Source: Sphaerochaetaceae bacterium (lineage in GTDB: Bacteria; Spirochaetota; Spirochaetia; Sphaerochaetales; Sphaerochaetaceae). Taken from it: a stretch of 64,000 bases of DNA. Within the stretch, counting starts at the first letter, position 1, and each line of letters begins with the position of its first letter. The notes under the pieces are model-generated. The model was not told the DNA's origin, did no database searches, and saw only the letters and a program-made list of their open reading frames with translations. Below are positions 1 through 64,000 of the stretch, piece by piece. A program made the position numbers and the translations under genes. The stretch covers positions 62,001 to 126,000 of the forward strand of contig JAKSPE010000003.1 of the NCBI GenBank assembly GCA_024405015.1. Reading direction: 5' to 3'.

Positions 1-126
1 CATTCCAAGCTTTGCCGTTTGTCTCGTAGATGTTCATGGCTGTATGATAGCATAACAAAAATATTTAGTGAATTTTTGTTGAAACTATTGACGAACCATC
101 GCGGATATACACATATATTATTATAT

Positions 127-146
127 GAGTTAGATATATTTAACTC
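127..146. promoter_or_regulatory. Inverted repeat (operator candidate) upstream of feoAB
   Basis: GAGTTA and TAACTC flank an 8-base AT centre, ending just before the ribosome binding site AAGGA (148-152). A palindrome this close to a ferrous-iron transporter gene suits a metal-sensing repressor of the DtxR or Fur type, but which protein binds is not shown. The inverted repeat is seen; its role is inferred. Confidence 0.4.
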
Positions 147-159
147 TAAGGATTTTGAA

Positions 160-2508
160 ATGACACTCAAGAACATAGAAATCGGAAAGCATGTGGTCAT
201 TACGGCCGTAGGAGGGGAAGGAGCTCTGCGACAGCACTTCCTTGACATGGGTATTATCCCGGGCGCTGAAGCTACAGTCGTCAAATTCGCTCCGCTTGGA
301 GATCCGATGGAAATCCAGATCCATGGCTATGAACTGACCTTGCGTCTGGCAGATGCCGATCAGATCCAGGTCGAGGAGATTGATGAAAGACGCAACAAGC
401 ATGAGAAGGTTTCCCATATCAGAAGCTCTGCACACCCAGGCCTTGGTGAAGAGGGTAAGTACCACAACCACGAAAACCCAAGTGAGGCACTTTCCGATGA
501 CACCGTTCTGACCTTTGCCCTTGTCGGAAACCAGAACTGTGGAAAGACCACCTTGTTCAACCAGCTCACAGGTTCCAACCAGCATGTCGGAAACTTCCCG
601 GGCGTTACCGTGGACCGCAAGGATGGCGTTATCCGTGGCCATGAGAACACGCTTGTCACCGACCTGCCTGGCATCTATTCCATGTCCCCATACAGCGCAG
701 AGGAAATCGTCTCCCGAGATTTCGTCCTCAACCAGAAGCCAAAGGCCATCATCAATATCGTTGATGCCAGCAATATCGAGCGCAATCTGTACCTGACCAT
801 GCAGCTTCTGGAGATGGGCATCCCGATGGTTCTTGCCCTTAACATGATGGATGAGGTCATCGGCAACCACGGCTCCATTGATGTCAACGGTATGGAGAGC
901 ATGCTGGGCATTCCTGTGGTGCCGATTTCAGCTTTCAAAAATGAGGGAATCAACGAGCTTGTCAGCCATGCCGTGCATATCGCCAAGTATCAGGAACGAC
1001 CTTCGATTCAGGACTATTGCAACAAAGAGGACCACGATGGTGCCATCCACCGTGCGCACCATGCCATTGAGTCCATCATCGAAGACCATGCGCTTCGTGC
1101 CCAGCTTCCTTTGCGCTTTGCCGCCAGCAAGGTCATTGAGGGCGATCATCTGATTCTGGAGCAGCTGGATCTTGACCAGAACGAAAAGGATATGCTGGAG
1201 CACATCATTGTCCAGATGGAGGCCGAAAGCGGTATGGACCGAAGTGCTGCCATTGCCGATATGCGCTTTGATTTCATTGAGCGCCTTGTGGAGCAGAATG
1301 TGGTCAAGCCTGTTGAGCAGAAGGAAAGGGTGAGATCCGAGAAGATTGACCGCATCCTGACTGGAAAGTGGACGGCCATTCCTTGCTTTATCGGTATCAT
1401 GGGTCTTGTGTTCTATCTGACCTTCAATGTCATTGGAGCCTTCTTGCAGGATCTACTGGCAAGTGGTATCGAGGCACTGTCGGCAGTGGTGGAAAACGCC
1501 ATGATTGCCGTCAACGTCAACCCTTCCATTCAGGGCCTTGTGATCAACGGTCTGTTTGATGGTGTCGGAAGTGTCTTGAGCTTCATCCCGATTGTTGTGA
1601 CGCTGTTTTTCTTCCTGTCTCTGATGGAGGACAGCGGCTACATTGCACGTGTTGCGTTCTTCATGGACAAACTTCTGCGAAAGATCGGCCTTTCAGGACG
1701 CAGCATCGTACCAATGCTCATCGGCTTTGGCTGTACCGTTCCTGCTGTCATGTCCACAAGAACGCTTCCTTCCAGCCGTGACCGAAAGATGACAATCATG
1801 CTGACACCGTTTATGAGCTGCACCGCAAAGCTTCCGATCTATGCGTTCTTTGTGCAGGCTTTCTTCCCACATCATGGTGGACTGGTCATGACAGGCCTTT
1901 ATGTGTTGGGCATCTGCACCGGAATCCTGGTGGCCTTCCTGTTCAAGAATGTGCTGTTCAAGGGAGAAGCAGTGCCGTTTGTCATGGAACTTCCGAATTA
2001 CCGCCTTCCAGGAGCAAAGAATGTTCTTCATCTTCTTTGGGAGAAGGCCAAGGACTTTCTGACCAAGGCATTCAGCGTGATTTTGGTTGCCACCATCGTG
2101 GTGTGGGTGCTTCAGACCTTTGACCTTCGATTCAGTCTTGTGGCTGACTCTTCCAAGAGCATCCTTGCCATGCTCTCAGGCCTTTTGGTTCCTCTGTTCC
2201 GACCTCTTGGACTTGGGGACTGGAGAATCATCACATCGCTGATCAGTGGCGTCATCGCAAAGGAGAGTGTGGTAAGCTCCATGCAGATTCTGTTTGCAAC
2301 TGGTATCCAGAACGTTCTGACTATCTCCGGTGCTGCAACGATGCTGGTGTTCTCCTTGCTGTATAGCCCATGTGTGGCTTCCATCGCTGCCATCCGAAGG
2401 GAACTTGGTCATAAGTGGGCCATCGGCATCGTCCTTTGGCAGTGCCTGGTCGCATGGATTGTTGCATTTGCTGTGCATCTGATCTGCATGGTGATAGGAG
2501 TGCTTTGA
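160..2508 (+). CDS. feoB: Ferrous iron transport protein, FeoA-FeoB fusion
   Basis: This is a 782-residue ferrous iron importer of the inner membrane. The first ~75 residues form a FeoA (SH3-like) domain, followed by a linker and the FeoB G domain with G1 GNQNCGKTT, G3 DLPGIY and G4 NMMD. The C-terminal half is a polytopic membrane domain with two Gate regions. FeoA is often a separate protein; here it is fused in frame. The reading frame stays open upstream to position 19, but the ATG at 160 is preceded by AAGGA and begins the FeoA homology. A small Cys-rich Feo partner follows after one base. Confidence 0.95.
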   Translation: MTLKNIEIGKHVVITAVGGEGALRQHFLDMGIIPGAEATVVKFAPLGDPMEIQIHGYELTLRLADADQIQVEEIDERRNKHEKVSHIRSSAHPGLGEEGKYHNHENPSEALSDDTVLTFALVGNQNCGKTTLFNQLTGSNQHVGNFPGVTVDRKDGVIRGHENTLVTDLPGIYSMSPYSAEEIVSRDFVLNQKPKAIINIVDASNIERNLYLTMQLLEMGIPMVLALNMMDEVIGNHGSIDVNGMESMLGIPVVPISAFKNEGINELVSHAVHIAKYQERPSIQDYCNKEDHDGAIHRAHHAIESIIEDHALRAQLPLRFAASKVIEGDHLILEQLDLDQNEKDMLEHIIVQMEAESGMDRSAAIADMRFDFIERLVEQNVVKPVEQKERVRSEKIDRILTGKWTAIPCFIGIMGLVFYLTFNVIGAFLQDLLASGIEALSAVVENAMIAVNVNPSIQGLVINGLFDGVGSVLSFIPIVVTLFFFLSLMEDSGYIARVAFFMDKLLRKIGLSGRSIVPMLIGFGCTVPAVMSTRTLPSSRDRKMTIMLTPFMSCTAKLPIYAFFVQAFFPHHGGLVMTGLYVLGICTGILVAFLFKNVLFKGEAVPFVMELPNYRLPGAKNVLHLLWEKAKDFLTKAFSVILVATIVVWVLQTFDLRFSLVADSSKSILAMLSGLLVPLFRPLGLGDWRIITSLISGVIAKESVVSSMQILFATGIQNVLTISGAATMLVFSLLYSPCVASIAAIRRELGHKWAIGIVLWQCLVAWIVAFAVHLICMVIGVL

Positions 2509-2509
2509 T

Positions 2510-2659
2510 ATGAATATCTACAGTTTCATTGTTTTGGCTTTGGTGATTCTTGCTTTCGGTGGTGCCATTGCAAGTATTGTCATCCGTAAGCGAAAGGGCA
2601 AGGGCTGCTGCTCCTGCGGCTGTAGTGGTTGTACCATGAACTGCTCAAAACGAAAATGA
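2510..2659 (+). CDS. FeoB-associated Cys-rich membrane protein
   Basis: A 49-residue protein starts one base after the feoB stop. It has one N-terminal membrane helix (about residues 4-24), a basic KRKGKG turn and a C-terminal cluster CCSCGCSGC with one more Cys downstream. This is the usual layout of the FeoB-associated Cys-rich family, thought to assist iron handling at the cytoplasmic face of FeoB. The length, position and Cys cluster make the family call good; the molecular role is not established. Confidence 0.88.
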   Translation: MNIYSFIVLALVILAFGGAIASIVIRKRKGKGCCSCGCSGCTMNCSKRK

Positions 2660-2698
2660 TGGTTGACAGAGGCTTTCTTGTGAATCAGAATCCAAGTT

Positions 2699-3004
2699 AT
2701 GGAAAAAGAAGACAAGAAACAGGATTTTGAAGATTTCATTACCGCGCTCGATGCGATGAATGAACTGGCAGAGGCATTTTGGGCTCAGGATGAACCGATG
2801 CGAGCATGCCTTACCGAGGCTCAGATCTATGAGAGTTCCAAGAAGGTCCTCGGTCCGACCCATCCAGGAACTTTGAATGCCATGCACAATTATGCCTTGG
2901 GTCTTGCCAAGACAGGTCATGACAAGGAGGCTGCTGATATATTGGAGCAGTACCTGGACATTACCGCAAAACTGGAAGACGAAAAGAAACAGCCGGAAGC
3001 TTGA
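2699..3004 (+). CDS. Small tetratricopeptide-repeat protein
   Basis: A 101-residue soluble protein with no signal peptide. Residues ~12-85 make about two TPR-like helical hairpins of the kinesin-light-chain type, with the typical segment LGPTHPGTLNAMHNYALGL followed by GHDKEAADILEQYL. TPR proteins act as protein-binding adaptors; the partner is unknown. It lies 39 bases after the Feo Cys-rich gene on the same strand and probably shares its transcript. The ATG at 2699 has a weak ribosome site, and a stop codon 18 bases upstream excludes a longer form. Confidence 0.65.
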   Translation: MEKEDKKQDFEDFITALDAMNELAEAFWAQDEPMRACLTEAQIYESSKKVLGPTHPGTLNAMHNYALGLAKTGHDKEAADILEQYLDITAKLEDEKKQPEA

Positions 3005-3017
3005 TGCTCCGGCTGTT
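2990..3017. terminator. Bidirectional intrinsic terminator
   Basis: CAGCCGGAAGC and GCTCCGGCTG form a stem with one bulge around a 5-base loop, overlapping the end of the TPR gene. On the minus strand the stem is followed by TTTCTTTTC, so it serves the leftward genes best. Confidence 0.7.
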
Positions 3018-3021
3018 GCAT

Positions 3022-3297
3022 TTATAGGAGAAGTGCTCCCACCATAATCACAAGTGCTACGGCAAGGACGATGGCACATACCGTAACGACCCTGTCTGCA
3101 GGGGTCTGGATCTGGTCTTTGCGATCCTGCCTTGATGCGATAATGTTGCACACGTTGCCGAAATTGATCAGTGCCAAACCATAGCCCAGAAGATTGTCGC
3201 TGTGACCGTTTCGCATGTTCATCCCCAAAAGGACGATTCCCGCTAAAGCAAAAAGAACTGCAAAGATGCGAAGAATGATGGATGACTTTTTGTTCAT
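3022..3297 (-). CDS. Small two-helix membrane protein, unknown function
   Basis: A 91-residue protein with two predicted membrane helices (about residues 8-25 and 70-90) joined by a polar segment rich in Asp, Arg and Gln. No family is recognised. The ATG at 3297 is preceded by AAGGAG, which excludes the longer open frame upstream. It is the last gene of the leftward PadR-DUF2812 operon, 10 bases after the DUF2812 gene, so it is probably controlled by that PadR regulator. Confidence 0.65.
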   Translation of the reverse strand: MNKKSSIILRIFAVLFALAGIVLLGMNMRNGHSDNLLGYGLALINFGNVCNIIASRQDRKDQIQTPADRVVTVCAIVLAVALVIMVGALLL

Positions 3298-3307
3298 TGG
3301 TTTCTCC

Positions 3308-3814
3308 TTACTCGTGAATTTCACGTTCTTCTTCCAAGGCTTCGATCTTGGCATGGATACGACCAAGTCCATAGGTCAGGAGGGAAGCGAATGCGATGTT
3401 GAACCAACCAAAATGGGTGGCATTGAAGGAATTGCCGATTCCGACCGCAAAATTCATGAATGTCAGAACGGAAAGCAACTTTGCGATTCTCTTGAGATGC
3501 CCGATCTTGGAATCAATATCGGAGAACAGGTCAAATGTTCCCAATTCTGACGCTCTTCGGAAGTAGAGGGACTTGGTCACTTTTCCAATGTACTCAGCTC
3601 CGGTATCTTCCAGGAATGCGATGTAGTTCTCATCATAGTCATGCATCTCGCAGCGGACGATATACTGGGAAGGCTCTGTCTTTTCAAAATGATAGGTGAT
3701 GAAGTGTACACTCTTGAGTGCCCAACCGTTTGCGGCCATCTCGTTGAGCCATTTCTCTTCCTTGTCGATATTCCAGATCCAAATCCATTTTCTCTCTGTT
3801 CTCATCTCAGCCAT
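3308..3814 (-). CDS. DUF2812 family membrane protein
   Basis: A 168-residue protein. The N-terminal half has the DUF2812 pattern of Trp-rich IWNIDKEEKWLNEMAANGW followed by a beta-rich stretch; the C-terminal half has two membrane helices (about residues 110-150). DUF2812 proteins are commonly coded beside PadR-type regulators, as here; their function is unknown. The start is the ATG at 3814, behind AGGAGG, giving an 8-base overlap with padR and suggesting translational coupling. A GTG at 3823 lies inside the ribosome site and is unlikely. Confidence 0.8.
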   Translation of the reverse strand: MAEMRTERKWIWIWNIDKEEKWLNEMAANGWALKSVHFITYHFEKTEPSQYIVRCEMHDYDENYIAFLEDTGAEYIGKVTKSLYFRRASELGTFDLFSDIDSKIGHLKRIAKLLSVLTFMNFAVGIGNSFNATHFGWFNIAFASLLTYGLGRIHAKIEALEEEREIHE

Positions 3815-4130
3815 TGTTGTCACCTCCTATGATCATATCTCCGTTTTTCACAAGCTCTCGCAGTCGTTCAATCTCTGTCACAAGGATCTTGATGCCCTTA
3901 TCTGTCAGCTTGTATTCCTTCTTGCGACTTCCTTCCTCTACTGGAAGCATCTGTATCCAACCTTTCTCTGTCATGCTTGTCAGTGCGCCGTAAAGGGTTC
4001 CCGCTGCAAGTCTGACCCTTCCACTGGAAAGCCTTTCCACTTCCTGCATGATGCCGTATCCGTGCTGTGGCCTGTAGAGGGCCAGCAGAATGTAGTAGGT
4101 TGATTCCGTCAATGCCAGTAACTCTGCCAT
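3807..4130 (-). CDS. PadR family transcriptional regulator
   Basis: A 107-residue winged-helix repressor. The body LTESTYYILLALYRPQHGYGIMQEV, the wing-region RLAAGTLYGALTSM and the segment EEGSRKKEYKLTDKG are typical of short PadR proteins, which lack a long C-terminal dimerisation arm. It heads a three-gene leftward operon with a DUF2812 protein and a small membrane protein. The promoter region contains four copies of a CGATATA element (see 4161-4216), consistent with autoregulation. The ATG at 4130 follows GGAG and is preferred to a TTG 12 bases upstream. Confidence 0.9.
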   Translation of the reverse strand: MAELLALTESTYYILLALYRPQHGYGIMQEVERLSSGRVRLAAGTLYGALTSMTEKGWIQMLPVEEGSRKKEYKLTDKGIKILVTEIERLRELVKNGDMIIGGDNNG

Positions 4131-4160
4131 GGTAATCTCCAATCGATTTCATTTCGGACT

Positions 4161-4216
4161 CCGATATAACGGCTTCCGATATATCGTGGCTTTAATATAT
4201 CGGCGTGCGATATAAT
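4161..4216. promoter_or_regulatory. Four CGATATA operator repeats of the padR operon
   Basis: CCGATATA (4161-4168), the palindrome CGATATATCG (4177-4186), ATATATCGG (4195-4203) and GCGATATA (4207-4214) lie at roughly 16-, 18- and 12-base steps. They cover the -10 and spacer of the leftward promoter, as expected for PadR repression. The repeats are seen; the binding is inferred. Confidence 0.55.
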
Positions 4217-4222
4217 TGTCAA
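4194..4222 (-). promoter_or_regulatory. Promoter of padR operon
   Basis: On the minus strand TTGACA (4217-4222) and TATATT (4194-4199) are separated by 17 bases, a near-perfect sigma-70 promoter. It leaves a leader of about 55 bases before padR. Confidence 0.7.
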
Positions 4223-4300
4223 CACATTTTCGGAAAAAAGGTGACAAAAAGAATTGTTAAGTAGTTTGTTTAGTATTATGATAACAGTGGAGAGTCAAAC

Positions 4301-5164
4301 GTGCACGAAGTCGAAGCCAAGACCATACTATCTGCTCGCAATGGAATGAACATTTACCGTGGATGTACCCACGGCTGCATCTATTGTGACACTAGAAGCC
4401 GTTGCTACGGCTTTGACCATGTGTTTGAGGATATCGAGGTAAAGACCAATGCACCGCAGCTGTTGGAGAAGGCCCTCAAGTCTAAACGCAAGAAGTGCAT
4501 GATTGGAACCGGCTCCATGTGTGATCCCTACATTCCGCTTGAGATTGACCAAAAGCTCATGCGCCGCTGTCTTCAGATCATCGACCGTCTGGGATTTGGT
4601 GCCACAGTGATCACCAAGTCCGACAGAATCCTTCGGGATGTGGACCTTCTGCAGTCCATCAACCGTAAAGCAAAAGCTGTGGTGCAGATGACACTGACCA
4701 CCTATGACGATGAGCTTTGCAAAGTGGTGGAGCCAAACGTGTGTGTCACCTCAAAGCGCTTTGAGGTTCTGATGAAGATGAAGGAACTTGGTATTCCGAC
4801 GGTGGTATGGCTAAGTCCGATTCTTCCTTTCATCAATGATACCGAGGAGAATATCCGCGGAATCCTGGACCTGTGCATCAAAGCTGAAGTGAAGGGGATC
4901 ATCTGTTTTGGCATGGGCCTGACGCTTCGTGACGGAAACCGGGAATACTTCTATGCTGCCTTGGATCAACACTTTCCAGGGCTTAAGGATCGCTATGAGC
5001 GGACCTACAAAATGGATTATGAGATTCCCAGCATGAGAAGCGGTCGCCTCATGAAAATCTTCCTTGAGACATGTCGTGCACACAACATCCTCTGCACTCC
5101 AGATGACTGTTTTCAGTATCTGAATGAGTTCCCGTATCGGGAGGAGCAACCGAGTCTGTTCTAG
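4301..5164 (+). CDS. SPL-family radical SAM protein
   Basis: A 287-residue radical SAM protein with the cluster motif C22-x3-C26-x2-C29 in RGCTHGCIYCD. It resembles the spore-photoproduct-lyase-like branch that in many non-sporulating bacteria is annotated as an SPL family radical SAM protein; the substrate is unknown. The start is GTG, 9 bases after GGAGAG, and the Cys motif begins normally about 20 residues in. It stands alone, divergent from the padR operon. DNA repair is one possible role but cannot be concluded from the sequence. Confidence 0.8.
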   Translation: MHEVEAKTILSARNGMNIYRGCTHGCIYCDTRSRCYGFDHVFEDIEVKTNAPQLLEKALKSKRKKCMIGTGSMCDPYIPLEIDQKLMRRCLQIIDRLGFGATVITKSDRILRDVDLLQSINRKAKAVVQMTLTTYDDELCKVVEPNVCVTSKRFEVLMKMKELGIPTVVWLSPILPFINDTEENIRGILDLCIKAEVKGIICFGMGLTLRDGNREYFYAALDQHFPGLKDRYERTYKMDYEIPSMRSGRLMKIFLETCRAHNILCTPDDCFQYLNEFPYREEQPSLF

Positions 5165-5185
5165 AATCCCATAAAATGCTAGTCT

Positions 5186-5602
5186 ATGGGTATGGATAAG
5201 AAAGAACTCTTAAGAACAATCAAGTTCACTTTGTTTTCAATTTCCGCTGGAGTCATCGAAATTGTTTCCTTCACACTGTTGAACGAACTTCTGAACCTGC
5301 CATACTGGCCATGCTACCTCATTGCCCTGGTGCTGTCCGTTCTCTGGAACTTCACACTTAACAGAAAGTATACCTTCCAGTCTGCCAACAACGTGCCAGT
5401 TGCCATGCTCAAGGTCTTTGGTTACTACTGTGTGTTCACACCGGTTTCAACACTTCTTGGCAACTATCTTGCTGAGACACTTCTTTGGAACGAGTACATC
5501 GTCACCATTTTGAACATGATTCTGAACTTCGTCACCGAATACCTGTTTGACCGTTTTGTGGTATTCCGCGATTCCATTGACACAAACGTCAAGGAGAAGT
5601 GA
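5186..5602 (+). CDS. GtrA-like membrane protein
   Basis: A 138-residue protein with four membrane helices in two hairpins (about residues 14-32, 38-55, 78-96 and 104-122). The segments WNFTLNRKYTFQ after helix 2 and EYLFDRFVVF after helix 4 are hallmarks of the GtrA family. Members help move lipid-linked sugars or teichoic-acid precursors across the inner membrane, often beside a glycosyltransferase. None is adjacent here; cutC follows after one base. An alternative start is the ATG at 5192. Confidence 0.85.
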   Translation: MGMDKKELLRTIKFTLFSISAGVIEIVSFTLLNELLNLPYWPCYLIALVLSVLWNFTLNRKYTFQSANNVPVAMLKVFGYYCVFTPVSTLLGNYLAETLLWNEYIVTILNMILNFVTEYLFDRFVVFRDSIDTNVKEK

Positions 5603-5603
5603 C

Positions 5604-6347
5604 ATGGCTAGACCTATCATTGAAATCTGTCTGGAATCTGCAACCTCCGTTTTGAGGGCACAGCAGGGTGGCGCCGATCGTGTGGAACTTTGCAGTGACC
5701 TGTTCGAAGGCGGCTGCACACCATCCATCGGAACCTTTCGGGTTGCCAAGAAACTCTCCAGTCTTCCCATCAACGTGATGATCCGTCCTCGCGGCGGTGA
5801 TTTCTGTTACAGCGATGATGAGTTTGCAGTGATGCTCGAGGATATCAAGGCCTTCAAGGCAGAGGGTGCCAATGCCATTGTCTTTGGCATCCTTACACCA
5901 GAAGGTGACATTGACATGGAGCGAAGCAAAAAGGTCATTGAGGCGGCAAGACCTATGGAGGTGACTTTTCATCGCGCCTTTGATATGACGCGTGATGCTT
6001 TTGATTCCTTGGAGAAACTGATTGAACTCGGTGTTGACCGAGTACTGACCAGCGGTCAGGAGGCAACAGTGCCAGAAGGTGCTGACCTTTTGGCTGAACT
6101 AGTGAAAAAAGCAGGGGACCGCATCATTGTCATGCCAGGCTGTGGCATCACCGAAAGGAACTTTGAGAAGATGCAGCGCCTCATTGGCGCTAAGGAATAT
6201 CACGTGTTCCTTCCTGCCGAGGAAAGTTCTCGCATGAAGTACCATCCCGATCATATCTACATGGGTGGTCTTCTGCGACAAAGCGAGTTCACACTGACGC
6301 AGACCGATGCGGGAAGGGTCTCCCACATTGTGAACATGGCCAAATGA
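5604..6347 (+). CDS. cutC: CutC family protein
   Basis: A 247-residue TIM-barrel protein of the CutC family, matching the usual length. The hallmark start is IEICLESATSVLRAQQGGADRVELC, followed by IRPRGGDFCYSDDE and VTFHRAFDMTRD. CutC was first linked to copper homeostasis, but its biochemical role remains unclear. The ATG at 5604 follows AAGGAG and lies one base after gtrA, so the two are probably cotranscribed. A terminator follows. Confidence 0.93.
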   Translation: MARPIIEICLESATSVLRAQQGGADRVELCSDLFEGGCTPSIGTFRVAKKLSSLPINVMIRPRGGDFCYSDDEFAVMLEDIKAFKAEGANAIVFGILTPEGDIDMERSKKVIEAARPMEVTFHRAFDMTRDAFDSLEKLIELGVDRVLTSGQEATVPEGADLLAELVKKAGDRIIVMPGCGITERNFEKMQRLIGAKEYHVFLPAEESSRMKYHPDHIYMGGLLRQSEFTLTQTDAGRVSHIVNMAK

Positions 6348-6353
6348 AAACAG

Positions 6354-6380
6354 AGGCTGCCGTTTGAATCGGCAGCCTTC
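6354..6380. terminator. Intrinsic terminator after cutC
   Basis: AGGCTGCCG and CGGCAGCCT pair perfectly around TTTGAAT, followed by TTCTCTTT. It sits between convergent transcripts and probably serves both. Confidence 0.75.
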
Positions 6381-6398
6381 TCTTTGTGACAATGTTGT

Positions 6399-6830
6399 TC
6401 AGATGTTTCTGATCTCGCTCTGATCCACCATGCGGATGAAAGCTTTTGCTAAAACCTCTTCTGTCTTTGGAATGTCGGTGGTTCGGATAATCATGTAGGC
6501 CTGATTGGCTTTTCGGCCTGTGAAGCCATACATGTACTCCAGATTTCGCTTGTTGTCTGCGAGAATCGTAAGAATATGGTTCAGACTACCTGGTGCATCC
6601 GGAATCTCAACGGCGATGACTGGGTTTACCTTGACCAGAAAGTCATTGGCCTCAAGAACCTTCTTTGTGGCCTCTACATCATCCACGATGATTCTTGCAA
6701 TGCCGAAATCGCTTGTGTCAGCAAGGGAGATGGCCCTGAGACTGATATCGCTCTGGGCAAGGGTCTGGGTGAGTCTTGAGAGTGCCTCTGGCTTGTTCTC
6801 CAGGAAAATTGAAATCTGCTGTACTGTCAT
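6399..6830 (-). CDS. Tandem ACT-domain protein
   Basis: A 143-residue protein made of two ACT domains (about residues 3-65 and 68-138) with motifs NKPEALSRLTQTLA and DAPGSLNHILTIL, each the ligand-binding turn of an ACT fold. ACT domains usually bind amino acids and act in allosteric control. Such proteins are often coded next to phenylacetate-CoA ligase-like genes in anaerobes, as here. AAGGAGG lies 6 bases before the ATG at 6830; an ATG at 6836 touches the ribosome site and is unlikely. Confidence 0.88.
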   Translation of the reverse strand: MTVQQISIFLENKPEALSRLTQTLAQSDISLRAISLADTSDFGIARIIVDDVEATKKVLEANDFLVKVNPVIAVEIPDAPGSLNHILTILADNKRNLEYMYGFTGRKANQAYMIIRTTDIPKTEEVLAKAFIRMVDQSEIRNI

Positions 6831-6844
6831 ATGCATCCTCCTTG

Positions 6845-8158
6845 TCAGTCATGAAGCTTTCTTGTGTCGATGACGCGTTTTGCCTTTCCTTCCGATCGGG
6901 CAATTGTTTTTGGTGCAACCAAAGTTACCTTTGCCTTGACCTGAAGGATGTTCAGAAGTGCGTTCTGGAGTTTCTTCTCCTCTTTCTCGATTTCCGAGAC
7001 TACGTCACTGAACTTCTCAGGAACCATCTCCACCTTGATCTCGAATGTGTCCGTGTTGTTCTCCCTGCCGACGATGATCTGGTAGTTTGCCTGATAGCCG
7101 TTCTGAAGCAGTACGCCTTCAATCTGGCTTGGGAATACATTGACACCACGGATAATCAGCATATCATCCGTTCTACCCATAGGCTTTGTCATGCGGACGA
7201 ATGTTCTGCCACAGGCACATTTCTCTCGTGTCAGAACGCCGATGTCCTTTGTTCGGAAGCGCATGAGAGGGAAGGCTCTCTTGGTGATTGCGGTAAAGAC
7301 CAGCTCTCCCTTGGAACCTTCTGGAAGTCGCTTTCCGGTTTCTGGGTCAATGGTCTCGACAATGAAATGGTCCTCGTTCACATGCATGCCTTTCTGCTCT
7401 GCACATTCATAGGAGACACCAGGTCCAAGGACCTCGGTCAAACCATAGATGTCATAAGCCTTGATTCCTAGAGACTTCTCAATGTCTCGTCTCATTTCCT
7501 CTGTCCATGGCTCAGCACCGAAGATGCCTGCCTTGAGGCAGATGTCATCTGGAGTAAGGCCCATGTCATGAAGTGCCTCTCCCAGGTATGCGGCATAGGA
7601 AGGGGTGCAGGCGAGAACGGTAGAACGTAGGTCCTTCATGAATGTGATCTGTCTCTGTGTGTTTCCCGAAGAGATCGGAATCACCTGACATCCAAGCTTT
7701 GTGGCACCGCCATGTAAGCCGAAGCCTCCAGTGAAGAGTCCGTAACCATAGGCAACCTGAACAATGTCGTTCTCATCTGCACCAACGGCCACAAGCTGTC
7801 GTGCTGCGCAGTCGTCCCAGATGTCAAGATCTTCCTTTGTGTATCCGACGACAATCTGCTTTCCTGTGGTTCCGGAGCTTGCATGGATTCTGACGACTTT
7901 CTCTTTTGGTACGGCAAAAAGGCCATACGGGTAGGTGGCTCTCAGGTCGTCCTTGCAGGTGAATGGAATCTTGTCCAAATCCTCCAGTCCCTTGATGTCA
8001 TCTGGAGTGACACCTGCCTCCTCACAGCGTTTTCTATAGTATTCCACATTCTCATAGACATGTCGGAATGTTTCTGCAAGGCGCTTTCCCTGAAGCTCCT
8101 TGAGCTGCTCATAATCCATGCATTCATATTCTGGCTGATAGTATTTTAATCTCCCCAT
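6845..8158 (-). CDS. paaK: Phenylacetate-CoA ligase family enzyme
   Basis: A 437-residue cytoplasmic AMP-forming CoA ligase. Near residue 95, HASSGTTGKQIVVGYT is the P-loop-like ATP motif; DIYGLTEVLGPGVSYEC and RTKDIGVLTREKCACGR are further family motifs, and the C-terminal lid ends with a conserved basic tail. It would activate phenylacetate or another aryl acid with ATP and CoA. In gut anaerobes such ligases often take part in aromatic amino acid fermentation. It sits in an operon with an ACT protein and a hot-dog thioesterase, suggesting matched CoA loading and release. The true substrate is not known. Confidence 0.92.
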   Translation of the reverse strand: MGRLKYYQPEYECMDYEQLKELQGKRLAETFRHVYENVEYYRKRCEEAGVTPDDIKGLEDLDKIPFTCKDDLRATYPYGLFAVPKEKVVRIHASSGTTGKQIVVGYTKEDLDIWDDCAARQLVAVGADENDIVQVAYGYGLFTGGFGLHGGATKLGCQVIPISSGNTQRQITFMKDLRSTVLACTPSYAAYLGEALHDMGLTPDDICLKAGIFGAEPWTEEMRRDIEKSLGIKAYDIYGLTEVLGPGVSYECAEQKGMHVNEDHFIVETIDPETGKRLPEGSKGELVFTAITKRAFPLMRFRTKDIGVLTREKCACGRTFVRMTKPMGRTDDMLIIRGVNVFPSQIEGVLLQNGYQANYQIIVGRENNTDTFEIKVEMVPEKFSDVVSEIEKEEKKLQNALLNILQVKAKVTLVAPKTIARSEGKAKRVIDTRKLHD

Positions 8159-8175
8159 TTGTATTCTCCCTTATT

Positions 8176-8574
8176 TCATTTCCCTGTTTTGATGCCGTAG
8201 CTAGTGACCAATGCCACTTTGTTTTCCAACTCGTCATTGATCTCAATCTCGTAAAGACATGTGGTTCTGCCGTCCTTGATGAGTCTTGTCTGAGCAATCA
8301 GTTTCTTTCCTTTTGCCTTTCCCAAGAATGTGATGTTGCTGCTTGCTGTGACAGTCTGTGGCTCACATGGGTTTGTGGCAACGGCAAACGTGAAGTCTGC
8401 AAGGGTGAAAATGGCTCCACCCATGACCGTCCCGGCTCCATTGATATGTTTTCCCTGGATCTCCATGGAGCATTTGGCATAGTTCTCTGAAACTTCCTCA
8501 ATGTTGCACGATGTTGCCTCTGTGGCAAAACGGTCTGCCTGGAAGAACTCTTTGTATTGGTTCAAATCTTTCAT
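8176..8574 (-). CDS. PaaI-type hot-dog thioesterase
   Basis: A 132-residue acyl-CoA thioesterase-like protein with the hot-dog motif NGAGTVMGGAIFTLADFTFA, typical of the PaaI family that hydrolyses (hydroxy)phenylacetyl-CoA and related thioesters. It lies between the paaK-like ligase and the RNA-ligase-like gene in a leftward operon. The ATG at 8574 has AAGGAG 11 bases upstream; a GTG at 8586 overlaps that site and the end of the preceding gene. Substrate assignment rests mainly on its neighbour. Confidence 0.87.
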   Translation of the reverse strand: MKDLNQYKEFFQADRFATEATSCNIEEVSENYAKCSMEIQGKHINGAGTVMGGAIFTLADFTFAVATNPCEPQTVTASSNITFLGKAKGKKLIAQTRLIKDGRTTCLYEIEINDELENKVALVTSYGIKTGK

Positions 8575-8582
8575 AAAACCGG

Positions 8583-9122
8583 TCACTCCTTCATCTCAAT
8601 TGTTTCAAAAACCCGGTATGTGCCGATGGCGCCTGTCTCAGAACCTCCGATGACAAATCGTGTGGCTCTGATCTCGCTTGGAACTGGGGTGTCCATGATT
8701 TTCAGAAATGCCTCTTTGACAGCCTTTTCGTCGTTGTCCAGAAATAGGGTGCTGTGGTACCTGAACTCGGTGTCAAACTTATGAAGCTGAATGCCATACG
8801 TTTCGGAAAACAGCTTGCAAAGCTGCTCATGAAGCTTCTCCAACTGTTCATTTTGCTCCATGGCAAGCCAGGAAATGGTTTCATGAAGTTCGATACCTTT
8901 GACGTTGACGCTGAATGCATTGCAGCTTCCAAGGATTTTTCTCATGTCCTGGATGACTTCGTCATATTTTTCGTTTGGAATCTCCTTTGAGATCATCAGT
9001 GAGATGTGCATAGGCAAGGTGAGATCCGACTGTCCAAAATGGACATCTTTCTCGATTTCCTTGACCATGTTTCTCAGCTCAATCAGCTGATCATTTACAT
9101 CTACTGCTGTCCAAATGAACAT
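8583..9122 (-). CDS. 2'-5' RNA ligase / cyclic phosphodiesterase family protein
   Basis: A 179-residue two-histidine phosphoesterase. The two catalytic motifs are PMHISL near residue 40 and YHSTLFL near residue 125, fitting the HxS/HxT pair of the LigT superfamily. Members act on 2',3'-cyclic phosphates or 2'-5' RNA links; the cellular substrate is usually unknown. The ATG at 9122 follows AGGAG. It is the first gene of the leftward operon with thioesterase, CoA ligase and ACT protein, a mix with no clear functional logic. Confidence 0.8.
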   Translation of the reverse strand: MFIWTAVDVNDQLIELRNMVKEIEKDVHFGQSDLTLPMHISLMISKEIPNEKYDEVIQDMRKILGSCNAFSVNVKGIELHETISWLAMEQNEQLEKLHEQLCKLFSETYGIQLHKFDTEFRYHSTLFLDNDEKAVKEAFLKIMDTPVPSEIRATRFVIGGSETGAIGTYRVFETIEMKE

Positions 9123-9140
9123 TGAAAAACTCCTGAAATC

Positions 9141-9169
9141 ATTATTGGGACATGAATAAGTGTTGTCAA
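9141..9169 (-). promoter_or_regulatory. Promoter of the RNA-ligase-like/paaK/ACT operon
   Basis: On the minus strand TTGACA (9164-9169) and AATAAT (9141-9146) are 17 bases apart, leading into a short leader with AGGAG before the ATG at 9122. Confidence 0.7.
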
Positions 9170-9197
9170 CTGTTAAAAAAAATGCAGAGAAACGGAA

Positions 9198-9229
9198 CAT
9201 ATGTTGCTTTATGACCACATATGTCTTTG
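9198..9229. repeat. Paired ACATATGT palindromes
   Basis: The 8-base palindrome ACATATGT occurs twice, 24 bases apart, in the gap between the divergent operon and the small gene at 9292. It may be an operator pair; nothing further supports it. Confidence 0.3.
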
Positions 9230-9291
9230 TAAGGTGGAGTCGTAAAGGACCAAAAAGGGTCTTCGTTGGCATTTTGTCAAAGGAGGAAGGA

Positions 9292-9480
9292 ATGAACACA
9301 AAACCGACCGAGTTCAAGTTGCTCAAAGGCGCTGCCATCTATGGTGTCTACAAACATACTATGAAAAAACTCACAAAGCCTGTCAAAGTGAAAAGTCGAA
9401 GAACTCATACAAAAAGTGTCGGGGATATTCTCATGTCCATTGTGGCCTTTATCATCCTTGGGCTGATTGCGAGTCGATAA
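9292..9480 (+). CDS. Short membrane-anchored hypothetical protein
   Basis: A 62-residue protein with a strongly basic N-terminal half (several Lys and Arg between residues 26 and 42) and one C-terminal membrane helix (about residues 45-60). No family is recognised. The ATG at 9292 is directly preceded by AGGAGGAAGG, a very strong ribosome site, which is the main reason to believe it is translated. It stands alone between the ligase operon and hipBA. Confidence 0.5.
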   Translation: MNTKPTEFKLLKGAAIYGVYKHTMKKLTKPVKVKSRRTHTKSVGDILMSIVAFIILGLIASR

Positions 9481-9519
9481 TTCAGTACAAGGATTTTGTG
9501 ATGAGTTTTGATATAAATT

Positions 9520-9632
9520 TTCCCGTTCGGTAATATATGTGGTGTTTTAGCGAGCGAATGGATAAATATTACCGCTCGGTAAGATTTTTGAAGCAATTAA
9601 GCTTGAAATGCTTGCTTGTTACCGTACGGTAA
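9520..9632. promoter_or_regulatory. Three palindromic operators upstream of hipBA
   Basis: TTCCCGTTCGGTAA (9520-9533), TTACCGCTCGGTAA (9569-9582) and TTACCGTACGGTAA (9619-9632) share the palindrome TTACCG-NN-CGGTAA. They begin 49 and 50 bases apart, about five helical turns, so they lie on one face of the DNA. HipB proteins repress their own operon by binding such palindromes; the assignment to this HipB is inferred. Confidence 0.7.
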
Positions 9633-9646
9633 TGTAATATGAAGCC

Positions 9647-9850
9647 ATGACAACTAAGGAAATAGGCGAAACAATCAAAAACAGAAGAAAAGCTCTTGGG
9701 CTGAACCAGGCAGATGTCGCTCTGGGCTGCCACGTTGGGGCTCGGTTCCTTTCGGATCTCGAAAATGGTAAAGAGACGGCAGAGATCGGGAAGGTTCTTC
9801 TGGTTTTACAGATGCTGGGAATTGAAGTGTCACTGTCGGAGGCTAACTGA
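9647..9850 (+). CDS. hipB: HipB-like antitoxin, XRE-family DNA-binding protein
   Basis: A 67-residue helix-turn-helix protein: IGETIKNRRKALGLNQADVAL-GCHVGARFLSDLENGKETAEIGKV is a compact XRE domain filling nearly the whole protein. It would neutralise the adjacent HipA kinase and repress the operon through the three palindromes upstream. Its stop overlaps the hipA start by one base (TGATG), the usual coupled arrangement of hipBA pairs. Confidence 0.9.
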   Translation: MTTKEIGETIKNRRKALGLNQADVALGCHVGARFLSDLENGKETAEIGKVLLVLQMLGIEVSLSEAN

Positions 9851-11046
9851 TGGTACTGAATGTATGGGAACATGGGCGTCTTGTAGGAACGTTGGAAAGT
9901 ACTCCAAATCAGGGAGTGCTCTTTCAGTATGCATCTACAGCAACTCGTCGTATCTCAGCATCTCTTCCTCTGTCTGACAAGGTCTATTCCCAAAAGGAAT
10001 GTCTTCCATTCTTCAGTGGTCTGCTTCCCGATGGTGATCAGCGTGTGCGAATGGCAAAAGCTGTTCATGTCTCATCTGAAAGTGTCATAAGACTTCTTCA
10101 GAATTATGGTCGTGATATTGCAGGAAGCCTTCAGATTCTTCCGCAAGAGGAAAGTCCTGACGACAACTCGTCCTATATTCCTATTTCCGAAGCTGAAATT
10201 GAGAGAAAAATTCTCTCCAGTGCGACAGTCCCACTGATGGCAAACCAGAACGAGTCCATACGCCTTTCTTTGGCTGGTGCCATGGATAAGATGCCTCTTT
10301 ACAAGAACGATACCGGATGGTTCCTTCCATCTGGTGCGGCAGCCTCTAATGTCATCATCAAACCGGATGGGGAATATGCGGCAAATGAATTTGTCTGCTC
10401 GCTGATTGCAAAAGCATGCGGTCTGAATGTCCCTCAAACTTCTTTGAATTACTTTGGAGCTCAGCCGACCTTTGTTTCAAAACGCTTTGATCGAATCGAA
10501 GAGAATGGAGTGGTGAAGAGACTTCACCAGGAGGACTTCTGCCAGGCTTTGGGTGTCGATCCTGAGAAGAAGTATGAAGAAGATGGCGGTCCGGGCTACA
10601 AAGACTGTCTATCTCTCATCGTCGCAGAAAGTGCTCTTCCTTTGATTGATGTTCGTCGATTCCTGGAATGTGCGGTTTTCAATTATCTATTGGGAAACTG
10701 CGATGCTCACGCAAAGAATTTCTCTCTTCTCTATGCACTGGAAAATACCAGAAAACCACGACTTGCTCCTTTCTATGACCTAGTGTGTTCCACCATCTAT
10801 CCAGATCTCTCCAGGCGGATGGCGATGAAGGCCGGAAAGCATCGTGATATTGATCGCATCACAAAAGAGGATCTTCTTTCCATCGATGACGATTCGAAGC
10901 TTATGCGAGCAGTCCTCAAGGACGTCACTTCCAAATTCGCAGCTGCATTGGATTCTTTGGATGGGACAATTCCAGATGGTGTAAAACCTCTGTTTGAAAG
11001 AATCGCCTCGGATTGTAGGAGTAGGGTAAACAGGATTAATGATTGA
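9850..11046 (+). CDS. hipA: HipA-family serine/threonine kinase toxin
   Basis: A 398-residue HipA kinase. It has the N-terminal HipA subdomain (residues ~1-100), SLAGAMDKMPLY near 140-151 (equivalent to SLAGAQDK), HQEDFCQALG near 226, the catalytic loop GNCDAHAKN with D285, H287 and N290, and the metal-binding APFYDLVCS with D310. E. coli HipA phosphorylates glutamyl-tRNA synthetase and causes growth arrest; the target here is unknown. All catalytic residues are present, so it is probably active. It is coupled to hipB and followed by a terminator. Confidence 0.93.
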   Translation: MVLNVWEHGRLVGTLESTPNQGVLFQYASTATRRISASLPLSDKVYSQKECLPFFSGLLPDGDQRVRMAKAVHVSSESVIRLLQNYGRDIAGSLQILPQEESPDDNSSYIPISEAEIERKILSSATVPLMANQNESIRLSLAGAMDKMPLYKNDTGWFLPSGAAASNVIIKPDGEYAANEFVCSLIAKACGLNVPQTSLNYFGAQPTFVSKRFDRIEENGVVKRLHQEDFCQALGVDPEKKYEEDGGPGYKDCLSLIVAESALPLIDVRRFLECAVFNYLLGNCDAHAKNFSLLYALENTRKPRLAPFYDLVCSTIYPDLSRRMAMKAGKHRDIDRITKEDLLSIDDDSKLMRAVLKDVTSKFAAALDSLDGTIPDGVKPLFERIASDCRSRVNRIND

Positions 11047-11129
11047 TATGAATGATCATAACCAAAAACAATTGAGTAAAGCCATTTTCAAAGTATTGCA
11101 AGAGCATTAATGATGATAGGTCATTAAAA

Positions 11130-11167
11130 AAACACCATCAGGATATCAATCCTAATGGTGTTTTCTT
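11130..11167 (+). terminator. Intrinsic terminator after hipA
   Basis: AACACCAT and ATGGTGTT pair, with an inner GGA/TCC step, followed by TTTTCTTT. Confidence 0.75.
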
Positions 11168-11171
11168 TGGA

Positions 11172-11187
11172 GGAGGTGGGGGAGTCG
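11172..11187. repeat. Near-copy of the tmRNA 3' end
   Basis: GGAGGTGGGGGAGTCG repeats, with one G fewer, the last 17 coded bases of ssrA (11329-11345) in the same orientation, 157 bases away. It may be a remnant attachment site, since tmRNA 3' ends are common integration targets. Confidence 0.4.
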
Positions 11188-11285
11188 CCTTCAGCTTCCC
11201 GGATGTCCAGCTTCAGGCCGGCTTTGCTTCGGACGATAATCAATCGTCCTCCTACCGCAAAGCTTCGCCTCCCATGGTACCCTAT

Positions 11286-11321
11286 AAAAAGTAATCCCCC
11301 AGAGCTGTGCTCCAGGGGATT
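11286..11321 (-). terminator. Intrinsic terminator of ssrA
   Basis: On the minus strand AATCCCC-TGGAGC pairs with GCTCTG-GGGGATT around ACA, then TTTTT follows shortly after. It begins just past the mature tmRNA end. Confidence 0.75.
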
Positions 11322-11327
11322 CTTTTT

Positions 11328-11701
11328 TGGAGGTGGGGGGAGTCGAACCCCCGTCCTAACGGTCCATCCATCAACGTCTACAGGCTTAGATCTGGCTGAT
11401 GAATCTCAACTTTCTTCGACAGCTAGTCAGTTCTAGGAAAGTCCAGGTTGTAGAGGTCTCCATTGCTTACAACCTTAAGCAATGAACAAGCCCAAAGTAT
11501 TTACAGGGATCAGGGCCCAGGGCTGGGCGTCCGTCACCTTGTCCGTCTGGCTGTGATTATGCAGCGAGAGCGAATTCTGCTTCGTCGAGGACGAATTCGT
11601 CTTCTTTCTTTGCAGTTAATTTTTTTGTGCTAGTTTAACAAGTTGGCGCTTGACCTGCAGCTGGTGGTCTGAAATCCGCCAGTCGAAACCAATACACCCC
11701 C
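11328..11701 (-). ncRNA. ssrA: Transfer-messenger RNA (tmRNA)
   Basis: This is a one-piece tmRNA of about 374 nt. The 5' end GGGGGTG pairs with CACCTCC at the 3' end in a 7-bp acceptor stem (one G-U), as in other tmRNAs, and the T-loop GTTCGACTCC is intact. The CCA end is not encoded. The resume codon GCA (11611-11613) opens a tag of 18 residues, AKKEDEFVLDEAEFALAA, then TAA (11557-11559). The LAA ending marks stalled products for proteolysis. It works with SmpB, coded directly upstream on the same strand. A stem made by CCAATA and TATTGG spans the mature 5' end and may guide processing. Confidence 0.95.
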
Positions 11702-11778
11702 TTTAAAGGGATATTGGTGTTTCTAATATAATGACTATTCTCCTTTTCGTCCATAACAGGAGAGAAGTCAAATAGCAA

Positions 11779-12249
11779 TCAGAAGCGGTAGTCTCTGGCA
11801 TCGCGCTGTGCCTGACGGTTGAGATCTCGCTCTTTGATGGCATCCTTCTTGTCATGAAGTGCCTTACCTCTACAGAGGCTTACCTGCATCTTCATGAGGT
11901 TGCCTTTGAGGTAGACCTTTGTTGGCACCAAGGTAAGACCTTTTTCCTCAACCTTGCGGCGAAGTCTCTTGGTCTCCTGCTTGTGCACGAGAAGTCTTCT
12001 GTTTCTGTTTGGCTCGTGGTTGAAGATGGAGCCCTTGTCATATGGCTGGATGGTGAATCCGATGAGCCACATCTCTCCATTTTCAATCTTCACATAGGAG
12101 TCTGTGAAGGAGAATCTTCCAGCTCTCAGTGATTTGACCTCGGTGCCTTCCAAGGACATGCCTGCCTCAAGGTCCTCAAGAACCTCGTAGTTGAAGTATG
12201 CCTTCTTGTTGGTCTGTAGTGTCTTTATCTCGGTTTTCTTGTTTTCCAT
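11779..12249 (-). CDS. smpB: SsrA-binding protein SmpB
   Basis: A 156-residue SmpB of typical length: N-terminal NKKAYFNYEVLEDLEAGMSLEGTEVKSLRAG, the central HEPNRNRRLLVHKQE and a C-terminal basic tail ending DARDYRF. It binds tmRNA and brings it to stalled ribosomes for trans-translation. Its own RNA partner ssrA lies 77 bases downstream on the same strand. GAGAA lies before the ATG; the gene follows the PEGA-domain gene after 8 bases and probably shares its transcript. Confidence 0.97.
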   Translation of the reverse strand: MENKKTEIKTLQTNKKAYFNYEVLEDLEAGMSLEGTEVKSLRAGRFSFTDSYVKIENGEMWLIGFTIQPYDKGSIFNHEPNRNRRLLVHKQETKRLRRKVEEKGLTLVPTKVYLKGNLMKMQVSLCRGKALHDKKDAIKERDLNRQAQRDARDYRF

Positions 12250-12257
12250 AATTGTTC

Positions 12258-13664
12258 TCAGTTCCAGGCGACTCTGAAACCCATGTAGTCACTGCAGAGG
12301 CTTCTGTAGGTGGTGCCTACGCTGTAGCGGTCAATGGCGGATGGACTATTCACATAGGAGCCACCCTTGACGACCATATCGGCCTGTGTGTTGTATGTGG
12401 CAAGCATCTGATCTGCATTGTCGGAAGCGATTCTTGCAAGCGGAATGAACGGAGTATCTGTGATTTCCCACAGTCCGCCGATCATGGCTGCTGGACATCC
12501 CTCTGCGGCAGGAGGAGTGAGAGACTTCAGATAGCCACCTTCGCTATCGGTAAGGCTTGCGGCAATCCACTGGTTCTCACTTGGAAGGAACACTGTCTTT
12601 CCGGTAACTTCAGACATCCACTGGCAGAATGCCTGTGCGGCATAGTAGCTGACGTTTCTGACAGGCTTGAGGGACATCACCATTGTGGAAATGGTAACCC
12701 CATCCAGATAGTAGTCATCCACAAGACCCTGGGCAATCAAGTTGTCTTTGTTGGAAAGGGCCCACTGTGGGTTCTCCAGCACGAACTGTGAGAACTGGTA
12801 CTCCGTTACGCAGTAGGAACCGATCTTGAAGGTATCGGTGTGAACTGCCTTTCCAGCTTCTTTGACTTCAGGGTAGGTGGCAGTGACCGTTCTTCCATTG
12901 GAGAAATCTGCTGCAGGAATCTCAAAACCTTCCAAAGTGAAATAGTCAGTTTTCAGTGTTGTTGCCTTGGCTGTAAGAGCAGGTGTCTTTGCATCAGCTG
13001 CTCCGACGGAAGTCTTTCCATCGAGCTTTGCATAAGGGATGTCTGCTGTGATGCCAAGAATCTGACATGCATTGATGGCATCCTGATACATGGCATCGGT
13101 TGTTACAAACTGGAATGCGGCCTCAAGCACACTCTTTTCAAAGCCATGTCGGACAACAGACTTGGCGAAAGTGGTATAGATGTTGGCATAAGGTCTTGAA
13201 GCGTCGTAGGAAAGGATGGCGCTGTAGGCGTTGGCATCTTCCAAAAGCTCTGCACAAACGGATTCATAGGCAGCCTGAGTGAGAATGGCACTGCTTGCAA
13301 TCTTCTGGGTTCTTGGGAACAACCAGTTGAAGAAGACAGGGTGGGAGACCTTCACGGTCATTCTGTCGATTTCGTTTCCATTCACCTGGAAGGAGATGTC
13401 ATGTGTGCCGCTTTCAATCTTGCGTGTAAATGGTGTTCCACCTTCATAGACGCCATCGACATAGACGGCTGCATTATAGGCATCGCTTGTGAATGTTACG
13501 CGTTTTGAACCGTCCAGCATGTCTGGAAGAAAACCGACAAGAAAGACTGCAACACTCAAGATAATTGCATAGAGAATTGTGAGCCAAACACCTGGCTTCA
13601 TTCCGAAAAGTGGCTTTATTTCAACAGGGTCTACCTTTGGTAGATCTAACTTCTTCAATAACAT
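12258..13664 (-). CDS. PEGA-domain protein with formylglycine-enzyme-like (SUMF1) domain
   Basis: A 468-residue membrane-anchored protein. One helix (about residues 28-46) is followed by a PEGA domain (VTFTSDAYNAAVYVDGVYEGGTPF, ~54-110), a helical middle part, and a C-terminal SUMF1-type fold ending GGSYVNSPSAIDRYSVGTTYRS-...-MGFRV. SUMF1 folds include true formylglycine enzymes and many catalytically silent binding domains; the paired active-site Cys of formylglycine enzymes are not evident, so a structural or binding role at the cell surface is more likely. The start codon lies 6 bases after a -10 box, suggesting a leaderless message. Confidence 0.8.
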   Translation of the reverse strand: MLLKKLDLPKVDPVEIKPLFGMKPGVWLTILYAIILSVAVFLVGFLPDMLDGSKRVTFTSDAYNAAVYVDGVYEGGTPFTRKIESGTHDISFQVNGNEIDRMTVKVSHPVFFNWLFPRTQKIASSAILTQAAYESVCAELLEDANAYSAILSYDASRPYANIYTTFAKSVVRHGFEKSVLEAAFQFVTTDAMYQDAINACQILGITADIPYAKLDGKTSVGAADAKTPALTAKATTLKTDYFTLEGFEIPAADFSNGRTVTATYPEVKEAGKAVHTDTFKIGSYCVTEYQFSQFVLENPQWALSNKDNLIAQGLVDDYYLDGVTISTMVMSLKPVRNVSYYAAQAFCQWMSEVTGKTVFLPSENQWIAASLTDSEGGYLKSLTPPAAEGCPAAMIGGLWEITDTPFIPLARIASDNADQMLATYNTQADMVVKGGSYVNSPSAIDRYSVGTTYRSLCSDYMGFRVAWN

Positions 13665-13670
13665 GCCTCA

Positions 13671-13699
13671 AAGTTAACTGTATTGCCCGTTATTGTCAA
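13671..13699 (-). promoter_or_regulatory. Promoter of PEGA-domain gene, leaderless layout
   Basis: On the minus strand TTGACA (13694-13699), 17 bases, then TAACTT (13671-13676). The ATG follows after six bases, so transcription would begin at or next to the start codon. The -35 box overlaps that of the divergent lepB promoter. Confidence 0.6.
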
Positions 13700-13721
13700 C
13701 TTGCGCTTTTGTCATTATACT
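13693..13721 (+). promoter_or_regulatory. Promoter of lepB, leaderless layout
   Basis: TTGTCA (13693-13698), 17 bases, then TATACT (13716-13721). The lepB ATG at 13729 is seven bases downstream, where initiation would be expected, and no proper ribosome site is present. Confidence 0.65.
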
Positions 13722-13728
13722 TGAGCTC

Positions 13729-14724
13729 ATGGAACGATTCTTTGACGGTGTTGAGCACCTTACATCAAAATGGCTGACAAAAAGAAAGGCAAAAAAACTT
13801 GCCGAAAAGCAGAACAGGTCGCTTTCACGAGAACTCCTGGGCTGGCTTGACGCCATACTCTTTGCTGTTATCGTCGTCTTTCTGCTCAACCAGTTCCTGT
13901 TCCAGTTCTTTGTCATCCCATCACCATCCATGTTGGATACTCTTCTGATTGGTGACAGAGTGCTTGTTTCAAAGCTTACCTATGGAATCGAAACATTTCC
14001 TCAGGGACCAAAGATCCTGGATTCCCGTATCCCGGACCGCGATGACATCATCACGTTCTACAATCCTGAATACGAGAGCAAGGGACCTGTCTTCAATGTT
14101 GTCAGTACACTTCTTTACATGATCACGTTCTCATTGGTGAACATCGATGTGGACGAGCAGGGCAACATGAGAGAAAAGCTTCTTGTCAAACGCTCCGCAG
14201 CCGCAGCCGGTGACACTGTCACATTCATCAACGGAAATGCCTATATCAAGGCATCCGGAACCGATGTGTACGTAAACGAAGCTGATTTCCGTGCACAAAA
14301 CGGTCTTAGCACTGCACCTCACAGAACAATCGCCGAAGAGGCTTATGTCGGATACAACGCCGCAGGAAGGCTTAGGGGCCTTTCTGACTTCGGTGTCTTG
14401 GCTTCCTACATTCCGCGACATCTTGTCAACGACCAGAACACCATTGACAGCACAAAGTCCTACACGGACCTTTACACCTACAACAAGAATATTGCAGTCG
14501 GCCACATGATGGCAGATCCTACCGATTTCCAGTCCAGAAGCGATTGGGCACGATACGATGTTGGTGTCTATGTTCCAGAAGGCTATGTCCTTCCTCTTGG
14601 CGATAACAGAGACAATTCCCAGGATGGACGTTACTTTGGACCTGTCACCGCTGACAGCGTAAACGGAAGGGTTGTGTTCACAATCTGGCCTCTTTCCAGA
14701 GTCCGTTCCCTTGTCAATGAATGA
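13729..14724 (+). CDS. lepB: Signal peptidase I
   Basis: A 331-residue type I signal peptidase that removes signal peptides from exported proteins. After a basic region, one membrane helix (about residues 40-60) leads to the catalytic motif IPSPSMLDTL with S67. The general-base lysine is K154 in LLVKRSAAAAGD, and GDNRDNSQDGRYFGPV is the conserved C-terminal box. A long insert between residues ~175 and 280 makes it larger than many relatives. The ATG at 13729 is preferred to an in-frame TTG inside the promoter. Its stop overlaps the hemW start (ATGA). Confidence 0.95.
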   Translation: MERFFDGVEHLTSKWLTKRKAKKLAEKQNRSLSRELLGWLDAILFAVIVVFLLNQFLFQFFVIPSPSMLDTLLIGDRVLVSKLTYGIETFPQGPKILDSRIPDRDDIITFYNPEYESKGPVFNVVSTLLYMITFSLVNIDVDEQGNMREKLLVKRSAAAAGDTVTFINGNAYIKASGTDVYVNEADFRAQNGLSTAPHRTIAEEAYVGYNAAGRLRGLSDFGVLASYIPRHLVNDQNTIDSTKSYTDLYTYNKNIAVGHMMADPTDFQSRSDWARYDVGVYVPEGYVLPLGDNRDNSQDGRYFGPVTADSVNGRVVFTIWPLSRVRSLVNE

Positions 14725-15869
14725 TGTCTTTTCTGGACAGCTTCAGCTACAGTAACGACCTTTCCCTTTATATCCATGTCCCATTTTGCATCTCAAAATG
14801 TGCCTATTGTGCCTTCTATTCGGTGCCTCGCTGCTCGCAGCTTGTCATGGATCTGTATCTGGAGCGCCTTCTTTCGGAAATCACAGAAGTCAACCGAAGA
14901 ATGGCAGGCAAAGCCTATGAGACTGCGTTCATTGGTGGCGGAAACCCTGGTTGCCTTGGCCCTGAGCGTCTTGGAAAAATCGCAAAGGCCGTCTGTGAGA
15001 ACGGAAGGCCGAAAGAGTTCTCTGTCGAGATGAACCCAGAAAGCCTGACCCCTGAGTTCTTCCCACTATTTAAAGACTGCTTCACACGCCTTTCCATGGG
15101 CGTGCAGAGCATGGACCAGAAAGCGCTGTCCTTCCTTGGTAGAAACGCCGATCTTGAAAAGACCCGTAGCGGTCTTGCTTTGTCACAACTGCTTAAGGCT
15201 GAAACCGAATGTTCCTTAAGTTATGATCTCATCACCTGTTTGGGCTCTTGGCACGATGAGCTATCCGACATCAAGGCAATTCTGTCAGAATTCCCATCCG
15301 ACCATCTCAGCGTATATGCTCTGACCCTCGAGGAGGGTACTCCTCTTTATCAAAGAAAGCCGGAGCTTCCTGACAGTGACCAGCAGTATGAGATTCTCAA
15401 GAATGTCTGGAATCATCTACAAGCACAGGGCTATGAGCATTACGAGGTGTCAAACTTCGCAAAACCAGGTAAGCGTTGTATCCATAACTGTCGGTATTGG
15501 GGTTACCAGCAGTATCTCGGCCTTGGACCAGGTGCTGCCTCCACAGCTTTCTCTGAGGGGGGAAACGTCACAAGATTCTCTTATCCTCATGACATAGAAT
15601 CCTACATTTCCGGTAAGGCTTTTGAGGGTTTTGAATACGAGAGCCTATCGTCTTTCGAGGCTGCAGAAGAGCTTGTCTTCATGGGGCTACGCTACAAGGA
15701 TGGCCTTGATCTTGCTAGACTGGAGCGTCTAACCGGAAAGCGCATTTGCGATGCCATTTTGCGAGAATCTGAGGGCTATTATCTTCAGGATGGAAAGCTT
15801 GTCCCTGACGATGAGGGTCTCATGCTCTGTGATGCACAGGCTTGTACGATAATTGACGCTTTATCATGA
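14721..15869 (+). CDS. hemW: HemW-like radical SAM protein (coproporphyrinogen oxidase family)
   Basis: A 382-residue radical SAM protein with cluster motif C23-x3-C27-x2-C30 within HVPFCISKCAYCAFYS. The family GGGTPS motif appears here as GGGNPG. HemW inserts or carries heme; the related HemN oxidises coproporphyrinogen III anaerobically. The HemW-type C-terminal domain (LVFMGLRYKDGLDLARLERLTG) is present. No heme-synthesis gene is visible nearby, which is consistent with a heme-handling or other role. Start overlaps lepB by four bases. Confidence 0.88.
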   Translation: MMSFLDSFSYSNDLSLYIHVPFCISKCAYCAFYSVPRCSQLVMDLYLERLLSEITEVNRRMAGKAYETAFIGGGNPGCLGPERLGKIAKAVCENGRPKEFSVEMNPESLTPEFFPLFKDCFTRLSMGVQSMDQKALSFLGRNADLEKTRSGLALSQLLKAETECSLSYDLITCLGSWHDELSDIKAILSEFPSDHLSVYALTLEEGTPLYQRKPELPDSDQQYEILKNVWNHLQAQGYEHYEVSNFAKPGKRCIHNCRYWGYQQYLGLGPGAASTAFSEGGNVTRFSYPHDIESYISGKAFEGFEYESLSSFEAAEELVFMGLRYKDGLDLARLERLTGKRICDAILRESEGYYLQDGKLVPDDEGLMLCDAQACTIIDALS

Positions 15870-15879
15870 TTTGCACGTA

Positions 15880-15909
15880 TTGACAGTAAAAAATCGGTTA
15901 TGCTAAATT
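15880..15909 (+). promoter_or_regulatory. Promoter of yebC-ruvCAB-queA
   Basis: TTGACA (15880-15885) and TAAATT (15904-15909) are 18 bases apart, and a TGC triplet sits directly before the -10 box (extended -10). The leader of about 30 bases carries AGAGG before yebC. Confidence 0.65.
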
Positions 15910-15947
15910 TATCGGGTATTCTTTTTTACAAACTATAAGAGGTTATT

Positions 15948-16685
15948 ATGTCAGGTCATAGCAAATGGGCAACCATTAAGCACGCTAAGGGTATTGCAGA
16001 CCAGAAGCGTGGACAGAAATTCACAAAGCTTATCAAGGAGATCTCCGTCGCAGCAAAGATGGGCGGTGCAGATCCAGATACAAACTCCGCTCTCAGAACA
16101 GCCATTCTCAAGGCAAGAGCTGAGAACATGCCAAAAGACAACATCGAAAGAGCAATCAAGAAGGGTACTGGTGAAATGGCCAATACAGCATTCCTTGAGC
16201 TTGTCTATGAAGGCTATGCCCCTGGTGGAGTTGCTATCATCGTTGACACATTGACCGATAACAAGAATAGAACAGCTGCTGATGTCAGAAGCACACTTAC
16301 AAAGCTTGGTGGTTCCCTCGGAGCTTCCGGTTGTGTTTCCTACATGTTCCAGACAAAGGGTGTCATCACCTATGACGCAACAAAGTACGAAGAGGATGAG
16401 ATCTTCAACGCTGCTCTCGAGAACGGTGCAGAGGATGTCACAAACGAGGATGGAGTCATTGAGGTTACAACAGCTCCAGCCGACTTCAGTGCAGTACTTG
16501 AGGCAATGCAGGCTGCCGGTTTCGAGCAGATGAGTGCCGATGTCAGCAGAATCGCTGACCAGACAGTCACACTGGACAAGGAAAAGGCTCAGAAGGTCAT
16601 GAACATCGTTGAGAGACTTGAGGATCTCGATGACGTCCAGTCCGTTGCTACAAACCTTGAGCTTCCGGAAGACTACGAAGACTAA
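15948..16685 (+). CDS. yebC: YebC/PmpR family protein (TACO1-like)
   Basis: A 245-residue protein of standard length starting with the family signature SGHSKWATIKHAKGIADQKRGQKFTKLIKEI. YebC proteins were annotated as transcriptional regulators; more recent work links them to translation of difficult motifs on the ribosome. AGAGG precedes the ATG. It heads an operon with ruvC, ruvA, ruvB and queA, a common neighbourhood. Threonine codons are almost all ACA, as in the highly expressed genes of this window. Confidence 0.96.
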   Translation: MSGHSKWATIKHAKGIADQKRGQKFTKLIKEISVAAKMGGADPDTNSALRTAILKARAENMPKDNIERAIKKGTGEMANTAFLELVYEGYAPGGVAIIVDTLTDNKNRTAADVRSTLTKLGGSLGASGCVSYMFQTKGVITYDATKYEEDEIFNAALENGAEDVTNEDGVIEVTTAPADFSAVLEAMQAAGFEQMSADVSRIADQTVTLDKEKAQKVMNIVERLEDLDDVQSVATNLELPEDYED

Positions 16686-16691
16686 TCAAAT

Positions 16692-17189
16692 ATGCTGGTT
16701 CTGGGTATAGATCCAGGGATCGCGAATACAGGCTGGGGCGTCGTCGACTTTGTCGGACAGAAGTTCCGGCCTGTTTGTTATGGTGTCATCAAAACCGATC
16801 CCAAGGACAAATTGGAGCATAGAATCTCAATTATCGCTGAGAGCGTTTCTCAGATTGCTGAGAAATATCAGGCACAGCACATCTCCATGGAGGATATCTT
16901 CTTCGCAAAGAACGAAGTGTCTGCAATCGGAGTTGCCAAAGTCATTGGTGCCATCATCTATGCTGCATCCTTGAAAGGTATTGAAGTTTCTCTGTTCACA
17001 CCTCTGCAGATCAAAATGGCTGTCACAGGCTATGGAAAGGCAGAAAAGAAACAGATTCAGGAAATGGTCAGGATCTTCCTTAATCTTGAGAAGATCCCAC
17101 GACCAGACCACGCAGCTGATGCGCTTTCAGCTGCCGTGTGCTTTTGCAACACAAGCGCAACTACAGGAAGGTTGGGGTTCATCAAATGA
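16692..17189 (+). CDS. ruvC: Crossover junction endodeoxyribonuclease RuvC
   Basis: A 165-residue Holliday junction resolvase. The first catalytic aspartate is D7 in LGIDPGIANTGWG; the acidic residue of SMEDIFF and the C-terminal PDHAADALSAA complete the active site. It cuts symmetrically at junctions moved by RuvAB, coded directly downstream. The start follows yebC by 6 bases, and the stop overlaps the ruvA ATG. Confidence 0.97.
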   Translation: MLVLGIDPGIANTGWGVVDFVGQKFRPVCYGVIKTDPKDKLEHRISIIAESVSQIAEKYQAQHISMEDIFFAKNEVSAIGVAKVIGAIIYAASLKGIEVSLFTPLQIKMAVTGYGKAEKKQIQEMVRIFLNLEKIPRPDHAADALSAAVCFCNTSATTGRLGFIK

Positions 17190-17815
17190 TCAATGCCATT
17201 ATCGGACAGCTTGTATGCGTCAATGCACAGACTGCAGTCATTCTCGGTGGAAGCATCGAGTTCGAACTCATAATCTCATCCCAGACAGCTACAAGGCTTT
17301 CCAATCTCCAGGGCGCTGAGAGAAACAATGTTCGCCTTCTTGCCTGGCTTCAGCACAAGGAAGATGGAATGACACTCTTCGGTTTCTCCGATGAGGATGA
17401 AAGACGCCTTTTCCTTGAGCTCATCAAAGTCAACGGAATCGGTCCGAAGCAGGCGATGAAGATCCTCTCCGGCGTTCGCGTCAAGGATTTCATCCATGCT
17501 CTTGATTCCAGTGATGTGAACTTCCTGTCAAAACTTCCAGGCCTTGGCGCCAAGACTTCACAGAAGATCATTCTTGCCCTTCGAGATACTCTTGTGTTCA
17601 CACAGGAAGCCTCAAAGCCTCAGAATGTGGCAACCGGAAACTCAAAGAAGTACCAGGATATCATAGATGCCCTTGTTGAAATGGGTTATGATAAGAAAAA
17701 GGTGCTTGAGACCGTTGCAAACCTTCTCAAGGACAACGAGCAGTATGTCGAATCCCACAGCCAGAGTGCTGTTGAAGAATGGCTGTTCCGCTCCGCTGTG
17801 GTAGGTCTCAGCTGA
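17186..17815 (+). CDS. ruvA: Holliday junction branch migration protein RuvA
   Basis: A 209-residue RuvA with the N-terminal OB fold (MINAIIGQLVCVN...), two helix-hairpin-helix motifs (GIGPKQAMKILSG and LPGLGAKTSQKIIL) and a C-terminal UBA-like domain that contacts RuvB. It binds the four-way junction and loads RuvB. The ATG at 17186 overlaps the ruvC stop (ATGA) and begins the conserved sequence; a longer frame upstream is not needed. Confidence 0.96.
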   Translation: MINAIIGQLVCVNAQTAVILGGSIEFELIISSQTATRLSNLQGAERNNVRLLAWLQHKEDGMTLFGFSDEDERRLFLELIKVNGIGPKQAMKILSGVRVKDFIHALDSSDVNFLSKLPGLGAKTSQKIILALRDTLVFTQEASKPQNVATGNSKKYQDIIDALVEMGYDKKKVLETVANLLKDNEQYVESHSQSAVEEWLFRSAVVGLS

Positions 17816-17863
17816 TAGAACTTCGATAACAAAAGATCCAATTCGTTTGGAGGAGGGTTAACC

Positions 17864-18964
17864 TTGGACGATGTAGATTTCCTTCAGAGCACATCCATCA
17901 TGTCAACTTCAGCCCAGGAGGCTGATGCACAGGAGAATATCCTGCGCCCAAAATACCTGACCGATTTCCAGGGCCAGAAGAAGATCAAGGAGAATCTTGG
18001 TGTTTTCATCAAGGCTGCACGTGAAAGAGGTGAGGCCCTTGACCATGTGTTCCTCATTGGTCCTCCAGGTCTTGGCAAGACCACTTTGGCATCTATTGTC
18101 GCCAACGAGATGGGCTCTGAGATCCGCATGACCAGTGCTCCTGCTCTCGACAAGCCAAAAGACCTTGCCGGTATCCTTACAAACGTTACCGAAAACTCTG
18201 TGTTCTTCATTGATGAGATCCATAGACTCAAACCTGCTTTGGAGGAGATGCTTTACATCGCCATGGAGGACTTTGAGATCGACTGGGTCATCGGTCAGGG
18301 CCCAAGCGCTAGAACCATGAGAATCCCAATTCCTCATTTCACACTCATTGGAGCAACTACAAAGGCCGGTATGGTCAGTTCTCCTCTTCAGACCCGTTTC
18401 GGTATCAATTGCCGCATCGAGTTCTATAATGAGGAGGAACTTGGTCAGATCATCAAGCGAAGTGCCGGACTCATCAATGTCCCAATCGAGGATGAGGCGG
18501 TGACTCTTCTTGCAAGATGCTCCAGAGGAACTCCTAGAATCGCAAACAGACTGCTTCGCAGATTCCGTGACTTCGCAGAGGTCACCTCTGATGGTGTGAT
18601 TACACCGGAGGTCGTCAACCGAAGCATCAAGAATCTCGGAATCGACCTCAACGGTCTTGAGGACCAGGACAGAAACATCCTCAGAACCATCATTGAGTTC
18701 TATGGTGGTGGACCTGTTGGCGCCGAGACTCTCAGCATTTCCGTCGGAGAGGCTATTGAGTCCCTTGAGGATTTCTATGAGCCATATCTGATCCAGAAGG
18801 GATATCTCAAGAGAACTCCGCGTGGACGAATGGTAACCGCCAAGGCTTATGAACTGCTTGGACTTCAGGATATGATGGAAGCTCAGATGCTCAGCAACGG
18901 TAGTACCTATCTTCCAGGCTTCGGCGGTATCGCTCCTGGTGCACAGGGCACTTTGTTTGACTAA
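17864..18964 (+). CDS. ruvB: Holliday junction helicase RuvB
   Basis: A 366-residue AAA+ motor that pumps DNA through the RuvA-bound junction. Walker A is [11 protein letters not shown], Walker B FIDEIHRL; the C-terminal winged helix ends with the usual [17 protein letters not shown] short Ser/Ala/Glu-rich N-terminal extension precedes the conserved core [12 protein letters not shown]. The start is read as TTG at 17864, behind GGAGGAGGG; an internal ATG 12 codons later would also give a full core. The next gene is queA, 24 bases downstream. Confidence 0.96.
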
Positions 18965-18988
18965 TTAGGATTATTACGGATACACAAT

Positions 18989-20044
18989 ATGAAAATCAGC
19001 GAATTCACATTTGAGCTTCCACAGGAGCTCATTGCTCAGACTCCTGCGCAAAGGCGTGGAGAGGATAGACTTCTTGTCATTGATCGAAAGACCGGAGAGT
19101 ACCAGGACTGTCAGATGAAGGATTTCCCATCCTTCCTTGAACCGGGTAGTGTCGTGGTCGTGAATGATACTCGAGTCCGAAAGGCTAGGGTGTTCGGCAT
19201 CTCTGAGACCGGCGGAAAGGTTGAGTTCCTTTTCACTGGTGCAATGGGTCCTGACCGCTGGCAGGCAATGGTCTCCAAAAGCAAGCGCCAGAAGCCGGGT
19301 AAGACCTATGAGTTCAGAACCCCAGAGGGAGAACTGTACTGCAAGGCTATGATCGACAGCGATGTCGACGACCATGACCAGGGATCTTCCCTCAAGGTCA
19401 TCAAGTTTGACCGCGAGATTGATGAGAACTTCTTCATGAAGTGTGGCCATGTTCCACTTCCTCCATATATCAAGCGCGAGGATGACTTCAACGATGAGAC
19501 TCGCTATCAGACCATTTTCGCCAATGAGTGTGGTTCTATGGCGGCTCCAACTGCAGGTCTTCATTTCACACCGGAGATTGTCGCTGAACTTGCAAAGAAA
19601 AATATTGAGGTCCTTCACATCACGCTTCACGTCGGAATGGGAACCTTCATGCCTGTTAGAACTGAAAACCTTGAGGACCATGTCATGCATACCGAAGGCT
19701 ATCATGTGTCTGAAGAGGTTGCAGAAAAGGTCAACAAGGCAAAGGCAGAGGGTAGGAAGGTCATTGCAATCGGTACCACAAGTGTCCGAACCCTGGAAAG
19801 TGCAGTGAATCGTGAGACTGGTCTTCTTGAGGCAAAGAGCTCTGCTACAAACCTGTTCATCACACCAGGTTTCCAGTTTGCGATTGTTGACCAGATGTTG
19901 ACGAATTTCCATACACCGGAGTCCACCTTGCTTGTTCTGGTTTCCTCCTTCGCCGGAAAGGAACATATCCTTAACGCCTACAAGCATGCTGTTGAGCAGA
20001 AATACCATTTCTTCAGTTATGGAGATGCGACGTTCTTGAAATGA
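18989..20044 (+). CDS. queA: S-adenosylmethionine:tRNA ribosyltransferase-isomerase QueA
   Basis: A 351-residue enzyme of queuosine synthesis that moves the ribosyl part of SAM onto preQ1 in tRNA to form epoxyqueuosine. Family landmarks are FTFELPQELIAQTPAQRRGEDRLLV at the start, MAAPTAGLHFT near residue 186, and HITLHVGMGTFMPV. It closes the yebC-ruvCAB operon, a placement seen in many bacteria. A strong terminator follows within 120 bases. Confidence 0.97.
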   Translation: MKISEFTFELPQELIAQTPAQRRGEDRLLVIDRKTGEYQDCQMKDFPSFLEPGSVVVVNDTRVRKARVFGISETGGKVEFLFTGAMGPDRWQAMVSKSKRQKPGKTYEFRTPEGELYCKAMIDSDVDDHDQGSSLKVIKFDREIDENFFMKCGHVPLPPYIKREDDFNDETRYQTIFANECGSMAAPTAGLHFTPEIVAELAKKNIEVLHITLHVGMGTFMPVRTENLEDHVMHTEGYHVSEEVAEKVNKAKAEGRKVIAIGTTSVRTLESAVNRETGLLEAKSSATNLFITPGFQFAIVDQMLTNFHTPESTLLVLVSSFAGKEHILNAYKHAVEQKYHFFSYGDATFLK

Positions 20045-20122
20045 AGATGCATCTATGTAGAGTTACGTATTTTAGAATTGTTATATAACTTCTATATTAA
20101 CTGTTGTATTTCAATGAAATAA

Positions 20123-20167
20123 AGGGCACAGAATTTTCCGAAAAACGGGTTCTGCGCCCTTTTTATT
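20123..20167 (+). terminator. Intrinsic terminator after queA
   Basis: AGGGCACAGAA and TTCTGCGCCCT form an 11-bp stem with one mismatch, followed by TTTTTATTT. Confidence 0.85.
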
Positions 20168-20183
20168 TGTCTGTCGTTTGGTG

Positions 20184-20201
20184 TAGTATGGAGCCATACT
20201 A
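20184..20201. promoter_or_regulatory. Perfect 18-bp palindrome upstream of the 5'-nucleotidase gene
   Basis: TAGTATGG-AG-CCATACTA is a perfect inverted repeat ending 15 bases before the nucleotidase ATG and just before its ribosome site (AAGGGGG). A two-base centre is too tight for an RNA hairpin, so a DNA operator for a dimeric regulator is the likelier reading. Confidence 0.55.
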
Positions 20202-20216
20202 GATAAGGGGGAAAAT

Positions 20217-21827
20217 ATGAATTTTTCCAAGAAGTTTTTTGCAGTGCTTCTTGTTGCACTGATTGCAATGACAATGGTCTTTGCTCAGTCAATCGTAGAG
20301 GTCACACACGGTGAAATGTACGGCAAGACAGTCGTTCTCCATTCCAACGACGTTCACGGATCTGTCGAGGGATATGCAAAGATGGCTGCTCTCAGAGATG
20401 CTTTCGAGGCAATGGACGCTGAAGTGATTCTCGTAGATGCAGGTGACTTCAGCCAGGGCACAACATATGTCAGCGTTTCTAAGGGTGCTGATGCTATCGC
20501 TATGATGAATGCCGTTGGTTACACATATTCAGCAATCGGAAACCATGAGTTCGATTATGGTTATCCTCAGCTTGTTGAGAATGCTGCTAAGGCTGAGTTC
20601 TCCATCCTCTGCTCAAACATCTTTGATGCAAACGGAAACCCAATCTTCGCTAACTATGCTGTTTACGAGACAGCTCAGGGTGCTAAGATCGGATTCTTCG
20701 GTATGGATACTCCAGAAGCTCAGACAAAGGCTAACCCATCTCTCATCAAGGGTCTCACATTCCCAGCTGGTGCTGAGATGTATGCAGTTGCACAGAACGT
20801 CGTTGATGCTCTCAAGGCTGAAGGCGTAGACACAATCATCTGTCTCGCTCACCTTGGAATTGACGAGTCTTCCGAGCCAAACACATCCTATGACCTTCTG
20901 AACAACACAACAGGAATTGACTTCCTCATTGATGGTCACTCACACTCCGCTTTCTCCACATTCGATGGAAAGGCAATGCAGCAGACTGGTACAGCTTTCG
21001 CTAATGTCGGTGTTGTCGTTCTCGACAGCAAGACTGGTGAGATCTGTGATAACTACCTCCAGGATGCAGCAGAGATCGCTTCCGATGAGGCAGTTGCTGC
21101 AGCAGCTTCCGTTATCATTGAGAAGGTCAATGCAGAGTATGCTATCAAGTTCGGCGTTTCTGAGGTTGAGCTCAATGGTGATAAGGCTCCAGGTAACAGA
21201 AACCTCGAGACAAACAATGGTGACCTCATCACAGATGCAATGATGTGGGCAATTCTCAAGGACGAGGCAAGTATCTCTGTTCCTGCTGAGAACGTAGTTG
21301 CTATCACAAACGGTGGTGGAATCCGTGCTTGGATCCACGCTGGTGACATCACAAAGAAGGACATCAACACAGTTCTCCCATTCGGAAACACAGTTGCAGT
21401 CGTCTATGTCACAGGTGCTGAGCTTCTCGAGGCTCTCGAGGCTTCCACATTCTGCACACCTACAAGCCTTGGTGGTTTCCCACAGACAGCTGGTATGGTC
21501 ATCACAGTTGATACAACAAAGGCTTACGATGCTAATGCTGAGACATATCCTGCTTCAACATACTATGGACCAGCATCCATCAACAGAGTCACAATCAACA
21601 GCGTCAACGGAAAGGATTTCGATGTCAATGCAACATATGCAGTCATCACAAACAACTTCTGTGCAGCTGGTGGAGACACATACTATGCATTCGCAAGCGC
21701 TTCTGCTCAGTTCGACACAGGTCTTCCACTTGATGAGGTCGTCATGGCTTACATCACAGATGTTCTCGGTGGCGTTGTTGGTCAGCAGTATGCTGAGCCA
21801 CAGGGCAGAATGACAGTTATCGAGTAA
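20217..21827 (+). CDS. ushA: Secreted 5'-nucleotidase / metallophosphatase (UshA family)
   Basis: A 536-residue exported enzyme that removes phosphate from extracellular nucleotides. A signal peptide (residues 1-23, cleavage after FAQ or MVFA) precedes the metallophosphatase domain with NDVHG (D45, H47), VDAGDFSQG, GNHEFDYG, and DGHSHS; the C-terminal nucleotidase domain carries ITNGGGIRAW. All metal ligands appear intact. Codons are strongly biased (Thr mostly ACA, Leu mostly CTC), suggesting high expression. It would feed nucleosides to the BMP/ABC importer at 41-46 kb. A terminator follows, and a palindromic operator precedes it. Confidence 0.93.
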   Translation: MNFSKKFFAVLLVALIAMTMVFAQSIVEVTHGEMYGKTVVLHSNDVHGSVEGYAKMAALRDAFEAMDAEVILVDAGDFSQGTTYVSVSKGADAIAMMNAVGYTYSAIGNHEFDYGYPQLVENAAKAEFSILCSNIFDANGNPIFANYAVYETAQGAKIGFFGMDTPEAQTKANPSLIKGLTFPAGAEMYAVAQNVVDALKAEGVDTIICLAHLGIDESSEPNTSYDLLNNTTGIDFLIDGHSHSAFSTFDGKAMQQTGTAFANVGVVVLDSKTGEICDNYLQDAAEIASDEAVAAAASVIIEKVNAEYAIKFGVSEVELNGDKAPGNRNLETNNGDLITDAMMWAILKDEASISVPAENVVAITNGGGIRAWIHAGDITKKDINTVLPFGNTVAVVYVTGAELLEALEASTFCTPTSLGGFPQTAGMVITVDTTKAYDANAETYPASTYYGPASINRVTINSVNGKDFDVNATYAVITNNFCAAGGDTYYAFASASAQFDTGLPLDEVVMAYITDVLGGVVGQQYAEPQGRMTVIE

Positions 21828-21864
21828 TTTTTATAAGATAATTGAAATCCTTTCGGGGATTTGG

Positions 21865-21896
21865 AATGGATCGCAGAAATGCGATCCATTTTTTAT
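21865..21896 (+). terminator. Intrinsic terminator after ushA
   Basis: AATGGATCGCA and TGCGATCCATT form a perfect 11-bp stem with a GAAA loop and a run of six T. A smaller hairpin (AAATCC/GGATTT) lies just before it. Confidence 0.9.
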
Positions 21897-21910
21897 CTCC
21901 TTTGAAATCC

Positions 21911-22202
21911 CTCATGTACATAGACCGTTCAAGGTCTGATGCATACCACCTTTCAGGTCGCCATGCAGCGGCTGCGCCAGGGTTTGGGGACCCGCTTGCC
22001 GCTAGGCAGGCTGGAATGCACAGACATCGAACCGCCAATGTACAATCGGATTTATGTTGTGATTGTGGGTAGGCTGTGAAATGCCTGTGTAGACGAGCGA
22101 CGTAGGCCACAAGGGCGGGCAGGATAGCCCAGACTCCAAAGTTGCCTGTCGCGTACCTGAAGGGGCGTATACATCAGGCTTTACATGGCCTATACACATG
22201 AG
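21911..22202 (+). ncRNA. Candidate structured non-coding RNA, unknown class
   Basis: No reading frame here looks coding, yet the two ends fold on each other over long distance. CTCATGT (21911-21917) pairs with ACATGAG (22196-22202), TGATG/CATCA and ATAC/GTAT continue the stem, and CCTTTCAGGT (21949-21958) pairs fully with ACCTGAAGGG (22155-22164). Symmetric side hairpins AGACC/GGTCT and AGGC/GCCT interrupt it. Inside are AGCGGC/GCCGCT, GGGT/ACCC, ACAATC/GATTGT and CACAG/CTGTG. The element is more GC-rich than what follows. It does not match tmRNA, RNase P, SRP or 6S features. Strand is assumed from the downstream gene; no clear promoter is seen apart from a weak ATGACA/TATAAG pair near 21812-21837. 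Confidence 0.5.
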
Positions 22203-22215
22203 CAACAGAAATAGG

Positions 22216-22296
22216 AGTTCTAACTGTTACTTGTTTTTTTTAAAATAGGTTAGTGAAAGTTCTAACCGAAGTCGAAAAAACTTAGATTCAGTTAGA
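22216..22296. repeat. CTAAC inverted and direct repeats before the nuclease gene
   Basis: AGTTCTAAC occurs at 22216-22224 and 22258-22266. GGTTAG and CTAACC form an inverted repeat (22248-22267), and GTTAGA recurs at 22291. They surround a possible promoter TTCTAA (22218-22223), 17 bases, TAAAAT (22241-22246). This looks like an operator region for the downstream gene; the regulator is unknown. Confidence 0.4.
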
Positions 22297-22358
22297 CCTC
22301 AAAATTCAAATTACTCAAAAATTTCTTCATTACGAACTGAAATTGCTGAATTCACAAA

Positions 22359-23189
22359 ATGGTTTCGACAGTTCCTTGGTATATGAGAGGTATGAAGCTA
22401 TCATATTTAATTCAAATTACTAGATCAATGATTGAACTGTCTGAAAGGTACCTTTCTTTTCTATCGGATAAGCCAAGAATTGCAGGACATCTTCGTATCT
22501 CGAAAGAAAAAGGCAATACTAGATTCTACTTGAAAAATGACTATTCTGAGTGCAGTGGACATTATCTTGCAAACTCTGAAATGGAGACTATCAGAACTTT
22601 AGCGCAGCAGGATTATGAAAAGAAATTAAGAAGGGAGGTTTCCAAAACTCTTGGAGTTCTGAGAAAGTCACTTTCACAGTTGGAGACTTGTAAAGACCCT
22701 GAAGAAGTCTTTACAAGTCTGTCAGAAGCTAGAAAGTCTCTTGTCGTTAAATCAACTCCAGCGATTGCTGATGCAGCGAAATGGAAGGATAGAGGATATT
22801 ACAGAAAACATGCATTCAGCATACATGACAGAGTAATCGTAACCAGAAACGGTCTTCGGGTAAGATCCAAGACTGAGGAGATTATCGTAAATATCTTTGA
22901 GGAATTGGAGATTCCGTATATCTACGAGTATCCGATAGTGATAGATGGTGAGTGGGTTTATCCAGATTTCACTGTGCTCAATACGCGGACCGGGAAGGAA
23001 TACATTTATGAGCATTGCGGGAAAATGGACGACCCTGACTATGTGGAAAGGAATCTGCTCAGGAAACTTGAGTTGTATGCAAAGAAAGGAATCTTCGAAG
23101 GTGATAATCTTCTGCTCACGTTTGAAACAAACAGCCATCCGCTCAATGAACAATACCTACTATCATTCATTCGAAAGCACTTTCTTTAA
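22359..23189 (+). CDS. PD-(D/E)XK nuclease-like protein, uncharacterised
   Basis: A 276-residue protein. Residues ~38-75 (GHLRISKEKGNTRFYLKND, then HYLANSEMETIRTLAQQDYEKKL) and the C-terminal part (RSKTEEIIVNIFEELEIPYIYEYP, YPDFTVLN, YIYEHCGKMDD) match a family I recall from gut Firmicutes. The acidic E near 170, D in PDFT and E-x-H in YEHCG resemble a PD-(D/E)XK nuclease core with His in place of the usual Lys. The DNA is visibly AT-richer than its neighbours, and neither ATG (22359, or 22392 close to GAGAGG) has a good ribosome site. It looks horizontally acquired and follows a structured RNA element. Target and role are unknown. Confidence 0.65.
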   Translation: MVSTVPWYMRGMKLSYLIQITRSMIELSERYLSFLSDKPRIAGHLRISKEKGNTRFYLKNDYSECSGHYLANSEMETIRTLAQQDYEKKLRREVSKTLGVLRKSLSQLETCKDPEEVFTSLSEARKSLVVKSTPAIADAAKWKDRGYYRKHAFSIHDRVIVTRNGLRVRSKTEEIIVNIFEELEIPYIYEYPIVIDGEWVYPDFTVLNTRTGKEYIYEHCGKMDDPDYVERNLLRKLELYAKKGIFEGDNLLLTFETNSHPLNEQYLLSFIRKHFL

Positions 23190-23236
23190 AAAGAAAGGCT
23201 GTATCGTCAACCTTTGAAAGGTTTCAGATACAGCCT
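23190..23236 (-). terminator. Intrinsic terminator after hppA
   Basis: AGGCTGTATC/GATACAGCCT and an inner AACCTTT/AAAGGTT form one long stem with small internal loops. On the minus strand TTTCTTTTT follows. The nuclease gene ends at its far edge. Confidence 0.85.
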
Positions 23237-23262
23237 GATTCAGTTTGCTGAAAGCAACTTAC

Positions 23263-25371
23263 TTACTTGATGAGTGTGATCATTTTGATGACGCCACCAA
23301 GAGTGTTTGCGACTGTGGACATTGACTTGATGAAGATATCAAGAGCAACACCAACGACGTCCTTTCTTGTATCACCGATTGTATCACCTGTGACAGATGC
23401 CTTGTGAGCTGCGCTGCCTTTTCCGTGACCTGGGATTCTGCCCTGTTCGATGTACTTCTTAGCGTTGTCGAAAGCACCACCGGAGTTACCCATGAAGATA
23501 GCTCTTGGAATAGCAACGATTGTGGCACCAACAAGAAGACCTCCGATGAACTCGACACCAAAGAGGATTCCACCAACGATTGGGATGACCAGTGCGAGAA
23601 CGGAAGGGAAGAGCATCTTTCTGAGAGCTTCCTGAGTTGCTGTCTGGATCATGACGTTGTAGTCAGGCTTGACGCTTCCCTCGAGGACGCCAGGAATGGA
23701 AAGAAGCTTGTCACCGTCATCAGCCATCTTCTTGGCAGAATCTATTGTATTGTCTGTAAGAAGAGCAGAGAAGTACTCGACAAGTGAACCACCCAGGATA
23801 CCACCAGCGACGACTACGAAGGATGCGAAGTTGAGAACAGGCTCACCAGCAGAGTAGGAACCGACATATGCAACGATCAGGGATACTGTAGCGAATGCTG
23901 CAGAACCGATTGCAAATCCCTTTCCGATAGCTGCTGTTGTGTTTCCTACTGCATCAAGCTTATCTGTGATGACACGAACGTTCTCTGGGAGGTGACAGGA
24001 TTCTGCAAGTCCACCAGCGTTGTCAGCGATAGGTCCGAATGCGTCGATGGAAACTGTTGTTCCAACGAATGCGAGCATCCCGAGAGCTGAGAGAGCGATT
24101 CCGTATGTTCCACAGAGCTTACCTGAGATGAACAGGGAGATTGCAATGAGGAGAACTGGAAGAAGACAGGATCTGGAACCGATTGCATCACCCTTTGTGA
24201 CGACGAATGCCTCACCCTCAGTTGCCATTTCAGCAAGAGTCTGGGTTGGCTTGAAATCTGTACTTGTGTAGTACTCTGTTATCATTCCGATGGCAACACC
24301 AGAGACGATTCCGAGGATTGCGGAGACCCATGGGGAAGCCCAACCAAGCTTGAAAGCAGCTGGAAGGTCTGCACCAGCGAAGAGTGCTCTACATGTGAAG
24401 AAACCGATGATCAGTGTAAGACCAGCAGAGATGTATGTTGCAAGGTTAAGCTCTTTGGAAGGGCTGTCACCCATCTTTCTGAGCTGAACGAAGATGAGTC
24501 CGAGCAGACAGCTGAGAAGTCCGCCTCCAGCAAGAACGATTGGGTACATCTTGGAAGCCTGGAAAGCACTCTCTGAAAGGTCACCCTTTGAGAACAGTGT
24601 AGCTGCGATGAGGATACCTGCAGCCATTGTTGCAACAAAGGACTCGAGAAGGTCTGAACAGTTACCAGCGATATCGTTGACGTTATCTCCGATGAAGTCA
24701 GCGATTACGTTTGGAACTCTGCTGTCATCTTCTGGAAGGTCATGTCTGAGCTTTGCAAGGATATCAGAGGAGATATCAGCAGCCTTTGTGTAGTTACCAC
24801 CAGCAACTCTGTTGAACATGGCAACAAGAGAACAACCGAGAGAGTAGGTTGTGATTCTCATTGTGGAAGGGTTGCACTTGAGGTTGATCAGAAGACCGGA
24901 GCTTTCAGCATCATGGTCAATTCCCCAAATCAGGAGGATTGCGATGAGACCCAGCATGCCGAATGCCTGGACACCAAGACCGGAGATGGAACCGCCACAG
25001 AGAGCGACCTTGACTGTTTCTCCGATGGAGAGAGTCTGGCGAGCCTTGTTAGAGGTTCTTACGTTAGCATAAGTTGCAGACTTCATTCCGAGGACACAGG
25101 CTGCGGAACTCATGCAAGCACCAATGATCAGTGTGATACCGGATGTCTTCTCAACAAAGAGAGTGAAGATGATGGCGACTACAATCACGACGATTGAGAT
25201 TGTCTTGTACTCTGTCTTCATGAAGGTGTTGGATCCGCTTCTGATAATAGCTGCCATTTCAACCATTTCATCGGTTCCTTCCTCCATTTTTTTAATCTTC
25301 AGATAATTGAAGAGTACATAGGCAAGTGCAGAGACGATTACGAATAGAGCAACGTAATAAATGAACCCCAT
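23263..25371 (-). CDS. hppA: Membrane-bound ion-pumping pyrophosphatase, divergent
   Basis: A 702-residue polytopic membrane pyrophosphatase that couples PPi hydrolysis to Na+ or H+ export. Landmarks are PEDDSRVPNVIADFIGDNVNDIAG and GNTTAAIGKGFAIGSAAF, where Ala in the second suggests the K+-dependent type. Two normally invariant motifs differ: DVGADLVGKVE is ADISSDILAKLR here, with Arg replacing the Glu, and GDPFKDTSGPSLN is GDTRKDVVGVALD. This points to a divergent subgroup and leaves ion specificity open. AAGGGG precedes the ATG. Codons are biased toward high expression. It complements the V-ATPase in energising the membrane. Confidence 0.92.
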   Translation of the reverse strand: MGFIYYVALFVIVSALAYVLFNYLKIKKMEEGTDEMVEMAAIIRSGSNTFMKTEYKTISIVVIVVAIIFTLFVEKTSGITLIIGACMSSAACVLGMKSATYANVRTSNKARQTLSIGETVKVALCGGSISGLGVQAFGMLGLIAILLIWGIDHDAESSGLLINLKCNPSTMRITTYSLGCSLVAMFNRVAGGNYTKAADISSDILAKLRHDLPEDDSRVPNVIADFIGDNVNDIAGNCSDLLESFVATMAAGILIAATLFSKGDLSESAFQASKMYPIVLAGGGLLSCLLGLIFVQLRKMGDSPSKELNLATYISAGLTLIIGFFTCRALFAGADLPAAFKLGWASPWVSAILGIVSGVAIGMITEYYTSTDFKPTQTLAEMATEGEAFVVTKGDAIGSRSCLLPVLLIAISLFISGKLCGTYGIALSALGMLAFVGTTVSIDAFGPIADNAGGLAESCHLPENVRVITDKLDAVGNTTAAIGKGFAIGSAAFATVSLIVAYVGSYSAGEPVLNFASFVVVAGGILGGSLVEYFSALLTDNTIDSAKKMADDGDKLLSIPGVLEGSVKPDYNVMIQTATQEALRKMLFPSVLALVIPIVGGILFGVEFIGGLLVGATIVAIPRAIFMGNSGGAFDNAKKYIEQGRIPGHGKGSAAHKASVTGDTIGDTRKDVVGVALDIFIKSMSTVANTLGGVIKMITLIK

Positions 25372-25404
25372 GCAATACCCCTTAAATGTGGTTTGATTGG
25401 CTCT

Positions 25405-25432
25405 AATATATCACTTTGGTGGTAATGCACAA
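25405..25432 (-). promoter_or_regulatory. Probable hppA promoter
   Basis: On the minus strand TTGTGC (25427-25432), 16 bases, TATATT (25405-25410); the leader is about 27 bases with AAGGGG before the ATG. Confidence 0.5.
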
Positions 25433-25467
25433 GTGATTTTAAGTGTTATTTTTATAACATTTTTGAA

Positions 25468-25512
25468 CTAAAACGTTTGCGTTTTACGCAATTTTAAGCT
25501 AAAACGTTTACG
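25468..25512. repeat. Two CTAAAACGTTT(A/G)CG repeats upstream of hppA
   Basis: CTAAAACGTTTGCG (25468-25481) and CTAAAACGTTTACG (25499-25512) are spaced by 31 bases, three helical turns. Each contains the palindrome AAACGTTT with a central CG, like LacI/CcpA-family operators. No such regulator is in the window; hppA is the nearest gene (about 100 bases). Confidence 0.45.
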
Positions 25513-25514
25513 GA

Positions 25515-25688
25515 AAAACATGTTCCAGGGAAAAGTCGGTTGGAAGCGATTGTATCTGATATATTAGTTATGACCTTTTGAGAAGTCTTTAGGAGTGGCT
25601 CCTGCAGACCGTCTCGCTTCAGTCTCAATGGTCCTGTGCCTGGCTTTTGCCCGGATTCAAATCCTACACGTATGTCTTACAAAACAGA
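25515..25688. other. Gene-free stretch with tRNA-like fragment and small hairpins
   Basis: I see no gene here. Short hairpins AGGAG/CTCCT, GGC/GCC and GGAT/ATCC lie between 25590 and 25665, and TTCAAATCCTAC matches the T-arm end of the nearby tRNA-Val but on the opposite strand. It may be a decayed tRNA or an unrecognised small RNA. Confidence 0.3.
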
Positions 25689-25689
25689 A

Positions 25690-25713
25690 AAGCGGACCCA
25701 ATTGGATCCGCTT
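25690..25713 (-). terminator. Intrinsic terminator after tRNA-Val
   Basis: AAGCGGATCC and GGGTCCGCTT (minus strand) form a 10-bp stem with one G-T pair and an AATT loop, followed by TTCTGTTTTGT. Confidence 0.8.
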
Positions 25714-25718
25714 CAGTT

Positions 25719-25790
25719 TGACGACAGTAGGATTTGAACCTACGACAACCTGCGTGTAAGGCAGGGGCTCTCCCGCTGAGCTATATCGCC
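25719..25790 (-). tRNA. tRNA-Val (anticodon TAC)
   Basis: A 72-nt cloverleaf: acceptor GGCGATA/TGTCGTC, D arm GCTC-AGCGGGA-GAGC, anticodon arm CCTGC-CTTACAC-GCAGG with anticodon TAC, variable TTGTC, T arm GTAGG-TTCAAAT-CCTAC and discriminator A. CCA is not encoded. It is followed by its own terminator. Confidence 0.95.
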
Positions 25791-25837
25791 ATGCACAATG
25801 AATCTAGCATTTTGGAAAAATAGTGTCAATATTGTAT

Positions 25838-25865
25838 TTGATATCGTTACGTTTTCCGCTAAAAT
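25838..25865 (+). promoter_or_regulatory. Promoter of yggS operon, near-leaderless layout
   Basis: TTGATA (25838-25843), 16 bases, TAAAAT (25860-25865). The yggS ATG is nine bases after the -10 box, leaving almost no leader and no ribosome site. Confidence 0.55.
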
Positions 25866-25874
25866 CAAAACTAC

Positions 25875-26576
25875 ATGGAAAAAGCAATGGACATTGAGAT
25901 TTACAGGAATACCATCAAGGACATCGAAGCAAAGCTTCAAGGCACAAGACTCATGGCTGTCAGCAAGACAAGGACCATTGAGGAAGTCATGGCTGTTTAC
26001 GAGGCTGGTGCCAGACTCTTTGGCGAAAACCATGTTCAGGAGATTGTTGCGAAATTTACAGCACCAAGACCTTCTGATATGGAAGTCCATATGATCGGAC
26101 ATCTCCAGTCCAACAAGGTGAACAAGGTTGTTCCACTGGTTGATATGATTGAAAGTGTTGATTCCTGCAGCCTTCTGACAAAAATCGACAATGCCGCCAA
26201 GAGAATCGGAAAAGTCATGGATGTCCTTCTTGAGGTCAACACCTCAAATGAAGAGGCAAAAAGTGGTTTCCTTTCAGAGGAGGCTGTCTTTGAATGCCTG
26301 GATCTGTCATTGACACTGGAGAATGTCAGGGTTCGTGGTCTTATGACAGTCGGTCCTGTCGACTGCATGCCGGAGGAGAAGGATGAACTTACCGACAAGG
26401 CCTTCAAGTCTCTTGTTGCTTTGAAGAAAAAGTGCATCGAAAAGTATCCGCAGATTGATTTTGGCATCATGTCCATGGGTATGAGTGGTGACTATATGAT
26501 TGGAGTGCGAAACGGCTCTACAGAAGTTCGAATCGGAACTGCCATTTTCGGCGCTAGGGATTACAGCAAGAAATGA
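25875..26576 (+). CDS. yggS: YggS/PLPBP family pyridoxal-phosphate homeostasis protein
   Basis: A 233-residue single-domain PLP-binding TIM barrel of the alanine racemase N-terminal fold. The PLP lysine lies in LMAVSKTRTIEEV; FGENHVQEI, HMIGHLQSNK and MSMGMSGDY are further family motifs. It has no known enzymatic activity and is thought to balance PLP and amino acid pools. It is the first gene of a long rightward operon and overlaps the next start by four bases. Confidence 0.95.
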   Translation: MEKAMDIEIYRNTIKDIEAKLQGTRLMAVSKTRTIEEVMAVYEAGARLFGENHVQEIVAKFTAPRPSDMEVHMIGHLQSNKVNKVVPLVDMIESVDSCSLLTKIDNAAKRIGKVMDVLLEVNTSNEEAKSGFLSEEAVFECLDLSLTLENVRVRGLMTVGPVDCMPEEKDELTDKAFKSLVALKKKCIEKYPQIDFGIMSMGMSGDYMIGVRNGSTEVRIGTAIFGARDYSKK

Positions 26577-26878
26577 AAAGGTTTGTCGCAATTGTTCTTG
26601 TTCTATGTCTGATGAGTCTCGTTGCTTTTCCTGCTTTCAGTGCAGGTGTTGAGTATGAGCCATACCAGAAGACTGAATTTCCTAAGTGGTCTTTGAACCT
26701 GAGGAGGGCAGAGTGTCTGTTTTTTGGAGGTCTGCCGATTGCATTTCCAGTTTCCGCCCTTGCACTGAACCTTTTCAACAAGGACGTGTCGTTTGGAAAG
26801 ACGCTTGGCATTGCCTGCGGCATTACTGCTGTCATTGCTTTGGTTGATTTTATTATCGGAGTTGTCAATGAGAATTGA
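26573..26878 (+). CDS. Small exported or membrane protein, unknown function
   Basis: A 101-residue protein with an N-terminal signal peptide or helix (residues 4-22, FPAFSAG as possible cleavage site) and two further hydrophobic stretches (about 48-65 and 77-96). No family is recognised. It is translationally coupled on both sides: ATGA overlap with yggS and an 11-base overlap with rluD. Conserved coupling could show whether it belongs to envelope or translation functions. Confidence 0.7.
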   Translation: MKRFVAIVLVLCLMSLVAFPAFSAGVEYEPYQKTEFPKWSLNLRRAECLFFGGLPIAFPVSALALNLFNKDVSFGKTLGIACGITAVIALVDFIIGVVNEN

Positions 26879-27923
26879 AAGAAACTATGAATTCACCGTA
26901 TCCGAAGAGGAATACGCATCTGGCGCAAAGGTCAGAGTTGATGCCTTTCTTGCAAGCCATGTGGAGGGTCTGTCCAGATCTGCGCTTACGGGTGATGAAT
27001 GTGTGATCCAGATCAATGGCAAGGTTGCCAAGAAAAGCGACAAGGTCGGCCCTGGTGATCAGGTGTCCCTTGTCTATGTGGCAGATGTCTTTGAGAAGGT
27101 GGAACCGGAAGACATTCCTCTTGAGATTCTCTATGAGGACAACGACATGCTTGTCATCAACAAGGCTCAGGGAATGGTTGTGCATCCAGGTGCCGGAAAT
27201 ACCCATGGAACCATCGTAAACGCATTGGCTTTCCGCTATGGACAGGATTTCATTGATGCAATGGCCGATGAGTGCGACCTGTCTCGTCCTGGTATTGTCC
27301 ACAGACTTGATAAGGATACCAGTGGCGTCATGGTAATTGCCCTGAATGCACGTGCCCATGCAGCGCTAAGCGAGCAGTTCCAGAACAGAGAGATCGAAAA
27401 GTATTACTATGCTTTCTGTGATGGCATTTTCCCGAATCATGAAGGTGACATTGAGTGCCTTCTTGCCAGAGACAAGTATGACAGAAAGCTCTTTGCTCCG
27501 ATTCAGAAGCGTGAGTATATCATTCAGGGTGGTCTTACTGGAAAGCGTTCCCAGGAGATCCTGAATGAGGTCTACAATGACCCGAAGTATAAGGTTGGCG
27601 GCTCTATTGAGCGACACACCGAAGGCAAGTATAGCAAGAGCCACTATGAAGTTGTCCGACAGCTTCCGCAGGCTGCTCTTGTAAGGGTTCGTATCTTCAC
27701 TGGAAGAACACACCAGATCAGAGTCCATATGAAGAGTATCGGACATGCTGTCATCGGCGATGTCATGTACAACAACCATCTCAACCGATTCCCTGGTCAG
27801 TCACTGATGCTTCACAGCTCCATTTTGGAGATCGCCCATCCGACGACAGGTGAGATGATGCGCTTTGAGGCACCGCTTCCACCAAGGTTTGCGGCACTTG
27901 AAGAGATGCTTAGAAATAGTTGA
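26868..27923 (+). CDS. rluD: Ribosomal large-subunit pseudouridine synthase, RluD family
   Basis: A 351-residue RNA-modifying enzyme. An N-terminal S4 domain (VRVDAFLASHVEGLSRSALTGDECVIQINGK) precedes the catalytic domain with GIVHRLDKDTSGVMVIA, where the Asp of RLDKDTSG is the nucleophile, and RTHQIRVHMKSIGHAVIGD. RluD-type enzymes modify helix 69 of 23S rRNA. An insert around residues 215-255 makes it slightly longer than many relatives. The ATG at 26868 follows CGGAG and fits the S4 domain; the frame is open further upstream. Confidence 0.93.
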   Translation: MRIERNYEFTVSEEEYASGAKVRVDAFLASHVEGLSRSALTGDECVIQINGKVAKKSDKVGPGDQVSLVYVADVFEKVEPEDIPLEILYEDNDMLVINKAQGMVVHPGAGNTHGTIVNALAFRYGQDFIDAMADECDLSRPGIVHRLDKDTSGVMVIALNARAHAALSEQFQNREIEKYYYAFCDGIFPNHEGDIECLLARDKYDRKLFAPIQKREYIIQGGLTGKRSQEILNEVYNDPKYKVGGSIERHTEGKYSKSHYEVVRQLPQAALVRVRIFTGRTHQIRVHMKSIGHAVIGDVMYNNHLNRFPGQSLMLHSSILEIAHPTTGEMMRFEAPLPPRFAALEEMLRNS

Positions 27924-27934
27924 TAATCAAGGCG

Positions 27935-28870
27935 ATGGAAGGAACAGTTCTCAGATCCATAAACAACATCTACTCAGTGCGCTCTGCTGACGGCAAGGTC
28001 TATAACTGCAGAATCAAGGGAAAGCAGTTGGCCCAGGCCAAGGGGGAATACAACCCGATTGTCGTCGGTGACATCGTGGATTTCACGGAGTCTGGCACTT
28101 GTGAAGGTCTTGTCACTTATCGACACGACAGAAAGAGCGAGTTTGCTCGCTGGAATGACAAGCGCTCCTTGAACCAGAGCATCTGTGCGAACATGGACCT
28201 TGTTGTCTGTGTCTGCAGTGTTGAGAGCCCTCCATTTCGACCACGTTTTGTGGACCGCGTCATTGCATGCTGCAAAAGCGTTCCTGTCATGATTGTCCTC
28301 AACAAGTGTGACATCATGCTTACCAAAGAGGAACTGGACCGCTACAAACTGTACAAGAAGCTCGGTTATGACACCGTCAGCGTTTCTGCTGAGACAGGTG
28401 AAAACGTCAGCAAGCTGGTGAAGCTTCTTAAGGGAAAGACCGCTGCCTTTGTCGGCCAAAGTGGTGTCGGTAAAAGCTCTTTGGTCAACAGAATCCTTGG
28501 AACCGACCAGAGGGTAGGTGAGCTTAACGCAAAGTACAACAGAGGAAACCATACAACCAACCATGCTCTTATGTTGGATGGTCCTGGTTTCACCTTGATT
28601 GATACGCCGGGTTTCCGAGAGATTTCTGTTCCTCACGACGATCCACACCTTGTTGCAGCATCCTTCCCAGAATTTGTTCAGGCTTCTGAAAAGTGCGAAT
28701 ATGATGGATGTCTTCACATGAATGAACCTGGCTGTGAAGTGATCAGGCTTGTGGAAGCGGGAAAAATCAATTCCGATCGATATGAAAGCTATCTCCGTAT
28801 GTTGGATACCATGGAGGATAGACTTCCTGTTTGGGGTAGAAAATGTTCAAAAGGACAGCAGAAGATCTAG
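27935..28870 (+). CDS. rsgA: Ribosome small-subunit-dependent GTPase RsgA
   Basis: A 311-residue circularly permuted GTPase acting in late 30S assembly. An OB-fold (EGTVLRSINNIYSVRSADGKVYNCRIKGK) is followed by G4 NKCD before G1 GQSGVGKSSLVN and G3 DTPGFRE, the permuted order typical of the family. A C-terminal zinc motif is formed by Cys and His in EKCEYDGCLHMNEPGCEV. The ATG at 27935 begins the OB-fold; a TTG at 27920 overlapping the rluD stop is the alternative. The last 28 bases overlap mutS2. Confidence 0.95.
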   Translation: MEGTVLRSINNIYSVRSADGKVYNCRIKGKQLAQAKGEYNPIVVGDIVDFTESGTCEGLVTYRHDRKSEFARWNDKRSLNQSICANMDLVVCVCSVESPPFRPRFVDRVIACCKSVPVMIVLNKCDIMLTKEELDRYKLYKKLGYDTVSVSAETGENVSKLVKLLKGKTAAFVGQSGVGKSSLVNRILGTDQRVGELNAKYNRGNHTTNHALMLDGPGFTLIDTPGFREISVPHDDPHLVAASFPEFVQASEKCEYDGCLHMNEPGCEVIRLVEAGKINSDRYESYLRMLDTMEDRLPVWGRKCSKGQQKI

Positions 28871-31248
28871 GTCTCAACCAGGTCTTGCTCGATATCTCAC
28901 GCCATGCCCTGGGACCTTTGGGATCCAAGGCAGTCATTGACTCAAAACCTGTCCATGACAGGGATGCCTATCTGGTACGCCAGAAGCAGGTGGCCGCTGT
29001 CATGTATGCACTTTCTGCCGCTTCCTCAATGGACAATGTTCGGGTAGAGACTTTCCCTGATGTATCCGATGTCTTTGACAGCATTACCCGATCCACCAAT
29101 TCCCTTTCTGGTGAGCAGGTTTTCAATATTGGACTTTTCATCCGCAGCGCAAGACTTCTCAGAAGTGTCCTTGGCCTTTCTTTGCAGTTGGGATGTCCGG
29201 ATAAGGACAGTGGCGTCGACAATGTCATTGAGGAGCTTCCGTTTGAACTTCTGCATCTGGAGCAGGAGATCTTCAAGATTCTTGAATCCCCTGGAACCGT
29301 CAAGGAGAATTATCCTACCGTCAAGGCTCTAAGGGACAAAGCCGACAGTAAGCGCCATGAGAGAAGTCGCCTGGCATCCGAGCTCATGCACTCCAACCCT
29401 ACTGTGATGCAGTCTGACACCGCAGTGCTTCGAGATGGCAGAATCGTTCTCCCAGTTAGAAACGAATCCAAGTCCATGGTCGAAGGTTATGTCCAAAGCT
29501 CTTCCGCAAGTGGTGGAACCGTGTTCATGGAGCCGTTTCGACTCGTTGATATGAACAATGCCGTCATCATGGCACAGGAAGAGATTCTTATTGAGATTGC
29601 TCGCCTCATCGGTATGCTTTCCGATATGGTCAGAGAGCAGGAGATTGCACTTCGAGTTCTGAGTTCTCAGGTCAGCCAGGCTGATTTTCTGTATGCATTC
29701 GCCTCCTGGTGTAAGCGTATGGATTGCTGCCGAACCATGATCGGTGAGCCGAAGATTGACGGGGACTACAGCTGTAACCTCATCCATGCACGACATCCAC
29801 TTCTTGGTGCAAAATGTGTTCCGATTGATTTGACCGTTCCATCAGGCATTAAGGCTGTCGTCCTGACCGGTCCGAATGCCGGTGGAAAGACAGTCACCAT
29901 GAAGACAGTGGGTCTCTTTGCGCTTTTGAACCAGATCTGTGGCCATATCCCTGCATCTGATGGCAGTAGCCTTGCTCTGTTTGACAGAGTCTTTACCGAT
30001 ATCGGTGATGACCAGAGCATTGAGAACCACCTTTCCACCTTCAGTGGTCATATGAAGAGCATCGGTTTCATTCTCAGGTCCATGACCGTGGATTCCCTTG
30101 TCATTCTCGATGAGCTTGGAAGTGGAACAGATCCGCAGGAGGGAGCAGCTCTTGCTCGATCCATTCTTGAGTTCTGCACCACAAAGGCTTCTCTTACACT
30201 GACTACCAGCCACCATGGGGTTCTCAAGCAGTATGCCTATGGTTCTGACATTGTCCAGAATGCATCCATGGAATTTGATGAGAAGACTCTGGAGCCGACG
30301 TTCCGTGTCATCGAAGGCCTTCCTGGTGAAAGCCATGCCATTGATACGGCAAAGCGCATGAGACTGCCAAAGAGTGTCACCATCGCTGCCCAGAAATACA
30401 TGGGACAGGAGGCGGTGAAGATCTCCTCCATCATCCGCAACCTGGAGACCCTCAGACGGGAAAGCGAGTCCAAGCAGGCTGAACTGACACGTCGCCTCAA
30501 CGCCATCCAGAACCAGGAGAACCATCTTGCCAAGGAGACCCGTCGACTTCAGGCCTATGAGAACCGACTCAAGAAGGACCGTCTGAGAGACTTTGACGAT
30601 TACATCAAGACCTCAAGAAGAGACCTTGAAAATCTTGTTGCAGAGCTCAGAAACGGTGAAATCACAAGAGAGAAGACCCTGAAGGTCAAGAGCTTCATCT
30701 CTGATCTGCAGGAAAAGGAAGACCAGTTCAAATCCGAGATTGCCGCAAAGGATGAACAGCTGGATGCCCAGGAGTTGGAAGAGGACAACGCAAGTGTCGA
30801 CAGTGTTCAGCTCAAGCCTGGCATGGATGTTCTGTGTGGTCCTTCCAAGCGAGAGGGTACCGTCATCCGTGATGCAGGAAAGGGTAAATGGATTGTGGCA
30901 ATCGGACCGATGAAATTCACCATGAAGGAGACGGAGCTTGTGGTTCCTCGAAGAACCAATACTGCAAAGTCCTATGTGTTTGATTCTGCTTCCAAAGCTC
31001 CGACGCCAAAGGTGTCATTGGATCTTCGCGGTTATCGTCTTCTTGAAGCTCTGGATGCGATTGACTCCCAGATTGAGGCTTGCTGCATGCACGGTCTTAA
31101 GAGTTTCTCGATCATCCATGGCTATGGTGATGGAATCTTGTCTGGTGGAATTCACAGACATCTGAATACAAATGAACTGGTAGAGTCCTTCAAGTTCGCC
31201 ATTCCTGAGGATGGTGGACAGGGTAAGACCTACGTCGTTCTGAAGTGA
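28843..31248 (+). CDS. mutS2: MutS2 family ATPase with Smr nuclease domain
   Basis: An 801-residue MutS2. It lacks the mismatch-recognition domain of MutS1, carries the clamp and ATPase core with Walker A GPNAGGKTVTMKTVG and Walker B VILDELGSGTDPQEGA, a long coiled coil (about residues 515-640), and a C-terminal Smr domain with LDLRGYRLLEAL and IIHGYGDGIL. MutS2 suppresses recombination and in some bacteria acts on collided ribosomes. It overlaps rsgA by 28 bases, so translation is coupled. Confidence 0.95.
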   Translation: MFKRTAEDLGLNQVLLDISRHALGPLGSKAVIDSKPVHDRDAYLVRQKQVAAVMYALSAASSMDNVRVETFPDVSDVFDSITRSTNSLSGEQVFNIGLFIRSARLLRSVLGLSLQLGCPDKDSGVDNVIEELPFELLHLEQEIFKILESPGTVKENYPTVKALRDKADSKRHERSRLASELMHSNPTVMQSDTAVLRDGRIVLPVRNESKSMVEGYVQSSSASGGTVFMEPFRLVDMNNAVIMAQEEILIEIARLIGMLSDMVREQEIALRVLSSQVSQADFLYAFASWCKRMDCCRTMIGEPKIDGDYSCNLIHARHPLLGAKCVPIDLTVPSGIKAVVLTGPNAGGKTVTMKTVGLFALLNQICGHIPASDGSSLALFDRVFTDIGDDQSIENHLSTFSGHMKSIGFILRSMTVDSLVILDELGSGTDPQEGAALARSILEFCTTKASLTLTTSHHGVLKQYAYGSDIVQNASMEFDEKTLEPTFRVIEGLPGESHAIDTAKRMRLPKSVTIAAQKYMGQEAVKISSIIRNLETLRRESESKQAELTRRLNAIQNQENHLAKETRRLQAYENRLKKDRLRDFDDYIKTSRRDLENLVAELRNGEITREKTLKVKSFISDLQEKEDQFKSEIAAKDEQLDAQELEEDNASVDSVQLKPGMDVLCGPSKREGTVIRDAGKGKWIVAIGPMKFTMKETELVVPRRTNTAKSYVFDSASKAPTPKVSLDLRGYRLLEALDAIDSQIEACCMHGLKSFSIIHGYGDGILSGGIHRHLNTNELVESFKFAIPEDGGQGKTYVVLK

Positions 31249-31511
31249 TGGGTTTTATGGAAAAGCAAACAGGTATCGTCGCACTTAGAAATCTCAAGAC
31301 CGACAAGGTCTATCTCTTCTTCTCACATGACATCAAGAAGGAATGTGTGGATATGCGTTTCAAACTCGATCTGGGAATGCACCCATGCAAGTCACTGCAG
31401 AGCGACTACACAACAACAGGTCTTGAGGTTTTCCGATTTGATACGGTTGAACTGACAGAGGACGAGGGGAGACTGGACCAGATCAAAGGCGACTTCGACC
31501 TTTATCTCTGA
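31248..31511 (+). CDS. Degenerate GIY-YIG-like small protein
   Basis: An 87-residue protein resembling small GIY-YIG domain proteins: [18 protein letters not shown] stands where GIY...VYIG would be, then [33 protein letters not shown] fits the rest of the domain. The GIY and YIG tyrosines and the catalytic Arg are not conserved, so it is probably not a nuclease. It starts at the mutS2 stop (TGATG) and its end overlaps the convergent udp gene by 10 bases. The family call is tentative. Confidence 0.6.
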
Positions 31512-32287
31512 TTTTCCTTGTCCATTTCAATGAGTGTTCGGATGGACTCGACTGCGACGCGACAGACTTCTGTTGTGTCGTGAAGTTTTGGATTGTCCAT
31601 TCCAAGGTTCTCCCTTTCCTGGTTTCCGACGACAAAGAAGATGGAACCGCAGCGCACATGCAGATAACTGGCAACGGTGAATAAGGCAGCGCTTTCCATT
31701 TCAGAAGCCAGAACACCAAGTCTCTTCCATGCTTCCCACTTGTTCTGAAGCTCATAGCTGACCGGCATGAGCTCTGGGTTATGCTGTCCATAGAAGGAGT
31801 CCTTGCACTGCACGATTCCCAGGTGATGGCGGATTCCCAGCTTCGTTGCGGTTCTCTTGAGAGCTGTGACGACCTCGTAGTCTGCAACAGCTGGGAACTC
31901 GATTGGAGCATATTCACGGCTGGTTCCTTCCATGCGGATGGCACCGGTTGCGATGACGGCATCACCACCCATGACAGGAAGTGCTATTCCACCACAGGTT
32001 CCCATGCGGAGGAAGGTGTCAACACCACATTTCACAAGCTCCTCCATGGCAATGGAGGCAGATGGACCACCGATGCCGGTGGAGGTGACGCTGACCATGG
32101 TATCCCCAAGGTAACCTGTGTATGTCATGTATTCTCTGCTGTCAGCTACAAGTTTTGCATTCTCCAGAAAACTTGCAATCAGAGGGACTCTCTTTGGGTC
32201 TCCTGGCATAATCACATATTTTCCGACATCACCGGCTTTAATTCTGAGATGGTACTGGATGCCTGTTCCGTTCATGTAGTCTGACAT
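31502..32287 (-). CDS. udp: Uridine phosphorylase
   Basis: A 261-residue nucleoside phosphorylase. MPGDPKRV binds phosphate and ribose, [15 protein letters not shown] and LRMGTCGG form the core, and [24 protein letters not shown] carries the ribose-binding EMES motif. The NP-I fold with this pattern is closest to uridine phosphorylase, which splits uridine to uracil and ribose-1-phosphate. AAGGAG precedes the ATG. It is the second gene after ltaA and completes a possible nucleoside-catabolism route. Confidence 0.9.
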
Positions 32288-32299
32288 ATGCGCTCCTTA

Positions 32300-33325
32300 T
32301 TAGAGAATGTTCTCCAAGAAATCGAGGTCTTCTGCTGTTGTGGACCAACAGGTGGCGAATCTGACTGCTGTGTGGTCTTCATCGATGGTCTCCCAGAAAT
32401 TGAAGCCCACCTGCTTCTTGAGCTCTTCCATTCTCTTGTTTTCAAGAACGACGAACTGCTGGTTTGTCGGAGATTCGAGGAAGAATGGGATGTTCTTCTT
32501 CTCAATAATGCCTTTCAGTCGTTCGGCCATGTCGATTGCATGCTTTGCGATCTTGAAGTAAAGGTCATCGGTGAACAGGGTATCGAACTGGATGCCGAGG
32601 AGTCGGCCCTTTGCAAGAAGGGAACCGTTCTGCTTCTTCATGGTCACAAAATGTTCAGGTCTGTTTCCATGTGTGAAAACGACAGCCTCGCCACAGAGGG
32701 CACCGACCTTGGTGCCGCCGATGTAGAAGACGTCGGTAAGTCTTGCGATATCCTGAATTGTGACATCAGTTGTCTTGCTCATAAGACCATAGCCGAGTCT
32801 TGCACCGTCCATGAACAGAGGAATGTCATAATCGTGGCAGACCTGGGAAAGCTCGGTGAGTTCCTTGAGAGAGTAGAGTGTTCCATACTCTGTCGGATGG
32901 GAGATGTAGACCATGCCAGGGAAGACCATGTGGTCATGGCTCTCATCTTTGTAGAAGATCTCAAGACAGTTTCTGACATCACTTGCTTTGAGTTTTCCGA
33001 GAACTTGAGGAAGTTCGATGACCTTGTGTCCGGAGTACTCGATGGCACCAGCTTCGTGGCAGGCGATGTGACCTGTCTTTGCAGCAATGACACCCTGATA
33101 TCTCTGCAGCATGGCAGCGATGATTGTCTGGTTGGTCTGTGTTCCACCAACGATGAACTCTACCTGTGCATCCGGTGCATTACACACTTTCTTGATTTTC
33201 TCTTCAGCGGACTGGCAGTATTTGTCCTTGCCGTAACCTGAGACCTGCTCAAGGTTTGTTTCGACAAGTCTGCTAAGGATTTCAGGACAACATCCTGTTG
33301 TGTAATCGGATTCAAAAGTGATCAT
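32300..33325 (-). CDS. ltaA: Low-specificity threonine aldolase family PLP enzyme
   Basis: A 341-residue fold-type I PLP enzyme. FESDYTTGCCPEILSRL at the start, GGTQTNQTIIAAMLQ, the PLP-binding FMDGARLGYGL and the Schiff-base lysine in FYIGGTKVGALCGEA match the threonine aldolase family, which cleaves threonine to glycine and acetaldehyde. Related beta-eliminating lyases share the fold, so the substrate is probable rather than proven. The ATG at 33325 follows GGAG. Its leader contains a terminator hairpin directly before the ribosome site, suggesting regulated readthrough. udp follows after 12 bases. Confidence 0.88.
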   Translation of the reverse strand: MITFESDYTTGCCPEILSRLVETNLEQVSGYGKDKYCQSAEEKIKKVCNAPDAQVEFIVGGTQTNQTIIAAMLQRYQGVIAAKTGHIACHEAGAIEYSGHKVIELPQVLGKLKASDVRNCLEIFYKDESHDHMVFPGMVYISHPTEYGTLYSLKELTELSQVCHDYDIPLFMDGARLGYGLMSKTTDVTIQDIARLTDVFYIGGTKVGALCGEAVVFTHGNRPEHFVTMKKQNGSLLAKGRLLGIQFDTLFTDDLYFKIAKHAIDMAERLKGIIEKKNIPFFLESPTNQQFVVLENKRMEELKKQVGFNFWETIDEDHTAVRFATCWSTTAEDLDFLENIL

Positions 33326-33338
33326 CGTCTTCTCCAAG

Positions 33339-33377
33339 AAAAAAACGCCATCAGTGGGCAAACATCCGATGGCGTTT
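33339..33377 (-). terminator. Terminator hairpin in the ltaA leader
   Basis: On the minus strand AAACGCCATC pairs perfectly with GATGGCGTTT and is followed by a run of seven T, only a few bases before the ltaA ribosome site GGAG. Located between promoter and start codon, it suggests attenuation or a riboswitch expression platform. Confidence 0.65.
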
Positions 33378-33402
33378 CAGGCATTAAAAAAAATTGCTTT
33401 CT

Positions 33403-33470
33403 CAAGGAACACGTCAACGACAGGATCCCTTGTTGGTTTAATAATTGCATTTAGCATGTGCTTTTGTCAA
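33403..33470 (-). promoter_or_regulatory. ltaA promoter and 5' leader hairpin
   Basis: On the minus strand TTGACA (33465-33470), 18 bases, AATTAT (33441-33446) would start a leader of about 110 bases. Its first part folds by CAAGG/CCTTG (33403-33432), enclosing a small GTC/GAC stem, before the terminator hairpin at 33339-33377. Confidence 0.45.
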
Positions 33471-33504
33471 TCAATTTTGCATCTTGGAAGAATTAAAAGG
33501 GTAT

Positions 33505-33578
33505 AAAAAAGCGTTCCTTCAAAATACCCACTGAAGGAACGCAACTTCACATTGAAAAAATTAAGAGAGTTATGAAGT
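33505..33578 (-). ncRNA. Candidate small RNA of about 74 nt
   Basis: A strong promoter on the minus strand (TTGACT 33608-33613, 17 bases, TATACT 33585-33590) is followed after some 70 bases by a perfect terminator, GCGTTCCTTC/GAAGGAACGC (33511-33542), with TTTTTT. No reading frame of useful length lies between. ACTTCA/TGAAGT can form a second hairpin near the 5' end. This promoter-hairpin-terminator layout is typical of independent small RNAs. Confidence 0.55.
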
Positions 33579-33584
33579 GTTTGC

Positions 33585-33613
33585 AGTATAAGGGTTAGAG
33601 CTTTTGAAGTCAA
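33585..33613 (-). promoter_or_regulatory. Promoter of the candidate small RNA
   Basis: TTGACT and TATACT on the minus strand with 17-base spacing, each differing from consensus by one base. Confidence 0.65.
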
Positions 33614-33747
33614 TAATTTTAAGAAAAATTTTTTAATTTTTTCAGCAATTCATATGAAAAATTTTACTAAAGCATCCCATCGTTGGTATTTTGCCGATTA
33701 TTGCGGTGAATTGTTCTTCAGATGTTCCGTTTTTTGCCTGCGATGGG

Positions 33748-33776
33748 TTTAAAACTTGTAGACATGTATATATAAT
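33748..33776 (+). promoter_or_regulatory. Probable promoter of the V-ATPase operon
   Basis: TTTAAA (33748-33753), 17 bases, then a consensus TATAAT (33771-33776). The leader of about 65 bases carries AAGAGG before the first gene. A 7-bp inverted repeat CCCATCG/CGATGGG (33676-33747) lies upstream. Confidence 0.5.
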
Positions 33777-33847
33777 TAACAATCAATTTGACCTTTTGTC
33801 TGGAGATTCTTATCTTTCAACAATCGGTCAGATTCAAAGAGGTTAAA

Positions 33848-34393
33848 ATGGAAATTCAGATTCAAGATTTGGTACAGTCAATCAAACGCGACGGAATTGA
33901 AGAGGCCAAGAAGGAAGCAGACGCCATTATCGCTGCAGCCAAGGCTCAGGCCGCCGAGATTGTCGAAGCCTCCAAAGCAGAAGCTGCAAAGAACGTCGAA
34001 AATGCAAAGCGTGAGATCGAGAGCTCCCGAGCACTCATCCAGCAGGCTGAGCGCGATGCCATCCTTTCCGTCAGAAAGGACCTTGGTGCAATGTTGGATG
34101 CCATCCTTGCCGACAAGGTTTCAAAGGGTATCTCAGAGGCATCTCTTGCAAAGCTCATCATGGCAGCAATGAATGGCGACGATCCTTCCAAGTATGAGGT
34201 TGAGATCAATGAGGTGAAGGCAGGCATCAAGGCTGAACTCGCAAATGAGATCTCCAAGGGACTGGTCATCAAGCCGGTCAAGGGTATGTCAGGCATGAAG
34301 CTCTGCTGCAAGGACGGTTCCGGTTTCTATGATTTTTCAGATGAGGAAATAGCAGATCTCCTTAAGCCTTTTCTTGGCGACATGAAGATCTGA
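33848..34393 (+). CDS. atpE: V-type ATPase subunit E
   Basis: A 181-residue peripheral stalk subunit. The N-terminal two thirds form a long charged alpha-helix rich in Ala, Lys and Glu (about residues 10-75), followed by a small globular end, as in V/A-type subunit E. It links the catalytic head to the membrane sector as part of the stator. The ATG at 33848, behind AAGAGG, is chosen over an upstream open frame. First gene of the operon; DUF2764 follows after 9 bases. Confidence 0.88.
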   Translation: MEIQIQDLVQSIKRDGIEEAKKEADAIIAAAKAQAAEIVEASKAEAAKNVENAKREIESSRALIQQAERDAILSVRKDLGAMLDAILADKVSKGISEASLAKLIMAAMNGDDPSKYEVEINEVKAGIKAELANEISKGLVIKPVKGMSGMKLCCKDGSGFYDFSDEEIADLLKPFLGDMKI

Positions 34394-34402
34394 GGAGGGA
34401 AT

Positions 34403-34930
34403 ATGCCTTCTAGGTACTATTTTCTTTCAAGTCTTCCGATGCTCAGATTCACAGACGCAGCACCGCTTTCCTGGGATTCCTTTCTGTATCAGGCAAAGGG
34501 AAACATCAGCGAAGGGGATTATGCTCTGATCTGCGGTCTTTCTGAGAACAAGGTCGGCCATAACGGATTTCTGAAGCAGTGGCAGAAGTTCAACAGCGAT
34601 CTCAATGGCGCAATCAATGCCAAGAGACGTGAGAGCCTCGGCCGCACCGATGCCAAGTCCACACAGTCCTACAGCTATGAGATCGAGCAGCTGTGCAAGG
34701 CTGCGGTCAATGCAAAGGACCCATTGGAGGCTGAGATGCTTCTGATGCGATGCAGGTACGAATATCTGGAGCAGAAGATCGGTTTTGACGGTTTTTCCCA
34801 GACGGCACTTCTTGCATATGCGCTTCAGCTTCAGATTCTGATTCGCAAGGACCTTTTCACAGTGGAGTCCGGAAACGCTGAGTACCAGAGACTTTTTGGA
34901 ATTCTTCAGAAAGAAATGAAGATGGAATGA
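34403..34930 (+). CDS. DUF2764 family V-ATPase-associated protein
   Basis: A 175-residue soluble protein starting SRYYFLSSLPMLRF, the signature of DUF2764. This family occurs in V-ATPase operons of spirochaetes and Bacteroidetes between subunits E and A, where archaeal-type operons carry subunit C. It is therefore suspected to stand in for subunit C, linking rotor and membrane ring, but this is inference from position. GAGGAGGGA precedes the ATG. Confidence 0.85.
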   Translation: MPSRYYFLSSLPMLRFTDAAPLSWDSFLYQAKGNISEGDYALICGLSENKVGHNGFLKQWQKFNSDLNGAINAKRRESLGRTDAKSTQSYSYEIEQLCKAAVNAKDPLEAEMLLMRCRYEYLEQKIGFDGFSQTALLAYALQLQILIRKDLFTVESGNAEYQRLFGILQKEMKME

Positions 34931-34949
34931 GATAACAAACGGAGAACAT

Positions 34950-36686
34950 ATGGCAAATAGCATTGGACATGTAGCCGGCGTAAACGGAAACCTTGTCACC
35001 GTCAATTTTGAAGGCGCAATCCTCAAGAACGAGGTCGCATACGTACTCGTAGGCGATACCAAGCTCAAGGGTGAGGTCATCAGAATCAACGGCAGCAAGG
35101 CCAGCATGCAGGTCTACGAGATGACAAATGGAATTCAGGTTGGAGACAAGGTTGAGTTCACAGGCGAACTCATGAGCGTTGAGCTTGGACCTGGACTTCT
35201 TACACAGATATATGATGGACTTCAGAACCCACTTCCATCTCTTGCAGAGAACTGTGGATTCTTCCTCCAGAGAGGTGTGTACCTTGATCCGATCCCAAAC
35301 AAGGATTGGGAGTTCACACCAGTTGCCAAGGTCGGAGACACTCTCAGACCTGGAGATACGTTCGGAACCGTTCCGGAGGGAATCTTCGAACACAGAATCA
35401 TGCTCCCGTTCGGCTTTGATGAGACCGATTGGAAAATCGTCTCTATCGCCGAGAAGGGAACCTACAACGTCAGGGACACCGTTGCCACAGTCGTAAGCCC
35501 AAAGGGTGAGGAGAAAAAACTCACAATGGTCTTCAGTTGGCCGGTCAAGAAGGCGGTCAAGTGCTATGACCAGCGCCTCAGACCTGACGAGACACTTGTT
35601 ACAAAAATCAGAATCATCGACACCTTCCTGCCTGTCGCAAAGGGTGGTACGTTCTGTACTCCTGGCCCATTCGGCGCAGGAAAGACCGTTCTCCAGCACA
35701 TGGAGAGCCGTAACTCCGATGTCGATATCGTTATCATCGCAGCTTGTGGAGAGCGTGCCGGTGAGGTCGTTGAGATCCTAAAGGAGTTCCCAGAACTTCT
35801 TGACCCGAAGACCGGTCGTTCCCTCATGGAGAGAACCATCATCATCTGTAACACTTCCTCCATGCCTGTTGCTGCTCGAGAGGCTTCTGTCTACACCGCA
35901 ATCACCATGGCTGAGTATTACAGACAGATGGGTCTGAACGTTCTGCTTCTCGCTGACTCCACAAGCCGTTGGGCTCAGGCCATGCGAGAGATGAGCGGAA
36001 GACTTGAGGAAATCCCTGGTGAAGAGGCTTTCCCTGCATACCTGGAGTCCCTGATTGCCGCATTCTATGAGAGAGCCGGTAAGGTCAGACTTCGCGATGG
36101 CAAGATCGGATCGGTTACAATCGGTGGTACCGTCAGCCCTGCTGGTGGAAACTTCGATGAGCCTGTCACCCAGGCAACTCTCAAGGTTGTCGGTGCTTTC
36201 CATGGTCTTAGCCGTGAGCGTTCCGATGCCAGAAAGTATCCTGCCATCCACCCTCTGGATTCCTGGTCAAAGTACAAGGGAATCATCGATTCCGAGCGTG
36301 TTGAGGCAGCAAGAGAGGTTCTTTTCAAGTCCAACGAGGTCAACCAGATGATGAAGGTCATTGGTGAGGAAGGAACCACAGTCGACGATTACATCGAGTA
36401 TCAGAAGGGTGAGCTTCTAGATGCCGTATACCTGCAGCAGAACTCCTTTGACCCTGTCGATGCTGCCGTTGTGCCGGAAAGACAGCAGGAGGAGTTCAAC
36501 CTTCTGTATCGCATTCTCATGGCCAAGTTCAACATTGAGACCAAGAAGGATGTCCGAGCCTTCTTCAACCAGCTTCGCCAGAAGTTCCTTGACTGGAACA
36601 GCGTCCTTGCAACCGATGAGCGCTATGAGAAGTACAAGAGCGAGATCACTGAGCTCTTCCTGTCCAAGGTAAGCGAGGAGGTGTGA
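34950..36686 (+). CDS. atpA: V-type ATPase catalytic subunit A
   Basis: A 578-residue catalytic subunit. The P-loop is [11 protein letters not shown] near residue 237; the non-homologous insert typical of V/A-type A subunits (about residues 115-185) is present, and [17 protein letters not shown] plus [14 protein letters not shown] complete the catalytic site. It binds and hydrolyses (or makes) ATP in alternation with subunit B. CGGAG lies before the ATG; subunit B follows after one base. Confidence 0.97.
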
Positions 36687-36687
36687 G

Positions 36688-37980
36688 ATGAATAAGGTAT
36701 ATACAAAGATTGAGTCCATCGTCGGAAACGTCATTACCGTACGTGCCGAAGGTGTCAGATACAATGACCTTGCAATGGTCGGAAAGAGCTATGCCAACGT
36801 CATCAAGCTTGACGGCGACCTTGTCAGCCTCCAGGTTTTCGCTGGCGCTCAGGGTGTCAGCACAAACGACACTGTCCGCTTCCTTGGTGTTCCAATGAGA
36901 GTCAGTTTCTCTGAGAACCTCATGGGTCGAGTCTTTGATGGATCCGGAAAGCCAAGAGACAACGGACCGGAGCTGAATGAGAACCTCATTGAGATCGGAG
37001 GACCATCCGTCAACCCTGCAAAGAGAATCGTTCCGAAGAACCTCATCCGAACAGGTATTCCGATGATTGATGTCTTCAACACACTGGTAGAGTCACAGAA
37101 GCTGCCGATCTTCTCCGTTTCCGGAGAGCCATACAATGAGCTTTTGGCCAGAATCGCCATGCAGGCTGAGGTTGACCTGATCATCCTCGGTGGTATGGGT
37201 CTGAAGTACGATGACTATCTGTTCTTCCGCGATACCCTGGAAAAGAGTGGTGCCATGAGCAGAACCATCATGTTCATCCATACCGCAAGTGACCCAACCG
37301 TTGAGTGCACCATGATTCCGGATATGTCTCTTGCCGTCGGAGAGCGTTTTGCGCTTGAAGGCAGAAAGGTTCTTGTTCTGCTGACTGATATGACAAACTA
37401 TGCCGACGCCATGAAAGAGACGGCAATCACAATGGAACAGGTTCCTGCAAACCGAGGATATCCTGGAGACCTTTACAGCTCACTTGCAAGCCGCTATGAG
37501 AAGGCTGTTGACTTTGAGGGTGCAGGTTCTTTGACCATCCTCGCTGTCACCACAATGCCTGGTGATGATGTCACTCATCCGGTTCCAGATAACACCGGTT
37601 ACATCACCGAAGGTCAGTACTATCTCAAGAACGGTCACATTGAGCCATTCGGAAGCTTGAGCCGACTCAAGCAGAACGTCAATAAGGATACAAGAAACGA
37701 CCATAGAGCCCTGATGGATGGCCTGATCAAGCTGTACAGTGCCTACAAGGAGTCCCTTGAGAAGAAGTCCATGGGATTCAACATGACAGAATGGGATGAC
37801 AAGCTTCTCAAATATGGTCAGCTCTTTGAGTCCGAACTGATGGACCTTAAAGTCAACATTCCACTGGAAGAGGCACTCGATCTTGGATGGAAGATCCTTG
37901 CAGAGTGTTTTGAGCCTAATGAGACAGGTCTTCGTTCTGAGCTGATTGCCCAGAGATGGCCAAAGAAGTTGGAGGCTTGA
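36688..37980 (+). CDS. atpB: V-type ATPase subunit B
   Basis: A 430-residue regulatory nucleotide-binding subunit of the V1 head, starting [26 protein letters not shown]. The degenerate P-loop region [17 protein letters not shown] lacks the Lys-Thr/Ser of a working Walker A, as expected for B subunits. Segments [11 protein letters not shown] and [18 protein letters not shown] are conserved. GGAGGTG overlaps the end of atpA. Subunit D follows with its ribosome site inside the end of this gene. Confidence 0.96.
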
Positions 37981-37981
37981 A

Positions 37982-38596
37982 GTGGCTGTTAAGCTGACTA
38001 AGAATGAACAGAAGAAACAGAAGGACCAACTGAAGCAATATCAGAGGTATCTTCCGACTCTTATGCTCAAGAAGCAGCAATTACAGATGGTCATTCGTCA
38101 GATTCAGGCCCAGCTTGCCGATTATCAGGCACAGCAGGAGGCCCTTGTGAATGGAATCCAGCAGTGGATTTCAGTATTTGGCGAGAACAAGGCTTTGGAC
38201 GAAAGTCTTCAGCTGGATAAGCTCGTCAAGACTGACAAGGTCATCCGCACAGAGGGCAACATCGCAGGTGTGACCATACCTGTGTTTGAGGATCTGACAT
38301 TCAAGGAAATCAACTACAACGTGGAGGATTATCCGCTTTGGGTTGATAAGGCCGTTGTCCTGTTGCAGGAATCTGCAAGGATAACCGCATTGATGAAGAC
38401 CCTGGAGATGCAGGTTCAGCTTCTTGATAAAGAGTTGAGAACCACAAGCCAAAGAGTCAATCTGTTTGAGAAGGTCAAGATACCAGAGACCAAAGAGAAC
38501 ATCAAAAGGATCGGTATCTATATTGGTGACCAGCAGACCGCTGCCGTTGTGAGCGGAAAGATCGCAAAGAAGAAACTTGCGGAGAAGGGGGCCTAA
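37982..38596 (+). CDS. atpD: V-type ATPase subunit D
   Basis: A 204-residue central rotor subunit formed mainly by two long antiparallel helices (residues ~5-75 and ~125-195). The start KLTKNEQKKQKDQLKQYQRYLPTLMLKKQQLQ fits family N-termini. It turns inside the A3B3 head and couples to the membrane ring. The start is GTG at 37982, seven bases after GGAGG and one base after the atpB stop. No separate subunit F gene is seen in the operon. Confidence 0.9.
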   Translation: MAVKLTKNEQKKQKDQLKQYQRYLPTLMLKKQQLQMVIRQIQAQLADYQAQQEALVNGIQQWISVFGENKALDESLQLDKLVKTDKVIRTEGNIAGVTIPVFEDLTFKEINYNVEDYPLWVDKAVVLLQESARITALMKTLEMQVQLLDKELRTTSQRVNLFEKVKIPETKENIKRIGIYIGDQQTAAVVSGKIAKKKLAEKGA

Positions 38597-40405
38597 ATGA
38601 TTGTCAAAATGAAAAAGATCATCGTGGTCGCCCCATGCGAACGCAAAGCTGAGATGCTCAGTGGCATCCGCGATATGGGAGTTCTCCACGTTTCGGAAAC
38701 CGCTGCCGCAAATCCTGAGCTTTCCGCAAAGCTGAGCCAGCTGAACAGAATCAAATCTGTTCTGGGAGAGTATCCGAAGCTGGAGCAGAAGAGTGTGGTC
38801 ACTGGTCGTGAATTTGAAGAGATGGACAATGCTCTTGTCGCGGCTCTTGAGGAGAAGGCACAGATCTCCAATGAGATCACACGCCTTAAGATTGCAAGAG
38901 AGTCCATTGCAGCCTGGGGTGATTTCGATCCTTCCCAGGTTCTCGAACTTCGGGATATGGGAATCCCATTCTCCTTCTATCTGATGGGAAAGAAGGAGCT
39001 GGAAGCCCTTGACCCAGAGGTCCGATACATTGCACTGAAGAGCATTGACAAGAAATGCGCAATTGCAGTTCTTGGTGCAGAGCTGGATGCCTCTTTCGCA
39101 AACAGCCGTTTCAATCTCCCTCCAATGGGTCTGAGCCAGATTGATGCGGATCTTGCCAAGAAGGCTGCCCGATTGGATGAAATCGAGAAGCTCTTTGCCC
39201 AGAGTGCTGCCTATGTGACAAGCTATGACCGTGAGATCCAGCGGGTTGCCGATGAGGTCGTCTTCAAGAGTGTCAGTGATGGTGCAGCTACCGAAGACGG
39301 ATTCACTCTCATTACCGGTTTCCTTCCGGAGGAGGACCTTGGAACATTCAAGGAGAAGGCAAAGCAGTGCTGCTGGGCCTATGCCGTGGATGATCCGACC
39401 GATGAGGACCCGACTCCTACAAAGGTCCGCTACAACAAGGTCACAAAGATGATGCAGCCGCTCTTTGACATGCTTGGAACCGTTCCGGGTTACAGAGAGT
39501 ATGATATCAGCATCTATTTCATGCTGTTCTTGGCTCTGTTCTTTGCCATGATCATTGGCGATGCCGCCTATGGAGCAATGTTCCTTGCCTTGGGTGTTGT
39601 CATGAACATCAAGGCCAAGAAACTGAGCAACCTCAACCTGCTGTTGTATGTGATGAGCAGCGCAACTGTGGTCTGGGGTGCTTTGACAGGTACATGGTTC
39701 GGAAGTGAAGCTGCCATGAAGATTCCATTCTTCCGGGCAATGGTCATTCCTGCCATCGCCAACTATCCGCAGTACTTCGGAGTGGACAGCACCGCAGCAC
39801 AGAATGCTGTGATGAAGTTCTGCTTCGCAGTCGGTATGATTCAGCTTTCCCTGGCATGTGTGATGAACATCATCCGCAAGTGGAAAGAGAAAAGTCTTGC
39901 ACTGGTTGCAGACTTCGCTTGGCTGGTCATGATTGTCAGCATCTATTTCCTGGCTCTTATGCTGGTAATAGGGGCAGAGGTCAACGTCACAATGATCTTT
40001 GCGCTGATCATCGGAGGACTTGTCACCGTAATCATCTTCGGCGGACAGGCTCCAGGACTCAGTTTCGGACAGGGACTGAAGGCCGGAGCAGGTGGAGCTT
40101 TCACGACTTTCCTGAACACCATCAGTGCTTTCGGAAACGTCATGAGCTACATCAGACTCTTTGCAGTTGGAATGGCTAGCCTTGCCATTGCACAGAGTTT
40201 CAATGGAATGGCATCTCCGATGCTCAAGGGTTGGGCATTCCCTGCTGGAATGCTGATTCTGATTATCGGTCATGTACTGAATATCGTCATGGGCATGCTC
40301 AGTGTGGTTGTTCACGGTGTGCGCTTGAATCTTCTGGAGTTCTCAGGCCAGCTCGGCATGGAATGGGCTGGAATTCCATACGAACCTTTCAAAAAGAATG
40401 TTTAA
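38597..40405 (+). CDS. atpI: V-type ATPase membrane subunit I (a subunit)
   Basis: A 602-residue subunit. The N-terminal cytoplasmic half (to ~residue 290) includes coiled-coil segments that dock the stator; the C-terminal half has about seven to eight membrane helices beginning MLFLALFFAMIIGDAAYGAMFLALG. The helix FGNVMSYIRLFAVGMASLAIA carries the essential Arg of the ion path. AAGGGG stands just before the overlapping ATG region. It forms the ion channel with the subunit K ring. Confidence 0.95.
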   Translation: MIVKMKKIIVVAPCERKAEMLSGIRDMGVLHVSETAAANPELSAKLSQLNRIKSVLGEYPKLEQKSVVTGREFEEMDNALVAALEEKAQISNEITRLKIARESIAAWGDFDPSQVLELRDMGIPFSFYLMGKKELEALDPEVRYIALKSIDKKCAIAVLGAELDASFANSRFNLPPMGLSQIDADLAKKAARLDEIEKLFAQSAAYVTSYDREIQRVADEVVFKSVSDGAATEDGFTLITGFLPEEDLGTFKEKAKQCCWAYAVDDPTDEDPTPTKVRYNKVTKMMQPLFDMLGTVPGYREYDISIYFMLFLALFFAMIIGDAAYGAMFLALGVVMNIKAKKLSNLNLLLYVMSSATVVWGALTGTWFGSEAAMKIPFFRAMVIPAIANYPQYFGVDSTAAQNAVMKFCFAVGMIQLSLACVMNIIRKWKEKSLALVADFAWLVMIVSIYFLALMLVIGAEVNVTMIFALIIGGLVTVIIFGGQAPGLSFGQGLKAGAGGAFTTFLNTISAFGNVMSYIRLFAVGMASLAIAQSFNGMASPMLKGWAFPAGMLILIIGHVLNIVMGMLSVVVHGVRLNLLEFSGQLGMEWAGIPYEPFKKNV

Positions 40406-40431
40406 GTAATTTACTATAGGAGATTAGTAAT

Positions 40432-40875
40432 ATGGGTATCGGATTAATTGGTTTGGTTTTGGCTCTTTGTCTTTCAGGTTTCGGTTCAGCTTGCGGAATC
40501 GGTACAGCAGCCGTTGCAGCAGTTGGCGGTTGGAAGAAGTGCTATGCGAACGGAAAGCCAGCACCATTCATGATGGTCGCTTTCACAGGTGCACCACTGA
40601 CACAGACAATCTACGGCTTCCTTCTCATGAACTTCATCAACAGCGCTCTCAACAGTGGTGTCAACCAGATTCTGGCTCTGTTCATCGGTGGATTTGGTGG
40701 TCTTGTCATCGGTCTTTCCGCCTATTTCCAGGGCAGATGTGCTGCATCCGCTTGTGATGCTCTCGGAGAGACAGGAAAGGGTACTTCCAACTACCTCATC
40801 GTCATCGGTATCATCGAGACTGTTGCTCTGTTCACACTGGTTTTCAGCCTGCTGCTTCTGAACTCAGTTGCATAA
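40432..40875 (+). CDS. atpK: V-type ATPase ring subunit K
   Basis: A 147-residue proteolipid with four membrane helices, a duplicated two-helix unit. Only the second unit keeps the ion-binding glutamate (IIGIIETVALF); the first has PLTQTIYGFL with Gln, the usual V-type pattern that gives one ion site per four helices. Thr and Gln in that motif, Gln in SAYFQGRCAAS and the Glu match ligands known in Na+-binding rings, so Na+ use is possible. Codons are biased to high expression. AGGAG precedes the ATG; a terminator follows. Confidence 0.95.
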   Translation: MGIGLIGLVLALCLSGFGSACGIGTAAVAAVGGWKKCYANGKPAPFMMVAFTGAPLTQTIYGFLLMNFINSALNSGVNQILALFIGGFGGLVIGLSAYFQGRCAASACDALGETGKGTSNYLIVIGIIETVALFTLVFSLLLLNSVA

Positions 40876-40909
40876 TTGCAAAGAAAAGCAAAATATTCAA
40901 AAAAACACA

Positions 40910-40945
40910 GTTTTGGCGACGGATTTTTCTGTCGCCAAACTTTTT
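40910..40945 (+). terminator. Intrinsic terminator after the V-ATPase operon
   Basis: GTTTTGGCGAC and GTCGCCAAAC pair around GGATTTTTCT and are followed by five T. Confidence 0.85.
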
Positions 40946-40995
40946 ATGAGGCACCTGATTATCAGGAATTTTGGGCTAGAATCGTAGTTGTGATG

Positions 40996-41024
40996 TTGAT
41001 TACCTTTGGGGAATATACTATATT
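40996..41024 (+). promoter_or_regulatory. Promoter of the BMP nucleoside-binding protein gene
   Basis: TTGATT (40996-41001), 17 bases, TATATT (41019-41024). The short leader contains a small TGTCC/GGGACA hairpin (41030-41045) and CGGAGG before the ATG. Confidence 0.55.
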
Positions 41025-41068
41025 CGTAATGTCCTGTATGGGACAGAAAACCCTCGGAGGTATTAAAG

Positions 41069-42199
41069 ATGAAGAAACTTTTTGCAGTACTCCTCGTTCT
41101 GGCAGTTGCTTTCACAGCATTTGCTCAGGGTGCAACTGAAGCAGCTCCAAAGGCAGCAGATCAGGTTGCTATCGCAATGGTTACAGACTACGGTGATATC
41201 ACAGACCAGTCTTTCAACCAGACAACTTATGAAGCATGTAAGGCTTTCGCAGCAGCTAACAGCCTCAAGTTCAACTACTTCAAGCCAGCTGGAGACAACA
41301 CAGCTGACCGTGTTGCTATGATCGAGAAGGCAATTGGTGAAGGTTACAATGTAATCGTTATGCCAGGTTATGCATTCGCTGGTGCTATCGCTGAGACAGC
41401 TCCTCAGTACAAGGATGTCAAGTTCGTCGGTCTCGACGTTTCTGAGTATGATCTCTGCATCGATGCAGGTCTCCAGGATCTCTCAAACGTCTATTGTATC
41501 GTATACCAGGAAGAGATTGCTGGTTACCTCGCAGGTTATGCTACAGTTAAGCTCGGTTACACAAAGCTCGGTTTCTGTGGTGGTATGGCTGTTCCAGCAG
41601 TTATCCGCTATGGTTACGGTTTTGTTCAGGGTGCTGATGCAGCTGCTGCAGAGCTCGGTGTTGCTGCTGACATCCAGTATGCTTACGCAAACCAGTTCTT
41701 CGGTGATGCTGATATCACAGCTGCTATGGATGCTATGTATGCTAACGGCGCTCAGGCAGTCTTCGCTTGCGGTGGTGGTGTCTTCACATCTGTTTGTGAA
41801 GCAGCAGCTAAGGTTGGCGGAAAGGCTCTCGGAGTCGACGTTGACCAGAAGCCAATCCTCGATGGCATGTATGGCTACAATGTCACAGTCACATCTGCTA
41901 TGAAGGGTCTCTATGCTTCCACAACAGCAACTCTCCAGAAGATCCTCGATGGTCAGTGGAACACAATCGTTGGTAAGATCGACAACCTCGGTCTCGCATC
42001 TGCTACAGATGTTGATGCTAACTATGTCGGTATCCCAACTGGTGCTGGTACAGAGTGGTCATCTTCCTTCACACTTGAGGATTACAAGGCAGTCGTCGCA
42101 AAGATCTTCAATGGTCAGATCGTCATCGACAGCGATTCTTCAAGCGCAGAGCCAAAGGCTTCTACACTCAAGATCAACTACATTGGTAACATCAAGTAA
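41069..42199 (+). CDS. BMP family nucleoside-binding protein of an ABC importer
   Basis: A 376-residue periplasmic binding protein of the BMP/PnrA family. A signal peptide (residues 1-19, cleaved near AFAQG) is followed by the core VAIAMVTDYGDITDQSFNQTTYEACKAF and later GYLAGYATVKLGYTKLGFCGG. PnrA (TmpC) of Treponema binds purine nucleosides, and the adjacent ABC genes support that role. Unlike PnrA it has no lipobox Cys, so it seems to be soluble. Very biased codons (ACA, CTC, GCT) suggest it is among the most abundant proteins. A terminator separates it from the transporter genes. Confidence 0.92.
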   Translation: MKKLFAVLLVLAVAFTAFAQGATEAAPKAADQVAIAMVTDYGDITDQSFNQTTYEACKAFAAANSLKFNYFKPAGDNTADRVAMIEKAIGEGYNVIVMPGYAFAGAIAETAPQYKDVKFVGLDVSEYDLCIDAGLQDLSNVYCIVYQEEIAGYLAGYATVKLGYTKLGFCGGMAVPAVIRYGYGFVQGADAAAAELGVAADIQYAYANQFFGDADITAAMDAMYANGAQAVFACGGGVFTSVCEAAAKVGGKALGVDVDQKPILDGMYGYNVTVTSAMKGLYASTTATLQKILDGQWNTIVGKIDNLGLASATDVDANYVGIPTGAGTEWSSSFTLEDYKAVVAKIFNGQIVIDSDSSSAEPKASTLKINYIGNIK

Positions 42200-42226
42200 T
42201 TGAAACCAAATCGTAGTGATTTGATG

Positions 42227-42256
42227 GGGCGCATCTTCGGATGCGTCCTTTTTTTG
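42227..42256 (+). terminator. Intrinsic terminator after the BMP gene
   Basis: GGGCGCATC-TTCG-GATGCGTCC, a 9-bp stem with the stable TTCG loop and seven T. Partial readthrough would give binding protein in excess over the transporter. Confidence 0.9.
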
Positions 42257-42475
42257 TGCAATTCGTCGAAAGTGCAAAACGCTGCACTTGATGTCAATCA
42301 CTGGTACCGCTGGAACCGTTGGAATCACTGTACTCGCTGGACATTTTCGATTTGTGGAATTGTGATTTTAATAGCCGAAAACCCGCCTTTGTCGGTTTAC
42401 TCAAAAGGCAGTTATGCAATAGTATTAAATATAATTGTCGGTTTTTCCGACTACATAATCTGAAGGAGGCATACC

Positions 42476-44014
42476 TTGGCAGAACAGTATGCAATCGAAA
42501 TGCTGAACATCACCAAGAGGTTCCCGGGTATCATTGCCAATGACAACATTACCCTGCAGCTGAAAAAAGGTGAGATTCATGCACTTCTGGGAGAGAACGG
42601 AGCAGGTAAGTCAACACTCATGAGTGTCCTGTTCGGTCTTTACCAGCCAGAGGAAGGCATCATCAAAAAGGATGGTGTAGAGGTTAAGATCAACGACCCG
42701 AACGATGCCAACGCACTTGGAATCGGAATGGTACACCAGCACTTCAAGTTGGTTGAATGCTTTACTGTCCTTGATAACATCATCATGGGCGTTGAGCCTA
42801 CAAAGCATGGTTTCCTTCAGAAGGACGAAGCTAGAAAGAAGGTTGTCGAGCTTTCCAAGCGATATGGTCTTGCAGTCGATCCTGATGCCATCATTGAGGA
42901 CATCACGGTTGGTATGCAGCAGAGAACTGAGATTCTCAAGATGCTGTACCGAGAGAACGAGATTCTCATCTTTGACGAGCCAACTGCTGTTCTGACTCCA
43001 CAGGAGATCTCAGAGCTGATGCAGATCATGAAGAACCTTGCTGCAGAAGGCAAGAGCATTCTCTTCATCTCCCATAAACTTGCCGAGATTATGGAAGTCG
43101 CTGACCGCTGCAGTGTTCTCCGAAAGGGTAAGTACATCGGTACCGTTGAGACAAAGAGCACAACCATGGAAGAGCTTTCTGCCATGATGGTTGGAAGAAA
43201 CGTCAATTTCCATGTTGAGAAGAAGCCTGCCAATGTTGGTGATGTCATTCTGGAAGTTGAGGATATGACAGTTGCCTCAAAGGTTCACAAGAACAACGCC
43301 GTCAAGAACGTCTCTCTAAAGGTCAGAGCAGGTGAGATCGTCTGTATCGCCGGTATCGATGGAAACGGCCAGACCGAGTTCGTACACGGACTGACCGGTC
43401 TTGAGCCGATCGTTTCCGGAAAGGTTACCCTTTGTGGCAATGACATTTCCAAGGCTCCAATCAGAGATCGTAATGTTCTTGGTATGAGCCACATTCCAGA
43501 GGACAGACACAAGCATGGTCTTGTTCTGGATTACAGTCTTGAGGATAATCTGGTTTTGGAGCGCTACTTCGAGCCGGAGTTCACCAACAAGGCCGGATTC
43601 CTGCGAAGAGACAACATCCGATCCTATGCTGAGAAGATCATCGAGCAGTACGATGTCCGAAGCGGTCAGGGCCCAATCACCATGGCACGTTCCATGTCCG
43701 GTGGAAACCAGCAGAAGGCTATTGTCGGTCGTGAGATTGACAAGAATCCGGAACTGCTCATTGCCGTTCAGCCAACTCGTGGTCTTGATGTCGGAGCCAT
43801 TGAATACATCCACAAGCAGCTTGTCGCCCAGAGAGATGCCGGTAAGGCAGTTCTTCTGGTTTCCCTTGAGCTCGATGAGGTCATGGATGTCCCAGACAGA
43901 ATCCTTGTCATGTATGAGGGTGAGATTGTTGGTGAGTTCGATCCTAAGACGACAACGGAAGAGGAACTTGGCCTTTACATGGCTGGCGCCAAGAGAATGG
44001 AGGTGAAGGCATGA
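42476..44014 (+). CDS. Nucleoside ABC transporter ATP-binding protein
   Basis: A 512-residue protein with two fused ABC ATPase domains, as in sugar and nucleoside importers. The first has Walker A GENGAGKST and Walker B ILIFDEPT. The second has the degenerate Walker A GIDGNGQTEF but an intact signature SGGNQQKAIVGREI and QPTRGLDVGA. It drives import through the two permeases that follow. The start is TTG, seven bases after AAGGAGG. A 220-base gap with an AAGTGCA/TGCACTT hairpin and a GTCGG/CCGAC hairpin (near 42437-42452) precedes it. Confidence 0.94.
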   Translation: MAEQYAIEMLNITKRFPGIIANDNITLQLKKGEIHALLGENGAGKSTLMSVLFGLYQPEEGIIKKDGVEVKINDPNDANALGIGMVHQHFKLVECFTVLDNIIMGVEPTKHGFLQKDEARKKVVELSKRYGLAVDPDAIIEDITVGMQQRTEILKMLYRENEILIFDEPTAVLTPQEISELMQIMKNLAAEGKSILFISHKLAEIMEVADRCSVLRKGKYIGTVETKSTTMEELSAMMVGRNVNFHVEKKPANVGDVILEVEDMTVASKVHKNNAVKNVSLKVRAGEIVCIAGIDGNGQTEFVHGLTGLEPIVSGKVTLCGNDISKAPIRDRNVLGMSHIPEDRHKHGLVLDYSLEDNLVLERYFEPEFTNKAGFLRRDNIRSYAEKIIEQYDVRSGQGPITMARSMSGGNQQKAIVGREIDKNPELLIAVQPTRGLDVGAIEYIHKQLVAQRDAGKAVLLVSLELDEVMDVPDRILVMYEGEIVGEFDPKTTTEEELGLYMAGAKRMEVKA

Positions 44015-45114
44015 AGAAGAACATCTGGAGAACAAATGGCATGCAGTCTCTGATTGCATCCATGATCTGTATCATCCTCGGACTGCTCATCGGATATATT
44101 GTTCTGCTTTTCATCAATCCGAGCGGAGCTTTCACAGCAATTCTGACCATCGTCAAGAACTTCATGACCTATGGTAGAGCTAACATCAGACTCAAGTACT
44201 TCGGAAGTACTCTGGTCAAGACAGCACCACTTCTCATGTGTGCACTGAGCATTCTGTTCTCCTACAAGGTCGGTCTTTTCAACATCGGTTGTAGCGGACA
44301 GTTCACAGCTGGTGCCTGTGCAGCGCTTTATGCTGCACTCAAGTGGGGCTGGGGCTGGCTTCCATGTCTGCTTTTGGCTATCATCGCAGGATCTGTCGCA
44401 GGTGCTATCGTTGGTGTTCTCAAGTCCTACTGTAACGTCAACGAAGTCATCTCCGGTATCATGCTCAACTGGATTATCCTGTATGGAACAAACACCATCC
44501 TGACTGCTGTCAAGGAAACTGCTTCCCCATACACCATGCAGATGAACTCCTATGGAAAGAAGGCTCTTTTGCCAAGCCTTGGTCTTGGAAAGCTTTTCTC
44601 CAACAACCAGTATGTCACAATCGCCATTCCTCTTTCCATCATCATCGCCGTTCTGGTCATGATTGTCCTGGACAAGACAAGATTTGGTTATGAGCTTCGT
44701 GCAACTGGTCTGAACAAGAACGCTGCCAAGTATTGTGGAATGAAGGAGAAGAGAAACATGATTCTCTCTCTGGTCATCTCCGGTGCTCTCGCAGGTATGG
44801 GTGCCGCATTCTTCTACCTCACAGGTTATGAGCAGTGGGAATGCACAAAGGCAAGTGTTCCGGCAATGGGATTCAACGGTATCGCCGCAACATTCCTTGG
44901 AGGACTCAACCCAATCGGAACAATCTTCGCATCATTCTTCATCCAGCACATCACTCTCGGTGGTGCTTATGTTGACAAGACAATGTACTGCTCACAGATT
45001 TCGGATCTGATTGCAGCCATCATCATCTACCTCTGTGGTTTTGTCCTGTTCCTGAAACTTACCATGAACAAGCTCATTGACAAGGCTGAAGAGAAGAAGG
45101 GAGGTAAGAACTAA
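44011..45114 (+). CDS. Nucleoside ABC transporter permease 1
   Basis: A 367-residue inner-membrane permease of the branched-chain/ribose/nucleoside type, with about eight to nine helices. Landmarks are GLFNIGCSGQFTAGA, the NEVISGIMLNWI segment and the coupling region RATGLNKNAAKYCGM. It forms the channel together with the second permease. ATGA overlap with the ATPase gene and TAATG overlap with the next permease indicate tight coupling. Confidence 0.94.
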   Translation: MKKNIWRTNGMQSLIASMICIILGLLIGYIVLLFINPSGAFTAILTIVKNFMTYGRANIRLKYFGSTLVKTAPLLMCALSILFSYKVGLFNIGCSGQFTAGACAALYAALKWGWGWLPCLLLAIIAGSVAGAIVGVLKSYCNVNEVISGIMLNWIILYGTNTILTAVKETASPYTMQMNSYGKKALLPSLGLGKLFSNNQYVTIAIPLSIIIAVLVMIVLDKTRFGYELRATGLNKNAAKYCGMKEKRNMILSLVISGALAGMGAAFFYLTGYEQWECTKASVPAMGFNGIAATFLGGLNPIGTIFASFFIQHITLGGAYVDKTMYCSQISDLIAAIIIYLCGFVLFLKLTMNKLIDKAEEKKGGKN

Positions 45115-46055
45115 TGCTTTTGCTTATCCAATACATGCTCATTTTCGCCTCCATCCTCATTCTGGTGGCTCTCGCAGGTTGTTTCTCTGAGCACTCTGGT
45201 GTCATCAACCTCGGTCTTGAAGGTATCATGGTCATCGGTTCCCTCGGTGGTGCTCTTGCCATGAAGTATCTTCCAATCGGAATCCCAGCATTCTTCTACG
45301 TTCTGCTTGTCATGCTTTTCGCCGTGATCTTCGGTGTTGCATACTCCGCACTCCTTGGTGTTGCCTGTATCAACTTCAAGGCAGACCAGACAATTGTCGG
45401 AACTGCATTGAACATGCTCGGTACCGCTGCTGCAACCGTTATCGTCAAGGCTATCAACACAGCGGCTAACCCAGATGACGTTTCTTCCATCATCTCCTAC
45501 ATCAACCCAAAGAAGAAGTTCATCCTGAACATCGGTTCCTTTGAGTTCAACTGGTTCATGTTGGTTACTGTCATTGGTCTTATCGTTGCTTACGTTGTCC
45601 TTTACAAGACAAAGTTCGGTCTCAGACTCATGGCTTGTGGTGAGCATCCTCAGGCTGCTGACTCTGTTGGTATCAACGTCTACAAGATGCGTTGGGCAGG
45701 TGTTCTGATTTCCGGTGCCTATGGTGGACTTGGTGGAATCTGCTATATTCTCGCTGGTGTTTCCGAGTGGAGATTCGAGTACGGTGCTGCAGGTTTTGGA
45801 TTCCTTGCCTTGGCCGTTATGATCTTCGGTCAGTGGAAGCCAACCAGAATCGCCCTTACTGGTCTTCTGTTCGGTTTCTTCCGCGCACTTTCAAACGTCT
45901 ATTTCGGTTTCAGCTTCCTCGTAAAGCTGAACATCCCTGGCAACATCTACAACATGATGCCATATATCATCTCCCTGATTGTTCTTGCACTGACTTCCAA
46001 GCAGTCAAGAGCTCCTAAGGCAGAAGGTATCCCATACGACAAAGGCCAACGTTAA
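45114..46055 (+). CDS. Nucleoside ABC transporter permease 2
   Basis: A 313-residue permease of the same superfamily with about eight helices. GVINLGLEGIMVIGSLGG near residue 27 is the motif shared by the second permeases of BMP-linked importers, and LMACGEHPQAADSVGINVYKMRW is its coupling loop. It pairs with the preceding permease. Its start overlaps the preceding stop by one base; a terminator follows. Confidence 0.94.
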   Translation: MLLLIQYMLIFASILILVALAGCFSEHSGVINLGLEGIMVIGSLGGALAMKYLPIGIPAFFYVLLVMLFAVIFGVAYSALLGVACINFKADQTIVGTALNMLGTAAATVIVKAINTAANPDDVSSIISYINPKKKFILNIGSFEFNWFMLVTVIGLIVAYVVLYKTKFGLRLMACGEHPQAADSVGINVYKMRWAGVLISGAYGGLGGICYILAGVSEWRFEYGAAGFGFLALAVMIFGQWKPTRIALTGLLFGFFRALSNVYFGFSFLVKLNIPGNIYNMMPYIISLIVLALTSKQSRAPKAEGIPYDKGQR

Positions 46056-46074
46056 GGTTTGTGTCGGTTCTTAT

Positions 46075-46106
46075 GACGGCTCTCTTCAGAGGGCCGTTTC
46101 TTTTTG
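46075..46106 (+). terminator. Intrinsic terminator after the nucleoside transporter
   Basis: ACGGC...CTC and GAG...GCCGT pair around a short loop and are followed by TTTCTTTTT. Confidence 0.75.
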
Positions 46107-46112
46107 GCTTTC

Positions 46113-46141
46113 TTGTAACTTTCGCGGTGTTGTTCTATGAT
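46113..46141 (+). promoter_or_regulatory. Promoter of trkHA, leaderless layout
   Basis: TTGTAA (46113-46118), 17 bases, TATGAT (46136-46141). An ATG in frame with TrkH lies seven bases downstream at 46149. Two further in-frame ATG codons overlap the -10 box itself. Confidence 0.55.
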
Positions 46142-46148
46142 GCAAGGC

Positions 46149-47444
46149 ATGAAGGTTCGAAGCCACATCCGACCAGGCGCACTTCTTGTGCTTGGATTTC
46201 TTCTGATTATCCTTTTGGGTGCAGCCATGCTGTATCTTCCGGTCTCTAGAAAAGCCGGAGCACAGGTGTCGTTCTTTGACGCACTTTTCGTGTCGGTCAG
46301 CTCCGTCTGCGTGACAGGTCTTACAACCGTCGATATTGCTGACAACTTTACCATCTTCGGGCATGTGGTTCAGGTGTTTCTGATTCAGCTTGGAGGCTTG
46401 GGATTCGCCACGTTTGCTGTCTTCCTCATTTCTCTGATGAGCAAGAATATCAGTCTGTCTCAGATGAATCTCGCCAAGGAAGCCTTGAATTATGACTCCG
46501 GTGATGGGGTTGTTGGACTTGTGAGAAGGGTTATCCTCTATGCGTTCTCCATTGAGCTTATCGGTGCTGGCTTTCTGTTTCTTCCGTATTACAGAACCTT
46601 CGGATCTGTCAGCAAATCCATCGGCTATGCGGTGTTCCATTCCATTTCGGCCTTCAACAACGCAGGTTTCGACCTCAATGGTGGATTCTCATCCCTAGCT
46701 GCCTTTGACGGCAATGTCTATGTGAATATCGTGATTGCCATCCTGATTCTTCTGGGTGGTCTTGGATTTTTTGTCATGCACGACATTCTGCATGCCCGCC
46801 GATGGAGTCGATTCTCCTTCCACACAAAAATCGTTCTTGTCATGTCTTTTGCCCTTGTTTTCGGTGGTATGCTTCTGATGATGCTGGCAGGAACCGATGT
46901 GCTGAATGCCTTCTTCCTTTCGGTGTCTGCAAGAACCGCAGGATTCAGTACCATTGACCTCAAGACGCTGTCCAACGCTTCGGTTGTCGTGATGCTGTTT
47001 CTCATGTTCATTGGAGCAAATCCAGGATCCACCGGTGGTGGTGTCAAGACCACAACCATGTTCGCTGTATTTGTCATGATGTTTTCTGTCGTCACAGGCC
47101 GCAAGCCTGCTGCCTTTAAGCGCAGAATCCCGATGGACAGTATCATGAAGGCCTTTACAGTCATGGGTATTGTGCTTCTTGCCATCATGGCCGGATGTTT
47201 TGGCATCATGTTCTTTGAAGGTGAGGCCACATCGTTCATCGATGTGCTCTTTGAGGTTGTCTCTGCTGTGGCAACAGTAGGACTTTCCATGTCCCTGACG
47301 CCAGTCTTGCATATCGGAAGCAAGATTATCATAATGGTACTGATGTTTATCGGTCGACTTGGACCGCTCACTATAGCTGCATTCTTCACGTCAACAAAGC
47401 CGGAGAGACTCAACTATATTGAGGAACATGTACTGATAGGATAG
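46149..47444 (+). CDS. trkH: Potassium uptake protein, TrkH/KtrB family
   Basis: A 431-residue K+-translocating membrane subunit. Four M1-P-M2 repeats each carry a filter segment: SSVCVTGLTTVDIAD, SAFNNAGFDLNGG, SARTAGFSTIDL and SAVATVGLSM. The conserved filter glycines are all present. It works with the RCK protein coded directly downstream. I place the start at the ATG 46149 (MKVRSHIRP) because the two earlier ATG codons (46137, 46140) fall within the -10 box of the only good promoter; the longer form would add four residues. Confidence 0.93.
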   Translation: MKVRSHIRPGALLVLGFLLIILLGAAMLYLPVSRKAGAQVSFFDALFVSVSSVCVTGLTTVDIADNFTIFGHVVQVFLIQLGGLGFATFAVFLISLMSKNISLSQMNLAKEALNYDSGDGVVGLVRRVILYAFSIELIGAGFLFLPYYRTFGSVSKSIGYAVFHSISAFNNAGFDLNGGFSSLAAFDGNVYVNIVIAILILLGGLGFFVMHDILHARRWSRFSFHTKIVLVMSFALVFGGMLLMMLAGTDVLNAFFLSVSARTAGFSTIDLKTLSNASVVVMLFLMFIGANPGSTGGGVKTTTMFAVFVMMFSVVTGRKPAAFKRRIPMDSIMKAFTVMGIVLLAIMAGCFGIMFFEGEATSFIDVLFEVVSAVATVGLSMSLTPVLHIGSKIIIMVLMFIGRLGPLTIAAFFTSTKPERLNYIEEHVLIG

Positions 47445-47456
47445 GTGAATTAGAAG

Positions 47457-48137
47457 ATGGGTCTTTTCTCAAGTTCAGATAGTTACGGTGTAATCGGTGT
47501 CGGATCTTTCGGTAGGGCAGTGGCTCATACGTTGGCCGCATCCGGTAAGAATGTCATCGCCATTGATTCCAATGAAGCAAAACTCAAGACTTTGAGCGCT
47601 GAGGTCTCTTCCATCTATCAGATTGAAACTCTGTCTAAGGATGCGCTTGAGGACGCTGGAATCGGAAACTGCCAGACTGTTGTCATCGGTATTGGTGAAA
47701 ACCTTGAGGCCAGCATTCTTGCAACGCTGCATTGCATTGACATTGGAGTACCGAAGGTCATCAGTAAGGCTGGTAGCATTGAGCATGGAAAGATTCTGGA
47801 AAAGCTCGGTGCTGAAGTCATTTTTCCGGAGGAAGAGGCTGGAGAAAGTCTTGCGCAGAACCTTATGAGCAAAGCAAATCTGGATACCTTGCCGCTGTCT
47901 GATGACTTTTCCATCATCAGCGTAGATGTCAATCCAAACTTTGCCGACAAGACCGTCATTGACCTGAACTGGCGAAAGAAATACAACATCAACATCATTG
48001 CCATCATCAAAGATGGCAAGGCTTCTGGTACTGTTTTGCCGGACACTGTTATTGGCCTTGGTGATCGAGTTGTCCTTTCCGGAAGCAACAGTAGTCTTGA
48101 GAAGTTCAAGGCTGTCAATGCAAAAGGTCTTTCCTGA
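47457..48137 (+). CDS. trkA: Potassium uptake regulatory subunit, TrkA/KtrA family
   Basis: A 226-residue cytoplasmic RCK protein. The N-terminal Rossmann domain (YGVIGVGSFGRAVAHTLAASGKNVIAIDSNEAKL) binds nucleotides; an RCK-C domain (about residues 140-225) follows. One copy of each domain fits KtrA-type gating rings, which assemble as octamers on the KtrB dimer. It lies 12 bases after trkH. No terminator is evident in the 80 bases before ispG. Confidence 0.93.
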   Translation: MGLFSSSDSYGVIGVGSFGRAVAHTLAASGKNVIAIDSNEAKLKTLSAEVSSIYQIETLSKDALEDAGIGNCQTVVIGIGENLEASILATLHCIDIGVPKVISKAGSIEHGKILEKLGAEVIFPEEEAGESLAQNLMSKANLDTLPLSDDFSIISVDVNPNFADKTVIDLNWRKKYNINIIAIIKDGKASGTVLPDTVIGLGDRVVLSGSNSSLEKFKAVNAKGLS

Positions 48138-48217
48138 TTGCTTGATACTTAAAAAATAATAAGTAAATCCCCTTGATGACCCTTTATCTTTTGGCCAAAT
48201 GATGCTATTGTCATAGC

Positions 48218-49258
48218 ATGACCAGAGAAGTGAAAATCGGTTCGCTGAGCATTGGAGCAAGCGCTCCAATTGCCGTGCAGACAATGTATGACATTCCGCT
48301 TTCCCGTTTGGAGGAAAGATTCGATTCCAGAATGGCTGTCCTCAAAGCCATGGGCTGTGATCTCATCAGATTCTCATACCCGGACATCGCTGAGCACGAT
48401 GCCCTTTGCCATGTGACAAAGGTCTGCCCAATGCCTGTTGTCGCTGACATCCATTTCGATTGGCGCAATGCCATGGATGCCATGGACTGTAACGTCGCCA
48501 AAATCAGAATCAATCCAGGTAACATCGGCGAGCGATGGAAGACCGAGGAGATTGTGAAGAAGGCTTTGGACAAGAACGTTGCCATCCGCATCGGTCTCAA
48601 CAGCGGATCCCTTCCAAGAAACACCTCCAACAAGGACATGGTTTCCCTTATGGTGGACACTTCACTGGAGTACATCTCCTGGTTCGAGAACCTTGGTTTC
48701 TACAACACCGTTGTGTCTCTTAAGGCATCTGACAGCAACCTCAGCTATGAGGCTGCAAAGGCATTTGCCGCAAAGAGTGATTATCCGCTTCATCTAGGTG
48801 TTACCGAAGCTGGTGGCGTCGTATCCTCCTGCGTGAAATCCACATGGACACTTGGAAGACTTTTGGCTCAGGGAATCGGTTCCACCATTCGCTATTCCAT
48901 CACGGGTTCCATCGAGGACGAGGTTCAAGCTGGTGTTGAACTTCTCAGAACCCTTGGCATGAAGAAGGGTGGTATGAAAATCGTCTCCTGTCCGATGTGC
49001 GGACGCTGCAGTTTCAACAGCCAGGGATTTCTGAAAGAGGTCGAGCACGAACTTCTTGCCACAGGAAAGGACCTTTGTGTTGCCATTATGGGTTGCCAGG
49101 TCAACGGTCCTGGTGAGTCAAAGGGCGCAGACCTTGCCGTCACCGGAATCGGAAACAAGGTCTACCTTTACAAACATGGTGAGATCCTCAAGCAGATTGA
49201 TGCTGCCCATGCAAAGCAGGAGCTTCTCAAAGCTGTCGCAGATTATGACAAAGAGTGA
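48218..49258 (+). CDS. ispG: 4-hydroxy-3-methylbut-2-enyl diphosphate synthase IspG
   Basis: A 346-residue iron-sulfur enzyme of the MEP isoprenoid pathway. An N-terminal TIM barrel with PIAVQTMYDIP and PVVADIHFDWRNAM is followed by the cluster domain with CPMCGRCSFN and IMGCQVNGPGESKGAD, which provide the 4Fe-4S ligands. It makes HMBPP from MEcPP. No ribosome site precedes the ATG; TATTGT lies 6 bases upstream, another possible leaderless start but without a good -35 box. uvrA follows after 3 bases. Confidence 0.96.
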   Translation: MTREVKIGSLSIGASAPIAVQTMYDIPLSRLEERFDSRMAVLKAMGCDLIRFSYPDIAEHDALCHVTKVCPMPVVADIHFDWRNAMDAMDCNVAKIRINPGNIGERWKTEEIVKKALDKNVAIRIGLNSGSLPRNTSNKDMVSLMVDTSLEYISWFENLGFYNTVVSLKASDSNLSYEAAKAFAAKSDYPLHLGVTEAGGVVSSCVKSTWTLGRLLAQGIGSTIRYSITGSIEDEVQAGVELLRTLGMKKGGMKIVSCPMCGRCSFNSQGFLKEVEHELLATGKDLCVAIMGCQVNGPGESKGADLAVTGIGNKVYLYKHGEILKQIDAAHAKQELLKAVADYDKE

Positions 49259-49261
49259 CAA

Positions 49262-52087
49262 ATGAACGATAAACTGATCATCCGTGGTGCAAGTGAGCAC
49301 AACCTCAAGCATGTTGACCTTGACCTTGAGAAGAACAAACTGATTGTCATTTCAGGACTTTCCGGTAGCGGAAAGTCCTCCTTGGCATTTGATACCATCT
49401 TTGCAGAAGGCCAGCGACGCTATGTCGAGTCCCTCAGCTCCTATGCCAGAATGTTCCTTGGAAGGCTCGACAAGCCTGAAGTGGAGATGATAGAAGGTCT
49501 GAGTCCTGCCATTGCCATTGAGCAGAAGACCACAGGTCATAACCCTCGTTCCACTGTCGGCACCATTACCGAAATCTATGACTACTACCGTCTGCTATGG
49601 GCTAGAGTCGGTGAGGTCCATTGCCCACAGTGTGGCAGAACCATCAGCAGAATGTCCGTCGACCAGATCATTGACGCCATCTTCACGCGTGGTGGAGAGG
49701 GTTCCCGTATCATGATCATGGCCCCAGTTGCTCTTGGCCGAAAAGGTGAGTACAAGAAGGTTCTGGAAGATGCCAAGAAGGCCGGTTATCAGAGAGTGAA
49801 GATCGACGGTCAGATGCATCTTCTTGATGAGACTTTCAATCTTGACAAACAGGTCAAACATACTATCAGCATCGTCATCGACCGACTGATTCTAAGCTCC
49901 GATGCCAGACTCCGACTTGCCGATTCCATTGAAAAATCAACCGATATGACAAACGGCCTAGTCGAGGTCACCTACATTGCACAGGATCGCAGCGAGAGTA
50001 CCGAGATGTACTCCGAGCAGAACAGCTGTCCACATTGCGGAATCTCCATTGGAGAGATCCAGCCAAGACTGTTCTCCTTCAACAATCCGTTTGGTGCATG
50101 CCCGGAGTGTAATGGACTTGGATTCAAGACCGAGTACGATATCAAAAAGATCATTCCAGATCCTAGCAAGAGCTTCGATGAAGGCGCCATTGCTTGCATG
50201 AATCCGGATGCAGGTTGGAGCAGGGCAGGTTTTGAGGGCTTTGCAAAGAGCCATGGCTTTACCTTGCAGACTCCATTTGAGGATCTCACTTCGGAGCAGA
50301 TGAACGCTGTTCTGTATGGATCTTCTCAGAAATATAGCATGAAGTATGAGGACAAAATGGGAAAGATGGACATCAATCGCCGCTGGCATGGTGTCATCAA
50401 TGATCTCAAGCGCCGCTATGCAGAGACCGAGAGCATGTCCATCCGAAGCTGGATCAGTTCGTTCCAGACCGAAGTTCTTTGTCCTGAGTGTAAAGGAAAG
50501 CGTCTTCGCCCAGAGGCTCTGAGTGTTTACGTCGGTGGAAAGAACATCGAGGAAGCCACACGACTCAGCATCAAGGACAGTTACGATTTCTTCCTAAGTC
50601 TCAATTTCACACCATCGCAGCAGCAGATCTCTTTCCAGATTCTCAAGGAAATCCGCGCAAGACTCACATTCCTCAAGAATGTCGGTCTGAACTATCTGAC
50701 AATGAACCGAAACGCCGGAACCCTCAGTGGTGGAGAGGCACAGAGAATTCGACTTGCCACCCAGATCGGTTCTGCCTTAAGTGGTGTTCTGTATGTTTTG
50801 GATGAGCCTTCCATCGGTCTTCATCAGCGTGATAACCAGAGACTCATTGATACCCTGAAGAATCTTCGTGATATCGGAAACACCGTCCTTGTTGTTGAGC
50901 ACGATGAAGCTACCATGCGCAATGCAGACTACATTGTGGATATGGGGCCTGGTGCTGGTGAGCATGGCGGTTATGTCATTGCCGAAGGAACACCAGAGGA
51001 GATTGAGAAGAATCCGAACAGCATCACAGGTCAGTTCCTTAGCGGAAAGATCCAGATTCCTGTTCCATTTATGCGACGCCCTGGAAACGGAAAGTTCCTG
51101 AAAGTCATTGGTGCGAACAAGAACAATCTACATCATGTTGACTTTGAGATTCCACTGGGAAAACTCGTGATTCTGACTGGTGTTTCCGGCTCTGGAAAGA
51201 GTACGCTTTTGAACCAGATTCTGACACCGGCTCTTAGAAACGTATTCAACAAGAAGCCTGAGACCTTTGACGGATATTCCAGAATCGAGGGTATTGAGCA
51301 TTTGGATAAACTGATTCACATTGACCAGAGTCCAATCGGAAAGACTCCAAGGTCAAACCCAGCCACCTACGTGGAGGTATGGGGTGCCATTCGAGAACTT
51401 TATGCAGGTCTTCCGGAAAGCAAGGCCAGAGGCTATAAGGGAGGTCGATTCTCATTTAATGTCCAGGGCGGACGTTGTGAGCATTGCCATGGCGATGGAA
51501 CCATCAAGATCGAGATGAACTTCCTGCCGGATGTTTTTGTCACCTGTGATGTCTGCCGCGGAAAGCGCTTCAACCAGGAGACATTGTCGGTCCATTACAA
51601 AGGAAAGACCATTGCCGATGTATTGGATATGTCCGTCAGCGAGGCTCTGGAGTTCTTCCAGGCCGTTCCTACCATCAAGAGAAAGCTCCAGACACTGGAA
51701 AGCGTCGGTCTTGGCTATATCAAGCTTGGACAAAGCGCACTGACTCTCAGTGGTGGAGAGGCTCAGAGAATCAAGCTTTCTCTGGAACTGAGCAAGATCG
51801 GTACCGGAAAGACCTTGTATGTTCTGGATGAGCCGACTACAGGACTTCATTTTGCTGATATCAAGAAGCTGATGGAGGTTGTTGACCGACTTGTCGAGGC
51901 GGGAAACACCGTGGTCATGATTGAGCATAACCTTGATGTCATCAAGCTTGCGGACCATATCATTGACCTTGGTCCTGAAGGTGGTGATGGCGGTGGAAAC
52001 ATCGTTGCGCAGGGAACCCCTGAGCAGGTTGCACTTTGCAAAGAATCCCATACAGGTTATTATCTTAGTCAGATTCTCAGTAACTGA
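49262..52087 (+). CDS. uvrA: Excinuclease ABC subunit A
   Basis: A 941-residue damage-recognition ATPase of nucleotide excision repair. It has two ABC ATPase halves (Walker A SGLSGSGKSSLAFD near residue 33 and TGVSGSGKSTLLNQ near 640; signatures LSGGEAQRI in both), and zinc motifs built from CPQCGR, CPECNG, CPECKGKR, CEHCHGDG and CDVCRGKRF. Length and order are standard. It lies within a run of rightward core genes between ispG and lptD. Confidence 0.98.
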   Translation: MNDKLIIRGASEHNLKHVDLDLEKNKLIVISGLSGSGKSSLAFDTIFAEGQRRYVESLSSYARMFLGRLDKPEVEMIEGLSPAIAIEQKTTGHNPRSTVGTITEIYDYYRLLWARVGEVHCPQCGRTISRMSVDQIIDAIFTRGGEGSRIMIMAPVALGRKGEYKKVLEDAKKAGYQRVKIDGQMHLLDETFNLDKQVKHTISIVIDRLILSSDARLRLADSIEKSTDMTNGLVEVTYIAQDRSESTEMYSEQNSCPHCGISIGEIQPRLFSFNNPFGACPECNGLGFKTEYDIKKIIPDPSKSFDEGAIACMNPDAGWSRAGFEGFAKSHGFTLQTPFEDLTSEQMNAVLYGSSQKYSMKYEDKMGKMDINRRWHGVINDLKRRYAETESMSIRSWISSFQTEVLCPECKGKRLRPEALSVYVGGKNIEEATRLSIKDSYDFFLSLNFTPSQQQISFQILKEIRARLTFLKNVGLNYLTMNRNAGTLSGGEAQRIRLATQIGSALSGVLYVLDEPSIGLHQRDNQRLIDTLKNLRDIGNTVLVVEHDEATMRNADYIVDMGPGAGEHGGYVIAEGTPEEIEKNPNSITGQFLSGKIQIPVPFMRRPGNGKFLKVIGANKNNLHHVDFEIPLGKLVILTGVSGSGKSTLLNQILTPALRNVFNKKPETFDGYSRIEGIEHLDKLIHIDQSPIGKTPRSNPATYVEVWGAIRELYAGLPESKARGYKGGRFSFNVQGGRCEHCHGDGTIKIEMNFLPDVFVTCDVCRGKRFNQETLSVHYKGKTIADVLDMSVSEALEFFQAVPTIKRKLQTLESVGLGYIKLGQSALTLSGGEAQRIKLSLELSKIGTGKTLYVLDEPTTGLHFADIKKLMEVVDRLVEAGNTVVMIEHNLDVIKLADHIIDLGPEGGDGGGNIVAQGTPEQVALCKESHTGYYLSQILSN

Positions 52088-52092
52088 TTGAA

Positions 52093-55000
52093 ATGATAAA
52101 GCGGATTATTGCGGTATGGGCATTCCTACTTGTTCTCCTATCCGGTGCATTTGCAGATGACTATCTGCTGATGCGCTCGATTCAGACAAGCTCCTATGAG
52201 GAACTTGTCAGGATGAGTAGCGCCTATGGTCTGGATGCCTCGATGGAGGAGTCGGACCTGCGCCAGAATCTGCTTGATTACTTTGGACTTGCCGAGCAAC
52301 AGACCGAAATTGACGTCTCGGAGTCTTACAGCGCTACAGCCATTACGATTGACAACTCCGATTCCCTTTACAGTTTGGGTGATGCTGTCATCCTTTCCGG
52401 AAATGTGAAACTGTCCTTTCGAACCGAATCCGATGATGCCGATCGAACGCTGACAGCCCAGAAGGTGGTTGTTGATATCGAATCCAAGCGGCTTGAGGCC
52501 TCCGGCATTGTACGCTTGGAATCGGAAGAGGAGCAGTCTCGTACCTTTGAAGGTCAAGCCGTTGTTCTGGATTGGAGCAATTTGGATATCGTGGTTTTTG
52601 AAGGGGCCAGTTCCCAGTCAAGAACCAATGCTTCTGGCGCTGAGGTCGTTTTTCTTGCAACTGGCCAGAGAATCTCCTATTCGGGGCAGACCTCATCCAT
52701 TCTGTTCAAAGATGGAACCATCGCCACAACACTGGAAGACCCTTATTGGAGCATCTCGGCAAAGCAGATCGCTTTCTCGGATAGCGACCTGTTCATAGAC
52801 AATGCGACATTTCGCCTGGGGCGTGTTCCTATCTTCTATTTCCCGATTTTCTTCTATCCGGGAACCACTTTGGCATTCAATCCAGCCATGGGCTTTTCCA
52901 GTTCAAAAGGTGCGTTCTTGAATACCACAACAGAGATTTATGGAAAGTATCCGGGTCTTGGAAGAAAGGATTCCAAGGATGACGAGGCAGATGTGTCAGC
53001 ATCCATCGTATCTCTTCTCAGTTCTGAGCAGCAGGGGGAGACCATTCGTGATGGTCTGTATTATCGACCTCTGCAGGACGGAGAGCAGCTTGGAGACCTT
53101 GAGTCCTGGGCTCGATCAAGTGCTAGTTACATGGCCATTTTCGCAGATGCGTACGAAGATCAGGGTACTGTTCTTGGTTTGGATACGGTGAACAATCTGT
53201 TGTCCAACAAAATCAGGATTTCTGCTCTTGGCGCCATTGGCTACAAAGCTGTGGCTCCATCAGAAGATCTTCAGAGACTACGCTACAGTCTGGATTTCCG
53301 CTTCAAGTACAGTGACAAGGGCCTTTCCATTGAGGCTTTGATGCCTGCTGCCAGTGACCCATTCTCAAAGCGTGACTATCTGAACCGCAACACTGTTTTC
53401 GGTTTGGATTCTGTGCTTGGACGTGAACAGGACTTTCCTTCCAACTATTCTGAGGAAAGCAAATACACAAGGTCCCTCAGTGCAAGCTATTCCAAGACGC
53501 TCGGCAATTACACCTTCAAACTCAATTCCCTTAAGGCCGACATTGATTACAAACTCGAACGAAAGCTTGATTCTGGCAAGTACCATTATGGTTCTACTGT
53601 CGTCGAAGCTTCTTTGCCATATCTGAGCCTGAGTTCCAATGGTAAGTTTCTGGACCTCAAGTCCGATGCAAAGACAGTGACAACCGATTCCGGTTACACC
53701 AACCAGCTGGCTTCAGAGTTTGAAGAGCAGCGTCTGCTTCTCGATGCGGAAAAGACCTCCAAATCCTCAGGCGAATTGTCCTTTCTCTCAGGCCCGGATC
53801 TGAAACTGTCACAGACAACCAAAACGGAAGGTTCCGCCCTTCAGGTTGGATACACCTATTTTCAGACGTTGGACAACATCTACGTTTCGGACATGGTTCA
53901 CGACAGATTCTACACAAAGGTGAACGGTACCCTTTATGTGAAAGCCAACGCTCCGGCATCCTGGCTTTCGGTCAGTGAAACAGTAAAGCCTAGTTTCAAT
54001 TTCTCGGAAAACAAAATCGGAAAACCTGATGCGAATACTGCCTCAGACCTTTCTCTGGATTCCGCGTTGGAAGCCTCCATTCCAAAACTGGGTGTCACTT
54101 ATGTGTTGAATCAGAAGGTCTATAGCCACAACACAAAGCATTCTGCAACACTTGATGAAGTTTCAAGCAGTTGGGGCTCCTGGACAAAGGAATCCGTCAC
54201 CGCCCACAACCTGACCATTTCCGAGCATTTTGGCATCTACAATCTTGGATTGTATGTGCAGTTCAGGCCTTTGACCGAAATCATCAGACCATCTGCAGGT
54301 TTTGCCGTAAACGGATTCAAATTGAATGCAAACTTCTCCTTTGAGCGAAAGGATGCAACGTTCGAGAAGGGTGTGGGGAACCTTGATCTGTCCTATACCA
54401 GCCAGATGGTCAAGGCAACGCTTGCAAACAAGTATGATTTCAAATTCCTGCAGAATTCTTCAGACGGTTGGGCTGGATACTCGGTGAAGCAATCGGTTGA
54501 GGTACATGTTCCAAACGGCCTTGTGCTTTCTGAAAATGCAGAACTTGAGAGGAGACTGGAATTCAAAAACCTCAAGTTCGCTGCTTCTTACACTGTTGAT
54601 GCCAATCATTTTGATCTCAGTGGTGCAGCTTCCCTGAGTTTCAAGGGACAGGACCTGAAAAAGGATGTTCTGGCCTTGAGTGTAAAGGCCAACACCGAGA
54701 GCCTTGTGTTCTGGAAGGGAAGAATCCGAACTTCAATAAAAGGGGACCTTTCCTTCAACTATGACTTTGAAAACCCGTACCGAAGTTCACTTTCGGCAGG
54801 CTATACCTTCAATTTCAGCATCGCGGAGTTTGTGGATCTTGGCCTTAGCATCACCAGTGCGAACAAGAGTTTCTCCAGGTATTTCACTTCGGGCAAGTTC
54901 GTGTTCGGCGATATGATGCATGACCTGATCAAGTCCTTTGATTTCTTCGGCGATGGCAGAAAGTCAACCGGATTCAACCTTTCATCCTTCAAGCTTCAGC

Positions 55001-55176
55001 TTGTCCATTACATGAGAGACTGGAATCTTTACATTGACGCAGTGGGTAAACTTACCACACAATACAGCGGTAGATACGAGTGGGTGCCGCAGGTGACGGT
55101 ATATGTCAAATGGAACGTTCTTCCTGAACTTAAAGTGGAAGGTTCCTGGGATTCGTACAATAGGGAGTGGAAATGA
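52093..55176 (+). CDS. lptD: LptD-like outer-membrane protein (OstA domain)
   Basis: A 1027-residue exported protein. A signal peptide (residues 1-21, AFA-D) leads to an OstA/LptA-like beta-jellyroll (about 90-250) and then a long region rich in aromatic-ended beta strands, as expected for a 26-strand barrel. LptD inserts lipopolysaccharide in Gram-negative outer membranes. Spirochaete homologues exist even where lipopolysaccharide is absent, so the lipid handled here is uncertain. No paired Cys of classical LptD are evident. phoH overlaps the stop. Confidence 0.78.
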   Translation: MIKRIIAVWAFLLVLLSGAFADDYLLMRSIQTSSYEELVRMSSAYGLDASMEESDLRQNLLDYFGLAEQQTEIDVSESYSATAITIDNSDSLYSLGDAVILSGNVKLSFRTESDDADRTLTAQKVVVDIESKRLEASGIVRLESEEEQSRTFEGQAVVLDWSNLDIVVFEGASSQSRTNASGAEVVFLATGQRISYSGQTSSILFKDGTIATTLEDPYWSISAKQIAFSDSDLFIDNATFRLGRVPIFYFPIFFYPGTTLAFNPAMGFSSSKGAFLNTTTEIYGKYPGLGRKDSKDDEADVSASIVSLLSSEQQGETIRDGLYYRPLQDGEQLGDLESWARSSASYMAIFADAYEDQGTVLGLDTVNNLLSNKIRISALGAIGYKAVAPSEDLQRLRYSLDFRFKYSDKGLSIEALMPAASDPFSKRDYLNRNTVFGLDSVLGREQDFPSNYSEESKYTRSLSASYSKTLGNYTFKLNSLKADIDYKLERKLDSGKYHYGSTVVEASLPYLSLSSNGKFLDLKSDAKTVTTDSGYTNQLASEFEEQRLLLDAEKTSKSSGELSFLSGPDLKLSQTTKTEGSALQVGYTYFQTLDNIYVSDMVHDRFYTKVNGTLYVKANAPASWLSVSETVKPSFNFSENKIGKPDANTASDLSLDSALEASIPKLGVTYVLNQKVYSHNTKHSATLDEVSSSWGSWTKESVTAHNLTISEHFGIYNLGLYVQFRPLTEIIRPSAGFAVNGFKLNANFSFERKDATFEKGVGNLDLSYTSQMVKATLANKYDFKFLQNSSDGWAGYSVKQSVEVHVPNGLVLSENAELERRLEFKNLKFAASYTVDANHFDLSGAASLSFKGQDLKKDVLALSVKANTESLVFWKGRIRTSIKGDLSFNYDFENPYRSSLSAGYTFNFSIAEFVDLGLSITSANKSFSRYFTSGKFVFGDMMHDLIKSFDFFGDGRKSTGFNLSSFKLQLVHYMRDWNLYIDAVGKLTTQYSGRYEWVPQVTVYVKWNVLPELKVEGSWDSYNREWK

Positions 55177-56132
55177 TGGGATCAAGTTTCGTATTTGACA
55201 ACCCTGATGCTTTGCGATGCGTCTGTGGAATTAATGACTCAAACATCGTCTATCTTGAGAAGCTGCTCGGTTGCAGCGTCTATGTCCGAGGCAACCGCAT
55301 CGATTGCAATACCCAAGACAGTGCAGACCCTGTTCTCACATCCCAACTGTTCTCCGACTTGCTTGATCGACTCTCCCGTCTTTCCGCCATCACCAGTGAT
55401 ATCAGCGAGCCTGAGATTCTGATGGAGTTCAAGGCTCTTCAGAATGCCATCGGAAAGAGCTCTGAGTCTGCTCCAAGCAAAAGAGAATTCATCTCCATCC
55501 TGAACAAGGCCGTCTATCCAAAGAGTGTCAGACAGGAAGAGTACATAAGAGCCATGAACCGAAGCCAGATTACCTTTGGTGTAGGTCCGGCTGGTACCGG
55601 AAAGACCTATCTTGCCGTTGCCTATTGCCTTGGAGAGCTTCTAAGCGGCAGAAAGCAGAAGATCATTCTGACTCGTCCGGTCGTGGAAGCTGGTGAAAGC
55701 CTGGGCTTCCTTCCTGGAGACCTGTCTCAGAAACTCAATCCATATCTGAAGCCGCTTTATGACAGCATGGAAGCTGTCATCTCTCCAGCTACCATCAAGA
55801 GGCTAGAGGACTCCGGTTCTATCGAAATCGCACCTTTGGCATACATGCGAGGACGCAGCATCCACAATGCTTGTGTCATTCTGGATGAGGCTCAGAACAC
55901 AACTCAGTCCCAAATGAAGATGTTTCTTACTAGGATAGGAGAGAACTCATGTGCTATAATAACAGGAGATGTGACGCAGATTGACCTTCCAAAGGCTTCT
56001 GCAAGTGGACTTGTTCAAGCTAAAGAGATCCTTACCGATATCGAAGGTATTGAATTTGTCAACTTCACAGCCAGGGATACGGTGCGTTCACGAATTGTAC
56101 AGAGGATCATAGATGCCTACGAGAAAAATTAA
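55173..56132 (+). CDS. phoH: PhoH-like ATPase
   Basis: A 319-residue cytoplasmic P-loop ATPase with Walker A GPAGTGKTYLAVA near residue 138, ILTRPVVEAGESLGFLPGDLSQK and Walker B VILDEAQNTT. PhoH (YbeZ) is linked to RNA metabolism and ribosome maturation with YbeY, which is coded two genes downstream. The ATG at 55173 follows GGGAG and overlaps the lptD stop (ATGA). It overlaps the next gene by 20 bases. Confidence 0.94.
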   Translation: MMGSSFVFDNPDALRCVCGINDSNIVYLEKLLGCSVYVRGNRIDCNTQDSADPVLTSQLFSDLLDRLSRLSAITSDISEPEILMEFKALQNAIGKSSESAPSKREFISILNKAVYPKSVRQEEYIRAMNRSQITFGVGPAGTGKTYLAVAYCLGELLSGRKQKIILTRPVVEAGESLGFLPGDLSQKLNPYLKPLYDSMEAVISPATIKRLEDSGSIEIAPLAYMRGRSIHNACVILDEAQNTTQSQMKMFLTRIGENSCAIITGDVTQIDLPKASASGLVQAKEILTDIEGIEFVNFTARDTVRSRIVQRIIDAYEKN

Positions 56133-58302
56133 AGCCAACAGGATATCCAACAGAAGGACACTGTATTTCATCTGTCTCGTGATTCTCCTCGTTGCTTCTG
56201 TCATGCTTCCTGTTCTTCTGAAGATGAACACTGAGGTCCAGTACAAATCCATTTACTCCGGATATACGGCAGGTCAGATTTCTGACAAGAACGTATATGC
56301 CAAGACTTCCATTGACCTGATCGACAGTGACGCTACCGCCGAAAAGAGGGCCGCAGCAAGACAGGCAGTGCTTCCTGTGTTCTCCTATTCCACCACAAAA
56401 ACCGCCGAGATGATCAGCAATGTCGATAACCTCAGAAAGGCTCTGCAAACTTCTGACTATGCCACAATCGTTTCCATTGTCGGCGATGATCTTGCCAAAC
56501 AGGTTGCCTACCTTTCCAATACCAAGCTGCTTGCTGTTGCTTATGATCTGATTACAGAGATAGTGGATATGGGTTATTACAGCAGTTCCGATTTGGATGC
56601 CATCAGCAGTCAGGGCTACAGCGCACTGACGCTCAGCAATTACTATAAAAATGCAAGCACCCATTATGAGGATGTTGTTGATTTGAATCAGACCAATGTC
56701 CTTACCTCTGCGAACATCAATGCCTACCTTTCTTCAAGGCTCATGTCCTTTGGAGTTGAATTGACTGCCAATGAGGCCATCTTGCTCCAGAATCTGATTC
56801 TGACAATGGTTCAGCCGAACATTCTGTATGACAGTGCTCTCACAACCCAGAGACGTGACAATGCAGAGTTTACTGTTGACACCGTCGTCATTTCCGTTGT
56901 GAAGGGCCAGATTCTCATCGAACAAGACCATGTCGTTACACACGAGCAGGTTGAACTTCTCAGACTTCTGAGTACCCAGAGCAATACATTCTCCTTCTTT
57001 GAGTTCGTAGGTCATCTGATCTTCAATTCCATCATCCTTGCCGTAGGCCTTTATGTCTTTGGCATGTTTGCAGGAAGAAGTAACCTTCATTACGTGCAGT
57101 ACCACATCCTCCTGGTTGCGGGTTTCCTGATTTCACTGATTGCGACTTACTTCCTGACCTTGGTCTCTTCCAAACTGAATCTGCAGTTCAGCGATTCCTT
57201 CCTTCCGGTCTTTTTCCTGTCCTTGTTCATGACAGAGATCTCCGGTTACAAGCGACTTGGATTCGTCTCTGTGTTCATGCTTGCTGCTGTTATGGCCACA
57301 CTGCCGACCGCATCCATCATGACATTCTTTTACTGCATCACATGTGGTTCCGCTTGTGTCTTCCTCATTCGATTCTTCAACAGAAGACTTGATATGATCT
57401 ACCAGTGGTTCTTCACCTGTATCACCTGTGCAGGAATCACTATTCTGTTCATGCTCATCAATGAGGCTTCTTTCAACTCGATTTTCATCGTTTTGCTGGG
57501 AACACTCATGAACGTATCCATTGCATACATTCTGCTTGGAACCCTGTTGCCACTCGCCGAGAAGGTCTTCAACCTTCCGACCATCTTCAGACTTTATGAG
57601 CTGGCCTATGGTGAGAGCGCACTTCTGACACGTCTTTCCCAGTCTGCACCTGGAACCTATAGCCATAGCCTTGCTGTTGCAGATCTTGCTGAGGCTGGAG
57701 CTAGAGCCATTGGTGCAAACCCTCTGCTTGCTAGAGTAGGTGGACTTTATCATGATATCGGAAAGATCGAGCATCCTGAGTACTTCATTGAAAACCAGAG
57801 TGGTGTCAACAAGCACGATGACATCAGTCCAAGCCTTTCCGTCGCCGTCATCAAGAGCCATGTCAAAGTCGGTGCTGATAAGGGTCGTGAAAACGGACTT
57901 CCGATTGAGATCATCAAAATCATCTCCAGCCACCATGGTAATGACATTATCCAGTATTTCTACCATGAGGCCCTCAAGTCTCAGGCTGCTGCTGCCGATA
58001 ACAAAGGTGATACCGTCAATGCTTCTGACTATTCCTACAATGCGGAAATCCCTGATTTCCGAGAATGTGGAATCGTCATGCTTGCCGACAGCATTGAGGC
58101 TGCAAGCAGAACCGTTGCGCCGAACGCTACCAAGTATGCCAAGCTCATCGATTCCATCTTCCTTGGAAAGATTGAGCGTGGTCAGCTTGATGACAGTAAC
58201 CTTACCATGAACGACATCAAGACCCTCAGCGACTCCTTCGTCAAGGCTCTTGTTGCCCGTAACCATTCCAGAATTGAATATCCTGATGCTGATGAGGATT
58301 GA
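56113..58302 (+). CDS. Membrane HD-domain hydrolase (7TM-HDED, PgpH-like)
   Basis: A 729-residue protein: one N-terminal helix (about residues 15-35), an extracytoplasmic domain (~40-300), seven membrane helices (~300-480) and a cytoplasmic HD domain with YSHSLAVADLAEAGARAIGANPLLARVGGLYHDIGK. In Listeria the homologue PgpH degrades c-di-AMP, so a cyclic dinucleotide phosphodiesterase role is likely. It stands between phoH and ybeY, the usual order in many bacteria. AGAGG precedes the ATG. Confidence 0.92.
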   Translation: MPTRKIKANRISNRRTLYFICLVILLVASVMLPVLLKMNTEVQYKSIYSGYTAGQISDKNVYAKTSIDLIDSDATAEKRAAARQAVLPVFSYSTTKTAEMISNVDNLRKALQTSDYATIVSIVGDDLAKQVAYLSNTKLLAVAYDLITEIVDMGYYSSSDLDAISSQGYSALTLSNYYKNASTHYEDVVDLNQTNVLTSANINAYLSSRLMSFGVELTANEAILLQNLILTMVQPNILYDSALTTQRRDNAEFTVDTVVISVVKGQILIEQDHVVTHEQVELLRLLSTQSNTFSFFEFVGHLIFNSIILAVGLYVFGMFAGRSNLHYVQYHILLVAGFLISLIATYFLTLVSSKLNLQFSDSFLPVFFLSLFMTEISGYKRLGFVSVFMLAAVMATLPTASIMTFFYCITCGSACVFLIRFFNRRLDMIYQWFFTCITCAGITILFMLINEASFNSIFIVLLGTLMNVSIAYILLGTLLPLAEKVFNLPTIFRLYELAYGESALLTRLSQSAPGTYSHSLAVADLAEAGARAIGANPLLARVGGLYHDIGKIEHPEYFIENQSGVNKHDDISPSLSVAVIKSHVKVGADKGRENGLPIEIIKIISSHHGNDIIQYFYHEALKSQAAAADNKGDTVNASDYSYNAEIPDFRECGIVMLADSIEAASRTVAPNATKYAKLIDSIFLGKIERGQLDDSNLTMNDIKTLSDSFVKALVARNHSRIEYPDADED

Positions 58303-58304
58303 AG

Positions 58305-58772
58305 ATGAATACAATTGATGTCTCATACGATGTTGCAGCCTACAGAAAACTTGCACCAAAGAAGTTTGTCCTATCTTACCTTTCCAAGGTTCTTGAGAAG
58401 CTCAACCTCAGTAATGTTGAGTTCTCCGTCTCCTTCATTGATGAGGAGAATATGCATCAGATGAACCTGGAGTATCGCAATATCGATGACAGCACTGACA
58501 TCCTCAGCTTCGCTGCAGAGGATGAGGATGAAGACGGTTTTGCTTTCATCAGTGCGGGAAGACGCAAGAGAGTCCTGGGTGATATGCTGATCTGTCCAGA
58601 GGTCCTGGCTCGCAATGCTCAGACTTTCAATGTTCCAGAGCAGCAGGAGCTCAGACGTCTTCTGATCCATGGTGTGCTTCACCTTTCCGGTGAGAACCAT
58701 ACTACAAATGACATTGCCAGTGAGCCTATGCTCCAGAAGCAGGAAGCCATTCTTGTTGAACTGGGAGAGTAA
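58305..58772 (+). CDS. ybeY: Endoribonuclease / rRNA maturation factor YbeY
   Basis: A 155-residue metalloprotein of 16S rRNA maturation and ribosome quality control. The zinc motif HGVLHLSGENH keeps all three His at the family spacing, though the usual Tyr-Asp before the last His is Glu-Asn. The segment LNLEYRNIDDSTDILSF is also typical. The ATG at 58305 lies seven bases after GAGG; a TTG at 58299 is less likely. It ends 6 bases before a convergent gene with no obvious terminator. Confidence 0.94.
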   Translation: MNTIDVSYDVAAYRKLAPKKFVLSYLSKVLEKLNLSNVEFSVSFIDEENMHQMNLEYRNIDDSTDILSFAAEDEDEDGFAFISAGRRKRVLGDMLICPEVLARNAQTFNVPEQQELRRLLIHGVLHLSGENHTTNDIASEPMLQKQEAILVELGE

Positions 58773-58778
58773 GTTTTC

Positions 58779-59855
58779 TTAAAGCTTGTTCTGTGCTGCA
58801 AGGCCTTCCTCGATGGAGGCGATTGCATATTCAAACACAGCGGAACCTACATAGTATTTTGCCCCAACAGAACCGACCAGTACCAGATATTTCGGATGTT
58901 CTGCAGGAATCTTCTCTATTGCAGAGTTCTCGTAATCGATTCCTCTGGCCATGCTCTTGATGACTTCAAGGTCTCGTGTGTAATCCGATGCAGTTGTGTA
59001 TTCGCTGATCTCTGTTGTTGCGTTGTAGTCCGTTACCTTGCTGACAACACTGATGTCAGAGACCCTGATGTCAGGACGCACGATACTGCTGACAAGTGTT
59101 CTGTTGACCTTCTGTCCTTCCGAGATGTTTGCGCTGTCATTCAGGTCATAGAATGGATAGGTTGTGCTGGCAACAATCTGGGCATTTGTCACATCCAGGA
59201 TGAAGGCAACGCAATACTCAGGCTGTTGGACCTCGTAAACCTGCTGTACAGCAAGGTCCAACAGATACTGGATATCCAGGTCCACAGAGAGGTAGACGTT
59301 GTTGCCGTATGTGGTGCTCTGGTCATAACCTGGAGCAGGGGACAACACATTGTCAAACACCCGTTCAGTTTCCTCAATCAACTGTGCGGCATGAAATGCA
59401 GCAGGGAATGTTCTGGAATATTCCTTTACGAGGACAATGTCCGAAGAGACTCCATTTTTGGCTGCGGCTGCTTTGATCTCATCCATGAGTTCTGTGCTGA
59501 TATCGGATCGAATCAGCGTCAGTTCTGTTGTGCTGGTGGCTGTCTTTGCTGCAATTGCATCAGGAGTAAGGTCAAGATAAATGCTTAGCACTTGAGAAGA
59601 TATATCAAAATTTTCTGCTTTTGTACGAAGGTAGAGGTTGTTCTTTGGAACTTCCATGGCGAGGGCTCTGCCGTTTCGGTCATAGATGGTCCCTCGCACC
59701 ACTTGAGAGGCAACATTCGGGTTGATGTATTTGCCTGCACGGGAATCATTTGAGATCATCAGATCTGCCAGAACAGCAACGACCACAACCAGAACCAGAA
59801 GCGAGAGGATTGCCATCGCAGTAGAAATGTTGCCTTTATTCGTTGATGAACCCAT
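58779..59855 (-). CDS. Penicillin-binding-protein homologue lacking the transpeptidase core
   Basis: A 358-residue bitopic membrane protein. One helix (about residues 12-33) is followed by a class B PBP dimerisation domain opening with RGTIYDRNGRALAMEV (54-69), then VYLSVDLDIQYLLDLAVQQV and AFILDVTNAQIVASTTYPFYDLN as at the start of a transpeptidase domain. Where PGSTFK with the active serine should be, it reads NRTLVSSIVRPDIRVS. The SxN and KTG region is absent, and the text resumes with PAEHPKYLVLVGSVGAKYY, as near the end of PBPs. About 200 residues are missing compared with FtsI. The frame is intact, so this is a pseudoenzyme, perhaps a divisome scaffold. Confidence 0.75.
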   Translation of the reverse strand: MGSSTNKGNISTAMAILSLLVLVVVVAVLADLMISNDSRAGKYINPNVASQVVRGTIYDRNGRALAMEVPKNNLYLRTKAENFDISSQVLSIYLDLTPDAIAAKTATSTTELTLIRSDISTELMDEIKAAAAKNGVSSDIVLVKEYSRTFPAAFHAAQLIEETERVFDNVLSPAPGYDQSTTYGNNVYLSVDLDIQYLLDLAVQQVYEVQQPEYCVAFILDVTNAQIVASTTYPFYDLNDSANISEGQKVNRTLVSSIVRPDIRVSDISVVSKVTDYNATTEISEYTTASDYTRDLEVIKSMARGIDYENSAIEKIPAEHPKYLVLVGSVGAKYYVGSAVFEYAIASIEEGLAAQNKL

Positions 59856-59872
59856 GGCTTTGATATTATAAT
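59843..59872 (+). promoter_or_regulatory. Divergent promoters sharing a palindromic -10 box
   Basis: ATTATAAT (59865-59872) reads TATAAT on both strands. On the plus strand TTGATG (59843-59848) lies 18 bases upstream. On the minus strand a weaker TTGTCT lies 15 bases away, and the PBP-like ATG follows the -10 box by nine bases. The plus transcript would have a short leader with AGAGG. Confidence 0.5.
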
Positions 59873-59900
59873 TACAACGTCTGTTAGACAAGAGGTGACT

Positions 59901-61145
59901 GTGGCCAGATCAAGAAGCTATGACGACTATTCCGATAACAATGTCTCAAGAAGAGGAAGTTCCTCCTCCAGGGTTCTGCTTGTCGTCATACTCCTTTCCA
60001 TCGTCATCTGCGCCGTAGCGGTTCTCTGTTGGGTCAAGATTCTTGAGACGCAAGATGTCGCAAATCAGAAGGTCACTGTCCTGAATCCTGTCTCTGACAA
60101 TGCTGCTGATAAGGTGCAGCAGGAAAACAAGGTGGAGTTCCTTGTTGAAACTCCAGCTGCCAATTCCGTTTCCTCTGTCATGGCTAGCACTGAGACGCGT
60201 AACATGAACGTCTCTTTGAACATCGATGATGCTCTTAGCCGAGAGACTGACAGCGAAAACTCTGTCAGCAACTTCAACTTCATCTCATCTGCCGATTACA
60301 GCCTGGCAAACGATGATGCCGGTTCTGTTGTGAGCGAGCAGGGCATCGAGATGAAGAAGCCTCTCATTGCCCAGAATCTGTCCATTTCTCAGCAGTCCAG
60401 TTTCTCAAAGGATCTGGTCAAATACCAGGAATACTCCATCCAGGATGGTGATTCCCTCGTATCCATTGCGGAAAGCTTTGGCCTTGAGATGACGACAATC
60501 ATTTCCGTCAACCAGATCACAAGTCCATCATCCCTGTTCATTGGAAGCACATTGCAGATTCCAGATCGCGATGGTACCTTGTATACTGTACGTGAGAACG
60601 ATACCTTGCTTTCCATTACACAGCAGTATAGCCTGAGCATCAGTGCAAAGACCCTTGGTGATATCAATGGTGTTCGTGATGACAGCCTCAAGGTTGGTCA
60701 GAAGATTTTCATCCCATCGGAGACGGAGACTTCCGGTACCATCACCAATGTCGTTGTGCAGAGTTTCATCAAACCAGCCGATGGTGTAATCAGCGCTATG
60801 TATAACCAGAAGGTCGTCAATCCATTGACCGATGAGGTGATGAAACTTGATGGTATCCATATCCAGGGCAGTCAGGGCGATCCAGTCTATGCTTCAGAAG
60901 CAGGTACTGTCATTGACAAGGGCTTTAATGAGAATGGTTCCGCCTCTGTGATGATCATGCACAACAACGGCTATCGAACTGTTTACGACTACATCGCCGA
61001 CGTCTGTGTCGAAACCACTGACAAGGTCGAGAAGGGACAGGTCATCGGATACTTTGGTGATGATACCTCAAACAATCCAATTCCAATCATCTTCTTCAAG
61101 ATTGAGCAGGATGGAATGGCTTTGGATCCATATTCCTTCTTCTGA
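59901..61145 (+). CDS. LysM-M23 family cell-wall protein, catalytically inactive
   Basis: A 414-residue protein with one N-terminal membrane helix (about residues 25-45), a Ser/Asn-rich linker, two LysM peptidoglycan-binding repeats (~178-221 and 228-271) and a C-terminal M23/LytM fold. In the M23 part the usual HxGID is DGIHIQ, the YAHL His is gone (YDYIAD) and the final HLHFE is IIFFKIE, so all metal and catalytic residues are lost. Such inactive LytM proteins (EnvC, NlpD) activate amidases at division sites. The start is GTG 59901, five bases after AGAGG. It is divergent from the PBP-like gene. Confidence 0.82.
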   Translation: MARSRSYDDYSDNNVSRRGSSSSRVLLVVILLSIVICAVAVLCWVKILETQDVANQKVTVLNPVSDNAADKVQQENKVEFLVETPAANSVSSVMASTETRNMNVSLNIDDALSRETDSENSVSNFNFISSADYSLANDDAGSVVSEQGIEMKKPLIAQNLSISQQSSFSKDLVKYQEYSIQDGDSLVSIAESFGLEMTTIISVNQITSPSSLFIGSTLQIPDRDGTLYTVRENDTLLSITQQYSLSISAKTLGDINGVRDDSLKVGQKIFIPSETETSGTITNVVVQSFIKPADGVISAMYNQKVVNPLTDEVMKLDGIHIQGSQGDPVYASEAGTVIDKGFNENGSASVMIMHNNGYRTVYDYIADVCVETTDKVEKGQVIGYFGDDTSNNPIPIIFFKIEQDGMALDPYSFF

Positions 61146-61167
61146 AATCCATTTCGTAATCTGATAG

Positions 61168-61194
61168 AGCCTTCCTGATGGAGGGCTTTTTTTA
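61168..61194 (+). terminator. Intrinsic terminator after the LysM-M23 gene
   Basis: AGCCTTCC-TGAT-GGAGGGCT with seven T; an 8-bp stem with one G-T pair. Confidence 0.88.
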
Positions 61195-61363
61195 TCTTGT
61201 TTGGGGATGATGCGAAAAGGAATTGATTTTTCGCATTTGCGTATTCCAAACGAGCGTTTTTGAGATGATTTGGAATAATTTTTCTACCAGTAGGTCCAAT
61301 AATTGGCCTTGTTGGAAAAAAATGACTAAATGAAAAGACTGTCTTTGTGAATGTAAAGGTAAA

Positions 61364-61396
61364 ATAAAAGACTGAAGCCCGAAAGCTTCAGTCCAT
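61364..61396 (-). terminator. Intrinsic terminator after the lipoprotein gene
   Basis: GACTGAAGC and GCTTCAGTC pair perfectly around CCCGAA-type loop bases; on the minus strand TTTTATTTT follows. The 170 bases between the two terminators hold no gene that I can support. Confidence 0.85.
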
Positions 61397-61423
61397 TGTA
61401 AGAAATCTCAGTCTACGATGCTC

Positions 61424-62425
61424 TTATTTGATCTGGGTTGACTTGTTGTTTGTCATGTCAATCTCGTAGAGCATGCTCTCGTAGGTACCGGCAACAAATA
61501 CCATAGGGTCTGCTGTGGCTTCGATGTTGACGATGCCTGCTGTTCTGAGTGTTGTTGCAAATCCTGTACTGATGGACTCGATTGTCTTGTCTGTGATGTT
61601 GTAGCGGTCAAAGTAGTTGGAAGCCTTGATGACGATGTACTCTTTGCCGTCGTTTGTGTAATAGAAGGAAGCAGCCTGAGTGGAGTAGGCATACTGCAGG
61701 GAAGACTTCATGGTAAACAGGACAGTTGATTCAACACCTGTGGATGTGAGCTTGAAAGCCTCGAAGGTGGCCTTGGAGGAGTTGTAGCTGACAATTACGA
61801 ATTCTCCGGAATCTGCAATTGGCTGGAAGGCGATGTAGGTCTTGGAACTTCCATCCACACCATCGACTACAACAGTTCCATCGTTTTTGATGACATAGTA
61901 TTTGATTGCATCAGACTTGACGACGCTGAAGAATGCGTAATCTCCAGTTTCAAGAGCGTAAAGGACTTTGGCATCGGAGATAACTGGTGTTGCTGTTGTG
62001 CCGCTTACGGTGTAAATGGCAGAGTTGTCATAGACAAGGCCGTTACGAAGAAGAGCTTTGAAAGTGCCTGTTACCTGTGCAGGCGTAGCACCAAAAGCGG
62101 TGTAATATTCAAGAACGGTTGAGAGGTCTGACTTCTGGGTCATGACAAGGGCCTCTCCTGTTGCACCATTGAGGCTTGCGCTTCTGATGATTGAGGATCC
62201 GCTGTTCTCAAGCCGGGCACCAGAGCCGATCTTGAAAATGCCTTCATCTGAGAGGTAGTAGTGCTCATCGTTATAGCATCCAAGATAGGACTTGATGTTG
62301 ACGTCTGTATTGACGGTTGAGGATGCAACCTCTGAGTAGATTCCTTCTGTTGCATCGATGTTACAGGAAATGAAGGCACAGAGGCAAAGTGCTGCAAGTA
62401 GGATTGTGATTGCTGTTCTTCTCAT
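61424..62425 (-). CDS. Probable lipoprotein, unknown function
   Basis: A 333-residue exported protein. The N-terminus RRTAITILLAALCLCAFISC ends in a lipobox-like segment with the lipidated Cys near residue 20. The rest is rich in Ser, Thr and Tyr with repeated short beta strands and could form a propeller-like fold, but no family is recognised. The ATG at 62425 follows AGGAG. It lies 10 bases downstream of the outer-membrane protein gene and ends at a terminator, so the two are likely cotranscribed and may act together at the outer membrane. Confidence 0.78.
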   Translation of the reverse strand: MRRTAITILLAALCLCAFISCNIDATEGIYSEVASSTVNTDVNIKSYLGCYNDEHYYLSDEGIFKIGSGARLENSGSSIIRSASLNGATGEALVMTQKSDLSTVLEYYTAFGATPAQVTGTFKALLRNGLVYDNSAIYTVSGTTATPVISDAKVLYALETGDYAFFSVVKSDAIKYYVIKNDGTVVVDGVDGSSKTYIAFQPIADSGEFVIVSYNSSKATFEAFKLTSTGVESTVLFTMKSSLQYAYSTQAASFYYTNDGKEYIVIKASNYFDRYNITDKTIESISTGFATTLRTAGIVNIEATADPMVFVAGTYESMLYEIDMTNNKSTQIK

Positions 62426-62435
62426 CTGTGGCTCC

Positions 62436-63035
62436 TTAGTGTCTGTATGCAACGGTAAGTGCTACCGGAAGCAGTCCGCAGATTGCGCTGGACTTGTACT
62501 TGTTATTGTTCTTTCCGTAAAGCTCGGCAGAGGCCATGAGACCTGACTCAATTCCGATTCCCCAAGACTCGGTGAAGAAGAAGGTCGGCTGGATGGTTGC
62601 CTGTGCATATGGGGTAATGTACTTTCCGCCATTGTAACGGACAAAGGAAACACCAAGGTTCAGGGATGCAGCAAGGTCGAACTTCCTTTTCTGGATTGGG
62701 TAATAGGTCAGTTTTGCGGTGATTGGTACTGTGGTCAGAAGGAGAGAACTCTGGGAGTAGTTGAAGGCATATCCAAGTTCACCACCGAGAGCAAAATACT
62801 CTGAAATGTAACCCTGATAGGAGATGGATGCATATCCTCCAAGTTTCATGTGTGTATCGGCAAAAGTGACTGTGCCTCGGTCGGAATCGTTCACAAAAGA
62901 GATGAATGCCGGAAAATCGACACCTCCTCGGAAAGAGAATACCTGGTCGCCTGTGGCATAGTAGGTGGAACGTGCAAAAACGGAACCACTGACAAGGACT
63001 GCAAGGACCAGCATGGCCATGAATGCTTTTCTCAT
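62436..63035 (-). CDS. Small outer-membrane beta-barrel protein
   Basis: A 199-residue protein with a signal peptide (residues 1-21, SVFA-R) followed by alternating strands with aromatic and Gly residues, such as HMKLGGYASISYQGYISEYFALGGELGYAFNY and AKLTYYPIQKRKFDLAASLNLGVSFVRYNGG, as in eight-stranded outer-membrane barrels. Similar short porin-like proteins occur in treponemes. The ATG at 63035, behind AGAGG, excludes a long open frame upstream. A promoter on the minus strand lies at 63078-63106. Confidence 0.72.
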   Translation of the reverse strand: MRKAFMAMLVLAVLVSGSVFARSTYYATGDQVFSFRGGVDFPAFISFVNDSDRGTVTFADTHMKLGGYASISYQGYISEYFALGGELGYAFNYSQSSLLLTTVPITAKLTYYPIQKRKFDLAASLNLGVSFVRYNGGKYITPYAQATIQPTFFFTESWGIGIESGLMASAELYGKNNNKYKSSAICGLLPVALTVAYRH

Positions 63036-63077
63036 GTATACCTCTTGAAAAATGACTTGGTTGAATATTAACAAATA

Positions 63078-63106
63078 AATATAATCATTTGAATACAACA
63101 ACACAA
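63078..63106 (-). promoter_or_regulatory. Promoter of the outer-membrane protein/lipoprotein operon
   Basis: On the minus strand TTGTGT (63101-63106), 17 bases, TATATT (63078-63083). Confidence 0.5.
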
Positions 63107-63166
63107 AAACACACATCAATAGCATTTTGTTACTGTAATGTGTATAATCGCACTGCGGAGGGTTGC

Positions 63167-64000
63167 ATGCAGATTCTGTCCGGAAAGGAACTGAGTGCCC
63201 AGGTAAAAAGCCAGGTCGCTGACAAGTGTATGGAATTTGAGAAGAGGTTTTCCAGAAAACCTTGTCTCGCAGTTGTTCTTGTAGGAGATAATCCTGCAAG
63301 CCAGACCTATGTAAAAAGCAAAAAGAAGGCTTGTGAGGAACTTGGAATCGCTCACCTTGACATTGATATGGACAAGAGCACTTCCCAGGACGAACTTCTC
63401 AAATGCATTGCATCCCTCAATGACGACCCTGCTGTCGATGGTATTCTGGTGCAGATGCCACTTCCTTCTCAGATTGATGAACTTGCAATCACCAATGCCA
63501 TCTGCCCGGAAAAGGATGTGGACGGTTTTCATCCGCAGAACATTGGAAAGCTTCTGCTTGGGCAGGAGACTCTGATCGCCTGCACACCAAAGGGAATTCT
63601 CCGAATCCTTGACCATTATGGAATCCAGACTGACGGCAAAGATGTTTGTGTGTTGGGTCGAAGCAACATCGTCGGTAAGCCTATGGCAGCACTTCTGATG
63701 CAGAAGGACCGCAATGCCACCGTTACGGTCTGCCACTCAAGATCGTCCAATGCGCAGGATTATTTGAAGAGAGCTGATATCATCATTGCTGCAGTCGGAC
63801 ATGTCAATGCTGTGACTTCTGATATGGTGAAGGATGGGGCTGTGATCATCGATGTCGGTATCAACCGCGTTCCAGATGCCACAAAGAAGACTGGCTATGC
63901 CATCAAGGGCGATGTCGATTATGAAGATCTGAGTGCAAAGGTCAGCGCCATGACACCGGTTCCTGGTGGAGTTGGTCCTATGACAATTGCCATGCTCATG
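63167..64000 (+). CDS. folD: Bifunctional methylene-THF dehydrogenase/cyclohydrolase FolD, partial
   Basis: The first 278 codons of FolD; the gene runs past the window end with no stop. It interconverts methylene-, methenyl- and formyl-tetrahydrofolate for one-carbon supply. The catalytic YVKSKKKACEELGI with Tyr and Lys, GILVQMPLP, GRSNIVGKPMAALL and the C-terminal PVPGGVGPMTIAMLM are all present. TATAAT (63142-63147) and GCGGAGGG before the ATG indicate its own promoter. Confidence 0.96.
   Translation, partial: MQILSGKELSAQVKSQVADKCMEFEKRFSRKPCLAVVLVGDNPASQTYVKSKKKACEELGIAHLDIDMDKSTSQDELLKCIASLNDDPAVDGILVQMPLPSQIDELAITNAICPEKDVDGFHPQNIGKLLLGQETLIACTPKGILRILDHYGIQTDGKDVCVLGRSNIVGKPMAALLMQKDRNATVTVCHSRSSNAQDYLKRADIIIAAVGHVNAVTSDMVKDGAVIIDVGINRVPDATKKTGYAIKGDVDYEDLSAKVSAMTPVPGGVGPMTIAMLM

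What the first reader, a model, noticed from the sequence alone, without database searches (positions are those of the whole stretch)
21865..23189. Folded ~290-nt RNA element coupled to a foreign PD-(D/E)XK nuclease-like gene
Between the ushA terminator and the nuclease-like gene lies a stretch without credible coding potential whose ends pair over ~280 bases (CCTTTCAGGT with ACCTGAAGGG, CTCATGT with ACATGAG). It has matched side hairpins on both arms and several internal stems. The next gene is AT-rich, looks transferred, and encodes a restriction-like fold with E, PDFT and YEHCG. A structured RNA beside a nuclease is the layout of RNA-guided or RNA-neutralised systems and of some mobile elements. 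I cannot match the RNA to any class I know, and the functional link is inference from adjacency.
Basis: partly seen in the sequence, partly recalled or inferred. Interest (0 to 1): 0.7.

Follow-up and report, generated by a model that had tools for sequence, protein, structure and literature searches.

The report
Mobile hairpin-repeat pair beside nuclease gene
The 'folded RNA' is really two mirror-image copies of a 140-base hairpin repeat scattered about 60 times through this spirochaete genome, apparently a mobile DNA family that keeps turning up beside a little-known, multicopy nuclease gene family.

Summary
The sequence observation holds; its reading changes. 21911-22202 is not one RNA but an inverted pair of a ~140-bp unit (L 21911-22048, R 22056-22202). 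The host genome (2.0 Mb spirochaete MAG) has about 60 such units: solo, or in pairs that are always inverted (20/20). Four ~300-bp L-R pairs are 90-93% identical with unrelated flanks, so the pair is a mobile, MITE/REPIN-like element. Each unit is a hairpin with strong covariation; G-U pairs sit on one strand only, so one single strand (ssDNA or RNA) is selected. The link to the nuclease is real in this genus: 10 of 11 paralogues lie within 300 bp of a unit (P ~3e-13), also in sister species, and internal-deletion derivatives exist. All four Y1/HUH (RAYT-like) genes also lie by units. But the nuclease family is widespread in Lachnospiraceae and Treponema without the unit, so it is not an obligate RNA partner. 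There the nuclease has its own locus-specific inverted-arm arrays, phased at multiples of ~10.6 bp, which read as double-stranded DNA sites and recur as orphan arrays; the window gene has a degenerate 42-bp version. Best reading: mobile hairpin repeats, probably moved as ssDNA by a Y1 enzyme, beside a homing-endonuclease-like gene. Enzyme assignment is inference.

The parts
21864..21895 (+). terminator-like hairpin of ushA; the element lies directly after it
   Evidence: sequence ATGGATCGCA..TGCGATCCAT + T run
21911..22048 (-). hairpin unit L (structured strand is -, 5'-CGATTG..CATGAG-3')
   Evidence: unit family aligned; CM hit G000:C23:83910
22056..22202 (+). hairpin unit R (structured strand is +), inverted relative to L
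   Evidence: CM hit G000:C23:84059
22217..22296 (.). degenerate 42-bp array of inverted arms upstream of the nuclease: GTTCTAAC at 22217 and 22259, GTTAG at 22249 and 22291
   Evidence: read from sequence; same arms plus unit end recur at L049 without nuclease, 85% over 147 bp
22364..22383 (+). promoter-like 20-nt motif TTYNRCASTT-N4-GGTATA shared by nuclease and Y1 genes of this genome
   Evidence: exact match, best match in window (expected 0.29 even with 2 mismatches); 16 strict matches in own-genome DNA held, at nuclease genes and remnants, Y1 genes and a few toxin-antitoxin-like or unknown modules
22392..23189 (+). nuclease gene, 265 aa from the ATG downstream of the promoter-like motif (ORF caller's ATG is 22359); N-terminal helix/beta/long-helix domain, C-terminal REase-like domain about 22791-23186
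23196..23235 (+). terminator-like hairpin after the nuclease (GGCTGTATC..GATACAGCC); no unit on this side
   Evidence: sequence

Best explanation
The element is a MITE/REPIN-like mobile DNA element: two inverted copies of a ~140-nt hairpin unit found about 60 times in the genome. SHOWN: copy number, sharp ends, inverted pairing, recent dispersal of the 300-bp pair to unrelated sites, single-strand-specific covarying fold, and association with nuclease and Y1 genes. INFERRED: one strand folds as ssDNA and is cut and joined by a Y1 (HUH, RAYT-like) transposase acting in trans, as REP sequences are thought to be; nuclease genes sit between or beside units as passengers or partners. The nuclease itself (INFERRED) is a homing-endonuclease-like selfish enzyme that binds, as an oligomer, its own helically phased array of inverted arms next to its gene, for autoregulation and cutting of matching arrays elsewhere.
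For: About 60 units. All 20 close pairs inverted (strands, pairs). Four ~300-bp L-R elements 90-93% identical with unrelated flanks. Covariation 96.2% paired, 0/500 shuffles, with about 60 G-U but only about 7 A-C cells on the selected strand. Y1_Tnp genes in own genome, all 4 within 300 bp of units, P 4e-6. Nuclease 10/11, P 3e-13. Deletion derivatives: L041 keeps the nuclease N-terminus between units, L049 keeps unit + arms without nuclease. Arrays beside nucleases: inverted arms, periods n x 10.6 bp (p ~7e-11 before correcting for the period scan; R 0.81 over 165 intervals), no strand bias in arm mismatches (G.T 178, A.C 163), orphan arrays in the same genomes. Nuclease model matches phage homing endonucleases, TnsA, Bax1 and R2 nuclease domains.
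Against: No target-site duplication or empty site was shown. Units lack the GTAG head and are 3-5 times longer than REPs. Sister-species Y1 genes carry their own 9-bp repeats and mostly no units; G002 has units but no Y1 hit in a 74% complete genome. The covariation signature cannot tell ssDNA from RNA. Foldseek PDB hits are weak (E > 0.01) and the N-terminal domain matches nothing.
Confidence: 0.55

Rival explanations
1. The nuclease, not the Y1 protein, mobilises the units: units are the ends of a nuclease-driven element, autonomous copies being unit-array-nuclease-unit.
For: 10/11 own nucleases by units and 6 of 11 within 0-22 bp of a unit; in sister species units sit by nucleases (L279, L282, L289, L290, plus two fragments) but hardly by Y1 genes; deletion derivatives between units.
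Against: Nucleases of other genera spread without the unit. Nuclease paralogues differ far more (31-52% aa identity) than the units (often 75-85% DNA identity), so they do not move strictly together. A fold selected on one strand fits an ssDNA enzyme better than a REase-fold nuclease. No known PD-(D/E)XK enzyme acts alone as a transposase to my knowledge.
Confidence: 0.22
2. The unit is a transcribed structured RNA working with the nuclease (guide, scaffold or neutraliser), copied around like omega-RNA or HEARO elements.
For: G-U-containing covariation on one strand resembles an RNA (6% G-U vs 10% in an RNase P control); adjacency to nucleases; Foldseek similarity to R2 nuclease domains.
Against: Most copies have no nuclease nearby; no conserved flanking sequence such as a promoter; selected strand mostly antisense to the nuclease when the unit follows its stop codon; nuclease family elsewhere lacks the unit; no RuvC/HNH or known RNA-guided domain, only a PD-(D/E)XK one.
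Confidence: 0.08
3. Ordinary ERIC/MITE-like repeats that merely accumulate in permissive intergenic or mobile-gene-rich regions; adjacency to nuclease and Y1 genes reflects shared insertion preference.
For: Units lie intergenically, in the window right after a terminator; they also flank toxin-antitoxin-like modules (L027).
Against: Adjacency is extreme (6 of 11 nucleases within 50 bp) and repeats in several species; unit plus arms move together (L049).
Confidence: 0.15

Closest known systems
REP/BIME/REPIN repeats with RAYT (TnpA-REP) transposases
   Same: Dispersed intergenic covarying hairpins, solo and in inverted pairs, beside Y1/HUH genes related to REP_Tyr_transpos.
   Different: 135-147 nt rather than 20-50; no GTAG head; Y1 proteins score below the RAYT cut-off; also beside a nuclease family.
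MITEs / ERIC-like palindromic elements
   Same: About 300-bp non-coding element with inverted ends, multicopy, deletion derivatives.
   Different: Strand-specific covariation; no target duplication seen.
Phage homing endonucleases (Vsr/DUF559/DUF2726-like) and PDC-S68 C-terminal nuclease domain
   Same: Nuclease domain by fold and profile.
   Different: Own N-terminal domain with no match; gene sits by helically phased inverted-arm arrays.
IS200/IS605 TnpA + TnpB/IscB with omega-RNA
   Same: Y1 enzyme, accessory nuclease, hairpins near the gene ends.
   Different: Nuclease is not RuvC or HNH; no evidence of guide RNA; genes not in one operon.

Membership tests
REP/BIME (REPtron) | palindrome of 20-50 nt preceded by GTAG/GTGG (PMC8266576, PMC2817692) | tested here: not met
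   units 135-147 nt, ends N-CGATTG..CATGAG-N'
REP/BIME (REPtron) | many intergenic copies, inverted pairs | tested here: met
   about 60 units, 20/20 close pairs inverted
REP/BIME (REPtron) | cognate RAYT flanked on both sides by inverted REPs | tested here: inconclusive
   4/4 Y1 genes within 300 bp of units but a unit was seen on one side only; NCBIfam RAYT scores 15-29 vs cut-off 80
MITE | non-coding, terminal inverted repeats, multicopy, moved in trans | tested here: met
   L028/L031/L033/L034; movement in trans is inferred from copies without any gene
MITE | target-site duplication | tested here: not met
   none visible at 9 type-A and 10 type-B pairs
RNA-guided nuclease (TnpB/IscB/Cas) | RuvC or HNH nuclease with obligate adjacent RNA | tested here: not met
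   PD-(D/E)XK-like domain; most homologues lack the unit
Type III toxin-antitoxin (ToxIN-like) | tandem RNA repeats upstream of a ToxN-fold RNase | tested here: not met
   arrays show no strand bias and 10.6-bp phasing; the fold is restriction-enzyme-like, and no ToxN-like hit
Integron attC cassettes | attC core ends and an integron integrase | tested here: not met
   no RYYYAAC/GTTRRRY ends in units; only one weak tyrosine recombinase hit in an 85% complete genome
Homing endonuclease | nuclease gene lodged in its own target, copied by DSB repair | tested here: inconclusive
   fold hits to phage homing endonucleases; arms on both sides in some loci and orphan arrays; cleavage not testable
Any Rfam RNA family | score above gathering threshold | tested here: not met

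The most novel reading that the evidence does not exclude
A widespread family of PD-(D/E)XK, homing-endonuclease-like genes each carry and spread their own locus-specific, helically phased (n x 10.5 bp) inverted-arm DNA arrays, and in this spirochaete genus they have also taken over a mobile single-strand hairpin repeat: a nuclease-driven counterpart of the RAYT/REP system.
Probability: 0.3. Interest if true: 0.8.

Novelty: new variant of a known kind. Interest (0 to 1): 0.6.

Why it matters
How bacterial interspersed palindromic repeats spread and which enzymes move them is still open. Here is a large (140-nt) strand-selected hairpin family tied to two different enzyme families at once, and a common but apparently undescribed nuclease family of gut and rumen bacteria with DNA arrays phased to the helix. 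That makes direct tests possible: which protein binds which repeat, on which strand, and whether the nuclease cuts its own orphan arrays.

Tried and rejected
Rfam by score and E-value: nothing. Pfam, PHROGs and NCBIfam for the nuclease: nothing useful; PDB by sequence: nothing. Viral contigs: no hit. Dispersal by integron rejected. My first reading, that few G-U pairs meant a double-stranded palindrome, was wrong: it held only on the strand I had aligned; the complementary strand carries the G-U pairs. CRISPR-like arrays rejected: repeats have no variable spacers beyond point differences and are helix-phased. Whole genome as file not available.

Full report
Observation. No Rfam family fits. 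The downstream ORF has the motifs stated.

What it is. A search of the host genome with the stretch returned 55 places. Mapping them showed two halves, L and R, that also occur alone. Aligning them in one orientation gave a single unit with sharp ends, CTCATG..CACAATCG, about 135-147 bp, and unrelated flanks. The window has L (21911-22048) and R (22056-22202) head to head, which creates the 290-nt pairing. A covariance model finds about 60 units at E < 1e-15. By the strands listed, all 20 pairs closer than 1 kb are inverted. Four L-R pairs (L028, L031, L033, L034) are 90-93% identical over about 300 bp and unrelated outside, so the pair has moved. No target duplication was seen. Other composites keep 141-768 bp between units; some are deleted nuclease elements (L041), and L049 repeats the window's unit end plus the GTTCTAAC array without the nuclease.

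Strand. On the strand CGATTG..CATGAG, 33 consensus pairs are 96.2% formed, 19 have changes on both sides, and 0 of 500 shuffles reach this. G-U pairs are common on that strand (about 60 cells) while their mirror A-C is rare (about 7). G-U share is 6-8% there against 0.5-3% on the other strand and 10% in RNase P of relatives. Sequences are related, so cells are not independent, but the asymmetry means a single strand is folded under selection, as ssDNA or RNA. In most cases where a unit directly follows a nuclease stop codon, the selected strand is antisense to the gene, which speaks against a co-transcribed RNA.

Neighbours. The nuclease has 10 full-length paralogues besides itself in the genome, 31-52% identical to it. 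Of these 11 genes, ten lie within 300 bp of a unit (binomial 3e-13), six within 50 bp. The genome also has four Y1 genes (Pfam Y1_Tnp three above cut-off, one weak; HUH motif NHTH), all within 300 bp of units. Nuclease and Y1 genes share a 20-nt motif just before the start codon, TTYNRCASTT-N4-GGTATA, found in the window only at 22364-22383 at full match; the likely start codon is therefore 22392. In sister species diverged units occur (G002, G009, G010, G005, G006) and several sit directly beside nucleases (L279, L282, L289, L290 and two fragments). Other sister species have nucleases but no recognisable unit.

The nuclease family. It is found in at least 550 genome stretches, mainly Lachnospiraceae, Butyrivibrio, Treponema and other Clostridia, 1-9 copies per genome in seven tested. 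Residues 145-273 match the C-terminal domain of the PADLOC candidate PDC-S68 (E 1.6e-24). The AlphaFold model is confident (pLDDT 90.9). Foldseek gives restriction-like nucleases: phage homing endonucleases (E 1e-4), TnsA, Bax1 and R2 (E 0.02-0.05). The N-terminal domain matches nothing.

Arrays. Outside this genus the nuclease gene often lies next to tandem arrays, mostly upstream. Each repeat contains a pair of inverted arms whose sequence differs from locus to locus. Periods cluster at 42, 53, 63, 74, 85, 95 and 105 bp; the best common step is 10.6 bp (R 0.77, n 39; R 0.81, 165 intervals), the helical repeat of B-DNA. The Rayleigh value is not corrected for the scan of periods nor for relatedness of loci. 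Arm mismatches show no strand bias, so these arrays are read as double-stranded DNA. The same arms recur as orphan arrays elsewhere in two genomes tested, one of them duplicated at 99% in two sites. The window nuclease has a degenerate 42-bp version (22217-22296).

Mechanism. The most economical reading is a mobile hairpin element moved through ssDNA by a Y1 enzyme in trans, living in the same neighbourhoods as a homing-like nuclease gene with its own DNA arrays. Which enzyme acts on the units is not shown. The RNA-partner reading is weak but not excluded.

Limits. The genome is a fragmented MAG (48 contigs, 85% complete); contigs often end at units. Genus members are only about 65-90% alike in DNA, so empty sites could not be aligned. 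No expression data.

Noticed in passing
L241, L242, L244, L245, L249, L253, L256, L258, L260 (sister species) and L032, L034, L047 (own): Y1 (RAYT-like) genes are flanked by locus-specific tandem repeats of period 9 bp, usually inverted on the other side of the gene.
   Followed up: partly
window 22364-22383; L022-L054: A 20-nt promoter-like motif TTYNRCASTT-N4-GGTATA is shared by nuclease genes, Y1 genes and some toxin-antitoxin-like modules of this genome; its spacing does not fit sigma-70.
   Followed up: partly
L027:724-3700 (G000:C26): Several modules in a row, each starting with the same motif and a similar leader, around Gp49/RelE-like (PF05973) and DUF2442 genes; units flank the first one.
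   Followed up: no
L130, L139, L158, L185, L201 and others: Helically phased inverted-arm arrays beside nuclease genes in Lachnospiraceae and Treponema, with orphan arrays elsewhere in two genomes tested.
   Followed up: partly
L023:3843-4385: 543 bp between two units made of GGTCTGTAGGTCCG-like short repeats, perhaps a Y1 element that lost its gene.
   Followed up: no

Follow-up and report, generated by a model that had tools for sequence, protein, structure and literature searches.

Two intact and divergently transcribed open frames, as the preliminary description of this DNA had reported, lie at 58779-59891 on the minus strand and 59895-61145 on the plus strand of the window, the 64,000-nucleotide stretch of a Sphaerochaetaceae draft genome (2.03 Mb, 84.9% complete) analysed here. 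The minus-strand frame was first read from a TTG; the ATG at 59855 is the likelier start, since a protein beginning MGSST... is common to its relatives and four matches within the genus (G009, G010, G008 and G004) meet a stop codon upstream of that ATG. The features of the locus are as follows.

58779-59891, minus strand: open frame as first read, 370 aa from TTG (P0001)
58779-59855, minus strand: FtsI (class B PBP) without the transpeptidase catalytic core, 358 aa from ATG (P0010), a predicted pseudoenzyme
59751-59840, minus strand: membrane anchor helix, model residues 6-35 (AF2 model)
59358-59699, minus strand: pedestal (anchor/head) with the RGTIYDRNGRALA motif, residues 53-166, matching PBP_dimer (Pfam, alignment, AF2 model)
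59130-59306, minus strand: first end of the transpeptidase fold, kept, residues 184-242 (alignment)
58926-59129, minus strand: short variable stretch at the site of the missing SxxK/SxN/KTG core, residues 243-310 (alignment)
58782-58925, minus strand: last end of the transpeptidase fold, kept, residues 311-358 (AF2 model, structure match, alignment)
59856-59894, no strand: divergent intergenic region, 39 bases (sequence scan)
59895-61145, plus strand: membrane-anchored LysM-LysM-M23 protein, 416 aa from GTG, a putative degenerate LytM factor without zinc ligands (P0002)
60432-60563, plus strand: first LysM, residues 180-223 of P0002, the second lying near residue 229 (Pfam/NCBIfam)
60849-61130, plus strand: M23/LytM domain without HxxxD, the Y.HL His or HxH (Pfam, alignment)

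The minus-strand product had been described as a class B PBP homologue that skips the transpeptidase core, and this holds. The sole Pfam match of P0001 is PBP_dimer (PF03717; E 4.6e-7, residues 64-172), which at 30.9 bits passes the cut-off of 24.4, and sequence searches of NCBIfam and PDB return class B PBPs, FtsI included. A Pfam profile search found no Transpeptidase domain (PF00905) in P0001 or elsewhere in the window's own genome. The N-terminal membrane anchor and the PBP_dimer/pedestal of a class B PBP are present and its SxxK/SxN/KTG transpeptidase domain is absent; alignment with full-length relatives shows deletion, not substitution, of the three blocks, a missing core of about 190 residues. 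The first retained end of the transpeptidase fold reads YG.DVYL..DLDIQYLLDL...YPFYDLND, and the last consists of two strands and a C-terminal helix ending in ...AQNKL. The sequence identifies this protein as FtsI, the only class B PBP of the family Sphaerochaetaceae, with its catalytic block deleted. Conservation of the deletion, which the preliminary description had proposed checking, is borne out within the genus, and the frames are no accident: the FtsI homologue occurs in all 10 other members examined (partial, at contig ends, in G001 and G002), and the frames are intact in the members whose contigs span the gene. A plasmid search with P0001 returned one distant PBP record and nothing else. 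Among named records the closest are, for the most part, MAGs from the ruminant gut that carry the labels Spirochaetales, Spirochaetaceae or Sphaerochaeta sp.

An AF2 model of P0010, only fair in quality (9 sequences, pLDDT 66, pTM 0.55), shows an anchor helix and a head, then the start (a helix and two strands) and the end (two strands and the last helix) of the transpeptidase fold, which flank the short variable stretch. In VIA-align, residues 53-358 match PBP3 structures with Z of about 16 over about 260-270 residues; because this match spans PBP3 residues 61 to 555, the fold has retained its two ends but not its middle. Excerpts of the account of P. aeruginosa FtsWIQBL (PMC7614612) have FtsL contacting the FtsI pedestal and, within the transpeptidase, Y229, R551 and P556/P557, and also G478/P477, and FtsQ/FtsB touching FtsI R226, R551 and N554. 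PBP3 Y229 aligns without gaps to Y197 of P0010, a Tyr invariant in 9/9 genus sequences, and the C-terminal segment mapping to about PBP3 551-555 is kept. On this model, the surviving FtsI would be largely docking surface and the lost part would be the one that holds the active site, a structural consideration that furnishes the main argument for a scaffold.

A PF00905 profile search across 139 Sphaerochaetaceae genomes found exactly one such protein in 59 and none in 80, with never more than one; a P0001 homologue is present in 67 genomes of the latter group. The 80 include seven (G015, G063, G064, G066, G077, G143 and G147) that are odd cases or belong to genera in which the wall pathway is otherwise retained; the remaining 73, the window's genome among them, span eight genera lacking the mraY set (g1, g7, g8, g10, g12, g13, g16 and g19; wall-minus hereafter), and by hand count 65 of these have a P0001 match. 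Since other genera of the family keep the full transpeptidase at this locus (the 59 genomes above), the earlier suggestion of proteins fitted to the spirochaete envelope is not specific. The same survey bears on the warning that full-length relatives would point to a recent deletion or an assembly error: other genera are indeed full length, but the truncation is common to the genus, recurs in other genera together with a repeated gap in the dcw cluster, and needs at least two losses on the tree, so both explanations were rejected. Replacement of FtsI by an L,D-transpeptidase was also ruled out, YkuD matches being weak and confined to two (G066 and G157) of the 73 genomes chosen for the gene searches below.

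Genes for lipid II precursors were sought in 73 of the 139 genomes (47 wall-minus, 23 transpeptidase-plus, and G064, G066 and G015) by searches for mraY and murG, together with Amidase_3 and YkuD, and in all 139 by Mur_ligase_M; the wall-plus class (n=25) includes G064 and G066. mraY is present in 25/25 wall-plus and 0/47 wall-minus genomes and is absent from G015 (25/73 in total). Matches to murG, found in 46/73 genomes, are strong in 25/25 wall-plus (1e-21 or better) and in 0/47 wall-minus genomes, 21 of which have weak ones (1e-4 to 1e-14), and Amidase_3 occurs in 27/73, namely all 25 wall-plus genomes, G015 and, weakly, one of the 47 wall-minus. At least one Mur_ligase_M match was found in 131/139 genomes, nearly all wall-plus genomes having several strong ones; among the 73 wall-minus genomes only G009 has a match better than about 1e-14, and the others have zero to two weak matches that may be FolC. 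The strong MurF of G009, a genus mate of the window, sits beside Ddl at a GC of 0.437 versus 0.479 and is possibly contamination. OmpA, sought as a sign of peptidoglycan binding, is uninformative, because it was found in 0/73 genomes, wall-plus included.

Gene order tells the same story in 38 dcw loci (17 wall-minus and 21 wall-plus). The wall-plus order is mraZ-rsmH-ftsL-murF-mraY-ftsW-ftsQ-ftsA-ftsZ, with murF and mraY present in 20/21 loci (the exception, L092, is cut by a contig end). Both genes are missing from 17/17 wall-minus loci, all 17 of which keep ftsW, ftsA and ftsZ; at the sensitivity used, FtsQ was found in 14/17 and FtsL in 13/17, assigned by similarity and position, with the FtsQ POTRA falling below cut-off and FtsL having no Pfam match. 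The window's contig ends about 4.3 kb past the window, before reaching the position of dcw in genus mates, and FtsW was not found in this 84.9% complete genome, so we infer the dcw cluster and FtsW of the window's species from genus mates G005, G009 and G004. Lipid II synthesis looks lost from the 73 genomes of the eight genera, the window's genus included, and this gut spirochaete appears to have lost the whole cell-wall-making pathway; a wall is presumably absent from its living cells. Most wall-minus genomes still keep FtsI, FtsW, FtsQ, FtsA and FtsZ. The role in cell-wall synthesis that the preliminary description had offered for its scaffold is unsupported, because the genus has lost MraY, true MurG and, from the dcw cluster, MurF.

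The FtsW that remains is itself altered. PF01098 was found in 132/139 genomes, at E of about 1e-7 to 1e-45 in wall-minus versus 1e-47 to 1e-92 in wall-plus genomes. FtsW rows were aligned to P. aeruginosa FtsW, and residues were numbered through that alignment and the residue list in an excerpt of PMC8765783 (W138/E150; H295-T296-D297). The Asp equivalent to E. coli D297 in ECL4 is lost in 12/17 wall-minus and kept in 21/21 wall-plus rows, and the Trp equivalent to W138 in ECL2 is lost in 17/17 and kept in 21/21, respectively; the same excerpt describes E. coli FtsW D297A and W138A as dominant-negative and unable to complement. The Asp is replaced by Lys in 3/3 FtsW rows of the window's genus and is kept in 5/8 rows of g16. 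Wall-minus FtsW thus lacks the pairing of ECL4 Asp and ECL2 Trp that marks an active SEDS glycosyltransferase and, judged by these residues, is catalytically dead, although some g16 FtsW could act on another substrate, given the Asp kept there.

The plus-strand protein P0002 combines an M23 domain (Pfam 4.5e-19) with two LysM domains, the architecture, with its degenerate LytM domain, of LytM amidase activators. All four positions of what we take to be the canonical M23 zinc/catalytic motif are changed (H to L, D to H, Y.HL to YDYI and HLHF to IIFF), in agreement with the earlier report that metal and catalytic residues were lost, and the HxxxD and HxH ligands of an M23 metallopeptidase are missing. 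The same ligands are missing family-wide, in rows covering the domain, even beside an intact transpeptidase. The two dead states of the pair therefore differ in age, a correction to the earlier account. The Y.HL His is kept in 11/16 wall-plus rows and in no wall-minus row that covers the site (L028, L063, L036 and L038 do not). P0002 homologues occur in 64/73 genomes (39/47 wall-minus, 25/25 wall-plus, none in G015), and coordinates read by hand place them beside FtsI on the opposite strand in all 64 genomes having both; the locus is thus orthologous to that of the family's catalytic FtsI, with the same divergent neighbour. A tentative sigma-70-like site on the plus strand (TTGATG at 59843, TATAAT ending at 59872; one found, 0.4 expected) faces the LysM/M23 gene. 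The best NCBIfam match of P0002 is ActS (3.6e-22), at 78.8 bits far below the 375-bit equivalog cut-off, and the Amidase_3 partner is absent from the window's own genome and from 46/47 wall-minus genomes. We regard P0002 most readily as an ancestral LytM factor that lost its amidase partner along with the wall.

By dN/dS (NG86), the truncated FtsI is under purifying selection, at 0.09-0.17 over five pairs: 0.087 (G005/G006), 0.134 and 0.116 in the window's genus (G004, the L113 fragment and the window lay outside the pairs), 0.114 in g19 and 0.168 in g16, all of them rough ratios because several synonymous distances are high (FtsI dS up to 1.97). FtsZ gave 0.035 in g19, and the FtsI pair of G064/G066 gave 0.217. 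Conservation within the genus is highest at the start of the transpeptidase fold (mean 0.81) and at the start of the pedestal (0.78), and falls to 0.58 in the variable stretch at the site of the missing core.

A tree of RsmH, FtsA and FtsZ (38 rows) joins g1, g8, g19, g12 and g10 in one group and sets g16 apart, as sister to the mraY-keeping g11. It requires two changes, and a single origin of wall loss was rejected by the AU test (p=1.2e-5, 36 rows), from which the long branches L068 (G016) and L103 (G109) were left out, so that g7 and g13 are unplaced. Wall loss thus arose at least twice, separately. In two g11 genomes, G064 and G066, FtsI is 472-478 aa long and lacks PF00905 and SxxK, but mraY, murG, intact FtsW residues and Amidase_3 remain; these genomes represent a third inactivation of FtsI, one preceding wall loss, and their state suggests that FtsI inactivation before wall loss is the likely order of events. 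The module can also erode once the wall is gone: FtsW and LysM/M23 are absent from all three g13 genomes, only one of which has FtsI, and G016 has an FtsI of 236 aa and no LysM/M23 match. The co-loss in g13 fits a single module but also shows that this module is dispensable.

The reading that we favour, and consider reasonably likely, is that FtsWI serves as a non-catalytic scaffold in peptidoglycan-free division, the FtsI of a wall-less spirochaete lineage having shed its transpeptidase core. In a lineage that no longer makes peptidoglycan, FtsI would have been retained for the structural part that it still plays in the FtsQ-FtsL-FtsW-FtsI core divisome. Its pedestal and transmembrane helix would hold FtsL and the catalytically dead FtsW, while what is left of the transpeptidase fold at either end would form a top surface docking FtsL/FtsQ; the complex would presumably pass force or position of the FtsA/FtsZ ring across the inner membrane and periplasm. 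The LysM/LytM protein, which was probably tied to the divisome as activator of the one Amidase_3 enzyme of the family, would stay after loss of the amidase as a periplasmic part of the FtsI module. We infer the physical complex, its septal location and the scaffold role of the truncated FtsI; what the sequences themselves show is the identity of the protein, its lost domain and retained parts, the loss of precursor genes and of the FtsW active site, the purifying selection, the repeated origin and the family-wide pairing. The earlier idea of two intact pseudoenzymes forming a non-catalytic division scaffold is plausible and, with conservation, selection and gene context behind it, now stands on firm ground.

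Other explanations account for part of this evidence. That FtsI is a functionless leftover of wall loss, open by chance, might be suspected from its further shortening or absence in g7 and g13 and its low similarity in g16; we think this improbable, given purifying selection across five pairs, intact frames wherever contigs in the genus cover the gene, the survival of similar parts in clades whose wall losses were separate, and the conserved divergent pairing with LysM/M23. The truncated FtsI might instead activate FtsW to polymerise a different lipid-linked septal glycan, as the kept FtsW fold, the Asp retained in most g16 rows and the requirement of SEDS enzymes for a cognate bPBP (described in part of PMC8078798) would allow. 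The Lys at that position throughout the window's genus, the universal loss of the ECL2 Trp from wall-minus rows and the lack of MraY and true MurG make such a synthase unlikely, if slightly less so than a relic.

The constant adjacency of the two divergent genes and the retention of LysM without peptidoglycan could mean that FtsI and the LysM/LytM protein have left the divisome and act as a pair, for instance tethering inner and outer membranes. This is no more probable than a relic: the pairing is ancestral and also occurs where FtsI is catalytic, the genomes retain FtsL, FtsQ and FtsW as well, and in g13 FtsW and LysM/M23 are missing together. Many of the genomes are fragmented MAGs, and yet an assembly or binning artefact is scarcely credible when the same truncation and dcw gap recur across numerous genomes that different studies assembled separately, on contigs continuous across the junctions.

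FtsW and FtsI, which rank among the chief antibiotic targets, are seen as the synthases of the septal wall, and at stake is whether the core divisome is a wall factory only or also contributes to cytokinesis mechanically or as an organiser. Dead wall-division enzymes kept without the wall pathway suggest a structural job in division independent of wall building, and a lineage that retains FtsW and FtsI as selected pseudoenzymes offers a clean test of the core divisome's role, with two independent evolutionary replicates and a partial intermediate (G064/G066, where FtsI is dead while mraY, murG and intact FtsW remain). The larger finding is a group of spirochaetes, probably wall-less, whose divisome core consists of pseudoenzymes. 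More tentatively, we suggest that outer-membraned, FtsZ-based division without peptidoglycan, in which a non-enzymatic FtsQ-FtsL-FtsW-FtsI complex and LysM/LytM link the Z ring to the envelope, evolved at least twice and by the same route each time: loss of the FtsI transpeptidase, loss of murF-mraY and decay of the FtsW active site. If true, FtsWI has a structural role separable from wall synthesis. Wall inhibitors, beta-lactams among them, are also predicted to leave many rumen and gut spirochaetes intrinsically unaffected.

A 2012 mBio paper on Sphaerochaeta reportedly noted missing PBPs, and in the open-access literature we recognised no description of peptidoglycan loss in Sphaerochaetaceae or of a transpeptidase-less FtsI. 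Among known systems, P. aeruginosa FtsI/PBP3 in FtsWIQBL (8BH1) shares the anchor helix, the pedestal, the transpeptidase-fold ends and the gene context with FtsL, FtsW, FtsQ, FtsA and FtsZ, whereas the window's lineage lacks the serine-transpeptidase core, the FtsW active site and the lipid II pathway. Within the same family, S. coccoides has a single TPase (excerpt of PMC4423922), and the available part of PMC7738495 gives Bullifex porci and Sphaerochaeta as lacking rodA, mreC and PBP1a/2/C with mur genes present, and B. porci as having peptidoglycan with L-Orn; the ftsI-LysM/M23 locus is the same in the wall-plus relatives examined, but unlike these mur/mraY-bearing relatives the window's lineage is without mraY/murG. 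P0002 resembles the LytM amidase activators NlpD, EnvC, ActS and DipM in joining LysM to a degenerate M23, and differs from them in scoring far under the ActS cut-off and in the loss of its partner Amidase_3. Mycoplasma genitalium has likewise lost peptidoglycan and kept ftsZ with mraZ/mraW, its division cluster being given in an excerpt of PMC8475190 as mraZ, mraW, MG_223 and ftsZ, with no FtsW or FtsI; here, in contrast, both are kept, as pseudoenzymes in an outer-membraned lineage. Planctopirus limnophila can do without ftsI and ftsW according to part of PMC6952346, and FtsI/FtsW are similarly uncoupled there from essential septal synthesis, but they are full-length proteins (561 and 406 aa) of an FtsZ-less budding bacterium.

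The active site of FtsI, a class B PBP, is degraded in two members of genus g11, G064 and G066:

locus L074, 12946-14364: FtsI with degraded active site (G064)
locus L075, 1708-3144: FtsI with degraded active site (G066)

Their genus retains mraY, murG, Amidase_3 and intact FtsW residues, and no D,D-transpeptidase (PF00905) was found in either genome, the wall pathway notwithstanding. An ORF more degenerate still is present in G022, whose genus lacks FtsW:

locus L127, 907-2037: FtsI-like ORF, 377 aa

The ORFs flanking it resemble, by eye, lnt and secA. In G009, a wall-minus member of the window's own genus, a D-Ala ligase adjoins a strong MurF (loci L128/L058, contig C62); this contig has lower GC and differing tetranucleotides, and is probably a contaminant.

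The window also contains:

55167-58772, +: PhoH, 7TM-HD and YbeY genes, adjoining FtsI
61424-63299, -: two ORFs, lipoprotein- and outer-membrane-like by eye
52093-55176, +: LptD-like protein (by eye), 1027 aa

The HD gene and YbeY likewise occur at the FtsI locus of wall-minus genera g12 and g19 (L016, L014), whereas the neighborhood differs in g16 and the walled genera. ORFs resembling the 61424-63299 pair are located downstream of FtsI in g8 (L015). Pfam searches returned no match for either ORF of the window pair or for the 1027-aa protein, and the OmpA domain (PF00691) was found in none of 73 family genomes tested, walled relatives included. The LptD-like protein is relevant to the question of LPS in the outer membrane.
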